Below, piece by piece: positions 1 through 40,399 of a DNA stretch of 40,399 nt. Numbering within the stretch: the stretch's first letter is position 1; each line of letters begins with the position of its first letter. The notes under the pieces are model-generated. The model ran no database searches. It had not been told where the DNA came from and was given only the letters and a program-made list of their open reading frames with translations. The position numbers and the translations under genes were made by a program. Origin of the DNA: a virus; the IMG/VR virus record IMGVR_UViG_3300036870_000049, positions 1 through 40,399 of that record. One strand, given 5' to 3'.

Positions 1-216
1 CGGGTGCTGGGCGTAGTCAGCCTGGAATCCTTCCTCGGGGTATCCTTCCAACCCTGTTTTTTGGGGCGCCTTAGCTAGTTGCGCCAGGATTTCCTGATCC
101 GAGTACCCGGCCTTGCGTGCCCCTTCAGCATCGAAGTTCGTCGTGGTCGCCAGATGATTGGCGATTTCCGCGTCGGAATAGCCAGCCTGCTTCGCCCCCT
201 CGACATCAAAGGCCAT
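1..216 (-). CDS. Virion/DNA-ejection protein, N-terminal fragment (runs off left edge)
   Basis: Seventy-two codons from ATG at 216 stay open to the window edge. Two tandem 25-residue repeats are visible, each of the form FD.EGA(K/R).AGYSD.EI, a short helical repeat that I associate with phage internal virion proteins. The segment then continues GLEGYPEEGFQADYAQHP, nearly identical to residues 32-49 of the 725-residue protein at 38051-40228, so the two are paralogues. The start is supported by AGGTGA overlapping the stop of the upstream lysozyme-domain gene, 4 nt away. The late-operon position, after the lysozyme-domain protein, fits an ejection protein like P22 gp16/gp20 in role, but that role is inferred from position only. 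The gene is incomplete, and reading across to the right edge of the window does not keep the frame. Confidence 0.75.
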   Translation of the reverse strand, partial: MAFDVEGAKQAGYSDAEIANHLATTTNFDAEGARKAGYSDQEILAQLAKAPQKTGLEGYPEEGFQADYAQHP

Positions 217-220
217 GGGA

Positions 221-2605
221 TCACCTCGCGAAGCTGGCCAGGGGTGGACGATTGGCCGGTGGGGCCGTCTGGGCTGGTGGTGCCGCGCCGCTTGTGCTCA
301 TCCCGCCCCCGTAGCTACGCCGCGCCTGATCCAGCCGCGTATCCAACAGCGATTTGATCCGTGCGACCTGCTTATCGATGGTGGCATTCGACGCGATGGC
401 ACCACGGAATGTCGATGGGTCGGCGAGCGCCCCGCGGAGGACGGTCATATCCGGCCCGCTCAACACGCCAAGCTCGTAAAGCGCGGTTCCTTTGGCCATT
501 AACGCGGCGTTCGTCCACGCCGCGCTCAGATCGGTGGGCTGGCCAGCGACCGTCGCGGTCCATTCACCCGCCGACGCGTTCCGACTCGTCTTCGCGAAGT
601 CATCGAGCGCGCTCTTCAGCGTGGCCGCGCCGGTTTCAAAGGCCCGAAGCTTCGTCAGATCGCCGGGGCCAATCGAGATATTCGGCTGGTCATAGGTCGT
701 GATCGGGTTGCCATCCTGGTCCTGCGGCATGCGATAGGGCTGCATGTTGTGCTTGACGATCAGCCCTCCTTCCTGGGTTTTCGGGTCCGCGAATGATGCG
801 TAAGCGGAGTGATAGGCAGGGCTTTTCGGGTCGCCCGTCAAAAGAATGTTCCGGTTCTGGGCGTCTTCGGAATTGCCCTGGAACGGCTGCTTGCGTTGCT
901 CCGCCTCAAACGCCGCCTTCGCCGCCTCCGCGATCGCCGGATCAGGCGGCAACCCGTCAATCCGCGTCACCCTGCCGTCGTCACCCATCCGGTAACCGGT
1001 CGGAAGGCCAGCGTTCCTCGCCGTGACCTCCGCCCGCGCATCCGCAGCCGCGTTCCGCCGCGCGGTCTCGGCGTCTTGCCGCCGCTGGTATTGCGTCTTT
1101 TCGGCCTCGATCTGCTGTTCCCGGAAGTATTTCTGCCGCTCAAAATTCGCCTGAGCCTCGAGCGCGGCATTCGTCGCGGCCTGTTGCTGGCCCGCGATGT
1201 TTTGTTGCCGCCACTGCGCCATGTGCGCCCCGACGTCGGCGACCGGTGTTCCGCCCGCCACCATGGCGGCGGCGATCCTGCGCTGGCCCTCCGTCAGGCC
1301 GGCGGCCGGGCCGGACTGGATCAGCGGCTCCATCGGGATGACGCGGGACGGCGCGGGCGGCGGCTGGAGGATCGGCGGCCGTGTTGCCCCTCCCGGCGGT
1401 GCTACGCCGGCGGGAGCCGTGGCGGGCGGCGGCGGTGCGGTGACCGGCGCGGCGGCCACGGGAGGCGCCAGCGCGTTGCCAGGGCCGCTGATGGTCACCC
1501 CAGGCAGGCCCGTCTCGTAGAGCCGGTTCGGCTGGGCCACCGGAGGCAGCGTCGTGTCCGGTCCCGCTCCGGGTCCGGCGGTATCCGTCCCGCCTAACCG
1601 GAGCGCGATCCGGCTCGGGGTTACGGGAACCGGCGCATCCGCCTGCCCGGTGACGGTCGGCGCGCCAGGAACGGGCGTCAGGGTGCCGAAACCTGGCGCG
1701 GCGGCCTGCCCAGGTGCCCCGGCCGGCGGCGCACCCGTGACTCGCGGCCCGGCGTTCGGATTGAACGGTGGGGGCACGGTCGCGGGAGGGACCGGCGGCA
1801 CGGGCAACGGCGCGTTGGGGTCAACCCAGGCCGTCCCGACATTGCCGCCCGGCTGCACGGCCGGGAGATCGGAGGGCGGGCCGGCAGGGCCATGCACCGA
1901 GCCGAACGCCTTCTGGAGGGCCGGAGCGCCGCCGTCCGCGAATCGCTGGTAGTATGCCTTGAGCGTCGTGCCGTTGCTGTCGTGCCGGTTCAGATTGCCG
2001 CCGGAGGCAATGAACGCCTGCATCCCGCCAGTGCCGGCCAGGTGCGCGACCGCGCGCAGCCCGTTGCGGTCGAATTTGTCCGCTCCAGGCGTGGCGTCGA
2101 TCGTCTTATCAATATCAGCCACATGCGCCACGAAGGCCGCGTGCTGCGCCGCCGGGTTGTTCAGGAAGTCTTGCAGCGTCGAAACATTATACGGCGCGAT
2201 GTTGAACTTCCCTTTCCACTGGTTGGCCTTGAGATCCTCGCCGGGTGCCGGCGTGTAGAGACCCAGATCCGCGAGCCGCCCGGCGCCGAACTGGAATTGC
2301 CCGGCATATCCCCCGTCGTTCACCTTGTCGGCTGTCGCGCCGCCCTCGGCCGCCCCCATCTTTTGCTCGAATGGTGTGCTGTCGGCCGGAGCGCCTCCGG
2401 TTCCTCCCGCGTCGCCCCCGCCGAGCAGCGCGGCTCCGGCCTCCCGCTGCTGCGCGAGTTTATCGCGCTCGAGCTGCAATCGTTGCCGGTTGATATCCAG
2501 CTCGCCGAGTTTTGAGTCTCTGTCCACGTACGCGAGCATCGGCGCCAGTAGCTCGTTGGTGGACAGGAACGGATCGGTGACCTGGGCGGAGGAAAAGGTG
2601 GGCAT
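221..2605 (-). CDS. Internal virion protein with N-terminal lysozyme/transglycosylase-like domain
   Basis: 794 residues. Residues about 78-235 look like a lysozyme/lytic transglycosylase fold: a candidate catalytic Glu87 in KMGAAEGG, followed by YAGQFQFGAGRLADLG, which resembles the G(P/Q)(Y/F)QF segment of SLT-type enzymes. A long Pro/Ala/Gly-rich linker follows (about 240-430). A Gln/Arg/Glu-rich stretch around 480-560 is probably coiled coil, and the C-terminal part is helical. Such proteins are normally injected with the DNA and cut peptidoglycan locally to let the genome cross the envelope. It starts directly after the TAG stop of the 217-residue ejection protein (TAGATG) and precedes another ejection protein by 4 nt. 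It is the only peptidoglycan-hydrolase-like gene I can recognise here. The function is inferred from motif and context; exact family unknown. Confidence 0.8.
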   Translation of the reverse strand: MPTFSSAQVTDPFLSTNELLAPMLAYVDRDSKLGELDINRQRLQLERDKLAQQREAGAALLGGGDAGGTGGAPADSTPFEQKMGAAEGGATADKVNDGGYAGQFQFGAGRLADLGLYTPAPGEDLKANQWKGKFNIAPYNVSTLQDFLNNPAAQHAAFVAHVADIDKTIDATPGADKFDRNGLRAVAHLAGTGGMQAFIASGGNLNRHDSNGTTLKAYYQRFADGGAPALQKAFGSVHGPAGPPSDLPAVQPGGNVGTAWVDPNAPLPVPPVPPATVPPPFNPNAGPRVTGAPPAGAPGQAAAPGFGTLTPVPGAPTVTGQADAPVPVTPSRIALRLGGTDTAGPGAGPDTTLPPVAQPNRLYETGLPGVTISGPGNALAPPVAAAPVTAPPPPATAPAGVAPPGGATRPPILQPPPAPSRVIPMEPLIQSGPAAGLTEGQRRIAAAMVAGGTPVADVGAHMAQWRQQNIAGQQQAATNAALEAQANFERQKYFREQQIEAEKTQYQRRQDAETARRNAAADARAEVTARNAGLPTGYRMGDDGRVTRIDGLPPDPAIAEAAKAAFEAEQRKQPFQGNSEDAQNRNILLTGDPKSPAYHSAYASFADPKTQEGGLIVKHNMQPYRMPQDQDGNPITTYDQPNISIGPGDLTKLRAFETGAATLKSALDDFAKTSRNASAGEWTATVAGQPTDLSAAWTNAALMAKGTALYELGVLSGPDMTVLRGALADPSTFRGAIASNATIDKQVARIKSLLDTRLDQARRSYGGGMSTSGAAPPAQTAPPANRPPLASFAR

Positions 2606-3259
2606 CTAAACCGTCCATGTTCCTGTATCGACGCCCCCCGTAGCGCCGCCGCCGCCACTGGCCCAGTTCTGGAACTGCGGATTGTTGAACAGAGTGTTTG
2701 TGGCGCTGCCGATCCCCTTGGCGGCATTCCCGTAAATGCTCGAAAGCTGGGCGCCGGTGCTGACATCCGTGCCGGCGATGCCCTGGCCGGTCTGAATCGC
2801 GTTCGCACCGGTTTTCGCCGCCGCGTTCTCGCCCAGATTGGCCAGGTTGAACAACCGATTGTAGTAGTTCGTGAACTCCTGATCGGCCAAACCCGTGCCG
2901 AACGTCTGCTCCGCCTTGAGCGTGGCGCCGGAGCGCAACATGCCGCTCGCCGCCGCGCCCGCGTCAACCGCGCGCAATCCCTGGTCGAACGACCACTGGT
3001 AGCCTGGGCTCGCCTGGAACTTCGCACGCGCCGCGGTCGCGGCATCCGGCCCGTTCAATCCGAGCAGGTCGGAGGAAGCCGTCAGCCCGGCCTGGCCTTG
3101 GGTATTGTAAGGTAAGAGATCCTGGCGCGCGCGTTCCTCGGACTCCCGTTGCGCCGCGATGGCGGCCGATTGCGCGTCTTTCGTGGATTTGTTCTGCAAG
3201 ACTGAGCCGACGATCCCACCAACGGCGGAAACACCAGCAGCGGCGACGGCCCATGGCAT
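2606..3259 (-). CDS. Internal virion / DNA transfer protein (P22 gp7-like position)
   Basis: 217 residues. It begins with a Gly/Ala/Val-rich hydrophobic segment (residues 3-22, VGGIVGSVLQ), then a charged helix, then the segment SPGYQWSFDQGLRAVDAG and an Asn-Tyr-Tyr-Asn-Arg-Leu stretch that recur in small DNA-transfer/ejection proteins of P22- and T7-like podoviruses. The C-terminus is Gly-rich. The amphipathic N-terminus fits a protein that inserts into the host envelope during genome ejection. The start is supported by GGAGG 8 nt upstream. The gene abuts the lysozyme-domain gene without a gap. The family is recognised from sequence style; the precise role is inferred. Confidence 0.75.
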   Translation of the reverse strand: MPWAVAAAGVSAVGGIVGSVLQNKSTKDAQSAAIAAQRESEERARQDLLPYNTQGQAGLTASSDLLGLNGPDAATAARAKFQASPGYQWSFDQGLRAVDAGAAASGMLRSGATLKAEQTFGTGLADQEFTNYYNRLFNLANLGENAAAKTGANAIQTGQGIAGTDVSTGAQLSSIYGNAAKGIGSATNTLFNNPQFQNWASGGGGATGGVDTGTWTV

Positions 3260-3262
3260 CGT

Positions 3263-3610
3263 TCAGTCCTCCAGAACGAGGTTGTTTTCAGCCGCGATCG
3301 GCGGCTCACCATCCGGATCGGCATGGTCGGCGTTGTGGATGCAGGCCAGCGCGCAATCCTGCGTTAACGTAACGAATTCGTGCATCCGATGCGCGGGAAT
3401 GGGGATTGTCTCTGGCGCGCTGAACTCGCCTATCAGTTCGTTGTCGCACCAGACGCGGACTTTGCCGCGCAGGACCGCCGTCAGGTGGTCGTAACGATGT
3501 GCGTGCTGCGGGACGATCGTTCCGGCATCGGGAACCGACCAGACGCGGTAATAGATGCCGCCAAAAATTGTGATGGTCTCGGTGGTTGGCTGGTTCTCAG
3601 CGCGTTTCAT
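3263..3610 (-). CDS. Cupin-fold protein
   Basis: 115 residues from the ATG at 3610, which overlaps the previous stop as TGATG and has GAGGTG upstream. A GTG one codon earlier is also possible. The cupin motif 1 histidines are visible (QHAHRYDHL, His36, His38, His42), followed by TAVLRGKVRVW and a second motif with IPAHRMHEF and ACIHN. Cupins are small beta-barrels that bind a metal and may be enzymes or binding domains. Similar cupins are common next to podovirus tail/ejection genes, where their role is not settled. Here it sits next to a 2OG-Fe oxygenase, itself a double-stranded beta-helix protein, so the pair may share a substrate or modify a virion protein. That is inference. Confidence 0.8.
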   Translation of the reverse strand: MKRAENQPTTETITIFGGIYYRVWSVPDAGTIVPQHAHRYDHLTAVLRGKVRVWCDNELIGEFSAPETIPIPAHRMHEFVTLTQDCALACIHNADHADPDGEPPIAAENNLVLED

Positions 3611-4161
3611 CACTCACACCTCATCGAAACGATCAGGGTGACGCGGTCGGTCTCGCCGTCATTGACGGTCGAGTGCGTTTTAAGATTATCGAAAAGCCAG
3701 CATTCTCCGACGTTCATCGTCACGCGCTCATCCTCGCACGTGCTGTAGCACTTTGGGTTCGTGGCAAGAGGCAGATACGCTTTCGTGGCGAAAAAAGTCG
3801 GATGCCAGCGCCCTTTGTCATCATGCGGCGCCACCTGACGGCCCGCCGGGACGCGTGTGATCAAAACCCCGCCGAGTTGCACGGCCTCGCACCGCGCCAT
3901 CAGGCCGAACACGATCGGACGCAGATGCGGCAACGCGTGCCACGAGGGATAAAAAGCCGGGATAAATGGTTCGTTGAACGCCTCGGGCGTCGTCAGTTCA
4001 CCATAGGCGCGAAACCGCACCCAGATATCATCCGTGCCCTCGAATGATCCTTTGCCGCCGGTTCGCTCCCGGTTTGCATTCCACAACTCAGGCTGACGAT
4101 AAAGATCGAGCGCCAGCGGTAGCACTTCCACCCCGGTCGCGATCTTGAGGAAGTGCCTCAT
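3610..4161 (-). CDS. 2-oxoglutarate/Fe(II) oxygenase, aspartyl/asparaginyl hydroxylase type
   Basis: 183 residues. I chose the ATG at 4161 because it overlaps the upstream stop as ATGA; the open frame extends further back but only into the coding region of the neighbour. Iron-binding residues are visible as His113-x-Asp115 (VAPHDD) and distal His163 (NLKTHSTVN), with Arg173 (TDRVTLIVSMR) placed to hold 2-oxoglutarate. The block VGECWLFDNLKTHSTVN is typical of the aspartyl/asparaginyl beta-hydroxylase family. Such enzymes hydroxylate Asp/Asn side chains or other substrates. The gene lies between virion ejection genes and overlaps a cupin gene, so a virion or host surface protein substrate is possible. 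The fold assignment is strong and the substrate unknown. Confidence 0.85.
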   Translation of the reverse strand: MRHFLKIATGVEVLPLALDLYRQPELWNANRERTGGKGSFEGTDDIWVRFRAYGELTTPEAFNEPFIPAFYPSWHALPHLRPIVFGLMARCEAVQLGGVLITRVPAGRQVAPHDDKGRWHPTFFATKAYLPLATNPKCYSTCEDERVTMNVGECWLFDNLKTHSTVNDGETDRVTLIVSMRCE

Positions 4162-4652
4162 CGCATCGGCCTGGATCTGTCGATGAAGTCGCGGGTATCG
4201 CGTCCGAGGTAATCGTGCAGTTGCTGATATCGCGCCTCTGCCTCGTCGCTGCTGGCATAAGACGGAAACCGATCCAGGCCGCCGGTTTGCTCCGCCATCC
4301 TGATGGCATCGGATGGCGCGAGCGCCTGACCGCCCCAAACGGTCGGAATGCTGTAGGTCTTGCCTCCCGGACCTTCGAACGACATTTGCAACAGGCTGGA
4401 GATGGAGCCGTCTGGGTGCACGACCTTGCCGGTGCCGTAGAGGTTGGAGAGATGCGTCTGATACAGATATTTTTCCTGCGGCGTCAGGTTCATCGCGGCG
4501 TCGGCTTCCGCCAGATAGTTCGCGCGTGGCCCGGCCTCGACGTGTCCGAGCGCCGCCAGCGACCCTGCATCGGGAGGTGCCAGTGCATTTGGCGCGTATG
4601 CCGCGTCCGGTAAAAAGTCCGATATCATGAGTCGATTGAGTTGTTCGCTCAT
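4158..4652 (-). CDS. Conserved phage protein of unknown function
   Basis: 164 residues. The start at 4652 overlaps the previous stop as ATGA. Recognisable phage-conserved segments are LTPQEKYLYQTHLSNLYG, then KTYSIPTVWGG, then a C-terminal DEAEARYQQLHDYLGRDT. I have seen this SIP(T/S)VW...EAEARY..LH.Y arrangement in small proteins near internal virion genes of podoviruses, without a known function. There are no membrane segments and no enzyme motif. Its place between the small gp10-adjacent gene and the oxygenase suggests a virion-associated or assembly role, but that is only positional. Confidence 0.75.
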   Translation of the reverse strand: MSEQLNRLMISDFLPDAAYAPNALAPPDAGSLAALGHVEAGPRANYLAEADAAMNLTPQEKYLYQTHLSNLYGTGKVVHPDGSISSLLQMSFEGPGGKTYSIPTVWGGQALAPSDAIRMAEQTGGLDRFPSYASSDEAEARYQQLHDYLGRDTRDFIDRSRPMR

Positions 4653-4996
4653 CCGATCGCCACCCAGGTGTAGTCGCGGATTGGCAGCGGTGCGGTTCCG
4701 GTGAAGCCGGTTGCTCCGGCCGCGATGCCGGTCAAAGCCACCAGCGTTCCCGTCGCATCGTAGAGCGAAATGACGGGCGCCGTCACGAACGGCGGATCGA
4801 ACGTCCCCGCGACCTCGCCGAGGGGACCGGAGAGTACGCTGCCGGTCCTGGCCGAGCCCGCGTTGCCGGTCGCCTGCCGGTCGGCGAGCGCCTGGAACCA
4901 CTGCGCCCAGACCGGCCTGATGATGCCGGCCTCGTCCAGCATGGGTTCCTGCACCGGCGGCTCCAGCCGCGTGGGCGATGTCATGGTCGCGGACAT
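4649..4996 (-). CDS. Small virion-operon protein, unknown function
   Basis: 115 residues. The N-terminal half contains PVWAQWFQALADRQ, an amphipathic segment. The C-terminal half is beta-rich with Gly/Thr (ALTGIAAGATGFTG, then RDYTWVAIG). It overlaps the gp10-like gene by one base (TGATG) and the next gene by ATGA, so it is cotranscribed and probably translationally coupled. A short N-terminal helix followed by a beta domain is common in small head-tail or fibre-attachment proteins, but I recognise no named family. Confidence 0.7.
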   Translation of the reverse strand: MSATMTSPTRLEPPVQEPMLDEAGIIRPVWAQWFQALADRQATGNAGSARTGSVLSGPLGEVAGTFDPPFVTAPVISLYDATGTLVALTGIAAGATGFTGTAPLPIRDYTWVAIG

Positions 4997-6477
4997 CAGT
5001 GCGCTCCCGGACTAATATCGGCATCGAGGGCATAAAGCCGAGTCAACCCGTGCGTTGTAATCCGGAAGCACCTTTGACGAAACGAGCCGAGGCGCGTGGT
5101 GACCACCCGGTGGCGGTAGTCGCCGGAAACCCCCGCCGACATGGTCCGTCCCGCGTTGTAGGTGCGCCCGCCGTCGTCGGACCATGCGAGGAGCACCGGC
5201 CCCGGCGTCTGCGTGCCGCCGACCTCCATTTCGATCTCCGCCCGGCCGCAAAACGCGCGGGCGCCCCGGACACTGCCGACGACCAGGGGCGGCAACGTCG
5301 CCTGCCGGATGACTGCCACGCCGGCGTCGTTCGCCTGCATGGCGAGCGTGTAGAGCTGCCCCGAGGCACGGTCGCCGAACAAATGGAGCGAGTTGTTGTC
5401 GGTGGCGGCGGAGTACGCACGCCAGGGTCCGGAGCCGTTGGTGCTGGTCGATCGTTCGTGCCACACGCCGGTCCCGATGTCGTAAACCAGCGTCCGGTTG
5501 TCCGCCGTCGTCAGGCAGTAGAACAGGTGCCCGCGATAGGAATGGGTCAGGCCGACGAGGCCGATCGACTGCACTCCGACGATGGCCTCGATCGCGTGCG
5601 TGGAGATCCGTTTCGGGCTGTAGCCGTTGGCTCGGTAAACGATACCATCGAGCCCCACCCAAAACACCGAATTGTCGGCCCGGCAAACCGATAGCGGCGA
5701 GCCGGTGCCGCCATTGATCACGCCGCCCGTCTGACGGCGGAACGGAAAATCGGCGTTGCCGGCGTCATACCAGACCTCGAAACCGTTCTCGCCCACCGTC
5801 CAGATCTGATTGCGGTGCGCGATCACCCGGCGAATGACGTTCGGCGTGGCATCGGAGAAGACAAAGTCGAGCGCGTCGAAGCTGGAAGGATCGAGCAACC
5901 GCGAAATGAACCACTGCGCCGTGTCGCCCAGTGACGAAAACGCGAAATATCCGTCAACGTAACAAACCGACGACGCGCCGGGAAAGTCGGGATCGGTGAT
6001 CTGGTTCAGCGGATCGCCGGGGAGGTGCCCGCACGTCCAGGCGTGTGGCGCGACGCAGACCACCGCCGCCGTTGGGCCCGCGGCGATGGTCGGGAAGCTG
6101 TTCCAGGGCGACGTGCCCGCGTCGGCGGTGCCGACATCCGCGAGCATCTCCACGACCGGCGCTCCACCGGGGCCGAACCGCACCCGGTAAAACTTTGTTC
6201 CGCTAACGATATACAGCACGCCGACCATGTCGTCGTTCATCGCCAAAATCGGCCCGGTGCCGACCACGAGATACGGCACCAACGCCGGCGTCGAAACGAG
6301 CGCCGCGGCGGTGAGTGCGTCCGCCGGCTGCTGCTCCGCCATAAGGTTTATCAAGCGTTTTGCCGACAGCGGCAGCGACGGGTGCTCGTAGCTTTCGAGC
6401 GGGAACGGAATGCGCTGCATCCCGGTCTTCGGCTTGAGCGCCTGTTGCAGCGCCTGAAGGGTCGCGGAGTCGGACAT
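4996..6477 (-). CDS. Packaged-DNA stabilization / tail plug protein (P22 gp10-like)
   Basis: 493 residues, close to the length of P22 gp10 (472). The N-terminus (QRIPFPLESYEHPSLPLSAK, then LINLMAEQQP) matches the start of this family, in which a short leader is followed by 'R(L/V)xNxxxE'. Repeated beta-propeller-like segments follow, for example YIVSGTKFYRV, FWVGLDGIVYR, LTHSYRGHLFYCLT and WHERST. In P22, gp10 is a hub protein that closes the portal channel below gp4 and holds the DNA in. It lies between the tailspike genes and small virion genes, as expected for tail-machine proteins. Family assignment is good; the structure is inferred. Confidence 0.85.
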   Translation of the reverse strand: MSDSATLQALQQALKPKTGMQRIPFPLESYEHPSLPLSAKRLINLMAEQQPADALTAAALVSTPALVPYLVVGTGPILAMNDDMVGVLYIVSGTKFYRVRFGPGGAPVVEMLADVGTADAGTSPWNSFPTIAAGPTAAVVCVAPHAWTCGHLPGDPLNQITDPDFPGASSVCYVDGYFAFSSLGDTAQWFISRLLDPSSFDALDFVFSDATPNVIRRVIAHRNQIWTVGENGFEVWYDAGNADFPFRRQTGGVINGGTGSPLSVCRADNSVFWVGLDGIVYRANGYSPKRISTHAIEAIVGVQSIGLVGLTHSYRGHLFYCLTTADNRTLVYDIGTGVWHERSTSTNGSGPWRAYSAATDNNSLHLFGDRASGQLYTLAMQANDAGVAVIRQATLPPLVVGSVRGARAFCGRAEIEMEVGGTQTPGPVLLAWSDDGGRTYNAGRTMSAGVSGDYRHRVVTTRLGSFRQRCFRITTHGLTRLYALDADISPGAH

Positions 6478-8123
6478 CAGGGATTGGTATAGGCTGTGTT
6501 GTTCTTATAGACATCCGTCGAGACATTGATGCCGCCCACGACCACGCCACCAACAGCATTGCCAACATCAATGCCGCCATTTGGTAACAAGATACTGCCG
6601 GCGGGCACCACGCCGCCCATGGTGAGGTTATTAGTACCGCCCGCCGTGACCGTCAGCGTCGCCGTGCTGTTTCCGGTGAGGTCGGCACCCCAGATCAGCG
6701 CCCCACCTGTTGCGTCGGTAAGATAAATTCCGTGCTGCTGTAAGTTGGACCCTTGGGTATTGCCGGCACGCACGGAGAAAAACGAGACCCTGCCGCTAAT
6801 CTGAAAGAACCCCGCTCGGTCGGCGGTCGTCGAGGCTCCGTTGTTGATGGCTATACACGCGTTGAATTGTACCTCGCGGGAACTGGTGTTGAAGCCGCTG
6901 TTTGAATGTCCTTCGGCATGGCAGTTGGAGCAGGCCACGTCTGTGTTGTTAGGGGTGAAAAAGAATCCGGCTCCGACATGAGTGGGCGGGGTGCTCAATG
7001 TCGGTCCAGCCGACGACGTGCCAGCGAGTTCGGTATAGACGCCGATTATCTTGTGGTCGCCGCCATAAGTATCGAGGTAGATCTCGTCATTGTTGTCCGA
7101 CCCGAAAAAACCTTCGGTCAGTCGCACACCCTCAATAGGGCAATCGGGCAGGCCAACGGCCGCGAAACCAGTCCCGACATTGGCGTAGGTGCTACAGTTG
7201 ACGATCTCACCGAGGTTGATGGCCGTCGGACCCGGCGCGGCGAAGATACTGAAGCCGTGTCCTCCATTTTGAGAGGACAGGCAATTATTCAGCGACCACT
7301 GCAAGCCGCCATTCGACGCGGTGTTGGTCCAGTAGAAACCGTCGTCAAGATTGAGCATGGAGACGACATTGTCGATGTAGGAATAGCCAGTCGGTCCGAG
7401 ATGGAGGCCCTTCCATTGATTCTGCACGATCAGATTGGAGAGCCGGCAGAACTGCACGTATCCTGGGGCGCTAATCCCGTCCGCGCCATTGGTGGCGGTC
7501 AGGTTCCGATCGAGCGTCAGATGCTCGATCACGACACTCATTACGTTGGTGGCGAGTGAGATCACTTGCGCCGTGCTGGAATTGGAGACGATACGGGTGG
7601 CGTTGCGCCCGGCGCCGATGATATGCGTGCCATCACGGGTGATATACAGCGAGTTGCTGGCCAGGTAATTGCCAGCCGGGAAGGCAATGGATGTTCCCGC
7701 CGAAAAGGCCGCGTTGATGGCGGCGGCGTCGTCGGTCGCGTTGTCACCCCTTGCGCCAAATTGTTTGACCGAGACTGGCGCGCCGTACGTCTGGAGGTAA
7801 TAAGTGCCGGCCGGTGACACGATGATCGAACCGCCGTTGTCCGCCCCCGGCGCCCCTAGCATGTAAGCTCCACCGCCGCCGTCGCCGGAGGTGTAGTATC
7901 CCTGGACATAGACAACCGGAATGCCGGAGGACAGTGCGCGCAGCGCGGCAATCGACGCGATGAACGGAATGACGCCTTTCGTCGCGTATGCCGTCAGGGC
8001 CTGCACGCTGAACCGGCCCGACCCGGCACGCTCGCCAACGACCGATGACGTATCGCTCACGGCGCCCAGATCCGGCATATCCATGATGCGGATGCCTGGG
8101 AACGTGCCTGTCGTCGTGCTCAT
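6477..8123 (-). CDS. Tailspike with pectate-lyase/beta-helix domain (short paralogue)
   Basis: 548 residues. Residues 1-45 (TTGTFPGIRIMDMPDLGAV) are a virion-attachment segment almost identical to that of the neighbouring 1112-residue protein. A linker module (about 57-125, with VYVQGYYTSGDGGGGAY) leads into VKQFGARGDNATDDAAAIN, the hallmark start of the pectate-lyase-3 superfamily. The rest is a right-handed parallel beta-helix with many Asn/Gly turns. Such spikes bind and often depolymerise host surface polysaccharide. No active-site residues can be assigned by eye. It ends one base into the gp10-like gene. The beta-helix part diverges from its paralogue, suggesting a different glycan target. 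Confidence 0.85.
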   Translation of the reverse strand: MSTTTGTFPGIRIMDMPDLGAVSDTSSVVGERAGSGRFSVQALTAYATKGVIPFIASIAALRALSSGIPVVYVQGYYTSGDGGGGAYMLGAPGADNGGSIIVSPAGTYYLQTYGAPVSVKQFGARGDNATDDAAAINAAFSAGTSIAFPAGNYLASNSLYITRDGTHIIGAGRNATRIVSNSSTAQVISLATNVMSVVIEHLTLDRNLTATNGADGISAPGYVQFCRLSNLIVQNQWKGLHLGPTGYSYIDNVVSMLNLDDGFYWTNTASNGGLQWSLNNCLSSQNGGHGFSIFAAPGPTAINLGEIVNCSTYANVGTGFAAVGLPDCPIEGVRLTEGFFGSDNNDEIYLDTYGGDHKIIGVYTELAGTSSAGPTLSTPPTHVGAGFFFTPNNTDVACSNCHAEGHSNSGFNTSSREVQFNACIAINNGASTTADRAGFFQISGRVSFFSVRAGNTQGSNLQQHGIYLTDATGGALIWGADLTGNSTATLTVTAGGTNNLTMGGVVPAGSILLPNGGIDVGNAVGGVVVGGINVSTDVYKNNTAYTNP

Positions 8124-8157
8124 GGCCGGGTTTCAGTCATAGCATGCTGTCCCTTGG

Positions 8158-11100
8158 TTAAACCGGTATCCAACTCCAGGTGGGCGCCGTCTGGTAATTG
8201 ATGCCAATCGTTCCGTTAGCGGGAAGAAAACAACTCCCACCCTTTGGCTCGCCACCGGAGGGCGAGAACAGGATGCCGGTATTTTTATTGTTGACGCCAA
8301 TCGTGCAGCCGTTGCCGCCGTAACAATAGACCATCATATCCATCCCGGTTGTGTTCGGAACATAGACGCCGGAGGCGGGAACATTTGGCGTCGTGTAACT
8401 CAACGTCCACGGGAAGGCACCGATATTGTTTTTGATGAGGTTGGTGCCCGAACCGCCAGCCGACATATCGCCATTGATGTTGGTGACGTTGTTTTGCAGG
8501 ATATTACTGACGACCTGTGTGTTGACGCAGGACGGGACCATTTCTATCCCATATAGAAGATTTGCCAGGATATTGTTGGTTATGAGCGACATATTGGTAT
8601 TGGATATCTGAATGCCGTGGCCGCCCTGCGCGCCATATTGCTCAATGATGTTGTTGGTGATGACCAGCCGGAATATGAAACCCGCCGAGATGCACTGAGC
8701 ATTGTTCTGCGGCGCGGTGATGATGCAGTCCGTGATCGTCATGTCGGCGGCGGGCTTGGCCGATGTGCCGTTGATGCTGATCCCGTAGTTGTAGAAATTG
8801 TCCACGTCGTGATTTTCGATCACGCAATAACCCGGACCGGCGGCGGAGACACTGTCGGAGTTCATGACGACGCCGTAAGTCGCGCCGAATGTGATGCCGC
8901 CCATTATTTTGCAGCCCTGGCAGTCGCCCGTGAACTGGATACCAATAACGTTCGCGGTCGGCAGATTGAGCCGCTCGCCCACGAAATTCTCGATGAAACC
9001 ACCGATCACGCGGTTGAAAAGGACGCATGGCCCGTTCACGCCCACGGCGCTGCCGCCCTCATATTCGACGGTGTGCACGCGGCAGTCGCGAAACGTGGGA
9101 TAAAAACAGTAGTTGCCAGAGTCGGTGCTGACCGCCTCGAAGCCGCCCGCTTTATAGTTGCCCGCCGTTGATGGCACCGACACGCAATCCTCGACCACGA
9201 TGAAATAGCCACGGTCCACATGGAACGCCTTGGACTCACAACCGACGAACTGGACATTGGATATGGTGACGTTGGAGTAAAGCAGGACATAGATGCCCTG
9301 GACGCTGGACACGCCGCCCCGGATCGTCAGATCGGAAATGATGATGTTGCCAAGGGAGATCGAGGCGGCGGAACACCAGATCGCCGGTGTATTGTTCGCC
9401 ATCTGTAATATCGTGCTGGCACCCGTTCCCGAACCCCGGATTTTAGCCCCGGCCTGTGGCCAGAGTGTGGTTTGTATCCAGTACGTCGCCGGAGCGCCAT
9501 TCGGTCCGGCCGGGAACACGACATCGAGCGAGGCGTTCAACGCGTTCTGGCAGGCGGGACCGTCATTGGTGCTGCCATCGCCTTTCGCGCCGAACTGGCG
9601 CACGGAGACCGGCTGGCCGTAGGTCTGGAGGTAATACGTGCCATTGGCGCTCACGATGATCGAGCCGCCGTTGTCGGTGCCCGCCGCACCTTTGATGTAG
9701 TTGCCGCCGCCGCCGTCGCCGACGGCGGAATAACCCTGCACGAAAACCGACATGGCGCCCGTGGCGAGCGCGCGCAGTGCCGCGACCGAGGGGACCGCCG
9801 GTTGAAGGCCACCGACCGCCGATCCGACGAACGCGGTCGTTGCGAGTTGGGTCGTACTGGTTCCCGCCGCGGCGGTTGGCGCGGTGGGCGTGCCGGTCAG
9901 GGCGGGCGAGGCCAGCGGCGCGAAGGGTAGCAAAGCGGTGGTGACAAACCCGGTCGAAGCAATCTGCGTGGTATTGGTCCCAGGCGGCGCCGTGGGCGCG
10001 GTGGAGACACCGGCCAGGGCGACGGCACCCAGCATGTTGCCTCCGGCAAGCGCGAGATAGTTCGAACTCAGACCAGAAATATCGGTATATGGAATGGTCG
10101 CGGTGGCGACGAACGGACTGCCCCCGGCGCCCTTGACATAGCCGGTCAGGGTTGTCGTCCCCGTTCCTCCGCGCGCTACCGTGATGGTGTTCGCGTTCCA
10201 CGTTCCCGTGGTCACGGAGCCAAGCGTGATAATGGAAGACTGCCCAAGGTAGGACGCATCGATATCGATATTGTCCGCGAACACCGCGATGCGGCCGGCC
10301 GTACCGACAGCATCGAACTGGTTGCCGGTTCTGGTAAGCCCCCCACCGGCCGTCACCTGGGCCTGTTGACTGAACTGCACCCAGAGGATCGGCGTTGTCC
10401 CCAGCGTGCCTCCCGTCGTTGAATTGCATACCCATGAACTGGCGGAGTTGACCGCGCCATTTGAGACGAACACGTAGGCCTGGGGGACCTCGGCCCAGGT
10501 ATCCATATCGGTGGCGCGTGTCCACGCGCCCGACGCGGCGACATATATGCCGTTGTTTTGTGACAACGTCTGGTTCTTGACCAACACGCGATCGTTGACG
10601 AGCGTAGTATAGCCGTCGATGACCTGTAGACCGGATAACGTGATATCAGCGCCAACGGTGGCCACCGCCGCGGCCCCTTTCGCCACCAGACCGGCGGAAT
10701 GCGCGTCTACATAACTTTTCGTCGCCACGTCCTGATTGTTCTGTGGGTCGAGGACATTTCTGATGAACTGGCCGTTGAATGACACCGCGCTGGTTGGCAC
10801 CTGAAACTGGTCCAGGCGCTGACTTTTCACATAGGCGGTCGTCGCGACGGATGTGTCGTTGTCGGCGTTCAGTGGCGTTGGTGCCTGTGGGTCTCCGGTG
10901 AACACCGGGTTGGCCAATGGCGCATAGCTCTGGTTCTTCACGAACGCCGTGGTCGCGATGGACGTATCATTATCGGCGGTGGCTGGCGTTGGTGCCTGTG
11001 GGTCTCCGGTGAACACCGGGTTGGCCAATGGCGCGCGGGAAGTATCGATGGGATGCGCGTGGTCACCGCGCGCATAGGTCGTCTGGGTTCCGATTGTTCC

Positions 11101-11496
11101 GGTGCCGCTATCAACGCCGGGCACGGTCGATGACGGCGGCGGGATATCACCAGAGCTGATATAACCTTGGTTTTTCACGAACGCGGTTGTCGCTATCTGC
11201 GACGAGTTGGCCCCAGGCGATGCCGTCGGCGCGGTCGGCGTGCCGGTGAACGCTGGCGAACTGATTGGCGCCACCGGCTGCCATGTGGCACTCGCCCTGC
11301 CATAGTAGCGGCCGTCGGTCGGCGCCTCGGGCACGCCGGAATTGCCGGGAGTGCCAACGTAATCTCGCAGCGCCAGAGCCGAGATAAGCCCCGACCCAGC
11401 CTTTTCGCTGACGAATGAGGTCGTGTCGGTCACCGCGCCGAGGTCCGGCATGTCCTGGATGCGGATGCCAGGGAACGTGCCTGGCGTCGTGGTCAT
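8158..11496 (-). CDS. Large modular tailspike with collar repeats and pectate-lyase domain
   Basis: 1112 residues. The start has GGAGG 6 nt upstream and overlaps the previous gene as ATGA. Order of parts: attachment segment 1-45; collar-type repeats at about 80-112, 156-190 and 191-225 (PLANPVFTGDPQAPT then TTAFVKNQ); a mid-fibre domain at 255-380 (NNQDVATKSYVDA, VLVKNQTLSQNNGIYVA); two more repeats at 490-525 and 527-560; the linker module 568-630 (VFVQGYSAVGDGGGG); then VRQFGAKGDGSTNDG, the start of a pectate-lyase-3 beta-helix, to about 1030; and a C-terminal cap. It shares both ends of its architecture with the 548-residue spike. Receptor binding/depolymerase is the expected role; catalytic residues were not identified. 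Confidence 0.88.
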   Translation of the reverse strand: MTTTPGTFPGIRIQDMPDLGAVTDTTSFVSEKAGSGLISALALRDYVGTPGNSGVPEAPTDGRYYGRASATWQPVAPISSPAFTGTPTAPTASPGANSSQIATTAFVKNQGYISSGDIPPPSSTVPGVDSGTGTIGTQTTYARGDHAHPIDTSRAPLANPVFTGDPQAPTPATADNDTSIATTAFVKNQSYAPLANPVFTGDPQAPTPLNADNDTSVATTAYVKSQRLDQFQVPTSAVSFNGQFIRNVLDPQNNQDVATKSYVDAHSAGLVAKGAAAVATVGADITLSGLQVIDGYTTLVNDRVLVKNQTLSQNNGIYVAASGAWTRATDMDTWAEVPQAYVFVSNGAVNSASSWVCNSTTGGTLGTTPILWVQFSQQAQVTAGGGLTRTGNQFDAVGTAGRIAVFADNIDIDASYLGQSSIITLGSVTTGTWNANTITVARGGTGTTTLTGYVKGAGGSPFVATATIPYTDISGLSSNYLALAGGNMLGAVALAGVSTAPTAPPGTNTTQIASTGFVTTALLPFAPLASPALTGTPTAPTAAAGTSTTQLATTAFVGSAVGGLQPAVPSVAALRALATGAMSVFVQGYSAVGDGGGGNYIKGAAGTDNGGSIIVSANGTYYLQTYGQPVSVRQFGAKGDGSTNDGPACQNALNASLDVVFPAGPNGAPATYWIQTTLWPQAGAKIRGSGTGASTILQMANNTPAIWCSAASISLGNIIISDLTIRGGVSSVQGIYVLLYSNVTISNVQFVGCESKAFHVDRGYFIVVEDCVSVPSTAGNYKAGGFEAVSTDSGNYCFYPTFRDCRVHTVEYEGGSAVGVNGPCVLFNRVIGGFIENFVGERLNLPTANVIGIQFTGDCQGCKIMGGITFGATYGVVMNSDSVSAAGPGYCVIENHDVDNFYNYGISINGTSAKPAADMTITDCIITAPQNNAQCISAGFIFRLVITNNIIEQYGAQGGHGIQISNTNMSLITNNILANLLYGIEMVPSCVNTQVVSNILQNNVTNINGDMSAGGSGTNLIKNNIGAFPWTLSYTTPNVPASGVYVPNTTGMDMMVYCYGGNGCTIGVNNKNTGILFSPSGGEPKGGSCFLPANGTIGINYQTAPTWSWIPV
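10873..11034. repeat. Exact 51-bp direct repeat inside the large tailspike gene
   Basis: The 51 bases at 10873-10923 recur without change at 10984-11034, a period of 111 bp or 37 codons. They encode the duplicated collar unit ANPVFTGDPQAPTP. Exact nucleotide identity points to recent duplication or gene conversion, and it makes the number of units able to change by recombination in frame. Confidence 0.9.
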
Positions 11497-12074
11497 GTCG
11501 TCGGTCCTCCAGCGAGGAAAATGGCGTCAGCATCAGGATCGGTCAGCACCGCCGGGTTCGGATCAGTGAGCATGATCAGCGGATCGATCGCCCGCGAGAC
11601 CATCGGGCGCACATGAAGGTGCCCCTCCGCGAGCAGCTCGGCCTCGCCGCCGCCATCTTCGTCGAAGAACACGGCCCACCGGCAGCGACGCGGCCACGCG
11701 CCCATGGTGCCGGCGGGAACGCGGATGATGAACGTGCCGGTGGCCATGTCGTAAATCGTGCCGGTCGCGGACCAGAGCACCGTGCCGGGTCCGGCGACCC
11801 CGCCGCCATACCAGCCGCCCCAGCCGTAGTCCCGGCACCCCCAGCCGCCAAAATTCGGGCCGTAACCGCCCCGGCTGTCGGGCCATACGAACATCGAAAC
11901 CGCCGGGCCGCCGATGCCCCCGGACAGCTCGATCGGGAGCGCGTCGGGGCTGTCGCGATCGACGATTGAAACAAGCAACGTCACGCTGTCGGTGCCGCCG
12001 AGCACCAGATCGCGCGTCGGCACGCGCACCGGGGAGATGCGGTCGAGCGGCAGCGTGAGCGGGAAGGTGGTCAT
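11493..12074 (-). CDS. Virion/tail-associated protein of unknown function
   Basis: 193 residues. The N-terminal part (LVLGGTDSVTLLVSIVDRDSP) and the segment ATGTFIIRVPAGTM look like beta-sandwich strands. Between them lies a Gly/Trp/Tyr-rich stretch at about 90-125 (YGWGGWYGGG). The C-terminal HLHVRPMVSRAIDPLIMLTDPNPAV is conserved-looking. The layout recalls small baseplate or fibre-support proteins with an N-terminal beta domain. It overlaps both neighbours by ATGA and lies directly upstream of the tailspikes, so fibre attachment is a reasonable guess. I recognise no named family. Confidence 0.75.
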   Translation of the reverse strand: MTTFPLTLPLDRISPVRVPTRDLVLGGTDSVTLLVSIVDRDSPDALPIELSGGIGGPAVSMFVWPDSRGGYGPNFGGWGCRDYGWGGWYGGGVAGPGTVLWSATGTIYDMATGTFIIRVPAGTMGAWPRRCRWAVFFDEDGGGEAELLAEGHLHVRPMVSRAIDPLIMLTDPNPAVLTDPDADAIFLAGGPTT

Positions 12075-12313
12075 TCGTCCGACTCGGCGCCGGCCCAGGC
12101 GGCGCGGTTAAACGGCGCGGGGGTTCCGTTTCGCACGGACGCCTCGGTGGGGCGCTCCGGCACGGAGTGGCGCATACATTGTTGCTGGATCGACCCGATC
12201 AGCGGTGCGACTGTGTGGTATGGTCCGTTGCTCAGAACTTGCATGACCGCCTGCCACTGCTCGGCGGTGAGCGTGACGGATATGGGCAGGTTGCGTTCGA
12301 TGGTGGTACTCAT
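12071..12313 (-). CDS. Small virion-operon protein, unknown
   Basis: 80 residues. The start codon at 12313 was chosen because the longer open frame upstream runs antisense to nothing conserved and lies entirely inside the preceding gene. The sequence SVTLTAEQWQAVMQVLSNGPYHTV is typical of small phage proteins annotated as hypothetical, with a predicted helix followed by a helix rich in Gln (IGSIQQQC). It overlaps the next gene by ATGA. No enzyme motif or membrane segment is visible. Confidence 0.7.
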   Translation of the reverse strand: MSTTIERNLPISVTLTAEQWQAVMQVLSNGPYHTVAPLIGSIQQQCMRHSVPERPTEASVRNGTPAPFNRAAWAGAESDE

Positions 12314-12326
12314 GCGCCGATCACCA

Positions 12327-12974
12327 TCAGAAATACTCCGCCACGACGCGTTCACCGGACGACGGCAACGCGGTGATGGTGAACAACGTCCGCATGGCCT
12401 GCACCACATCGGCCGGCTTCTGCTCGGCGGGCGGAAATTTTGGCGCGAGGTTGTAGGCCGCGAGCATCTCATAGGCCGGCCCCGCCATCTCCGGGATGTC
12501 CGTGTTGGTCCACCGCGCGATGCCCTTGCCCACAAGCTCGGTATGCACCGCCATGACGCCCTCGACCGCGATGTCGTGCGACGCGATGCCCACGGCGCCC
12601 CGGCGGACGCGCGCCTCGAGCAACGCCACCACGGCGGGGTCGCTCGCCTTGCCGAAGCTCGAGGCGGCCTGCGCCGCGGCCAGCTTGACGTATTCCTCGA
12701 CGAACGCGCGCGGCACGGCGGTGGCGTCCCACCAGACCACCGCCATGGCGTCGAGCGCGGCATGCACCGAGGCCACCTTGTCGAGCGCAAGCGCCTGGTC
12801 AGAGGGGATCGGCGGTTCGTCCGAAGCGATGACGCCCAGCTCGACGAGCGCCATCGTCGCGATGGTGGCGACCGGCACCATCTCGGTCATTGTCGGGCGA
12901 TCGTCGAGCGGCACCACGGTGACGTTGAGCCGCCGCAGCGTCCGCTCGGCGATCGTCGAGACGGTGACGGTCAT
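12327..12974 (-). CDS. Probable head completion / tail accessory factor (P22 gp4-like position)
   Basis: 215 residues, mostly helical by eye (VATIATMALVELGVIA, ALDKVASVHAALDAMAVVW, AYEMLAAYNLAPKF). P22 gp4 and related head-completion adaptors are helical proteins of 150-220 residues that bind below the portal. This protein has the length, the composition and the sort of MALVELGVI... YEMLA..L pattern often seen in such adaptors. It lies between capsid and tail genes. The family identity is inference from pattern and order, not a clear motif match. The ribosome binding site is weak. Confidence 0.6.
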   Translation of the reverse strand: MTVTVSTIAERTLRRLNVTVVPLDDRPTMTEMVPVATIATMALVELGVIASDEPPIPSDQALALDKVASVHAALDAMAVVWWDATAVPRAFVEEYVKLAAAQAASSFGKASDPAVVALLEARVRRGAVGIASHDIAVEGVMAVHTELVGKGIARWTNTDIPEMAGPAYEMLAAYNLAPKFPPAEQKPADVVQAMRTLFTITALPSSGERVVAEYF

Positions 12975-12984
12975 AGGAGATCGC

Positions 12985-13989
12985 TCACGTCAGCACGACA
13001 CCACGCCAGGAGGTACCGTCATGCATCCATAATTTATGCGCCGTCGTGTCGTAACGCATCGCGACCCGCCCGGTCGCTGCCTGCGCGGGGAACCCGGTCG
13101 GCGTACCAGCACACGATGAAATGTAGAGAAACGAAGCCGAGGATGTCGTAGCCTCGGCGGCACCATTGTTGCCGACGATGAGATCCTGAACACCAAAACC
13201 GCCCGGACCGGGATTAAAGCCGGGGTATATCGAAGCGCCATTGCTGGTGACACTTAGATTACCCGCGCGAAACCAGTTGCCGTGGGTGTTGCCGCCGCCG
13301 TCCTGAACGTCGAGATTATAAATGGGCGTGGGCGTTCCTATACCGACGGGAGCCGAGAAAAACGCACCGTAATGATTGACGGCGCCAGTCGAACCCTCCT
13401 GAAACAAGAAATAATGGTTGGTCAGCACGCCACCCGCGTTATTGACATTCGCGTGACCATAGAAGTCTACCGCCCTGGTGACAGTTCCCTTTCCCTGATT
13501 ACCGGATTGCGCCATCACGGCGTTGATACCGTCTATCGTCCCACCCGGAACATTGTCGAACGGCGTACCCACGGCGTAGATCGCGCTGCCGTGAAAGCTG
13601 GTCATATGATGCCCGCCGGTATTCGGGTAATACCGCGCGAGCACGTTAATGATATCCTGCGGATTGTCCGCCGTCAGACTGGTGGCAGTGACGAACGTCG
13701 TGGCGATCGATTCAACCGTGGGGTCACTGAACACTGTTTGGACCGTACCGCCTGTAAGCGGGAGATAGAGTCCGGCCCCCGGCGCGTCGACAATATAATC
13801 TTCGGCGGGTGCACCGGTAATCGTGGTGCCGTCCGGGGTCGAACCATCAGCGACGGCACCGCTTTTCTGTTGGCTCTCCAGATATCGTGAATTGGCCACC
13901 AATGTGGGCGCGTAAGCCCCTCGCGCGGCCTTCTGCGCGTCGCCATCGAGAATCACCTGGGCACCCCGCCCGGTCGCTGTCGCTGGCAT
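12985..13989 (-). CDS. Structural/fibre-like protein, beta-rich
   Basis: 334 residues from the ATG at 13989, preceded by GGAGG with 7-nt spacing. The N-terminus contains GRGAQVILDGDAQKAARGAYAP. The middle has LPLTGGTVQTVFSDPTVESI, a form common in phage fibre proteins where image or index features are listed. The C-terminus VAMRYDTTAHKLWMHDGTSW followed by RGVVLT resembles fibre C-termini ending in a 'YDTTxxKLxxxDGxxW' strand. The Gly/Asn/Thr richness fits an extended beta structure. It shares AQVILD with the next protein upstream (residues 63-68 of that one), suggesting a common attachment segment. A decoration or fibre role is likely but unproven. Confidence 0.75.
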   Translation of the reverse strand: MPATATGRGAQVILDGDAQKAARGAYAPTLVANSRYLESQQKSGAVADGSTPDGTTITGAPAEDYIVDAPGAGLYLPLTGGTVQTVFSDPTVESIATTFVTATSLTADNPQDIINVLARYYPNTGGHHMTSFHGSAIYAVGTPFDNVPGGTIDGINAVMAQSGNQGKGTVTRAVDFYGHANVNNAGGVLTNHYFLFQEGSTGAVNHYGAFFSAPVGIGTPTPIYNLDVQDGGGNTHGNWFRAGNLSVTSNGASIYPGFNPGPGGFGVQDLIVGNNGAAEATTSSASFLYISSCAGTPTGFPAQAATGRVAMRYDTTAHKLWMHDGTSWRGVVLT

Positions 13990-14006
13990 GGTGCTGCCTC
14001 CGGTCG

Positions 14007-14792
14007 TTACTTCTTCGAGCGCGACGTGGTCGTCCCCGCCGCCGGGTCGGCGATCGTGACCTCGTTGGACGGCGGCGCGGCCGTCGATCCATGCGCGTTC
14101 GTGGCCGTCACCACGCATGTCGCGGTCTTGCCCACGTCGGAGGCCTGCGCCGTGTAGGTCGCCGCGTCGGTGCCAGCGAGCGACCCGTCCAGCCTCCACT
14201 GGTAGCCATAGCTGGTCGGCTCGCCCTCCCAGTTCCCCATCGTGCAGTTGAGCGTGTCGCCCGACTGAGAGACGTGCGGCACGTCGCGGTTGACCGGCGC
14301 GCCGCTCGCTCCGCCGGTTCCGTTGCTGCCAGGCGGTTGCGTCGGAAGATCGTCAGCGTCGGTGATGATGCCCGCCGCGAGGCTGGACATGCGCGTGGCG
14401 TGGCCCGAACGCGCTTTGGCGCCCTGCGTGACGACCGCTGGCGGAACCCACGGCTCACCGGTCGGAGGTCCGGACGGCGCGTTCGGATCGAGCCCGATGG
14501 AGATCAGGTGCGCGTCGCGCGCGATGGTGTTTTCCTCGATCGTGCCGCCCGCGCCGCCACGCGCGCCGATCGATCCGTCGCCGTTGTAATCGAGGATGAC
14601 CTGTGCCCCGATCGACGCCGCCGCCATCGCCTCGCGTTGCTCCGGGGTTCGTTCGGACACGAGCGTCGCGCCGCTCGCGGCTCCAGTGACGTGGGGCGGA
14701 CGCGCGGCATGTCTGGCATGCTCACTCGCGGCGTTCTTCCTGTCGGCGTCGTGTGTCTTCGTGTCGCCGTCGTCGTGTGGTTTCGTTGCCAT
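14007..14792 (-). CDS. Virion protein with C-terminal Ig-like domain
   Basis: 261 residues. The first 45 residues are charged and low-complexity. GAQVILDYNGDGSIG follows, shared in part with the downstream protein. Residues about 175-250 form an Ig-like domain: GDTLNCTMGNWEGEPTSYGY, a tryptophan in YQWRLDG, and DVGKTATCVVTATNAHGS with paired Cys and the Y/T-Q-A-x-D-V-G motif. The tail is Thr/Ser/Lys. Ig-like domains on phage capsids are usually surface decoration that helps weak binding to cell surfaces or mucus glycans. It sits right after the capsid gene, so head decoration is likely. The start has GAGGAG upstream, embedded in the previous stop. Confidence 0.8.
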   Translation of the reverse strand: MATKPHDDGDTKTHDADRKNAASEHARHAARPPHVTGAASGATLVSERTPEQREAMAAASIGAQVILDYNGDGSIGARGGAGGTIEENTIARDAHLISIGLDPNAPSGPPTGEPWVPPAVVTQGAKARSGHATRMSSLAAGIITDADDLPTQPPGSNGTGGASGAPVNRDVPHVSQSGDTLNCTMGNWEGEPTSYGYQWRLDGSLAGTDAATYTAQASDVGKTATCVVTATNAHGSTAAPPSNEVTIADPAAGTTTSRSKK

Positions 14793-14805
14793 TATCGGAA
14801 TCTCC

Positions 14806-14994
14806 TCATGGTTGACGCGGCGCCGCGCGGATAAGCTGCTCGATCAGGTCCCGCAGGTGATCCAGTTCTCTGACGTTTTCGTCCAGGCGCGCGCCGAGCA
14901 CCGCCATGGAATGCGAGTTGTTCCACGCGATGCCGACCAGCGCGGCCAGCATCAACGGCGCGAGCGCCGCGGCGAGTTTGAGCCACGGCGACAA
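14806..14994 (-). CDS. Small membrane protein with one N-terminal TM helix
   Basis: 62 residues, with a TTG start directly after the TAA stop of the capsid gene. An internal ATG (codon 14) gives a shorter form. Residues 6-24 (LAAALAPLMLAALVGIAW) form one membrane helix, followed by a heptad-like helix (LDENVRELDHLRDLIEQLI). This layout is seen in spanin-like and holin-like small proteins and in membrane-anchored coiled coils. Its place between capsid and decoration genes is unusual for lysis. It is the best small-membrane candidate in the late operon, but I do not claim a lysis role. Confidence 0.55.
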   Translation of the reverse strand: MSPWLKLAAALAPLMLAALVGIAWNNSHSMAVLGARLDENVRELDHLRDLIEQLIRAAPRQP

Positions 14995-16107
14995 TTACGC
15001 GTCAGCAACGGCGGTCGTGAAGACGCTCACGATGCCCGCGTCAACAGGTTTCGACGTGTCAACGGTCGGATCGACACCAAAACGGAGTTTGCCGATGCCG
15101 CGCATTTCCTGGATGCCAACCCCGTGCATGTAGCCATAGTCTCTTGTGTTCGTCGTGCTTTTCATCCGTTGCGCCCACGCAACGCCCAACGCCTGCGCGC
15201 CGCACAGCGCCGACATGGCCACGTCGGTCGTTCCGCCCGCGCCCGCGCCGGGAATGATCGGCATCTCCGGGACCTCGCGGATGATGACGCCGTTGTAGAT
15301 AATATCCCCAGCCGTGAACAAGGGATTGTCCCGTCCCCGTTCCCACGCGTATTGCATCGCGTTGATGATGACCGGGTCCTGCATCAGATCGCGGAACGGC
15401 AACGAGGGAATGAACATCACGAACCATTCCTCGTCGTCATTGACGCTGATGGGACGGATGCGCGGCGACGCGGTGCGGGCGATGCGTTTGGCAAGCGTTA
15501 TGATCGCGGCCGACATTTTATCCGTGGGCGAGTCGATTGTCGCCAGAGCGGTCGCCATAACACCGGAGACCGCGTTCGACTTCGATACGCCGAACAGCAC
15601 CCGGTCGGCGTTGTTGACCATCCAGGTGTTGCGCTGCGCGGCGGTCGCCGCGCCGTAGGACACCTGCACGTTGCCATCGGCGGTGATCCCCTCCAGCGAC
15701 GTGATGATGTCGTTCCGCATCTTCTCCAGTTCCCAGACCATCAGCGCCTCGCGCGCGGCCTCCCGGAGATCGATGACGGATTTCTGCTCGTCCCAGTCCG
15801 ACACCGCGACGGCGTGGCGGAACGCGGAGACGACCAGGTTCAGCGACCGGGCGTTGAGGATTTCCTCGTTGCCCTCCAGTACCGTGTTTCCGGTTACACC
15901 AGCTCCCACCAACCTTCTCACGGTCGGGAACACCACGGTATCGCCGGCCTTGCGGGTGAGGTCCTCCCGCACCTGGATCATCGCGCCCATGGTCGTGCCC
16001 ATGTACCGCGCGAACTGGTTCTTGCGGACGTATTCGGTGAAGAACTCCGAGTCCCAGATGAGGGGCGTCAGCCCCTGTCTGGCGGGGGTGACGTTCATGT
16101 CGGCCAT
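14995..16107 (-). CDS. Major capsid protein, N4-gp56 family
   Basis: 370 residues. Recognised from the N-terminal block TPARQGLTPLIWDSEFFTEY, the GDTVVFPTVRRLVGAG motif, VLEGNEEILN, and WFVMFIPSLPFRDLM in the middle, all in the order of the N4-gp56 family (DUF4043-type) capsid proteins. It forms the HK97-fold head shell. The AGGAG 9 nt before the ATG at 16107 supports the start. Downstream of scaffold and portal, as in P22-like heads, although P22 itself uses a different capsid family (gp5). The pairing of a P22-type portal and gp10 with an N4-type capsid protein is seen in several environmental podoviruses. Confidence 0.93.
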   Translation of the reverse strand: MADMNVTPARQGLTPLIWDSEFFTEYVRKNQFARYMGTTMGAMIQVREDLTRKAGDTVVFPTVRRLVGAGVTGNTVLEGNEEILNARSLNLVVSAFRHAVAVSDWDEQKSVIDLREAAREALMVWELEKMRNDIITSLEGITADGNVQVSYGAATAAQRNTWMVNNADRVLFGVSKSNAVSGVMATALATIDSPTDKMSAAIITLAKRIARTASPRIRPISVNDDEEWFVMFIPSLPFRDLMQDPVIINAMQYAWERGRDNPLFTAGDIIYNGVIIREVPEMPIIPGAGAGGTTDVAMSALCGAQALGVAWAQRMKSTTNTRDYGYMHGVGIQEMRGIGKLRFGVDPTVDTSKPVDAGIVSVFTTAVADA

Positions 16108-16149
16108 TTGGCCGGGCTCCTGTCGCTATGAGGGAAGGGACGTGAACGG

Positions 16150-16305
16150 ACGCCCGGATAAAGCCCGGCGACGGCTCAACGCCCGCTAATCCCCCGGCGA
16201 CGGGTCACACCAATGTCAGGCCTCGGTGGCCGGCCGAACGCCCGATTAACCCCGGCGACGGGTTGCCTTCGCGTCCGCGATACGCCCGATTGTGCCCGGC
16301 GACGG
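16150..16305. repeat. Four degenerate 24-25 bp direct repeats upstream of the capsid gene
   Basis: Copies at 16150-16174, 16179-16203, 16238-16261 and 16282-16305 share ACGCCCG, a 3-6 nt A/T-rich middle, then CCCGGCGACGG. The last copy codes for the end of the 80-residue protein (SPGTIGR on the minus strand), and the third contains its stop codon. The other two are non-coding. They probably arose by tandem duplication of that gene's 3' end with decay. The region lies just before the capsid ribosome binding site. Whether they form mRNA hairpins that set capsid expression is open. Confidence 0.7.
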
Positions 16306-16488
16306 CGGCGGCTGCTCTGGCTCGGGCACCGTGACCGGGGAATCACTCTCGGTCAAGATGTCCACGATCATCCTGGCATCGGTCAGCGCGTCGGCGATGG
16401 TCCGGCGCTTCTCCGCGTCCGATTCGGGAACGCGGCGCTGGAGGCGCGCGGCGTAGAGGATGGCGGTGATGGTGGCGAGGTCGATCAT
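16246..16488 (-). CDS. Small hypothetical protein
   Basis: 80 residues, starting ATG overlapping the previous stop as ATGA. The N-terminal half is helical (ATITAILYAARLQRRVPESD, then IADALTDARMIVDILTES). The C-terminal half is Pro-rich and ends in a basic RRRG that is encoded by a copy of the repeats described at 16150-16305. The gene is found between scaffold and capsid genes. No family recognised. A head-assembly accessory role would fit the location only. Confidence 0.65.
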   Translation of the reverse strand: MIDLATITAILYAARLQRRVPESDAEKRRTIADALTDARMIVDILTESDSPVTVPEPEQPPPSPGTIGRIADAKATRRRG

Positions 16489-16847
16489 GGCCGTCCGCGC
16501 CGCTCGCGGACCTCGGCTACCGCCTGATGCGCCTTAGTGTCTTCCAGAAGCTCACCGAGGACAAACATCATTGAGAACGGCAATTCGGTGACGCGTTCCA
16601 AACGGTCATGAACACGAGTCCCGCTTCCGAAAGCACGCACCACCACGAAATGACCGCCAACGCGGTAGCCGACCTCCGCCCAACTCTTTCCTGGTTTATC
16701 TTTCCCAGCGAAACAAAGACGCAACGCCCATTTGTCGCCGAACAAGGGGGCCATTCGGGCTCGTTCCGCCGGGTCGGAAAATTGCTCGACAATCGCCGCC
16801 AGCCAGTCCCCTAAAGCCATGTCTTTTCGCGTGGCTTCATTCATCGC
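16485..16847 (-). CDS. Hypothetical head-operon protein
   Basis: 120 residues from the ATG at 16847, which has GGAG 8 nt upstream. An ATG at 16907 would add 20 residues and overlap the scaffold gene by 35 bp. Contains MALGDWLAAIVEQFSDPAER, FGDKWALRLCFAGKDKPG and GGHFVVVRAFGSG. It looks like a small alpha/beta protein. It overlaps the next gene by ATGA. I recognise no family and see no metal or nucleotide motif. Confidence 0.65.
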   Translation of the reverse strand, partial: AMNEATRKDMALGDWLAAIVEQFSDPAERARMAPLFGDKWALRLCFAGKDKPGKSWAEVGYRVGGHFVVVRAFGSGTRVHDRLERVTELPFSMMFVLGELLEDTKAHQAVAEVRERRGRP

Positions 16848-16872
16848 CGTCGCTCCGGCCGCCTCAAAATGA

Positions 16873-17700
16873 TTAAGAGCGTCGTTTCGGTCTCGTAAGA
16901 ATATCATCGAGTGAAGGTGGCCCGGAAAACCCGTTCATCCCCCGTGGCGCGGAGGAACGCGCGTTCGCGAGGCTCGGCGGCAGGTTCGCGACCGGCGAGA
17001 CCGGCGGCGCGTCGGCGCTTCGCTCCGACTCCCATTTCGCCTTGAGCCGAGCTTCATAAGCCGCGGGGTCGGTGCCGATTTCCTCGTGCAGCCGCGCCGT
17101 GGCGTTATTGTCGATCATCCACTGGTAGGGGTGCGGCTGGGAATACAGCTCGTTCCACAATCGCGGATCGGCCTCGCCGCGCCTTTTGAAATACTCGGTC
17201 TCCCGGTCGATAACGTCTTTCCCGTGTTTGTCGAGCGCCATCATCTCGCTGGTGTTCAGGCGCTCGTTCAGCACCACGGCGCGCACGCGCCTGGTATAGC
17301 CCTCCGGGTCAGTTGCCGGGTCGATGGGCGGCAGCGGCGCCGCCGGCGGCTGTGGCGGCCCTTTCTTCGCCTCCTCCAACTGTTTCGCCAGCGCGTCCCG
17401 CTCGGCCTCGGCCCGGCTCGCGCGCTCGACCCAGTTCTGCCGGCGCGCCCGCTCCTTTTCGTAAGCCGTGCGCGGGACGATCGGCTGGCCGGGTTCGGGA
17501 TCGCCCGGCTCCGCGTCGTCGTCGGGGTCCGGCACGGCGGCTGGCTTGTCCTTGGCGGGTGCCGCGTCCTTGGCCGGCGCGGCCTCCGGTGGCGTCCGTG
17601 GGGCTTCTGGCGTGACTGGAGCGGCCTTGTCCGTGGAGGGCGGTGGCGATGCCTCCGGGGGATTGCCGCCTTTCAGGAAGGTGTCGAGGTCACCGGACAT
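16873..17700 (-). CDS. Capsid scaffolding protein
   Basis: 275 residues from the ATG at 17700. The N-terminal third is a Pro/Ala/Asp-rich disordered segment with AAPAKDAAPAKDK and an acidic run. A coiled-coil segment follows at about 95-130 (EKERARRQNWVERASRAEAE, RDALAKQLEEAKK), then a Pro-rich spacer, then an alpha-helical part and a short basic C-terminus (PKRRS). Disordered acidic N-terminus, coiled coil, and basic C-terminal tail that binds the capsid protein are the usual features of scaffolds. It lies between portal and capsid genes, where scaffolds are expected. The sequence itself is too variable for a family call, so the name rests on features and order. Confidence 0.8.
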   Translation of the reverse strand: MSGDLDTFLKGGNPPEASPPPSTDKAAPVTPEAPRTPPEAAPAKDAAPAKDKPAAVPDPDDDAEPGDPEPGQPIVPRTAYEKERARRQNWVERASRAEAERDALAKQLEEAKKGPPQPPAAPLPPIDPATDPEGYTRRVRAVVLNERLNTSEMMALDKHGKDVIDRETEYFKRRGEADPRLWNELYSQPHPYQWMIDNNATARLHEEIGTDPAAYEARLKAKWESERSADAPPVSPVANLPPSLANARSSAPRGMNGFSGPPSLDDILTRPKRRS

Positions 17701-17893
17701 CAGGCACTCCCGCCGAACCGGCAAGCGGCACCCCCAGGCGTTCCCGAACATCGCCCTGGTGTTCAGGCGCGACGTTGTCCCTGATCCATTGGCACGAGTA
17801 GCAGCGTTTCCCGGCCTCGGCCACGCCAAAGAAGCCGAACGCGATGACGAGTCGTCCGCAGTCTGTGCAGTCGTATTCGATCTCGTCGCTCAT
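17690..17893 (-). CDS. Small zinc-ribbon protein
   Basis: 67 residues. Two CxxC pairs, Cys9/Cys12 (DCTDCGR) and Cys31/Cys34 (RCYSCQW), form a probable zinc ribbon. The start overlaps the portal stop as ATGA and the 3' end overlaps the scaffold start by 11 bp. Small CxxC proteins of this kind are often found between portal and scaffold genes in podoviruses. A role in assembly or nucleic-acid binding cannot be told from the sequence. Confidence 0.8.
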   Translation of the reverse strand: MSDEIEYDCTDCGRLVIAFGFFGVAEAGKRCYSCQWIRDNVAPEHQGDVRERLGVPLAGSAGVPDVR

Positions 17894-20013
17894 GGACCGC
17901 CTCCCGTCTGCTCCGGCGGTGCCAGCGCGTTCTGCCGCGCGATCATCACGTCATTGATGCGCTGCACCGCGCTGTGCCGCAGATCGTTCGCCCGCGCCTC
18001 GTCTACCGCCGCCTTCGCGTGCATGCCCCTCAGGTTCGCTCCGTCCATCATCGCCTGCACCTCCGGCGGCACCACGGTCCCCGGATCGGACGGCGGGTCG
18101 GGCGGCGCGTTCATGTCGGCGAACATGCCATGCACATCGGCGATGTGATGCACCGTCGCGTGCTTGCGCTCGGCGGCCAGCGCGAAGTCGGCGGCGGCCT
18201 TGCCCTGCGTCGCCGTGACATCGGCCTGCGCCTTGTCCATCGCCATCTTCTGCATGGTTTGCTGCTGCTGCGCCTGCGCCTGCTGGTGTTCCGCGAGCTG
18301 CTTCAGCAGTTGGTCTTTATTCCGCAGGTTGCTCGCCGCGATCAGGATCTCCGGCGGGATCAGGCCCGGCTGCGTGCCGGCGAGCTGGATCAGGACCTGG
18401 AATTGCTCGGCCTGGATACTCGGAACATCGATGCCCTCTTCGATCGTGATGTCGATGTCCATGTCGGTGATGTCGTTGTCGATCCGGATCACCTGTCCCA
18501 GCCGCGGGTCGCCCGGCATGATCTGCATCCGCTGCATGGCCATGGCGCGCTGCTGCTCCGGCATCTTCGCGAGTTCGTCCATCAGCCGCACCGGTTGGTT
18601 GATGCCGACCCATTTCGTCGAACCGATATCATCCGTCACGCGCACCCAGCGCCCGGCCGTCCAGTATTGCCGCGCCGCCATCCAGGCGACCTGATAGACC
18701 GTCCGCGACCACATCCGCAGCGTGTCGGCGATAGGCTCGTTCGCCGCCGCGCCGCCCGCCTGTTGCGCCAGGATCGCCCGGCCAGACTGTTCGCGCGGGT
18801 CGGTGCCGGACATCGAGGCGTTCGGCCCCGACGCCTGCATCTCCGCCGTCGCGTGCTGGAGCAGCTTGAACTGCCCTTCGGCGAGATCGGCGCCGTTGTT
18901 GATCTCGAATTTCATCCCCGGATTGATGACGACGAGGCCGTCCGGCCGCGCGACCTCGCGCCGCGCTCTGTCGATATCGGCGACCGCGCCGTCCTCCATG
19001 ACGACCTGACTGACACTTAAAAGGTGTAGCGCCTTGCTGCGGCGTTTGTTGATCTCGTCCTGCTCGGAGATCAGGTCGCGCACCATGCCGTAACGATTGT
19101 TTTCGCGATCGACATGCGCGCTCGCCATGATCAGACCGGACATGGACGTGCCTTTGTTGCCTTTGAATGGTGATCTCGTGGGCTCGGCCAGGAAGCCCAC
19201 GCGGGTCAGCGTCGCGACCCACCACTCGTTTCGCTCCTGCCAGTGGCATTGCACGATCCGCACGCGCTCGCGCTTGCTGTCGCACCAGACGATCTCGTGC
19301 GGGCGGTCGGCATAACTCCCGGTCTGGGTCTGAAACGTATCGGAGATCAGATCCTCCGCGTCCGGCCACGTTTCGTAAGCCTGCTCGCGGTCCATCCAGA
19401 TGACGATGCCCTTGTATCGCGCATCACTGAAGTCCAGCCGGCGGGAATGCGGGTCCCAGAACAGCCGATCATAGGGCACCTGCGTGATCGTTATGTTCGC
19501 GCCGCCCTGGCCATCGTCCTCAAGCCCGAGTTCCGCGCCGCCGACGCCCTCGACCAGCAGGTTCTCGTAAACGTCCGAGCGAATGATTGGGAAGTTGTTG
19601 TCATCGGCGATATACCGGAGGCTGTCCGTCGCGGCGTCGCTCTTGTCCTCGTCGGCCGGATTACGCGCGAACGCCTTCGGATCGGTGCGTGACTTGCGCT
19701 CCAGGCCGCACATCAGCTCGACCTTGCGCGAACAGTAATTGATCGTAACGTCCGGTTGGCCGCGCGCTTTCAGTGCGTCGAGTTCGGCGCGTGTCCACTG
19801 AACCCCGCAGACATAATCCCGGTCGCGTGACGATAATCGCCGGCCGTCGTTCGTCGCCATCTCCGCGTCCTCGAACCACTGAACCATGCGCGCGTGCAGA
19901 TCGTCGAGATTGCGCGGGTAGCGGTCGGACGCGATGCCGGGGCCACCCTTCGGCCGGGATGCCTCGGCGGCCTCCGGGTCCATCGGCGGGTCGGGGTAGA
20001 GGGATTGTGACAT
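17890..20013 (-). CDS. Portal protein, P22 gp1-like
   Basis: 707 residues, similar to P22 gp1 (725). Recognised by DGRRLSSRDRDYVCGVQWT, DVTINYCSRKVELMCGLERK followed by SRTDP, VGGAELGLEDDG, YDRLFWDPHSRRLDFSDARY and WMDREQAYETWPD, the standard order in this family. The C-terminus from about 600 is Gln/Ala-rich and helical (EHQQAQAQQQQTMQKMAMDK), like the helical barrel of P22 portals. It forms the dodecameric channel for DNA entry and exit at one capsid vertex. It follows the terminase genes and precedes scaffold. Only a poor ribosome binding site is visible. Confidence 0.95.
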   Translation of the reverse strand: MSQSLYPDPPMDPEAAEASRPKGGPGIASDRYPRNLDDLHARMVQWFEDAEMATNDGRRLSSRDRDYVCGVQWTRAELDALKARGQPDVTINYCSRKVELMCGLERKSRTDPKAFARNPADEDKSDAATDSLRYIADDNNFPIIRSDVYENLLVEGVGGAELGLEDDGQGGANITITQVPYDRLFWDPHSRRLDFSDARYKGIVIWMDREQAYETWPDAEDLISDTFQTQTGSYADRPHEIVWCDSKRERVRIVQCHWQERNEWWVATLTRVGFLAEPTRSPFKGNKGTSMSGLIMASAHVDRENNRYGMVRDLISEQDEINKRRSKALHLLSVSQVVMEDGAVADIDRARREVARPDGLVVINPGMKFEINNGADLAEGQFKLLQHATAEMQASGPNASMSGTDPREQSGRAILAQQAGGAAANEPIADTLRMWSRTVYQVAWMAARQYWTAGRWVRVTDDIGSTKWVGINQPVRLMDELAKMPEQQRAMAMQRMQIMPGDPRLGQVIRIDNDITDMDIDITIEEGIDVPSIQAEQFQVLIQLAGTQPGLIPPEILIAASNLRNKDQLLKQLAEHQQAQAQQQQTMQKMAMDKAQADVTATQGKAAADFALAAERKHATVHHIADVHGMFADMNAPPDPPSDPGTVVPPEVQAMMDGANLRGMHAKAAVDEARANDLRHSAVQRINDVMIARQNALAPPEQTGGGP

Positions 20014-20023
20014 CAGGTGGTCA

Positions 20024-20233
20024 TCATGGCACGGCCGGCCTGATCACTTCGCGGATCGATCCCTCGCGGGCGGCGGCCATGGCGTCGGCCAGGAGCGATC
20101 GTATCCAGTCCCGCTCAATTTTGTATCCAAGGTCCTCGGCCGCGACCATCGCCGCGTCGGCCCACTTGTCCGGATCGTCGCGCACGGTTCGTTGAAACTC
20201 GGCGCCGCTCATTTCGAGAAAATTGAGTGTCAT
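20024..20233 (-). CDS. Small hypothetical protein between terminase and portal
   Basis: 69 residues, starting ATG overlapping the terminase stop as ATGA. Acidic and helical (AEFQRTVRDDPDKWADAAMV, then WIRSLLADAMAAAREGSI). Small proteins at this location are common in phages of this type but unnamed. Coupling with terminase and portal suggests a packaging accessory, which is inference from position only. Confidence 0.7.
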   Translation of the reverse strand: MTLNFLEMSGAEFQRTVRDDPDKWADAAMVAAEDLGYKIERDWIRSLLADAMAAAREGSIREVIRPAVP

Positions 20234-21684
20234 GCCGTCCTCCAGTCTCTCACGTCGCCATCGTCACGATTGAACGCCGCGTCCCAACTATCACGGGGAC
20301 GCTGCCGCTCCGCGTCGCGGATGTAGGGTCTGCTCATCATTCCGTAACGAACAGAGTCGGCCGCGTGATCTTCCGACTCCGTATCGACATCCTCGGCCCG
20401 GCTCGCGTCATGTTGCAGCGCCGGTAAAGTCCGAATCAGATCCCGGCACGTCGAGAAGAACACCACCATCGGCTTGCCATCCGCGTCGCCCACCAACCGC
20501 GCGCGTACCTGGTCCCAGCCCCCCATCGCACCACGCTGCGGCACCCGCTTGTTGTCGCCGGGGCGGAACACGATGCGCGCGGCGCGCGTCATCCGGCTCG
20601 CGATCGACGGGCCGCCGTCCTCGGCGAAGATCGAGGGATCGGCCACGCCGACGAACCCTCCATCCTTCGGTTTGGGGTCGTCACGCTCCCGGTCCCTGAT
20701 TCCTTCGGCGACTTGTTCGGCGGTCATGTGCAACCCCACGTTGGGCTCGCCCGGCTTCATGCCATACCACTCTCGGTAGCACACGAGGCAACCACGCGCG
20801 ATATCTGGTAGAGTCCCATCCGAAACGGCCCACCAATGCACCGCGAACGGACGGGCCGATCCCCAGTCGAACGAGCGGAACCGCGCCCAGTGCTCCGGCA
20901 GGGCCCGCGGCGCGATGATGTGGCGATCGCTGGACCACTCGGAGAAGAACGCGCCGGCGATGACTGACCAGTCACCTTCGAGCCACGCCTTGACCAACTC
21001 GGGTGTGCCGACACCACGCAAGCGGCGGATATAGTCCTCGCCCAGGTACTTGTTCTGGGCCACGCGGCTCGGCAGGTAGATCCGCTCCGAACCCGTTTCA
21101 GGGTCGGTGATGACTTTCCAGCCGCGTGGCGCCGGATCTATGTAGCGGGCGCGGCACCAATGATGCCCTGCTCCGCCAGGATTTCCGGTCAGGCGCATTC
21201 CGACCGGCACGCCGGCGCCGCTCCGGAGTGTCGCCATCAATTTGAGGATCGGCGTGGGGCTCGGGAAGTTGCCGCATTCTTCGACGTACACGCGGGTGAA
21301 AGATGCCCCTTGCAGCCCGTCCGCATCCGAGTCCCGATCCAGATACGAGAACGTCAGGCGCGCGCCGCCGGGCATGATGACCCGCATCGGCTGATATGTG
21401 AACCGCGCGCCGAGCTTGCCGTAGATGACGCGCGCGCGCTCGTGTGTTTCGAGCAGCTCAGTCCGGGTGCGCCGGACCATCAGGCCGATGGCGTTTTCCT
21501 TGTATTGGTCCGCGTGGTTGAGCCAATCGCCGAGCACGCCGTCGCTTTTGCCGCCTCCGCGCGCGCCGCCGCCGAACACTTCCTCGACGGGGCAGGCGAT
21601 GAACGCGGCCTGCCACGGTTGCGGCTCCCAGGCGACGTTTACGATGGCTCCCGCTCCGTCTCCGGCACGTAGGCGTCCATCCAT
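20230..21684 (-). CDS. terL: Terminase large subunit (ATPase/nuclease)
   Basis: 484 residues. Walker A-type loop GGGARGGGKS at 38-47, Walker B with catalytic acid RVYVEE at 131-136, and C-motif TGNPGGAGH. The nuclease half shows SFDWGSA, GVADPSIF and DHAADSVRYGMM, which supply the three metal-binding acids of the RNase H-like domain. The enzyme translocates DNA into the prohead and cuts the concatemer. Its start codon lies 46 bp inside the small-subunit gene. The next upstream codons give no better start. Confidence 0.95.
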   Translation of the reverse strand: MDGRLRAGDGAGAIVNVAWEPQPWQAAFIACPVEEVFGGGARGGGKSDGVLGDWLNHADQYKENAIGLMVRRTRTELLETHERARVIYGKLGARFTYQPMRVIMPGGARLTFSYLDRDSDADGLQGASFTRVYVEECGNFPSPTPILKLMATLRSGAGVPVGMRLTGNPGGAGHHWCRARYIDPAPRGWKVITDPETGSERIYLPSRVAQNKYLGEDYIRRLRGVGTPELVKAWLEGDWSVIAGAFFSEWSSDRHIIAPRALPEHWARFRSFDWGSARPFAVHWWAVSDGTLPDIARGCLVCYREWYGMKPGEPNVGLHMTAEQVAEGIRDRERDDPKPKDGGFVGVADPSIFAEDGGPSIASRMTRAARIVFRPGDNKRVPQRGAMGGWDQVRARLVGDADGKPMVVFFSTCRDLIRTLPALQHDASRAEDVDTESEDHAADSVRYGMMSRPYIRDAERQRPRDSWDAAFNRDDGDVRDWRTA

Positions 21685-22052
21685 TGCTTCACCGACTCAA
21701 CCGGCGTCGGCATGCGAACGACATAGCTCTGCCCCGGAGGATTGAGCGGCGTTCCGCCCGGCCCGCTGAACTCGTGCTTTTCGGACCATCCCATGCGGGC
21801 CTGGGTCCACCATTTCGATGCCGAAACGGCCGCGTTGGGATGATCGCCGGTCGCGTGCCGATACAAGTTCCCGATCACCATGATATTGGCGAGGATGCCG
21901 CCGGATTTTAACTCGGCTTTGTAATGCGTTTTGAGCGAACTGCGACTGATGCCGATCGCGGCGGCAATGTCGTCGTAGACGATACCGCCAGCGACCGCCA
22001 TTCTGACCAGACGCCGTTCACGATCAGTCGGGGTGTGCTTGGGTTTAGGCAT
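21639..22052 (-). CDS. terS: Terminase small subunit
   Basis: 137 residues. N-terminal basic leader (MPKPKHTPTDRERRLV) and helix-turn-helix at about 23-45 (YDDIAAAIGISRSSLKTHY), then GGILANIMVIGNLYRHATGD and ASKWWTQARMGW. This is the usual plan of phage small terminases, with DNA binding at the N-terminus and an oligomerising core. It would recognise the packaging site. Placed directly before the large subunit and overlapping it. Confidence 0.88.
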   Translation of the reverse strand: MPKPKHTPTDRERRLVRMAVAGGIVYDDIAAAIGISRSSLKTHYKAELKSGGILANIMVIGNLYRHATGDHPNAAVSASKWWTQARMGWSEKHEFSGPGGTPLNPPGQSYVVRMPTPVESVKQWMDAYVPETEREPS

Positions 22053-22091
22053 GCGATTTCCCTTGCCGCCGGCAAGAGCCTCGCACAGATG

Positions 22092-22304
22092 TTATTGCCG
22101 CGTCACGCCTTCGGCATTGGCCGCGGCGCGCGCGACAACCCGGCCCAGCGACGCCAGCGCCGACTCGAGTCGCCCCGAATCGGAGTCGGGCGCCCGAGTC
22201 GCGGTCTCGGTGTCGCGGGAAAGTCGGGCCTCCAGCGCCGCGACACGGCGCTCCAGACGCTCGATGTGCGTGTCCCGGTCTGGTGATTTTCGCCAATGGA
22301 ACAT
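22092..22304 (-). CDS. Small coiled-coil protein, hypothetical
   Basis: 70 residues with heptad-like HIERLERRVAALEARLSRD at 13-31 and a second helix after a Ser/Asp-rich turn (ASLGRVVARAAANAEGV). The gene contains five GANTC sites within 39 bp (22162-22200), coding for the turn. No clear ribosome binding site upstream. Other frames are also open here, so I give moderate confidence. Position just ahead of the terminase genes. Confidence 0.5.
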   Translation of the reverse strand: MFHWRKSPDRDTHIERLERRVAALEARLSRDTETATRAPDSDSGRLESALASLGRVVARAAANAEGVTRQ

Positions 22305-22372
22305 GACAGGAACATAGTGCGGAAACGCCCGGAAAACAACGGTTTCCCGTGTGTCAGACTGATGATTTTTCG

Positions 22373-22618
22373 TTATGGTCGCTCGATGATCTCCACATCC
22401 GGCTCATTCAGAATGCAAGTGAATCCGATGTCTTGAATGCGCCATCCTTTCGCGAACGGCTTCATGCCCGACGACCATGAAGCCAGGACAATGTCGCCAG
22501 ACCTCCGGATGGGTATTCTACTCGCTCCCACCACGTCAGTGCGGAGACGCAGAACCGCCAGCCGATGATATACGCGCCATCCTCTGAGCAGCGGGCTGAG
22601 CATTTCCGCCTCGGTCAC
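22373..22618 (-). CDS. Hypothetical protein with GTG start
   Basis: 81 residues. The GTG at 22618 is preceded by GGAGG with 7-nt spacing, which decides the start. The protein has a beta-rich look (SRIPIRRSGDIVLASWSSGM, then GWRIQDIGFTCILNEPDVEI). Not recognised. It stands between a strong hairpin and the small coiled-coil gene. Confidence 0.6.
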   Translation of the reverse strand: MTEAEMLSPLLRGWRVYHRLAVLRLRTDVVGASRIPIRRSGDIVLASWSSGMKPFAKGWRIQDIGFTCILNEPDVEIIERP

Positions 22619-22636
22619 TTTACGCCCTCCGGGTGA

Positions 22637-22659
22637 CCCGCCGGGACGAACCCGGCGGG
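22637..22659. terminator. Strong hairpin, possible transcription terminator
   Basis: Perfect 9-bp inverted repeat CCCGCCGGG / CCCGGCGGG with a 5-nt loop. It lies between the stop of the 42-residue gene and the GTG start of the next. A short T run follows only on the plus strand, so as a terminator it suits plus-strand readthrough better. On the minus strand it may attenuate or protect the late mRNA. Confidence 0.55.
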
Positions 22660-22668
22660 TTTGTCGGT

Positions 22669-22797
22669 TCAGCGGCGCGGCTGCGCGCTCGGCGGCAGCG
22701 TATTGTCGGGACGCACCGGAGGCGTCGGCAGGCCCTGATCGGGGTGTGGCTGACCACCCGGCAGCGGATAGCCGACCGACAAGCTCGGATCACACAC
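22669..22797 (-). CDS. Short Pro-rich phage peptide, possibly truncated
   Basis: 42 residues from a GTG at 22797; too short to be called by length alone. The sequence GYPLPGGQPHPDQGLPTPP is like the repeat-rich 'HPDQGLP' peptides common in podoviruses near structural or lysis genes. The open frame continues upstream (TYGVVRLGGG reading backward) to a TAA at about 22846 without an ATG, and an ATG at 22864 is one base out of frame. So either the GTG is used, or the 5' end has suffered a single-base frameshift. Confidence 0.4.
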   Translation of the reverse strand: MCDPSLSVGYPLPGGQPHPDQGLPTPPVRPDNTLPPSAQPRR

Positions 22798-22931
22798 GGT
22801 GTAGCCGACGACGCGGAGGCCGCCGCCCGCGAGAGGGCCCGCTTACCATCGGTTCATCGTTCATCGTGTCCTCACGTTCGCGGACAATGCCGCCGACCAT
22901 ACGCTCATGGCGGGGCCGGCCACAGTGCCCG

Positions 22932-23321
22932 TCACGCCACCAGAAACGTCTTGAACACATGCGCGGGCCGCAACGGAATGGTGTGCTTCTTCACCAGCCG
23001 CGCCAGCTTGCGGGGATCGAGGCCCAGCTTCTCCACGTCCTCGACGAAGGCCTGGTGGTCGAACCGTTCCAGCGCCGTGACCACGGTCATCACTATCCGC
23101 ACGCGGCGACCATCGAACACCGTCAGTTGAGTCCCCGCCTCGTAGGGATCGCGTTCGTAGTCCGGCATCGCGCCGGTGCTGATGCACTGGGCTTTCGCCT
23201 TGCCGCGGCGGACCTCATCCTTGCGGAGCGCCTCGCTGGCCTCGTGGTATTCCAGCGCGGCCTGTTCGCGCTTCGACAGCGCGGCGGCGGCGTTGGGTTT
23301 CGGTTTGGCTTTCGACGTCAT
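22932..23321 (-). CDS. Hypothetical late-operon protein
   Basis: 129 residues from the ATG at 23321, which has GAGG about 9 nt upstream. The N-terminus is Lys/Ala-rich, followed by KREQAALEYHEASEALRKDE (helix) and a conserved-looking C-terminal part with VFDGRRVRIVMTVVTALERF and HTIPLRPAHVFKTFLVA. The gene overlaps the previous one by 107 bp in another frame. No family recognised. Confidence 0.65.
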   Translation of the reverse strand: MTSKAKPKPNAAAALSKREQAALEYHEASEALRKDEVRRGKAKAQCISTGAMPDYERDPYEAGTQLTVFDGRRVRIVMTVVTALERFDHQAFVEDVEKLGLDPRKLARLVKKHTIPLRPAHVFKTFLVA

Positions 23322-23454
23322 GGAGTAGCCTCGCCAATTGCACGAGTTGCGCGCCCAGGACGATCGCGGCGAGACCGACCGCGTTATGACCCGACGCGAA
23401 GGCTTCACGCGCGAGTTCGGCGGCTTCCTCGGCCTGGGTCAGGATGGCGGTCAT
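23215..23454 (-). CDS. Small hypothetical protein
   Basis: 79 residues, starting at an ATG that overlaps the previous stop as ATGA. The first half is a long Ala/Leu/Val helix (AEEAAELAREAFASGHNAVG, LAAIVLGAQLVQLARLLHDV). The Arg-rich second half is encoded on top of the next gene's 5' end in another frame. The long overlap means the functional part is probably only the first 45 residues. Confidence 0.5.
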   Translation of the reverse strand: MTAILTQAEEAAELAREAFASGHNAVGLAAIVLGAQLVQLARLLHDVESQTETQRRRRAVEARTGRAGIPRGQRGAPQG

Positions 23455-23741
23455 TTCAACATGCCCACTTCACGTAGTCGGGCGATCCATTCCTCGGACG
23501 AGTAGAACGTGCGACGCTCGCCTCCATCCCAGGCGTTCAGAAGTTGCGCGTAGTGTCTCTGAAGCCTGACACATTCCCGCAATGCTGTCGCATTATCGCT
23601 CATAGCGGCTTCGAGACAGATCAGGGCGGCGTGCGCCTCTGACCATCGCGCGTTTAATTCATCGCCGTTTTTGGCGGATAGGCGTTGCGCGAGGTGAAGG
23701 GCCTCACGCAGTGTTTCGATGGCCGCGCGCCCGTCCCTCAT
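23451..23741 (-). CDS. Hypothetical protein, first gene of the late-side operon
   Basis: 96 residues. All-helical with several conserved-looking aromatic positions (WSEAHAALICLEAAM, LQRHYAQLLNAWDGGERRTF, SSEEWIARLREVGML). Only 30 bp separate its start from that of the divergent plus-strand gene, so its promoter must overlap the neighbour's coding region or 5' end. Unknown function. Confidence 0.65.
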   Translation of the reverse strand: MRDGRAAIETLREALHLAQRLSAKNGDELNARWSEAHAALICLEAAMSDNATALRECVRLQRHYAQLLNAWDGGERRTFYSSEEWIARLREVGMLK

Positions 23742-23771
23742 CGTCCGGCTTTCTCGATCATGGAGATCATC

Positions 23772-24203
23772 ATGCCACGCGCGGGCACAAAAAAAACCGC
23801 CGGAGATGGCAACGCCGGCGGTAGGGGGGGTGTTGTTTCGAACGCGAATACTACGCGTGGTGACGCACCATCCGCCGATCCGGCGCCCGACGCAAGCACC
23901 AGGCGAGGGTTCCGCGCGAAATCGTCCTACCTGACGCCCCAGGAGCGGCTGGAGCGGCTTGCGATGACCGGCTGGGCGCCGGCGTGGGTCGCTGACCGCT
24001 GGGGGATCACGGAGGCCGAGTTGGCCAAATGGGTCGCCGGCACGGCCCGCCAGCGCATTGGGTTCGACCGATGGTTATGGCGGATGTCCAATGTCATCAC
24101 GGCCGCGCTACCGTCGAGCCACCCGCCGCGGCTGAAGTCGCCGCCGGTGCGGTTGCGGGATATGGCCAGGGATTGTCCCAGGCCAGTCAGGACCAAGAGG
24201 TGA
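23772..24203 (+). CDS. Hypothetical protein with HTH-like segment
   Basis: 143 residues. The ATG at 23772 is preceded by GGAG with good spacing; an ATG 12 nt earlier would add four residues. After a low-complexity Gly/Ala leader, residues about 60-95 (TPQERLERLAMTGWAPAWVA, DRWGITEAELAKWVAG) resemble a helix-turn-helix. The C-terminus is basic. A DNA-binding role for this first gene of the rightward trio is possible; I do not recognise the family. Confidence 0.6.
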   Translation: MPRAGTKKTAGDGNAGGRGGVVSNANTTRGDAPSADPAPDASTRRGFRAKSSYLTPQERLERLAMTGWAPAWVADRWGITEAELAKWVAGTARQRIGFDRWLWRMSNVITAALPSSHPPRLKSPPVRLRDMARDCPRPVRTKR

Positions 24204-24208
24204 GAACA

Positions 24209-24910
24209 ATGTCAGTCACGACTGAGGCGAAAACCAAGAAGCAACTCAAGATCCCGCCTCTCACGGAGGCCGAGATCGCCACCGCCGCGACCGGCCAACC
24301 GGAGGTCATCCGCATCGCACGTGCGAAATTGCGGACGGCGTCGGTCAAAATTCGCGGCATTTCGCCTTACGTGCAACACGCGTTCTCGGAAAAGCAACGA
24401 AAGCTTATGGAGGAGACGCAGCGCGCGGGCCAACAGTCGCGCGGAAAGAAGGTGCGCCAGCCGAAGGACTTCGAAGGTGCGTATGAGGCTGCGATGCACC
24501 GTAGCAAGGAGGACTGGATCGGCATTCCGGCGCCCGCGTTCCGCAACGCCATGGTCTCGGCGTGCAAACTGGTCGGTATCGTCATGACGCGGGCGAAATT
24601 GTCGGTCTTCGTGGAAGCGGACGGCATCGACCGCGCGGACGGCACGCCGCTGGTGCGGATCGAGGGCGAGCCGCGCATCCACGAGGCCAGCGTGCGAAAT
24701 GAAAGCGGGGTCGCCGACATCAGATGGCGCCCGATGTGGGAGCAATGGTCGGCCGTCGTCCGCGTCACCTGGGACGAGGACCAGTTCAGCGCCACGGACA
24801 TCATCAACCTGATGGACCGCGCCGGCCAGCAATGCGGCATCGGAGAGGGCCGTCCCGATTCCCCGAACTCCAATGGCCTCGGCTGGGGCCGCTTCGAGGT
24901 GGAGCTATGA
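24209..24910 (+). CDS. Conserved phage protein, unknown function (Gly-rich C-terminus)
   Basis: 233 residues; AGAGGTG just upstream of the ATG. Conserved-looking blocks: VKIRGISPYVQHAFSEKQRK, QPKDFEGAYEAAMHRSKEDW, GIPAPAFRNAMVSACKLVG, FVEADGIDRADGTPLV, and a final GIGEGRPDSPNSNGLGWGRF. The last block, a Gly-rich loop after a beta strand, and the IPAxAF(R)xAxxxAC segment recall RAMP/Cas7-like proteins in general form, but I cannot show homology. I know of similar proteins in other phages, always unnamed. It overlaps the next gene as ATGA, so the two probably act together. Confidence 0.75.
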   Translation: MSVTTEAKTKKQLKIPPLTEAEIATAATGQPEVIRIARAKLRTASVKIRGISPYVQHAFSEKQRKLMEETQRAGQQSRGKKVRQPKDFEGAYEAAMHRSKEDWIGIPAPAFRNAMVSACKLVGIVMTRAKLSVFVEADGIDRADGTPLVRIEGEPRIHEASVRNESGVADIRWRPMWEQWSAVVRVTWDEDQFSATDIINLMDRAGQQCGIGEGRPDSPNSNGLGWGRFEVEL

Positions 24911-25356
24911 GCGAGCGACTGGACACGATCACCGACGAACTGTTGGCGCTGAAGACCGGTCAGGGGGTCATCAATCCGGCCGAGGTCGTGCAATGGGCGC
25001 GGGACAATCCCGCCTCGCGTCTGTACTCCGCCCTGACCTGGGACAACGAGGCGGCGGCTGAACGGTATCGCATCTGGCAGGTGCGGGCGCTGATCTCGGT
25101 GCATATCGTCGATGTCGATGGCGGACGAAAGTTCGTCTCGCTGTCGGTTGACCGAACCGGCGGGCATTCAGGCGGCTACCGGCCGCTCAGCGATGTCATG
25201 GAAGACGAGAAATTGCGCGATGTCTTGCTGAAGGACGCGTTCACGGAGCTGGAACGCGTGCAGAAGCGGTTCGCCAAACTGAAGGAACTGGCCGGGGTCT
25301 GGAACGAACTCCACAAAGTCAGGCGCCGCCGGGTGATCGCGAAGGCGGCGGCGTAA
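24907..25356 (+). CDS. Hypothetical phage protein
   Basis: 149 residues, translationally coupled (ATGA) to the 233-residue protein. The N-terminus VINPAEVVQWARDNPASRLY followed by ALTWDNEAAAERYRIWQVRA resembles a phage family in which a Trp-rich helical segment reads 'W(A/D)xDNPxSxLHxxFxWDDxxAAxxYRxxQAR'. The C-terminus is basic with a helix (LERVQKRFAKLKELAGVWNE). The combination is often found near recombination or replication genes in other phages. The function is unknown. Confidence 0.75.
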   Translation: MSERLDTITDELLALKTGQGVINPAEVVQWARDNPASRLYSALTWDNEAAAERYRIWQVRALISVHIVDVDGGRKFVSLSVDRTGGHSGGYRPLSDVMEDEKLRDVLLKDAFTELERVQKRFAKLKELAGVWNELHKVRRRRVIAKAAA

Positions 25357-25359
25357 CGC

Positions 25360-25640
25360 GGCAGGCACGGCAGGGCAGGGCCGGGCATGGCACGGCGCGG
25401 CATGGCGCGGCAGGCGTGGCTCGGCGTGGATCGGCAGGGCTCGGCGCGGCTCGGCCCGGCTTGGCAGGCGCGGCATGGCACGGCGGGGCACGGCTGGGCT
25501 CGGCACGGCTTGGCAGGCGAGGCGAGGCACGGCAACGCCTGGCGCGGCTTGGCCGGGCTCGGCAGGCGAGGCGAGGCTTGGCACGGCGGAGCTGGGCGCG
25601 GCTAGGCCTGGCAGGCAGGGTGGGGCGCGGCAGGCGGGGC
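25360..25640. repeat. GGCNN pentanucleotide repeat with 49-bp super-period
   Basis: About 280 bp made almost wholly of GGCNN units on the plus strand. The heptamer GGCAGGC, where one unit is a base short, recurs at 25360, 25409, 25463, 25512, 25561, 25610 and 25629. The steps are 49, 54, 49, 49, 49 and 19 bp, so a 49-bp super-unit (nine pentamers plus four bases) has been duplicated. Most frames on both strands lack stops simply because of composition, so apparent open frames here are not genes. It fills the gap between two converging genes (stops at 25356 and 25665). Confidence 0.9.
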
Positions 25641-25664
25641 CTGTCGCCCCTACTTCCGCGCCGC

Positions 25665-27065
25665 TTACGCCGTGACCGCCAACCGCGCGCGCTCGACCTC
25701 GGCGAAGGTGCGGCCGTCGCTCTCCAGCGTGGCTTCGGCACCAGCGAACGCCATCCAGCGGCGGATGGCGACGTCCACGTATTGCGGCGAGATCTCGATG
25801 GCGTGGCAGACGCGGCCGGTCATCTCGGCGGCGATGATGGTCGTGCCGGAGCCGACGAAGGGGTCGTAGACCGCCTGTCCGGGACTGGAGTTGTTCTCGA
25901 TCGGGCGGCGCATGCACTCGACGGGCTTCTGGGTGCTGTGGCCGGTTTCACTGGTGTTGTGTTCAATGTTCCAGGTGGTCGTTTGCTTGTGATCACCCGA
26001 CCAATGACCGTTCGCACCCTTGCGAACAGCATACCAACAGCACTCGTGCTGTGAATGATAATGGCCCCGACTCAGGACAAACCGAGATTTCACCCAAACC
26101 AGATGCGTGCGGACCTCAAGCCCAGCTAGTCTTAGATTGTCAGCGACAGGGCCGCCCTGAAGCCAGTTATGCCAAACATACGCCACGTCGCCAGGGAACA
26201 GCACCCACGCGTCTGACCAGTCGGAGCGGCCGTCGTTGGCCACCGCGCCTGTTGCGCGCCCTCCGGACTTGCCACCAAGCACGTCGTCACGCCACCCCGC
26301 CAGATACTCCACTCCATACGGCGGATCGGTGACCATTAGGTGCGGCTTCACGTCCGCCAGCGTCTTCTCAACGCACGGGGCACTCGTTGCATCCCCGCAC
26401 ACCAGCCGATGACGCCCGAGCAGCCACACATCGCCCAGGACCGTCACCGCCTCCGCCTGGACCTCCGGCACGTCGTCGGGGTCGGTGTTGCCCCCCGCCG
26501 GGCCGAACAGCTTATCGACCTCCAGCGGATCGAAGCCCGTGAGGTCGAGGTCGAAGCCCATGTCGCGCAGGTCGCCCAGTTCCAGCCGCAGGAGGTCGTC
26601 ATCCCAGCCCGCGTCCTCGGCCAGCCGGTTGTCCGCGATGACGTACGCCCTACGCTGAGCCGCCGTCAGGTGCTTCAGCTCGATCGTGGGCACCGTCTCC
26701 AACCCGAGCTGCTGCGCCGCCATCAGGCGCCCGTGCCCGGCGATCACGCCGGCGTCGCCATCGGTCAGGATCGGGTTGGTGAAACCGAACTCGCGGATCG
26801 AGCGAACGATTTTGGAAATCTGTGAATCGGAATGGGTCCTTGGATTATTTTCGTAACCACGAAGCTCGTCGGTTTTCACCATCCGGTAGCGCGGAAACCG
26901 GGCGGCCATGGCCTCGCCGTCCGCTGCTTCACGCGCGCGGGGAGTCAATTTGGGTGGCGGCGAGGGGCGGCCGGCGCCCGCGCGCCGCGCGCCGGCGGGC
27001 TCCGGCGTTCGTTCCGGAGAATTATCGACCGGTTTCTTCTTCGCCGTCATCTCCGTCACTTTCAT
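25665..27065 (-). CDS. ParB-domain fused DNA methyltransferase (beta class, N6-A or N4-C)
   Basis: 466 residues. The ParB/sulfiredoxin-like domain lies at about 60-150, with ENNPRTHSDSQISKIVRSI and VIAGHGRLMAAQQLG. The methyltransferase domain shows catalytic motif IV DPPY at 247-250, then STQKPVE (377-383) and the AdoMet-binding motif I DPFVGSGTT at 401-409. The IV-before-I order is that of beta-class enzymes, which include CcrM and HinfI (GANTC). The specificity of this enzyme cannot be read from the sequence. It would methylate phage and perhaps host DNA. It is the last gene of the leftward early operon, but it has its own palindrome over the start codon. A second Met at codon 6 is possible. 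Confidence 0.92.
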   Translation of the reverse strand: MKVTEMTAKKKPVDNSPERTPEPAGARRAGAGRPSPPPKLTPRAREAADGEAMAARFPRYRMVKTDELRGYENNPRTHSDSQISKIVRSIREFGFTNPILTDGDAGVIAGHGRLMAAQQLGLETVPTIELKHLTAAQRRAYVIADNRLAEDAGWDDDLLRLELGDLRDMGFDLDLTGFDPLEVDKLFGPAGGNTDPDDVPEVQAEAVTVLGDVWLLGRHRLVCGDATSAPCVEKTLADVKPHLMVTDPPYGVEYLAGWRDDVLGGKSGGRATGAVANDGRSDWSDAWVLFPGDVAYVWHNWLQGGPVADNLRLAGLEVRTHLVWVKSRFVLSRGHYHSQHECCWYAVRKGANGHWSGDHKQTTTWNIEHNTSETGHSTQKPVECMRRPIENNSSPGQAVYDPFVGSGTTIIAAEMTGRVCHAIEISPQYVDVAIRRWMAFAGAEATLESDGRTFAEVERARLAVTA

Positions 27066-27083
27066 TCCGATAATTTATCGGAA
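27065..27083. promoter_or_regulatory. 19-bp perfect palindrome over the methyltransferase start, candidate operator
   Basis: TTCCGATAA-T-TTATCGGAA overlaps the first base of the start codon. A second palindrome, CTCGT-T-ACGAG, lies at 27095-27105, and GAATTATCGAC occurs at 27019-27029 and 27106-27116. On the minus strand TAAATT within the palindrome ends 6 nt before ATG and could be a -10 box, though no good -35 is seen. It would suit autoregulation of the methyltransferase. Confidence 0.55.
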
Positions 27084-27144
27084 ACGGTATTTAACTCGTT
27101 ACGAGGAATTATCGACGCGCCGGACACCGCCGGGAAACCGGGGA

Positions 27145-28050
27145 TCACCGGGGGAGGTATTTCGCGGAGGAATCACCCGGCCGAGCGTGCGTATACCGCG
27201 TGGTGGTGGTCAAACTGGCATGACCGAGCGTCGCCTGGACGACGTGCACCGGGGCGCCGCGCGTGAGGCTGTGACTGGCATGGCTGTGCCGGAAGTAATG
27301 CGGGGAGATTTCGCGGGGCAGGTTCGCGCGCTGCACGGCTTTCTTGACCGTGACCCAGACATCCCGCCGCCCCATGGCAACGCCGCGTTTGGCCGTGCTG
27401 CGACTCCGGAACACCGGATCGTCCGGGCCATCCAGCCGAAGCTTGAGCCCGAGAAGCTGCTCGGCCATGAACGCGGGGATCAGCACCTCGCGCGTCTTGC
27501 CGCCCTTGCCGAACACCGTCAGTTGCGCCTCCCCGCCATCGCGTGGGGTCACGTGACGCCAGCGGAGGCCGGACGCCTCGGAGATCCGCAGGCCGGCGAT
27601 GTAGAGCAGCCGGAGGAGAGCGTTGTCCCGCTTGTTCCGCAGGACCCCCAGCAGCTTCGTCATCTGTTCCTCGGTGACGATGCGCCGCGCCAGTTGGTCC
27701 TCGATCGGCGGCATCGTGACCGCCGCCGCGACATTCCACTGGAGGTAGCCGATCTTGTGCGCGAAGCTGAACAGCGATCGGACGGCCGAGAGCCGGCGGG
27801 CCACGCTCGCGGGCTTATGGATGGCCTCCATGGCCAGGCCCCAGCCCTGGATATCGCGCAGGACCACCTCGCGGAGCGGCTTCGGGACCGCGCGCCGGAA
27901 ATGCTCCACGTCATTGCGGAACGCGCTCAGGGTCATCTGCGATCGGTACCGGCCGAGCCACAGGTCGATCATCTGCTCATCGGAGGACGCCTGCGCCGGG
28001 GCCTGGGCTGACGGGTCATAAGGAACGACGGCGGCGGATTTCGTTTCCAT
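27145..28050 (-). CDS. Tyrosine recombinase, XerC/D-like
   Basis: 301 residues, the size of XerC/XerD. N-terminal SAM-like core-binding domain to about 115, catalytic domain after. Catalytic residues are all visible: Arg155 (AGLRISEASGLRW), Lys182/185 (FGKGGKTREV), His251-x-x-Arg254 (SPHYFRHSHASH), His277 (LGHASLTTT) and nucleophile Tyr286 (TTRYTH). It lies in the leftward early operon, far from attP, whereas the integrase at 36377-37423 is adjacent to attP. It may resolve genome dimers, act on a second site, or mobilise something else. No matching recombination site was recognised nearby. Confidence 0.92.
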   Translation of the reverse strand: METKSAAVVPYDPSAQAPAQASSDEQMIDLWLGRYRSQMTLSAFRNDVEHFRRAVPKPLREVVLRDIQGWGLAMEAIHKPASVARRLSAVRSLFSFAHKIGYLQWNVAAAVTMPPIEDQLARRIVTEEQMTKLLGVLRNKRDNALLRLLYIAGLRISEASGLRWRHVTPRDGGEAQLTVFGKGGKTREVLIPAFMAEQLLGLKLRLDGPDDPVFRSRSTAKRGVAMGRRDVWVTVKKAVQRANLPREISPHYFRHSHASHSLTRGAPVHVVQATLGHASLTTTTRYTHARPGDSSAKYLPR

Positions 28051-28368
28051 TCCGAATCACCTAATAGCTCTTACGTTGCTGGAATACGGCGCAAATCCGC
28101 CACTTTTCGTTCTGGTTCGTCACAGACAAGCGGGGGACCGTCACCACAATAGTCCAGTCGGCGACTCAGTTATCGGCGCTCGCCGGCCGGGGCGTCAACG
28201 CGGGCGTTCGGTCGGCCCCTTATGGGCCTCCGCGTTGCCGCCAGATAAATCGCCAGAAAGACGCCCCGTGATGTCCTCGCAGGCATACGGCGCGCGTGAA
28301 GGCGCGGCAGCGCAACCAGGCGGTGCCTCCGGTTGGCTGGCGTCTGATGCGGCGGCGTGCTTTCACAT
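28051..28368. other. Intergenic stretch without a convincing gene
   Basis: 318 bp upstream of the XerC/D-like gene. I see no ORF with family features, no clear promoter in either direction, and no RNA gene. Apparent open frames are short or antisense. The part nearest the recombinase (28051-28130) is lower in G+C and could hold its promoter. Confidence 0.4.
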
Positions 28369-28647
28369 TCATCGGCGCTCGCTCCCGCCGGGGTCAACGG
28401 CGGTGTTGAGGTAGAGCCAGGCCGCGGCGGTGCGGCGGAGCTGCGCCGAGCGGTCGACGTGGCGGGAGGCGTCGGCATGGTAGAGTTCGCCCATCACCTG
28501 ACGCACCTCGGGGGCGGCCTCGATCACGTCAGCCACGAACACCCGACAATTCGCGCACCAACCGTGAGCCGCGTCGTACGGGTTGGTGGAAAACAGCCCG
28601 CACAAGGGGCAACGGAAGTATCCCGGACGTTCGACCTGACCGAACAT
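28369..28647 (-). CDS. Small zinc-finger protein
   Basis: 92 residues. Cys13-x2-Cys16 (FRCPLCGLF) and Cys31-x2-Cys34 (WCANCRVF) form a probable zinc ribbon. The second half is a helical segment (DVIEAAPEVRQVMGELYHAD). It lies in the leftward early operon. Such phage proteins often bind nucleic acid or a host polymerase, but nothing here decides this. Confidence 0.75.
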   Translation of the reverse strand: MFGQVERPGYFRCPLCGLFSTNPYDAAHGWCANCRVFVADVIEAAPEVRQVMGELYHADASRHVDRSAQLRRTAAAWLYLNTAVDPGGSERR

Positions 28648-28703
28648 GACGCACGACTATGCGCCCGTCGAACAGGGAAGCAAGAACCGTGGCGCGCGGC
28701 CGG

Positions 28704-29024
28704 CTAATTGATCGAGCGAACTGACCCGTCATCGGGATCTGGCTTCTTCGCCAGGCTATTGGGGTTCGCGAACAAATGCCCCAACCTTTTCAGGGCCGGT
28801 CCGGCATCCGGGATACGCTCGGGTCCGGCCACTTGCAGCACCATTTTATCGTCGAAACACAGGAGGGTTTCACACTGGAGGCACATGCCCATCGCCCCCG
28901 GCTGCTGCTCCCCGGCCCAGATATAACCGCCGCCATCCGGCATGAAGATCCCACAGCAAGGCAGCAGACGACCTTCCGACCGTGGCCTCTTCGGCCGGCG
29001 CGGCGTTACTCTCCTTGCAGCCAT
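28704..29024 (-). CDS. Cys-containing hypothetical protein
   Basis: 106 residues. Basic N-terminus (RRVTPRRPKRPRSEGR), then Cys23/24 and Cys48-x2-Cys51 plus Cys56 (MCLQCETLLCF), possibly metal-binding. The C-terminus has PDAGPALKRLGHLFANPN. It directly follows the GANTC-rich intergenic region in transcription order. No family recognised. Confidence 0.6.
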   Translation of the reverse strand: MAARRVTPRRPKRPRSEGRLLPCCGIFMPDGGGYIWAGEQQPGAMGMCLQCETLLCFDDKMVLQVAGPERIPDAGPALKRLGHLFANPNSLAKKPDPDDGSVRSIN

Positions 29025-29616
29025 GCGGCACCTCCCAACAGGACCGTGTGGTCAGAGGCCGGGTCGGATCTCGCCATCCGATTCGGCCTCGCTCTTATGT
29101 CGGGTATCGGAAATTAGACGATAACGACAGGGGCATATTGTGCATTAACTGAAACGCCGTCAAGCGCCGTTGCGGTGTTTCCCCGCGCTCGACGTCTGGT
29201 CAGTCCCGCGCGCTCTCCGCCGGCACGTTGTTCCCGAGCCGTCTTGCCTTCCCGCGGGGGGTCAGCCGCCGCTTGGCGGCGTAGGGGGGGCGCAGCCCAC
29301 CTTACATGACGGCCCGACCGGCGCGCAGCGCTCCGCAAGTAATGATTCTTTCTTAAAGACGGGATGTTCGGACACTGAGTCCGACTACAAAGACAGTGAG
29401 TCCATGTCTTTTCGCCGCCAGCCGCCACGGACCGCCGCATGCGAAACGAAATGCCGGATCGTTACCGCGATTTGACTCAGAATCGGGTCCGCGATTCGCC
29501 CGCGGGGACTGTTCTCAAGGGATTTTCAGAGGGGAATCGGACCGATTCGGAGGTCGGCGCAGCCGTTCGCGCCGGGGATCACCTGGTTGCCACGCGGCGC
29601 GCGCCAGGCGCGTAAC
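29025..29616. other. Large intergenic region, candidate origin/control region
   Basis: About 590 bp between the probable replication gene and the next early gene, with no convincing coding sequence on either strand. It contains a locally less G+C-rich part (29340-29560) carrying eight GANTC sites and several palindromes, described separately, and a small hairpin (GCCGCC...GGCGGC) at 29265-29280. Location directly after a replication-type gene and site density make it the best candidate for an origin or regulatory hub. Confidence 0.5.
29344..29548. promoter_or_regulatory. GANTC cluster with palindromes
   Basis: Eight GANTC sites start at 29344, 29377, 29398, 29474, 29480, 29493, 29534 and 29544. 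For base composition like this genome's, chance gives less than one in 205 bp. GACACTGAGTCC (29371-29382) and GACAGTGAGTCC (29392-29403) are direct repeats 21 bp apart, two helical turns. Two inverted repeats share the arm GAATCG/CGATTC, at 29480-29497 and 29534-29548 (the latter a perfect GAATCGG-A-CCGATTC), with centres about 52 bp apart. These fit binding sites for a protein such as a GcrA-like regulator or an initiator. Confidence 0.65.
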
Positions 29617-30453
29617 TCAGGCGGGCGCGGGTCGGGTCCTGTTCTTCGGGGCGGGGGGGCGGCTCAGGCCACCGTCGCGCAGCACGAGGCCGAACAAGGC
29701 GGCGAGGCGAGCGCCGCCAGTGAGCGCGCGGAATGCCGGAGGCGGCGGGACGGGATCGGCTCCCTCGACATCCGCCGGCAGTGGGACGGGTTCCTCATCC
29801 ATGGTGGCAATGTAGATGTTCGCGTCACGCCACCAATTGTCGCCGTCGCGATAAGGGACGCTCATGACCTGGAACAGGCCGGCCCCTTCAAGCAAGCGGG
29901 TGGCCCGCTGGATGTGGCGGGCGCAGTATTTCGCGACCGTCGCGATGCCCTTCAGGCCAGCCCAGGTGAATCCCCGTGCCTTTTCCAGGACAACCAACGC
30001 CTCGGCCGTCGCTTCGAGGCACCGCGCTGATACGCCCCGACCGACTAGGGTGGGGATCACGTCCCGAACGCGGTTCATGAAGCCGCCCATTGGCGTCTTG
30101 CGCGGCAGCGACTCCGGAAGAAGGGTTTTCAGGATTTTGAGGCGCTCGATGGGAAGATCAGCCGCGGCCTGGACCGAGGGCGGGAGCGCGGAGGCGATGC
30201 CCTCGAAACGGCCCGCCGGTTCCTCGCCGCGCGCGATCGCCGCCGCCACGCCACGCCTGCGCGCCTCCCTGGCGGCGTCCGTGGTTTCAGCGGGAGGAAC
30301 GGCTGGCGGAGGCAATGGTGGCGCGATCCGTACCTCGACGCCGGCGAGCGTGGCCGCCTCATTGAGCGGCGCCAGACCCGCGGCCTCGCGCTCGGCTGAG
30401 ATTGCCTTGCGAGCGTCAAGCTCAAGCCATTTTTTGCGGAGATAATCGCTCAT
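29617..30453 (-). CDS. Probable replication protein with winged-helix domain
   Basis: 278 residues, start overlapping the previous stop as ATGA. After an Ala/Pro-rich N-terminus, residues about 100-200 contain SVQAAADLPIERLKILKTLL, then SARCLEATAEALVVLEKARG and FTWAGLKGIATVAKYCARHI followed by QRATRLLEGAGLFQVMS. That pattern is a helix-turn-helix followed by a 'RatrlLexaGLfqv' wing, as in plasmid/phage replication initiators that use winged helices. The C-terminus is Pro-rich. It sits just upstream of the GANTC-rich region. I assign replication by pattern and place; it could instead be a transcription regulator. Confidence 0.65.
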   Translation of the reverse strand: MSDYLRKKWLELDARKAISAEREAAGLAPLNEAATLAGVEVRIAPPLPPPAVPPAETTDAAREARRRGVAAAIARGEEPAGRFEGIASALPPSVQAAADLPIERLKILKTLLPESLPRKTPMGGFMNRVRDVIPTLVGRGVSARCLEATAEALVVLEKARGFTWAGLKGIATVAKYCARHIQRATRLLEGAGLFQVMSVPYRDGDNWWRDANIYIATMDEEPVPLPADVEGADPVPPPPAFRALTGGARLAALFGLVLRDGGLSRPPAPKNRTRPAPA

Positions 30454-30761
30454 GGCGCCATCGCCGCCGCGCGCGCATCGAGCAGCTCGTCCCGCGTCAA
30501 CGGGCGCCGCTCGATGTCATTCCGGTTCGCCGCTTTCGGGACCACGAACGCCGCCGGGCCGAGTTGCGCGCGCGTCGCCGCGAGCTGCGCCGGGGCCAAC
30601 ACGGCGATCGGGCGCACCGGGTATTTCGCCGACAGCGCGAACGCGGCGCGGTTTCTCTCGAATGCCTGTTCCGCCAGGGTCGGGGGAAGAGGTCGGTGGA
30701 TCGGAGTCGGAGTCGGAGTCGGAGTCTGAGTCGCGTGCGGGGGGAGCTTCCCCTCGGCCAT
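30450..30761 (-). CDS. Hypothetical protein with Thr-Pro repeat
   Basis: 103 residues. Residues 11-20 (TQTPTPTPTP) are encoded by the hexanucleotide repeat at 30703-30733. The rest contains PTLAEQAFERNRAAFALSAK and LAPAQLAATRAQLGPAAFVV. Overlaps both neighbours by ATGA or TGATG. Function unknown; the coupling to the replication gene suggests a related task. Confidence 0.65.
   Translation of the reverse strand: MAEGKLPPHATQTPTPTPTPIHRPLPPTLAEQAFERNRAAFALSAKYPVRPIAVLAPAQLAATRAQLGPAAFVVPKAANRNDIERRPLTRDELLDARAAAMAP
30703..30733. repeat. Hexanucleotide repeat creating five evenly spaced GAGTC sites
   Basis: GGAGTC repeated four times followed by TGAGTC. The five GAGTC (GANTC) sites start at 30704, 30710, 30716, 30722 and 30728, exactly 6 bp apart. 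The unit keeps the frame of the Thr-Pro repeat on the minus strand, so copy number could vary without a frameshift. Confidence 0.9.
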
Positions 30762-31093
30762 CAGACGTCCGCCACCGCTGGATCGCCGGCGCGCGCCAGC
30801 TCCGGGGTAAGTCCCGGCGCCTCGTCGGGGGTGTCGTCCGCCGGCGCCTCGACCAAAGGGAATCCCTCCCCGGTCCAGGCGAGCGACAGGGCATCCAACG
30901 CGCGCAGCTCCGCCCAGAGCGCGAACACCGGCCCGTCGCCGTAGCGGCGCACGCCCTCGGCCAGGGGCGCGTCGAACGGCGGGTGCCCGGGCTTGAGCGC
31001 GGCGCGCAGCGCGTGGCTGGCGACGAGGGCGTTGTCGATCGCGCGGCCGACCTGGAGCAGGCGGGAGGCCAGCTCGGGCTGGATCTGGGTCAC
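30761..31093 (-). CDS. Hypothetical protein, GTG start
   Basis: 110 residues with a GTG start overlapping the previous stop (GTGA). Helical (ELASRLLQVGRAIDNALVAS, ALWAELRALDALSLAW), then an acidic Pro-rich C-terminus (EAPADDTPDEAPGLTPEL). Early-left operon member without a recognisable family. Confidence 0.65.
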   Translation of the reverse strand: MTQIQPELASRLLQVGRAIDNALVASHALRAALKPGHPPFDAPLAEGVRRYGDGPVFALWAELRALDALSLAWTGEGFPLVEAPADDTPDEAPGLTPELARAGDPAVADV

Positions 31094-31374
31094 GACGGCC
31101 TGGCCCCGGATCGCACCCGCTCCGCCTGATGCTCCACTTCCGAGAGCTTCCGGCGAACTACGCGGGCGACGTGATCCAACGCCGCGACGGGATCATCGTA
31201 TGCGACCGCATAGGTGCCGAGCAGGCCGCCAATGACATTGAACCGGTCCTCCGGGGCGATGCGGAGCAATGCCTCCGCGAGTGGGCGCGTCAGATCGAAT
31301 GCGCGGTTCACTTCGTCCTGCGATGGATCGCCCTCGGTCACCATGGCCGTCGCGTGCCGGGTTCGTTCGCTCAT
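31090..31374 (-). CDS. Hypothetical early protein
   Basis: 94 residues. The ATG at 31374 is chosen because it overlaps the previous stop (ATGA). Helical throughout: DEVNRAFDLTRPLAEALLRI, FNVIGGLLGTYAVAYDDPVA, VVRRKLSEVEHQAERVRSG. No motif recognised. The tight coupling indicates a real gene of the early-left operon. Confidence 0.65.
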   Translation of the reverse strand: MSERTRHATAMVTEGDPSQDEVNRAFDLTRPLAEALLRIAPEDRFNVIGGLLGTYAVAYDDPVAALDHVARVVRRKLSEVEHQAERVRSGARPS

Positions 31375-31625
31375 GGCGGCAGCCCCAGGATCAGGTCGAT
31401 CAGATCGAGTTGGGCCGATTCCCGCCGAACCCGGAACCGCGCGCGCGCCGAGGCCCGCGTGATCGGCGGGGTGCGTTGCGCGGCGGGGTTCCGGTCGGCG
31501 TTCCGTGCCGCCTCGCGGGAGCAATCGACACAGAGGTCGGGCGCCTTGCGGCGGCGCGAAAGGAATTTGGTGTCCGGCCCGCGGCCGGCGCAGGCGGCGC
31601 ATTCGCGGGCGCGCGGGCGGGTCAT
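31371..31625 (-). CDS. Small zinc-ribbon protein
   Basis: 84 residues. Cys9-x2-Cys12 (ECAACAGRG) and Cys32-x2-Cys35 (LCVDCSRE) form a zinc ribbon, followed by a basic Arg/Ala-rich part and a C-terminal LDLIDLILGLPP. It overlaps the GcrA-like gene upstream and the next gene downstream by 4 bp each. A nucleic-acid-binding or regulatory role is possible; not assigned. Confidence 0.7.
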   Translation of the reverse strand: MTRPRARECAACAGRGPDTKFLSRRRKAPDLCVDCSREAARNADRNPAAQRTPPITRASARARFRVRRESAQLDLIDLILGLPP

Positions 31626-31993
31626 GGACGCGAACCGCCGGACCCGGCGGCCTCCGACTCTGACGGCAGGGGCGGCAACGTCGAAGCCGGGACCGGAATC
31701 CTCCGCGCTCCCCCGGAAGCGGCGCGGCGCGGATCATCGCCGTCCCGCATGATCGGTGAGGGCCGCGCCTCCAGGATGCCGAGCGCCTTGAGCCGGTGCA
31801 CCTTGCCGAGCAGCGCGTTCTTGGTGAGCCGAAGCTGGGCCGCGAGCGCCTCGGTCTTCTCCCCGGCATTCCAGCCGGCACACAGGGCGAGCAACCGCTC
31901 AAGGGGCCAGGTGGCGGTCACGTGAGGTGCCAGGATGGTCCGCAATTCAGCCTCGGTGGGCCTCGGGCAAGAGCGTGGCGCGCTTCCATTCAT
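31622..31993 (-). CDS. GcrA-like cell-cycle regulator family protein
   Basis: 123 residues. Residues about 29-70 (WPLERLLALCAGWNAGEKTE, then ALAAQLRLTKNALLGKVHRL) match the N-terminal domain of GcrA, in which W..ER...L...W..G.s...IA..L...TrNAviGKvhRL is conserved. ARPSPI after it is also seen in phage relatives. In Caulobacter and relatives GcrA binds DNA and sigma70 and activates promoters with CcrM-methylated GANTC. The C-terminus here is Pro/Ser-rich and does not resemble the sigma-binding domain by eye. The early operon also encodes a beta-class methyltransferase, and the genome has GANTC clusters. Confidence 0.8.
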   Translation of the reverse strand: MNGSAPRSCPRPTEAELRTILAPHVTATWPLERLLALCAGWNAGEKTEALAAQLRLTKNALLGKVHRLKALGILEARPSPIMRDGDDPRRAASGGARRIPVPASTLPPLPSESEAAGSGGSRP

Positions 31994-32077
31994 CGCGGCG
32001 CCTCCCGGCGCGCGTCTCGCATCGCGCGGCTCATTCGATCCTCAGCCCATCGACTGAGTGCGCGACCTGGCGCGGCC

Positions 32078-32416
32078 CTAGTCATCATGCGCCACCACCT
32101 GGCGCGAAGCAGCGCCATGCGCCTCCTCAGCGTTCGCATCCCCTGGCCCCGCGCGTTTCGCCCGCAGCAGGTGCAACTCGCGTCTGAGCCACGCCTCCTC
32201 CAGGTCCATGCTTTCGTCATCGAGCCCGGCCATGCGCAGCATCGCGGTGGCGATCGCGCGCGAACGCCCCATCAATCGAGCCAGGACCATCGGATTTGGC
32301 ATCGTTTCGCCACGGCGGTAGCGGGCCGCCGTCGCTTCCGAACATCCGCCAGCCTCCGCGACTTCCTTCGCGGAGCCGTAATCCTTGATCGCGGCGATCA
32401 ATGTTGCGCTGTTCAT
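32078..32416 (-). CDS. HTH transcription regulator (CII-like position)
   Basis: 112 residues from the ATG at 32416. An ATG at 32449 is an alternative, and neither has a strong ribosome binding site. Residues 3-35 (ATLIAAIKDYGSAKEVAEAG, GCSEATAARYRRGETMPNP) are a helix-turn-helix; a helical second part follows (DLEEAWLRRELHLLRAKR). It is the second gene after the Cro-like repressor, the place of CII-type activators or secondary repressors in lambdoid-type switches. DNA binding is well supported; its targets are unknown. Confidence 0.75.
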   Translation of the reverse strand: MNSATLIAAIKDYGSAKEVAEAGGCSEATAARYRRGETMPNPMVLARLMGRSRAIATAMLRMAGLDDESMDLEEAWLRRELHLLRAKRAGPGDANAEEAHGAASRQVVAHDD

Positions 32417-32561
32417 GGCGCATTTTCGTGGTGTTGGCGTAGCAGCCATGAAGCCGGTTCCATGCCAGTGTGCGGGGCATGGGCACGGCGGCATGGTGCC
32501 GCGATGGAGTGAGCCCGCGCGGGAACGCGGGTGACGTGTAACTCAGGACGGACGCGCCCCG

Positions 32562-32795
32562 TCATTCCGCGGCCTCGACGAGAGGCTTGGGGGATGGCGG
32601 GGTGGCATCCCACAGGTCCGGTCGTATGTCCCTCGCCGGAATGCCCGTCAGCGCCTCAAGCCTATGGATGTGCCGCGCCGGAACGCGGGTCCATTGCGTC
32701 ACCGCGGACGGCACGACGCCGAGGTGTTCAGCCACCTTCGTCGGCCCTCCGGCCGCCTCCAAGACTCGCACTAGCGCAGCATCATAATTGGGCAT
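32562..32795 (-). CDS. Cro/YdaS-like repressor
   Basis: 77 residues from the ATG at 32795. LVRVLEAAGGPTKVAEHLGV followed by VPSAVTQWTRVPARHIHRLE is a Cro/YdaS-type helix-turn-helix, with the short 'xxAVTQWxxVPAxr' recognition segment typical of this family. It is divergent from the XRE repressor, with two operator copies between them. The promoter (32802-32830) has its -10 end exactly 6 nt from ATG and no ribosome binding site, suggesting a leaderless mRNA. As Cro, it would favour the lytic path by blocking the opposing repressor. Confidence 0.85.
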   Translation of the reverse strand: MPNYDAALVRVLEAAGGPTKVAEHLGVVPSAVTQWTRVPARHIHRLEALTGIPARDIRPDLWDATPPSPKPLVEAAE

Positions 32796-32801
32796 GGGTT
32801 G

Positions 32802-32830
32802 AATTTTGCAGACTTCCTGCACTGAGTCAA
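32802..32830 (-). promoter_or_regulatory. Leftward early promoter with operator O1 in its spacer
   Basis: On the minus strand: -35 TTGACT (32825-32830), 17-bp spacer, -10 AAAATT (32802-32807), then 6 nt to ATG. The operator TGCAGGAAGTCTGCA (32807-32821) fills the spacer. A GANTC site (32824-32828) overlaps the -35 box. It should drive the Cro-like gene and the whole early-left operon. Confidence 0.75.
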
Positions 32831-32846
32831 CCCTATGACCTTCTGC

Positions 32847-32876
32847 ATGGCAGGAAACCTGCATAAAGCCGATTAT
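32847..32876 (+). promoter_or_regulatory. Promoter of the XRE repressor with operator O2
   Basis: -35 ATGGCA (32847-32852), 18-bp spacer, -10 GATTAT (32871-32876), then 6 nt to ATG. Operator O2, GGCAGGAAACCTGCA, lies at 32849-32863 over the -35 and spacer. A perfect 13-bp palindrome GCCGAT-T-ATCGGC (32868-32880) covers the -10 and may be a second protein's site. Confidence 0.6.
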
Positions 32877-32882
32877 CGGCCT

Positions 32883-33308
32883 ATGTCAGAGACGCTTCAC
32901 AAGACACAGGTCGGTAGACGACTCCGTGATGCAATCAAGGTTCTTGGTATTTCTCAGACAGAGGTCGGGAAAGACCTCGGTGCCTCCCCGAGCAAAATTG
33001 GCAATTGGATACGCGGGGATCATTACCCGTCCGAATGGTTCGTTAAACAGTTCTGCGACCGTTACGGTATTACGACCGAATGGATTTATCGCGGAATTGT
33101 AACCGGCATGGCGAAACGGTTGGCAGACCCACTGTGGAACATGGAACTGTCTGCTTCAGCGAAAGATGATCCCGCGCCGGAACCTCCACAGCGGTTAACT
33201 CCACGGAAGGAACGCTCTCCTCCGCGCCCTACGCCGGGGGGAAGCGTCGCGGCAAGTGACGCGTGCGAAGTCGCCAACGTCGTCCGATGGCCGGGGGTGC
33301 CGGCGTAA
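32883..33308 (+). CDS. XRE-family phage repressor (CI-like, no peptidase domain)
   Basis: 141 residues from the ATG at 32883. Residues 6-60 (KTQVGRRLRDAIKVLGISQT, EVGKDLGASPSKIGNWIRGD, YPSEWFVKQFCDRYGITTEW) are an XRE helix-turn-helix with the typical tail. The C-terminal 70 residues are Pro-rich and lack the Ser/Lys peptidase domain of LexA/CI, so induction by RecA-style self-cleavage is not expected. It is divergent from the Cro-like gene. It is the best candidate for binding the four TGCAGGAAANCTGCA sites. The -10 hexamer ends 6 nt before ATG without a ribosome binding site. Confidence 0.85.
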   Translation: MSETLHKTQVGRRLRDAIKVLGISQTEVGKDLGASPSKIGNWIRGDHYPSEWFVKQFCDRYGITTEWIYRGIVTGMAKRLADPLWNMELSASAKDDPAPEPPQRLTPRKERSPPRPTPGGSVAASDACEVANVVRWPGVPA

Positions 33309-33326
33309 GCGGATCAGCGCGCGGCG

Positions 33327-33695
33327 TTAGTACGAGCTGCCGCTATCATAAGATGATGATGACGCGCCGCTGTCGTAGCTGCAGCTCCCGCTATCGTAGG
33401 ATGGTGACGGACCTGGGTCGTAGGACGATGGGGGACTGGGGTCCGGGCAGATAGTGCCGCCGCTGTCGGTCGGCATGTTCTGAGCCGTTGGGGCACAGAT
33501 GCTCGTATCAACCGTCGGGTGCGGATCGCGGGGTGGGCTCAGATTCATTAAGTTGAGCGGGCTTAACGGACTGAGCGGATGCAATGGACTGAGGATATTC
33601 ATCGGGTCGAGTGGATCATTGGTCGGACCCGGCCCGCCCGTCGCTGACTGCCGCCGGCGCGCTCGGCGCCTCGCCCACCATTCCGCGAAGGTCAT
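33327..33695 (-). CDS. Low-complexity Ser/Pro/Tyr-rich protein
   Basis: 122 residues; the ATG overlaps the previous stop (ATGA). N-terminus MTFAEWWARRRARRRQSATG is basic. A Pro/Leu repeat (SPLHPLSPLSPLNLMNLSPP) and Ser/Tyr repeats (YDSGSCSYDSGASSSSYDSG) follow. The YDSG tail looks like that of some phage/prophage surface or secreted small proteins. It is third in a minus-strand cassette with two small membrane proteins between the immunity genes and early-right operon. No function recognised. Confidence 0.6.
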   Translation of the reverse strand: MTFAEWWARRRARRRQSATGGPGPTNDPLDPMNILSPLHPLSPLSPLNLMNLSPPRDPHPTVDTSICAPTAQNMPTDSGGTICPDPSPPSSYDPGPSPSYDSGSCSYDSGASSSSYDSGSSY

Positions 33696-33811
33696 TGGCG
33701 CTGGGCCATATCCACCTTGCGCCGCAGCGACCAAAGCAGCCACACCCACGCTGGAACCATTAGCGCGAGGCCGGCCAGGGGAACGACCAGCCAATATGTC
33801 GCGAAGTCCAT
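33692..33811 (-). CDS. 39-residue single-pass membrane peptide
   Basis: Too short for a usual gene finder. ATG at 33811, one base after the preceding gene's stop (TGAAATG), with AGGAT about 6 nt upstream. TYWLVVPLAGLALMVPAWVW followed by LLWSL is one membrane helix, followed by basic RRK and a short tail. The stop overlaps the next ATG. The tight arrangement of three genes supports it. A membrane-targeted accessory role is inferred. Confidence 0.65.
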   Translation of the reverse strand: MDFATYWLVVPLAGLALMVPAWVWLLWSLRRKVDMAQRQ

Positions 33812-33812
33812 T

Positions 33813-34022
33813 TCAGATCCTTTCAAGCCAGACCTGTGCGTAGATAATCAGGCAAACGCCCAGAGCGATCCATGCCGCGACGTGGATGAGATCCGCAACA
33901 GTGCCGTTGACCGTGGGGACGATAACCCCGGCAAGGATGGCACCGACGCCGAGATTGTTGAAGGCTGTCGCCAACAGCTTGGTTCGTTCGGTACGGATCA
34001 GGTGGGGTACGCCGCCGCTCAT
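33813..34022 (-). CDS. Small membrane protein, two TM helices
   Basis: 69 residues. TM1 about 17-38 (LATAFNNLGVGAILAGVIVP) and TM2 about 46-66 (IHVAAWIALGVCLIIYAQVW). The LATAFNNLGVGAI(L)AG segment occurs in small membrane proteins of alphaproteobacteria, of unknown function. -10 hexamer TATGAT (34029-34034) ends 6 nt before ATG on the minus strand, without a ribosome binding site. First gene of a three-gene cassette that may be expressed from the prophage. Confidence 0.75.
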   Translation of the reverse strand: MSGGVPHLIRTERTKLLATAFNNLGVGAILAGVIVPTVNGTVADLIHVAAWIALGVCLIIYAQVWLERI

Positions 34023-34028
34023 GCCCGC

Positions 34029-34034
34029 ATCATA
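34029..34034 (-). promoter_or_regulatory. Candidate -10 box (TATGAT) for the membrane-protein cassette
   Basis: TATGAT on the minus strand ends exactly 6 nt upstream of ATG, so transcription would begin at or next to the start codon. The best -35 spacing gives only a weak TGCTTT. Tandem ACCTGC repeats lie just upstream and may be a protein site. Confidence 0.45.
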
Positions 34035-34085
34035 GCAGGTGCAGGTAACCTAAAGCACGCACCATCCAGCCGCTCAACCAATTAT

Positions 34086-34100
34086 TTCAGGAAATCTGCA
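34086..34100. promoter_or_regulatory. Operator O3
   Basis: TTCAGGAAATCTGCA differs from the consensus TGCAGGAAANCTGCA at one position. Its centre is 31 bp (three helical turns) from O4, so a repressor could bind both on one DNA face. Confidence 0.75.
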
Positions 34101-34108
34101 TTATTGGG

Positions 34109-34137
34109 TTGACGATTGCAGGAAAGCTGCATACACT
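34109..34137 (+). promoter_or_regulatory. Rightward early promoter with operator O4 in its spacer
   Basis: -35 TTGACG (34109-34114), 17-bp spacer, -10 TACACT (34132-34137). The perfect operator TGCAGGAAAGCTGCA (34117-34131) occupies the spacer. It drives the recombination/integration operon starting at 34170. Confidence 0.8.
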
Positions 34138-34169
34138 CCCTCCCATCGAAACCCGATGCGAGGACCCCG

Positions 34170-34376
34170 ATGCCCACCACCTACGCCGACGCGGCCACGC
34201 TTGACCGCATGACATCGCGACTGCGCGACATCCGCGCCGAACTGGCCGGAACCCGCCTGCCGGTGCCCGCCGCCGAGGACCGCCTCGACCATTCCGACGA
34301 TCTGCTGGCGATCGTCATCAGCCAGTTGAGCCGCGCCGCGAACGACCTCCACGAGGCGACGGCGGAGGCCGCGTGA
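34170..34376 (+). CDS. Small early-right protein
   Basis: 68 residues; GAGGA 5 nt before ATG. Helical with MTSRLRDIRAELAGTRLPVP and DHSDDLLAIVISQLSRAAND. First gene of the operator-controlled rightward operon, about 33 nt after the -10 box. Overlaps the next gene by one base. Unknown function. Confidence 0.75.
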   Translation: MPTTYADAATLDRMTSRLRDIRAELAGTRLPVPAAEDRLDHSDDLLAIVISQLSRAANDLHEATAEAA

Positions 34377-34561
34377 TGGACCCCCGGCACGAGCGCGCGA
34401 TCGCGCGGTTCATGGAGCTTTACGGCCCGGTTTATTCGGCCTGGCTCGACGCGCAACCGCGCCTGCCGCGCACCGAATGGGTCGCGCCGGGGATGCTGAA
34501 CGACAACACGGTCATTCAGGCCGACGAGCCGGCCAACGACAACCACAAAGAGGCAGCGTGA
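34376..34561 (+). CDS. Small early-right protein
   Basis: 61 residues from the ATG at 34376; a GTG one codon earlier is possible. HERAIARFMELYGPVYSAWL and VIQADEPANDNHKEAA. The acidic C-terminus reading EPANDNH is common in small alphaproteobacterial phage proteins. It is adjacent to the exonuclease, so an accessory recombination role is possible. Confidence 0.7.
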   Translation: MDPRHERAIARFMELYGPVYSAWLDAQPRLPRTEWVAPGMLNDNTVIQADEPANDNHKEAA

Positions 34562-34562
34562 C

Positions 34563-35237
34563 ATGAAAATCATCGATTGTGCACAAGGCAGCGAGGCGTG
34601 GCTGGCCGCGCGGCTCGGAAAGCCGACAGCGTCCGAGTTCCACCGGGTCATCACCGCGGTAAAAGGCGATCTCTCGAAGTCCGCCGGCAAATACGCCCAC
34701 GCGTTGGTCGCGGAGACATTGCTCGGCCGGCCTCTGGAGAAGCCGCCCGGCACACCGTGGGCCATGGTGCGCGGCAAGGAATTGGAGCCGCTCGCCCTCG
34801 CGCAATACGCCAACGACAACAAAGTTGAGCTGCGTCGCGTTGGCTTCGTAACGACGGACGACGGCCGCGTCGGTTGCTCGCCGGATGCTCTGATCGTTGG
34901 CGCGCGCGGCGGCGTCGAAGTTAAATGCGTACTCGACGACAATCATGTCGGCATCTGGGCCGAAGGGCCGGGCGATGACTACAAGCAGCAGGTCCAGGCT
35001 GGGCTCGCCATCGCCGAGTTGGATTTCTGGGACCTCTACGCGTGGCACCCTGAGTTGCCGCCCGTAACAATCCGGACGTACCGCGACGAACCATATATCG
35101 CGAAGATGAATACCGCGCTGCTCGACTTTCTTCAGATGCGTGACACGCTGCTCGCGAGGGCACATGCCGCCGGTTGGAAGGCACGGCAGCGCGTGATCCC
35201 GCCCGCGACATTCAGTGCGATCAAAGCCGCCGCGTAA
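34563..35237 (+). CDS. YqaJ-type viral exonuclease (lambda-exo family)
   Basis: 224 residues. GSEAWLAARLGKPTASEF at 9-26 is the family start; RGKELEPLALAQY gives Glu73/75; GCSPDALI gives Asp108; GGVEVKC gives Glu119 and Lys121, completing the PD-(D/E)XK site; DDYKQQVQAGLAI and WDLYAWHPELPPV follow in the normal order. The enzyme digests 5' strands of duplex DNA to leave 3' single strands for annealing, and serves recombination-dependent replication. The downstream gene may be its annealing or ssDNA-binding partner. Confidence 0.92.
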   Translation: MKIIDCAQGSEAWLAARLGKPTASEFHRVITAVKGDLSKSAGKYAHALVAETLLGRPLEKPPGTPWAMVRGKELEPLALAQYANDNKVELRRVGFVTTDDGRVGCSPDALIVGARGGVEVKCVLDDNHVGIWAEGPGDDYKQQVQAGLAIAELDFWDLYAWHPELPPVTIRTYRDEPYIAKMNTALLDFLQMRDTLLARAHAAGWKARQRVIPPATFSAIKAAA

Positions 35238-35270
35238 CGATCAACCACGCATCAACACGGGATAGAAACA

Positions 35271-35933
35271 ATGCCACTCGGTTTATCGGCCTACCATTCA
35301 ACCGGTGTTTTCGCACCACGGATTGAGTTCAACGCGAAGTCCGGCCGCGTAACGTCCGTGGAGCGGACGGTGGACGGCAACGGCATCATCAAAGTCGATG
35401 TGACCATGCAACAACCGATGGTCGCCTGGGACATCGGCTCGCTCGAAGTAGGCTGGGCGAATTTTCAGTCCGGCATGTCGCCGTCGCTTATCATGGTTCC
35501 GTTCGGCCAGCCCATGCCGGCGCGGCCCGATCGGGATCATAAGGCCGGTTTCCGCTCGAAGGTCTGGAACGGCAGCACGGACACCGCGCGAGAGTTCAGC
35601 GCGACGGCGGGCGTGACCGTGGGCGCGATCGAGGCACTGTGGGATCTGGTGAGCGCCGCCCCCGAGGCCGCGACCGGTAAAATCCCGGTGATCCGGTTCG
35701 CGAACGTCACGCCCGTAACCACGGGCCGGGGCACGAATTACGCGCCGGTGTTCGAGCTGGTGCAATGGATCGAGCGTGACGAGCGCGTGTTCGGCCCGCG
35801 CACGGTCGCCGCACCCGGCCAGCCGGCGATCGTCCCGGCAGCCCCGGTCGCGGCGAACATCAACCAGCCGGTCGCCGCTGCTTTCGCACCGCCCGTGACT
35901 CCGCCGTTGGCCGCATGGCCGGCCGCCGCCTGA
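35271..35933 (+). CDS. Probable recombination partner / ssDNA-binding-like protein
   Basis: 220 residues. The middle has GIIKVDVTMQQPMVAWDIGS, GWANFQSGMSPSLIMVPFGQ, and KIPVIRFANVTPVTTGRG, followed by YAPVFELVQWIERDE, a beta-rich OB-like pattern. The C-terminus is Ala/Pro-rich as in SSB-type tails. Immediately after a YqaJ exonuclease one expects an annealing or ssDNA-binding protein. I do not recognise RecT/Red-beta motifs, so this remains an inference. Confidence 0.6.
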   Translation: MPLGLSAYHSTGVFAPRIEFNAKSGRVTSVERTVDGNGIIKVDVTMQQPMVAWDIGSLEVGWANFQSGMSPSLIMVPFGQPMPARPDRDHKAGFRSKVWNGSTDTAREFSATAGVTVGAIEALWDLVSAAPEAATGKIPVIRFANVTPVTTGRGTNYAPVFELVQWIERDERVFGPRTVAAPGQPAIVPAAPVAANINQPVAAAFAPPVTPPLAAWPAAA

Positions 35934-35964
35934 TCATCCATCTTCACACAAAGGCTCAAACCCA

Positions 35965-36219
35965 ATGTCCGATACGATCCCCGTTCAACATGAGTCCGCC
36001 GTCGCCGTCCTGCGCGAGATGGAAGGCGAAGTCGCCACCAAAATCCAAAGTCTCACGGACGAGTTGCGGCTCGCCAACGCGCAGCAGGACACGCTGCTCA
36101 ACGCGATCTCGAAGCTCACCCGTAAGCCGCGCGTCCGGAAAGTGGTACCCCCGGCGGAGGCCTCGACGATATTCGCGCTTCCCGCCAACGACGCGGCGGG
36201 TGAAACGGAGGCGGCGTGA
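35965..36219 (+). CDS. Small coiled-coil protein
   Basis: 84 residues. AVAVLREMEGEVATKIQSLT, DELRLANAQQDTLLNAISKL form a coiled coil at about 12-50, then a basic KPRVRK and an acidic-Ala tail. It overlaps the excisionase-like gene as GTGA. Possibly a DNA-binding accessory; not assigned. Confidence 0.65.
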   Translation: MSDTIPVQHESAVAVLREMEGEVATKIQSLTDELRLANAQQDTLLNAISKLTRKPRVRKVVPPAEASTIFALPANDAAGETEAA

Positions 36220-36575
36220 CGGACCTGACTCGTGCGCAGGTGGCCGAGGCAATGGGTGTGTCCGAACGCACCCTGCGGCGCCTCTTGCCTAAAATCCCCG
36301 ACCTGCGTTGCAATCGCGTCGGCCGCAAAATCACCTTCTCGCCGCAGGACGTAGCCCTCATTCAGGAAGCCGTGCGATGCCCCTACACTACCGCAAGCGC
36401 GGCGAAGTCTGGCACGCGCGTGGCCGTGTCCGCGTCGGGACGCAAACCGTCATCGTCGGGGAGTTCAGCACAGGAGCGCGTGCGCGAATTGACGCGGAAG
36501 CGATCGGAGCGGCCAGGGAAGCCGAGATCCGGGGTGATATTCTTGATGGCGCGGCGGGACGAGCCCGGCGACTGA
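36216..36575 (+). CDS. Excisionase-like HTH protein
   Basis: 119 residues from a GTG at 36216. The N-terminal 50 residues (TRAQVAEAMGVSERTLRRLL, PKIPDLRCNRVGRKITFSPQ, DVALIQEA) form a MerR/Xis-type winged helix. It is adjacent to the integrase as expected for Xis, which bends attachment-site DNA and promotes excision. The last 66 codons lie over the integrase 5' end in another frame (199 bp overlap) and are low-complexity Ser/Arg-rich, so the functional part is probably the first 55 residues. Confidence 0.75.
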   Translation: MTDLTRAQVAEAMGVSERTLRRLLPKIPDLRCNRVGRKITFSPQDVALIQEAVRCPYTTASAAKSGTRVAVSASGRKPSSSGSSAQERVRELTRKRSERPGKPRSGVIFLMARRDEPGD

Positions 36576-37423
36576 CGATCGGCGATTGCCTTGAGGCATA
36601 CCTGTCCCGGCCCGGCGGCGTGAAATCCTACGACGTCGCCCGCGTCGCTGAGTTCAACGAGATTCTCGGCCATCGTCCGGTGACCGAGGCCCTCGCGGGC
36701 TGGCGATCCTGGCTTGGGGCGCGCGGGGGCAGGCAGAGGCCATCGAGCGTCAACCGCTGGCGCGCGATCCTCCAGGCCGCCCTTAATCACGGTTGCGCGG
36801 CGCATGAAGTGCCAGCGCCCAGGCTGCCCGGCATCAGAGGATCATCGGGAGAGGAGCGGGCGATCTACCTGCCGGACGACCAGCGCCAGCGGTTGCTCGC
36901 GGCCTACAACCCGCACGCCGCGGGCCCGGTGCTGCTACTCGCGTACCAGGGACTGCGCACCCAGGAGGCCCTCCAGCTCGACTGGCGATGGGTCGATTTC
37001 ACCCGCCAGACAATCCACCTGATCGCGTCCGAGACGAAAGCCGGGAAAGGCCGCACCGTCACGATGCACCCGCGGGTCGATGCGCTGTTGTTCGGCCTTT
37101 GGTCCGCCGCCAACGAGCCGGCGATCGGCCGCGTCTTCCTGAGTGCGCGCGGACGCCCCTATGCTGACACCAGGGGCCGCGGCGACCGTCAACAAGGCGG
37201 CAACCCATTGGCGCGCGCGCACGCCACGGCGTGTGCCATGGCCGAGGTGACAGGTTTCCGTGTGCATGACTGGCGCCACGATTGGGCTACGCGGATGGTG
37301 TGGGCGGGCACCGATCTGCCGACGCTGATGCGCATTGGCGGATGGGCCAGCCTGCGGATGGTGCAACGCTACGCGACGACGTCCGCCGATCGGATGGCCG
37401 AGGCGATCAGGAGGCTGGCGTGA
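36377..37423 (+). CDS. int: Integrase, tyrosine recombinase
   Basis: 348 residues. The ATG at 36377 fits the usual N-terminus (YRKRGEVWHARGRVRVG), a phage-integrase arm-binding-like start. Catalytic residues: Arg194 (YQGLRTQEALQLDW), Lys221/224 (TKAGKGR), His297-x-x-Arg300 (VHDWRHDWATRMV) and Tyr332 (MVQRYA). The second box has Trp323 (IGGWASLRM) in place of His, a common variant. It catalyses site-specific recombination with the host tRNA-Val(GAC). The stop lies next to the first arm-type repeat of attP. Confidence 0.93.
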   Translation: MPLHYRKRGEVWHARGRVRVGTQTVIVGEFSTGARARIDAEAIGAAREAEIRGDILDGAAGRARRLTIGDCLEAYLSRPGGVKSYDVARVAEFNEILGHRPVTEALAGWRSWLGARGGRQRPSSVNRWRAILQAALNHGCAAHEVPAPRLPGIRGSSGEERAIYLPDDQRQRLLAAYNPHAAGPVLLLAYQGLRTQEALQLDWRWVDFTRQTIHLIASETKAGKGRTVTMHPRVDALLFGLWSAANEPAIGRVFLSARGRPYADTRGRGDRQQGGNPLARAHATACAMAEVTGFRVHDWRHDWATRMVWAGTDLPTLMRIGGWASLRMVQRYATTSADRMAEAIRRLA

Positions 37424-37424
37424 C

Positions 37425-37441
37425 TGCCCAACCGGTGCCCA
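37425..37441. promoter_or_regulatory. Arm-type integrase site, left copy
   Basis: TGCCCAACCGGTGCCCA: two TGCCCA boxes 11 bp apart. It matches the copy at 37632-37648 at 15 of 17 positions. It lies 84 bp before the tRNA core, as expected for integrase arm binding. Confidence 0.7.
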
Positions 37442-37524
37442 GTTTTTCGCGAAATCGAGGGATAAGCGCGCCGGATTTGACTGTCTGGATATGTCCGCGA
37501 ATGTCCGGATTTGGCCTGGAAAAC

Positions 37525-37569
37525 TGGTGGGCGCAACAGGGATTGAACCTGTGACCCCTACCGTGTCAA
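37525..37569 (-). other. attP core: 3' half of tRNA-Val(GAC)
   Basis: On the minus strand it reads anticodon loop TTGACAC (37569-37563), stem GGTAG, variable GGGTC, T arm ACAGG-TTCAATC-CCTGT, acceptor strand TGCGCCC, discriminator A and CCA (37527-37525). Upstream of the anticodon loop the match ends, since the 5' stem strand would need to be CTACC and is not. So it is not a complete tRNA gene. It is the segment that restores the 3' end of the host tRNA on integration. The crossover must lie within it. Confidence 0.88.
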
Positions 37570-37631
37570 CGCGGGTTTCATGAGTGAAGCTTTTAGAAGC
37601 TACCTTGATCTTTCACTGGGCCACCGTCGAT

Positions 37632-37648
37632 TGCCCAAATGGTGCCCA
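37632..37648. promoter_or_regulatory. Arm-type integrase site, right copy
   Basis: TGCCCAAATGGTGCCCA, same orientation as the left copy, 63 bp beyond the tRNA core. Arm sites on both sides of the core, with phage genes beyond, indicate intact attP and not attL or attR. The rest of 37424-37752 has no gene. Confidence 0.7.
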
Positions 37649-37752
37649 ATTATGCACGACATATGCACCGCCTCGATACCGACAATGCACGATGCGGATT
37701 AACCGGCGCCGCTCCTCGCGCGCATAAGCGGCGGCAAAATGGGATTATCGAG

Positions 37753-38034
37753 ATGCACATTCTGATCGGGTTGGCGATGGCCGCCGCCCTGCTTTATTTC
37801 TGGCTGCTCGGCCATTGGTTCGCCCGCGTGCTGGTGTTTCTGCTGCTTGGCGCGGCGCTCGGAGTGGGCGGGATGGTGATCGGCATGCGGAACGATCCCG
37901 TCGGCGGTTTTCTGCTCGGCGCCCTTGGCATCGTCGCCGCATGGTTCTCTGCTGGCATCCCGATCTATTACTGGCGCTACCGGCTCGGGTATCCCAGCAA
38001 ACTTCGGGAATACATTGAATTTGAACGGCCTTGA
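37753..38034 (+). CDS. Small multi-pass membrane protein next to attP
   Basis: 93 residues. Hydrophobic helices about 2-20 (ILIGLAMAAALLYFWLLG), 23-43 (ARVLVFLLLGAALGVGGMVI) and 50-72 (GGFLLGALGIVAAWFSAGIP), then a basic tail with YRLGYPSKLREYIEFERP. Size and helices would suit a holin, but it is transcribed opposite to the late genes and lies next to attP, where lysogenic-conversion genes sit. It is thus more likely a prophage-expressed moron. The ribosome binding site is weak. Confidence 0.65.
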   Translation: MHILIGLAMAAALLYFWLLGHWFARVLVFLLLGAALGVGGMVIGMRNDPVGGFLLGALGIVAAWFSAGIPIYYWRYRLGYPSKLREYIEFERP

Positions 38035-38050
38035 TGGATGCCATCCTGGC

Positions 38051-40228
38051 CTACTCCATTGGAATGTCCGTTCGCAAAAGTTGGTTACGCGTACTCTCCA
38101 CGATCGCGTTCGCCTTCCCTTCGCGGCGTTTTTCCAGGATCGGCTTGACACCAAACTGATAAATCGCGTTTCCAGCGCCGAGCGTGGTCTTCGCCAGCAC
38201 GGCGTGTATCGCGGCATCAATGGCTTCCGGTGACATTCCCCCGACAGAGATCCCGAGGCGCGCGGCGGCGGCGGCTTTCTTGACCGTGGGACTCCCATGG
38301 GAGGCCGCGAGGCGATCCCGGTACTGCATCGCCGCCAGTTCATTCCGGATGGAGACCAGATTATTGAGTTGATCCTCGGTCAGGGTTTTCGCGCGGCTGT
38401 TCCCGGCTTTGCCTTTGTCGATCGCGATTTGCTCGAGCAGCTTCTGAATCCCGTTCGCGGTAAGATTTCCGTCCGGCCCGGTGACCTTGCCCGCGCCGAG
38501 CGTCTTGCTTTGCAGATACTCCTGCTGGTCGATCAATCGCGAGTAGTGCGCCCATTGCGGCAGGTAGACGTCACTATAGCCGGTCGAGCCGGAGCCTATG
38601 ACGCTATCCAGCACGGGCAGCACCTCGCCGAGTTCGTGCCGAGCCGTCGCCGCGTCGGATGCCTCCTGGGTCAGCGCCTTGCTGTCGCGGATCGTCGTCA
38701 GGTTCTTTCGCGATCCATAAAGCCTCGAAGGTAGCACTTCGAGGTTGCCATCCTTGTCGTAGAGGTTCCTTTTGATCCGATTAAGCGTATTCGCGACCGC
38801 GTCGACCTTGCCGTTTGGACCGTCAAGAATTGCATCGATGGCATTGACCACGGGTTGCGCGCTGACCGGCCTTTCGTTCTGGAACACGCCTAAAGCATCT
38901 GGCGAAACCTCTCTGCGTGCCTGCTTTAACGCATCGACTGAATTGGTATTGCCGGCCTGCTGCAAATAGGTCTCCTTGAGGATGTCGTGATTTCGTTGCT
39001 CGTGCGCGTTGGCGGCGGTCTCATATGTCTTGTCGATATCTTTCATGACATCGTGATTGCCCGCGATATCCGGATCGAATATGCGCGCTGATTCGAGCCG
39101 GCTCACGCCTGGAACGTAGACGGTGTGATCCTCGACGGTGCCCTCCTTGGCGCCCGGTTGTGCCCGGTCTCGCACGGTTTGCGTCACGGACGTCCGGAAG
39201 TCATTGAGCGCCTGCGCCGGGGTTTTCGCCGCGAGGTAGGCCGGGTCGGTCATGTCCCGCGACGCCGCCGCGCCGACGCTCCGGGGACCGGGTGGTTCGG
39301 CCGGTATCGGAGGCGGCGCGACCGGTGCGGGCGACGCGTAGGGCGGTATCGTCGCGGGACCCGCGGCGCCCGGCGGCACGGACGGCCCACGCTCTCCCGG
39401 CGGCACGAAGCCGGGCGGCGCTTCCGGGGGCACGGCCTCGATGGCGGCGCGCAGCCGGAGATCGGTCGGAACCTGGGTCGTGACCGCTTCGCCCGTCAGG
39501 GGATCGACGTTGACCCGAGGCACGAAACCTGGCGCGCGATCCGCCGGTGTCGCCGTCATATCCGGTGAAGGCGGCGGCGCGTCTCGGACGCCGATCTGGC
39601 TCTGCACCCGCGCGATGCCGCTTGCCGCCGGGTCCGGCGGCGCCGGCCGCGACGGCTGCTCCGCCCGCGCGGCCTCGGCCCGGTCGAACGCCTCCATCAT
39701 CGGACTGACGCGTGGCGCGGCCGCCAGGACGGCGGGCGACGGTATTTGGGCTCTCAACGGCCACAGCGCGCCGAGCACCTGAGCACCCATGACGGCGTCC
39801 CGACCCGCCTCCGGAGACCACAGGTTCCCGAGTTCGTAAGCACCTTGACCGAGGGCGCCCCCCGCGGCGCCCAGGAGGCCCCCGCCCTGTCTCATGAGCC
39901 CCGTGAGAAGTGGTTGCCCCTGAATGTCCGTACCAGCGGCGGCCCCTCTCCTGAACCCCTCGTCCGCCGCGCCGACGATGCGGGTGACCGCGCCATCGCG
40001 GGGAGCGATGTCCGTCAGATCCGTCCCCGGCTCCTGGTATGCCGACATTCCGGCGACCGCCGCCGGCACGGGCAACGCGATCGGATGCCTGGCGTAGTCA
40101 GCCTGGAAAGCTTCCTCGGGGAACCCTTCCAACCCGGTCCCAAACACCTCGGCATCCGACAATTCCCGAGGCGCCGCGGGCGGCGGTGACGGTGTACCGA
40201 AGACCTCGGCGTCGGACAGCTCGGCCAT
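38051..40228 (-). CDS. Large internal virion / DNA-ejection protein
   Basis: 725 residues. N-terminus has a duplicated ELSDAEVFGT, then GLEGFPEEAFQADYARHPIA, paralogous to the fragment at 1-216. A Gly/Ala-rich hydrophobic part follows at about 100-150 (GGGLLGAAGGALGQGAYELG), then a long Pro-rich linker (about 190-330), then a helical C-terminal half (TDPAYLAAKTPAQALNDFRT; NAHEQRNHDILKETYLQQAG; RLIDQQEYLQSKTLGAGK; TEDQLNNLVSIRNELAAMQY). This matches the general form of podovirus ejection proteins (P22 gp20/gp16, T7 gp15). It is the last gene of the late operon. The start is 1 nt from the previous stop. Confidence 0.8.
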   Translation of the reverse strand: MAELSDAEVFGTPSPPPAAPRELSDAEVFGTGLEGFPEEAFQADYARHPIALPVPAAVAGMSAYQEPGTDLTDIAPRDGAVTRIVGAADEGFRRGAAAGTDIQGQPLLTGLMRQGGGLLGAAGGALGQGAYELGNLWSPEAGRDAVMGAQVLGALWPLRAQIPSPAVLAAAPRVSPMMEAFDRAEAARAEQPSRPAPPDPAASGIARVQSQIGVRDAPPPSPDMTATPADRAPGFVPRVNVDPLTGEAVTTQVPTDLRLRAAIEAVPPEAPPGFVPPGERGPSVPPGAAGPATIPPYASPAPVAPPPIPAEPPGPRSVGAAASRDMTDPAYLAAKTPAQALNDFRTSVTQTVRDRAQPGAKEGTVEDHTVYVPGVSRLESARIFDPDIAGNHDVMKDIDKTYETAANAHEQRNHDILKETYLQQAGNTNSVDALKQARREVSPDALGVFQNERPVSAQPVVNAIDAILDGPNGKVDAVANTLNRIKRNLYDKDGNLEVLPSRLYGSRKNLTTIRDSKALTQEASDAATARHELGEVLPVLDSVIGSGSTGYSDVYLPQWAHYSRLIDQQEYLQSKTLGAGKVTGPDGNLTANGIQKLLEQIAIDKGKAGNSRAKTLTEDQLNNLVSIRNELAAMQYRDRLAASHGSPTVKKAAAAARLGISVGGMSPEAIDAAIHAVLAKTTLGAGNAIYQFGVKPILEKRREGKANAIVESTRNQLLRTDIPME

Positions 40229-40229
40229 G

Positions 40230-40399
40230 TCAGGGCGCCACCCAGCCGGTTCCGGTCCACTTCAGTGGACCCTTTGGCGTCTGGTAGACCGTGTCGGCCT
40301 TGCGCGCGGTCGGATTGACCGGCGCCGTGGTCGGCGGCGCCGGCGGCGGTTCGCGGGTCGGCTGCTGGCCCTCGGGTTGCCGCATCTCGCCGCTGCCCG
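40230..40399 (-). CDS. C-terminal fragment of a virion protein (runs off right edge)
   Basis: About 56 codons up to the TGA at 40230. Pro-rich linker (EPPPAPPTTAPVNPTARKAD) followed by the end TVYQTPKGPLKWTGTGWVAP, a C-terminal cap with a 'tPkGplkWtGtGW' signature seen at the ends of phage virion/ejection proteins. If the genome is circular it would be the 3' end of the gene whose 5' end lies at 1-216, with a missing middle, because the frames do not join directly. Confidence 0.7.
   Translation of the reverse strand, partial: GSGEMRQPEGQQPTREPPPAPPTTAPVNPTARKADTVYQTPKGPLKWTGTGWVAP

Follow-up and report, generated by a model that had tools for sequence, protein, structure and literature searches.

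The window, by which we mean the whole 40,399-nt stretch of a virus record analysed here, carries genes for tail, portal and terminase proteins. It also encodes a YqaJ-type recombinase and two tyrosine recombinases, together with a divergent repressor pair. This gene content is that of a temperate phage, and the best explanation takes it to be podovirus-like. An early leftward operon runs from the repressor region through genes for a Cro-like protein, a helix-turn-helix protein, a GcrA-like protein (31622-31993) and others to a probable replication gene (29617-30453), which is followed by a noncoding gap with a cluster of GANTC sites. The first gene of this operon (32562-32795, minus strand) encodes a small Cro/YdaS-like protein, read from the sequence and with no family match; its start lies about 35 bp from the -35 element of the probable early promoter TTGACT-16-CAAAAT (32803-32830, minus strand), so the transcript is possibly leaderless. 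The divergent gene (32835-33308, plus strand) encodes a CI-like helix-turn-helix repressor (Pfam HTH_31, PHROG repressors). A second integrase is located at 36308-37423. Upstream of the terminase genes, a promoter-like TTGTTT-17-TATGTT block (about 22310-22370, minus strand), noticed by eye and strongly conserved in the related contig L084, is a possible late promoter.

The GcrA-family gene of the early operon (31622-31993, minus strand), which was absent from the earlier note, encodes a protein of 123 aa with the N-terminal DNA-binding domain of GcrA (residues 1-45; PF07750 / NF050816), as identified by Pfam, PDB and profile searches. The PF07750 score is 26.5 bits, just under the cutoff of 26.9, and that of the copy in the related contig L002 is 27.7 bits; among PDB sequences, the GcrA DNA-binding domain matches best (E 0.011). 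With the protein used as a profile, 53 of 299 Pseudomonadota genomes give a match; 20 of these matches were examined, and all encode a full-length GcrA that has the CxWPIGDP...FCG...YC region at its C-terminus, a motif of host GcrA that is absent from the phage protein. The PF07750 match spans positions 2-66 of the 155 in the profile, no match to the C-terminal sigma-70-interacting domain (108-173) is found beyond profile position 66 to 68, and the score against the NCBIfam GcrA equivalog (NF050816) is 22.6 versus 280. Since the sigma-interacting region is without a match, the phage protein is a GcrA-type DNA-binding domain and not a complete GcrA. A structure search with its predicted model gave no significant match.

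The window also encodes a DNA methyltransferase with a ParB_N domain and a DPPY motif (25665-27065, minus strand), which adjoins a XerC-like recombinase gene (27145-28050) in the leftward operon and whose relatives also occur in phages that infect hosts like Streptococcus. It was rejected as a CcrM, with a score of 41.6 against the cutoff of 830 of the CcrM equivalog model; GANTC specificity is still possible for this enzyme, because unrelated phage enzymes can share it (PMC5537653).

GANTC is avoided in this DNA: 79 sites are found in the window against about 182 expected from dinucleotide shuffles, and with a ratio of 0.45 it ranks first in depletion among the 16 N-centred palindromes. In coding sequence, 22 genes together have 39 sites versus 62.8 +/- 6.1 in synonymous-codon shuffles, the lowest of 200 shuffles holding 46. 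GANTC avoidance overall with enrichment between genes is known from CcrM-bearing alphaproteobacteria (PMC3973325), and this avoidance and the GcrA domain indicate that the host is probably an alphaproteobacterium. Searches of bacterial genomes with the replication-like protein were empty, so no host genome was identified: neither 398 Pseudomonadota genomes nor 385 genomes of one class contain it, and 61 genomes of one order yielded only distant terminases.

Against this background, eight GANTC sites (29344, 29377, 29398, 29474, 29480, 29493, 29534 and 29544) lie within 205 bp (29344-29548), inside a 592-bp noncoding gap (29025-29616) flanked by leftward genes. The earlier note had reported these eight sites, and only two in the first kilobase of the window; all eight are at their positions, and the other two are at 25 and 583. 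Its figure of less than one site expected holds genome-wide (182 per 40.4 kb, or 0.9 per 205 bp) but not locally, where 2.0 sites are expected from dinucleotide shuffles of these 205 bp. Counted genome-wide against shuffled sequence, as the note had proposed, the density of the cluster beats chance. Eight sites per 205 bp were reached in none of 5000 shuffles of the gap, in none of 20000 uniform placements of the 79 sites and in one of 200 shuffles of the whole window, though the latter hold 184 sites, and when 60 short palindromes were scanned, a P of 0/2000 was obtained for GANTC and for an ATAT patch alone. The cluster is thus very unlikely by chance given the window-wide avoidance, and local composition softens this. 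Similar clusters at random places, which the note had said would speak against a special role, are not what the other dense spots represent: both (22162-22200 and 30704-30732) prove to be coding repeats, made of Asp-Ser codons or of (ACTCCG)n encoding Thr-Pro, and they were ruled out as similar control regions. At the other end of the gap, a strong 15-bp hairpin containing GANTC 29080 (29055-29090, plus strand) lies near the start of ORF 28704-29024, with a weak sub-threshold FinP match at 29018-29096.

The noncoding region 29205-29616 (minus strand), downstream of the replication-like gene, aligns at 81-82% DNA identity with two IMG/VR contigs, L002 and L084, and is clearly conserved. Scans of viral_contigs at the DNA and protein levels found no contigs with the region beyond these two, and a search of its DNA against phages gave no match; four genome-scan matches to its DNA pattern, in unrelated organisms, were treated as chance. 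Most 30-bp segments are 0.80-0.90 identical across the three phages. As to the presence of the cluster in related phages, five of the eight GANTC sites are kept in both relatives (29344, 29377, 29398, 29474 and 29493), and 29480, 29534 and 29544 are lost. Two 12-bp direct repeats of GGACTCANTGTC (29371-29403, minus strand), 21 bp apart and with one GANTC each, are present in all three phages. They are the repeats that the earlier note had described; in the window they occupy 29371-29382 and 29392-29403 with 11 of 12 identical bases, and one copy forms a perfect dyad, TCGGAC-N5-GTCCGA. The AT-rich stretch TTAAGAAAGAATCATTACTT (29337-29356, minus strand), which contains GANTC 29344, is identical in all three phages and constitutes a candidate unwinding element. 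In the segment 29474-29497, the sites 29474 and 29493 are kept in both relatives, the latter with its central base changed to give GAGTC, and 29480 is not.

The shared-arm palindromes on which the earlier note laid stress fare less well. Their GAATCG/CGATTC arms do form two inverted pairs in the window (29480/29492 and 29534/29543), and the pair centres, 52.5 bp apart from the coordinates, are separated by 5.0 turns at 10.5 bp, as the helical-spacing claim had it. Three of the four arm sites are nevertheless gone in both relatives, so the arms were discarded as general functional units; the pair 29534 and 29544 (29534-29548) is absent from both and occupies the part of the region with the lowest conservation, where segment 29521-29550 is only 0.47 identical. 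More generally, the GANTC sites are not significantly better kept than other palindromic pentamers of the region (5/8 versus 44%), and selection on GANTC itself within the region is not proven by these alignments.

GANTC may be avoided in coding DNA and simply tolerated in this AT-richer gap, with a few lineage-specific sites adding apparent density. The general distribution would fit, as GANTC is denser in noncoding than in coding DNA of the window (3.7 versus 1.7 per kb) and alphaproteobacterial intergenic regions are generally GANTC-richer (PMC3973325). So would the marginal excess in the relatives, whose five sites are weakly above local expectation (P 0.04 and 0.02) and less so with the repeat pair counted once (P 0.14 and 0.09). 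However, local shuffling of 29205-29616 gives 1.9 sites expected versus the eight observed in the window (P 0.0002), and five sites are conserved together with the surrounding block. We regard relaxed avoidance and chance as an unlikely explanation.

The gene adjoining the conserved region (29617-30453, minus strand) is a probable replication gene, as suggested by weak profile similarity to winged-helix/replication-initiator proteins (HTH_36, O-like), for which the L084 copy scores E 0.0083 (HTH_36) and E 0.06 (O-like). An AlphaFold model of the protein was set aside as unreliable (pLDDT 42). The earlier note's placement of the cluster after a probable replication gene stands for the position, the conserved noncoding region directly adjoining this gene, and is weaker for the gene itself, which has only a weak initiator-like helix-turn-helix. 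An iteron/Rep-type origin would have repeats and an AT-rich tract beside an initiator gene. Here there are two 12-bp repeats 21 bp apart, a 20-bp AT-rich tract and the adjacent weakly initiator-like gene; the repeats are only two in number, and no skew shift is seen at the site. The region may act as a replication origin.

A second GANTC element, also absent from the earlier note, is found at the other end of the operon, where a site (32824-32828) overlaps the -35 of the early promoter within TTGACTCANTG. The same TTGACTCANTG occurs in L002 at 5102-5112, and although the immunity region around it in L002 is largely unrelated to that of the window, GTTGACTCANTG is kept; the counterpart promoter of L002 went unrecognised in the promoter scan, and its element was read by eye. 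The element resembles the direct repeats (GACTCANTGTC), and of their common part GACTCANTG the window and L002 each have exactly three copies, one at the early promoter and one in each repeat. The promoter site does not fit YGAKTCK (a GcrA-activated promoter would have a methylated YGAKTCG/K site within a sigma-70 promoter), the cluster shows no clear enrichment of this motif (4 of 8 sites versus 27 of 79 window-wide), and no sigma-70 promoter was recognised in the cluster region by the promoter scan.

That GACTCANTG is found in both phages at three corresponding functional positions, paired 21 bp apart at the control region and single at the early promoter, is what would be expected if these elements were operators for a methylation-insensitive phage regulator, GACTC being incidental and the extra GANTC sites lineage-specific noise. 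The bases flanking GANTC are conserved too, GANTC itself is without excess conservation and three of the eight sites are lost in the relatives, all of which such operators would accommodate. They leave unexplained, however, the three further conserved sites (29344, 29474 and 29493) within the same 150 bp and the GcrA domain in the phage operon, as well as the variation of the central N at 29493 while GANTC stays. An operator function of this kind is a possibility that we consider somewhat unlikely.

The region might also serve another process, such as a site for the XerC-like recombinase encoded about 1.3 kb away, a structured RNA or a leader, with GANTC incidental. Its dyads are suggestive in this respect, as are two tandem GC hairpins noticed by eye at about 29263-29302, the second of which keeps its stem despite changed sequence (CGCCGC-CAA-GCGGCG versus GGCGCC-TCC-GGCGCC in L002/L084). 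However, the repeats are direct and without a clear core site, no Rfam family matches at gathering level, and RNA folding of the window's region is no better than that of shuffles (z -0.3); a structured RNA was rejected on the latter two grounds, and such other uses seem very unlikely overall.

The features assembled here are reminiscent of the GcrA/CcrM system of Caulobacter and other alphaproteobacteria (PMC3667746, PMC3973325), in which GcrA binds promoters in a GANTC-methylation-dependent manner (Caulobacter, PMC3667746). Shared with that system are genome-wide avoidance with denser intergenic GANTC, GANTC at or near the promoter -35/-10 and a GcrA-type DNA-binding domain. The phage differs in that its protein is without a match to the sigma-interacting domain of host GcrA and in that its methylation and binding are predicted. 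GcrA peaks have about two sites per kb (PMC3667746, PMC3973325), a density that the eight-site cluster far exceeds. Phage-borne GcrA homologues are known from phiCbK-type phages (PMC3556154) and Agrobacterium phage Atu_ph08 (gp5; PMC6630229), which like this phage carry a GcrA family protein; the phiCbK homologue is longer than that of the window, and most of it matches GcrA. The podovirus MW202785 (Manatee Spring) shows the same early order of small regulator, GcrA homologue and replisome organizer and is likewise GANTC-depleted (55 versus 182). Its GcrA homologue, an unannotated gene (MW202785.1, 31944-32606, minus strand) beside the annotated replisome organizer, is a full-length protein that carries a SID-like motif at its C-terminus, and unlike the window MW202785 has no GANTC cluster. 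Nor was a cluster found in the other GcrA-encoding phages searched (most of Yong-M4-211 and 50 kb of phiCbK), and a survey of alphaproteobacterial phages reported no asymmetric distribution of GcrA sites (PMC9437464).

Two further comparisons concern replication. The origins of repABC replicons are GANTC-rich (PMC6090056), so that GANTC is there also concentrated at the replication control region of alphaproteobacterial replicons, and RepC binding is reported to be methylation-independent (PMC6090056). Here the replicon is a phage with another replication protein, 29617-30453 having no RepABC match that would mark it as a RepC initiator, and the origin role of the region is putative. In Sinorhizobium phages, CcrM-like GANTC methyltransferases sit in or near replication modules (PMC5537653); these are likewise alphaproteobacterial phages with a GANTC code near replication modules, but they encode the GANTC writer, whereas the present phage encodes a reader-type domain and a ParB-domain methyltransferase.

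Our leading reading, which we hold tentatively and below even confidence, is that the conserved block serves control or replication and that GcrA-type readers couple it to methylation by host CcrM. The earlier note's suggestion of a link to the host methylation cycle gains from the GcrA domain in the early operon, the avoidance elsewhere, the conserved region and the GANTC over the -35; it loses from the disappearance of most palindrome-pair sites and from GANTC not being preferentially conserved. Direct repeats and an AT-rich tract beside a replication-like gene make replication and/or early gene control the most likely role of the region. Host CcrM would methylate its GANTC sites, and the methylated sites would be read by GcrA-type proteins, namely host GcrA and the phage protein that has the DNA-binding domain only. 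The related GACTCANTG element over the -35 would bring the early promoter under the same reading, and avoidance elsewhere would prevent titration of the readers. The phage could thereby distinguish fully methylated DNA, as in a resident prophage, from newly copied DNA, and early transcription or replication could be timed to the host cycle. A more specific version, which is speculative and which we rate as improbable, is that the stripped-down phage GcrA acts as a competitor of host GcrA, or takes its place, at methylated GANTC sites of the early promoter and the replication region, gating replication by telling prophage from new copies.

That phages carry GcrA homologues has been known since phiCbK, and the targets of these proteins are not established. 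The phage described here brings together, in a small genome, a limited number of cis sites and a single candidate reader that are open to experiment, and would allow the direct question of whether phages read the methylation clock of their hosts.
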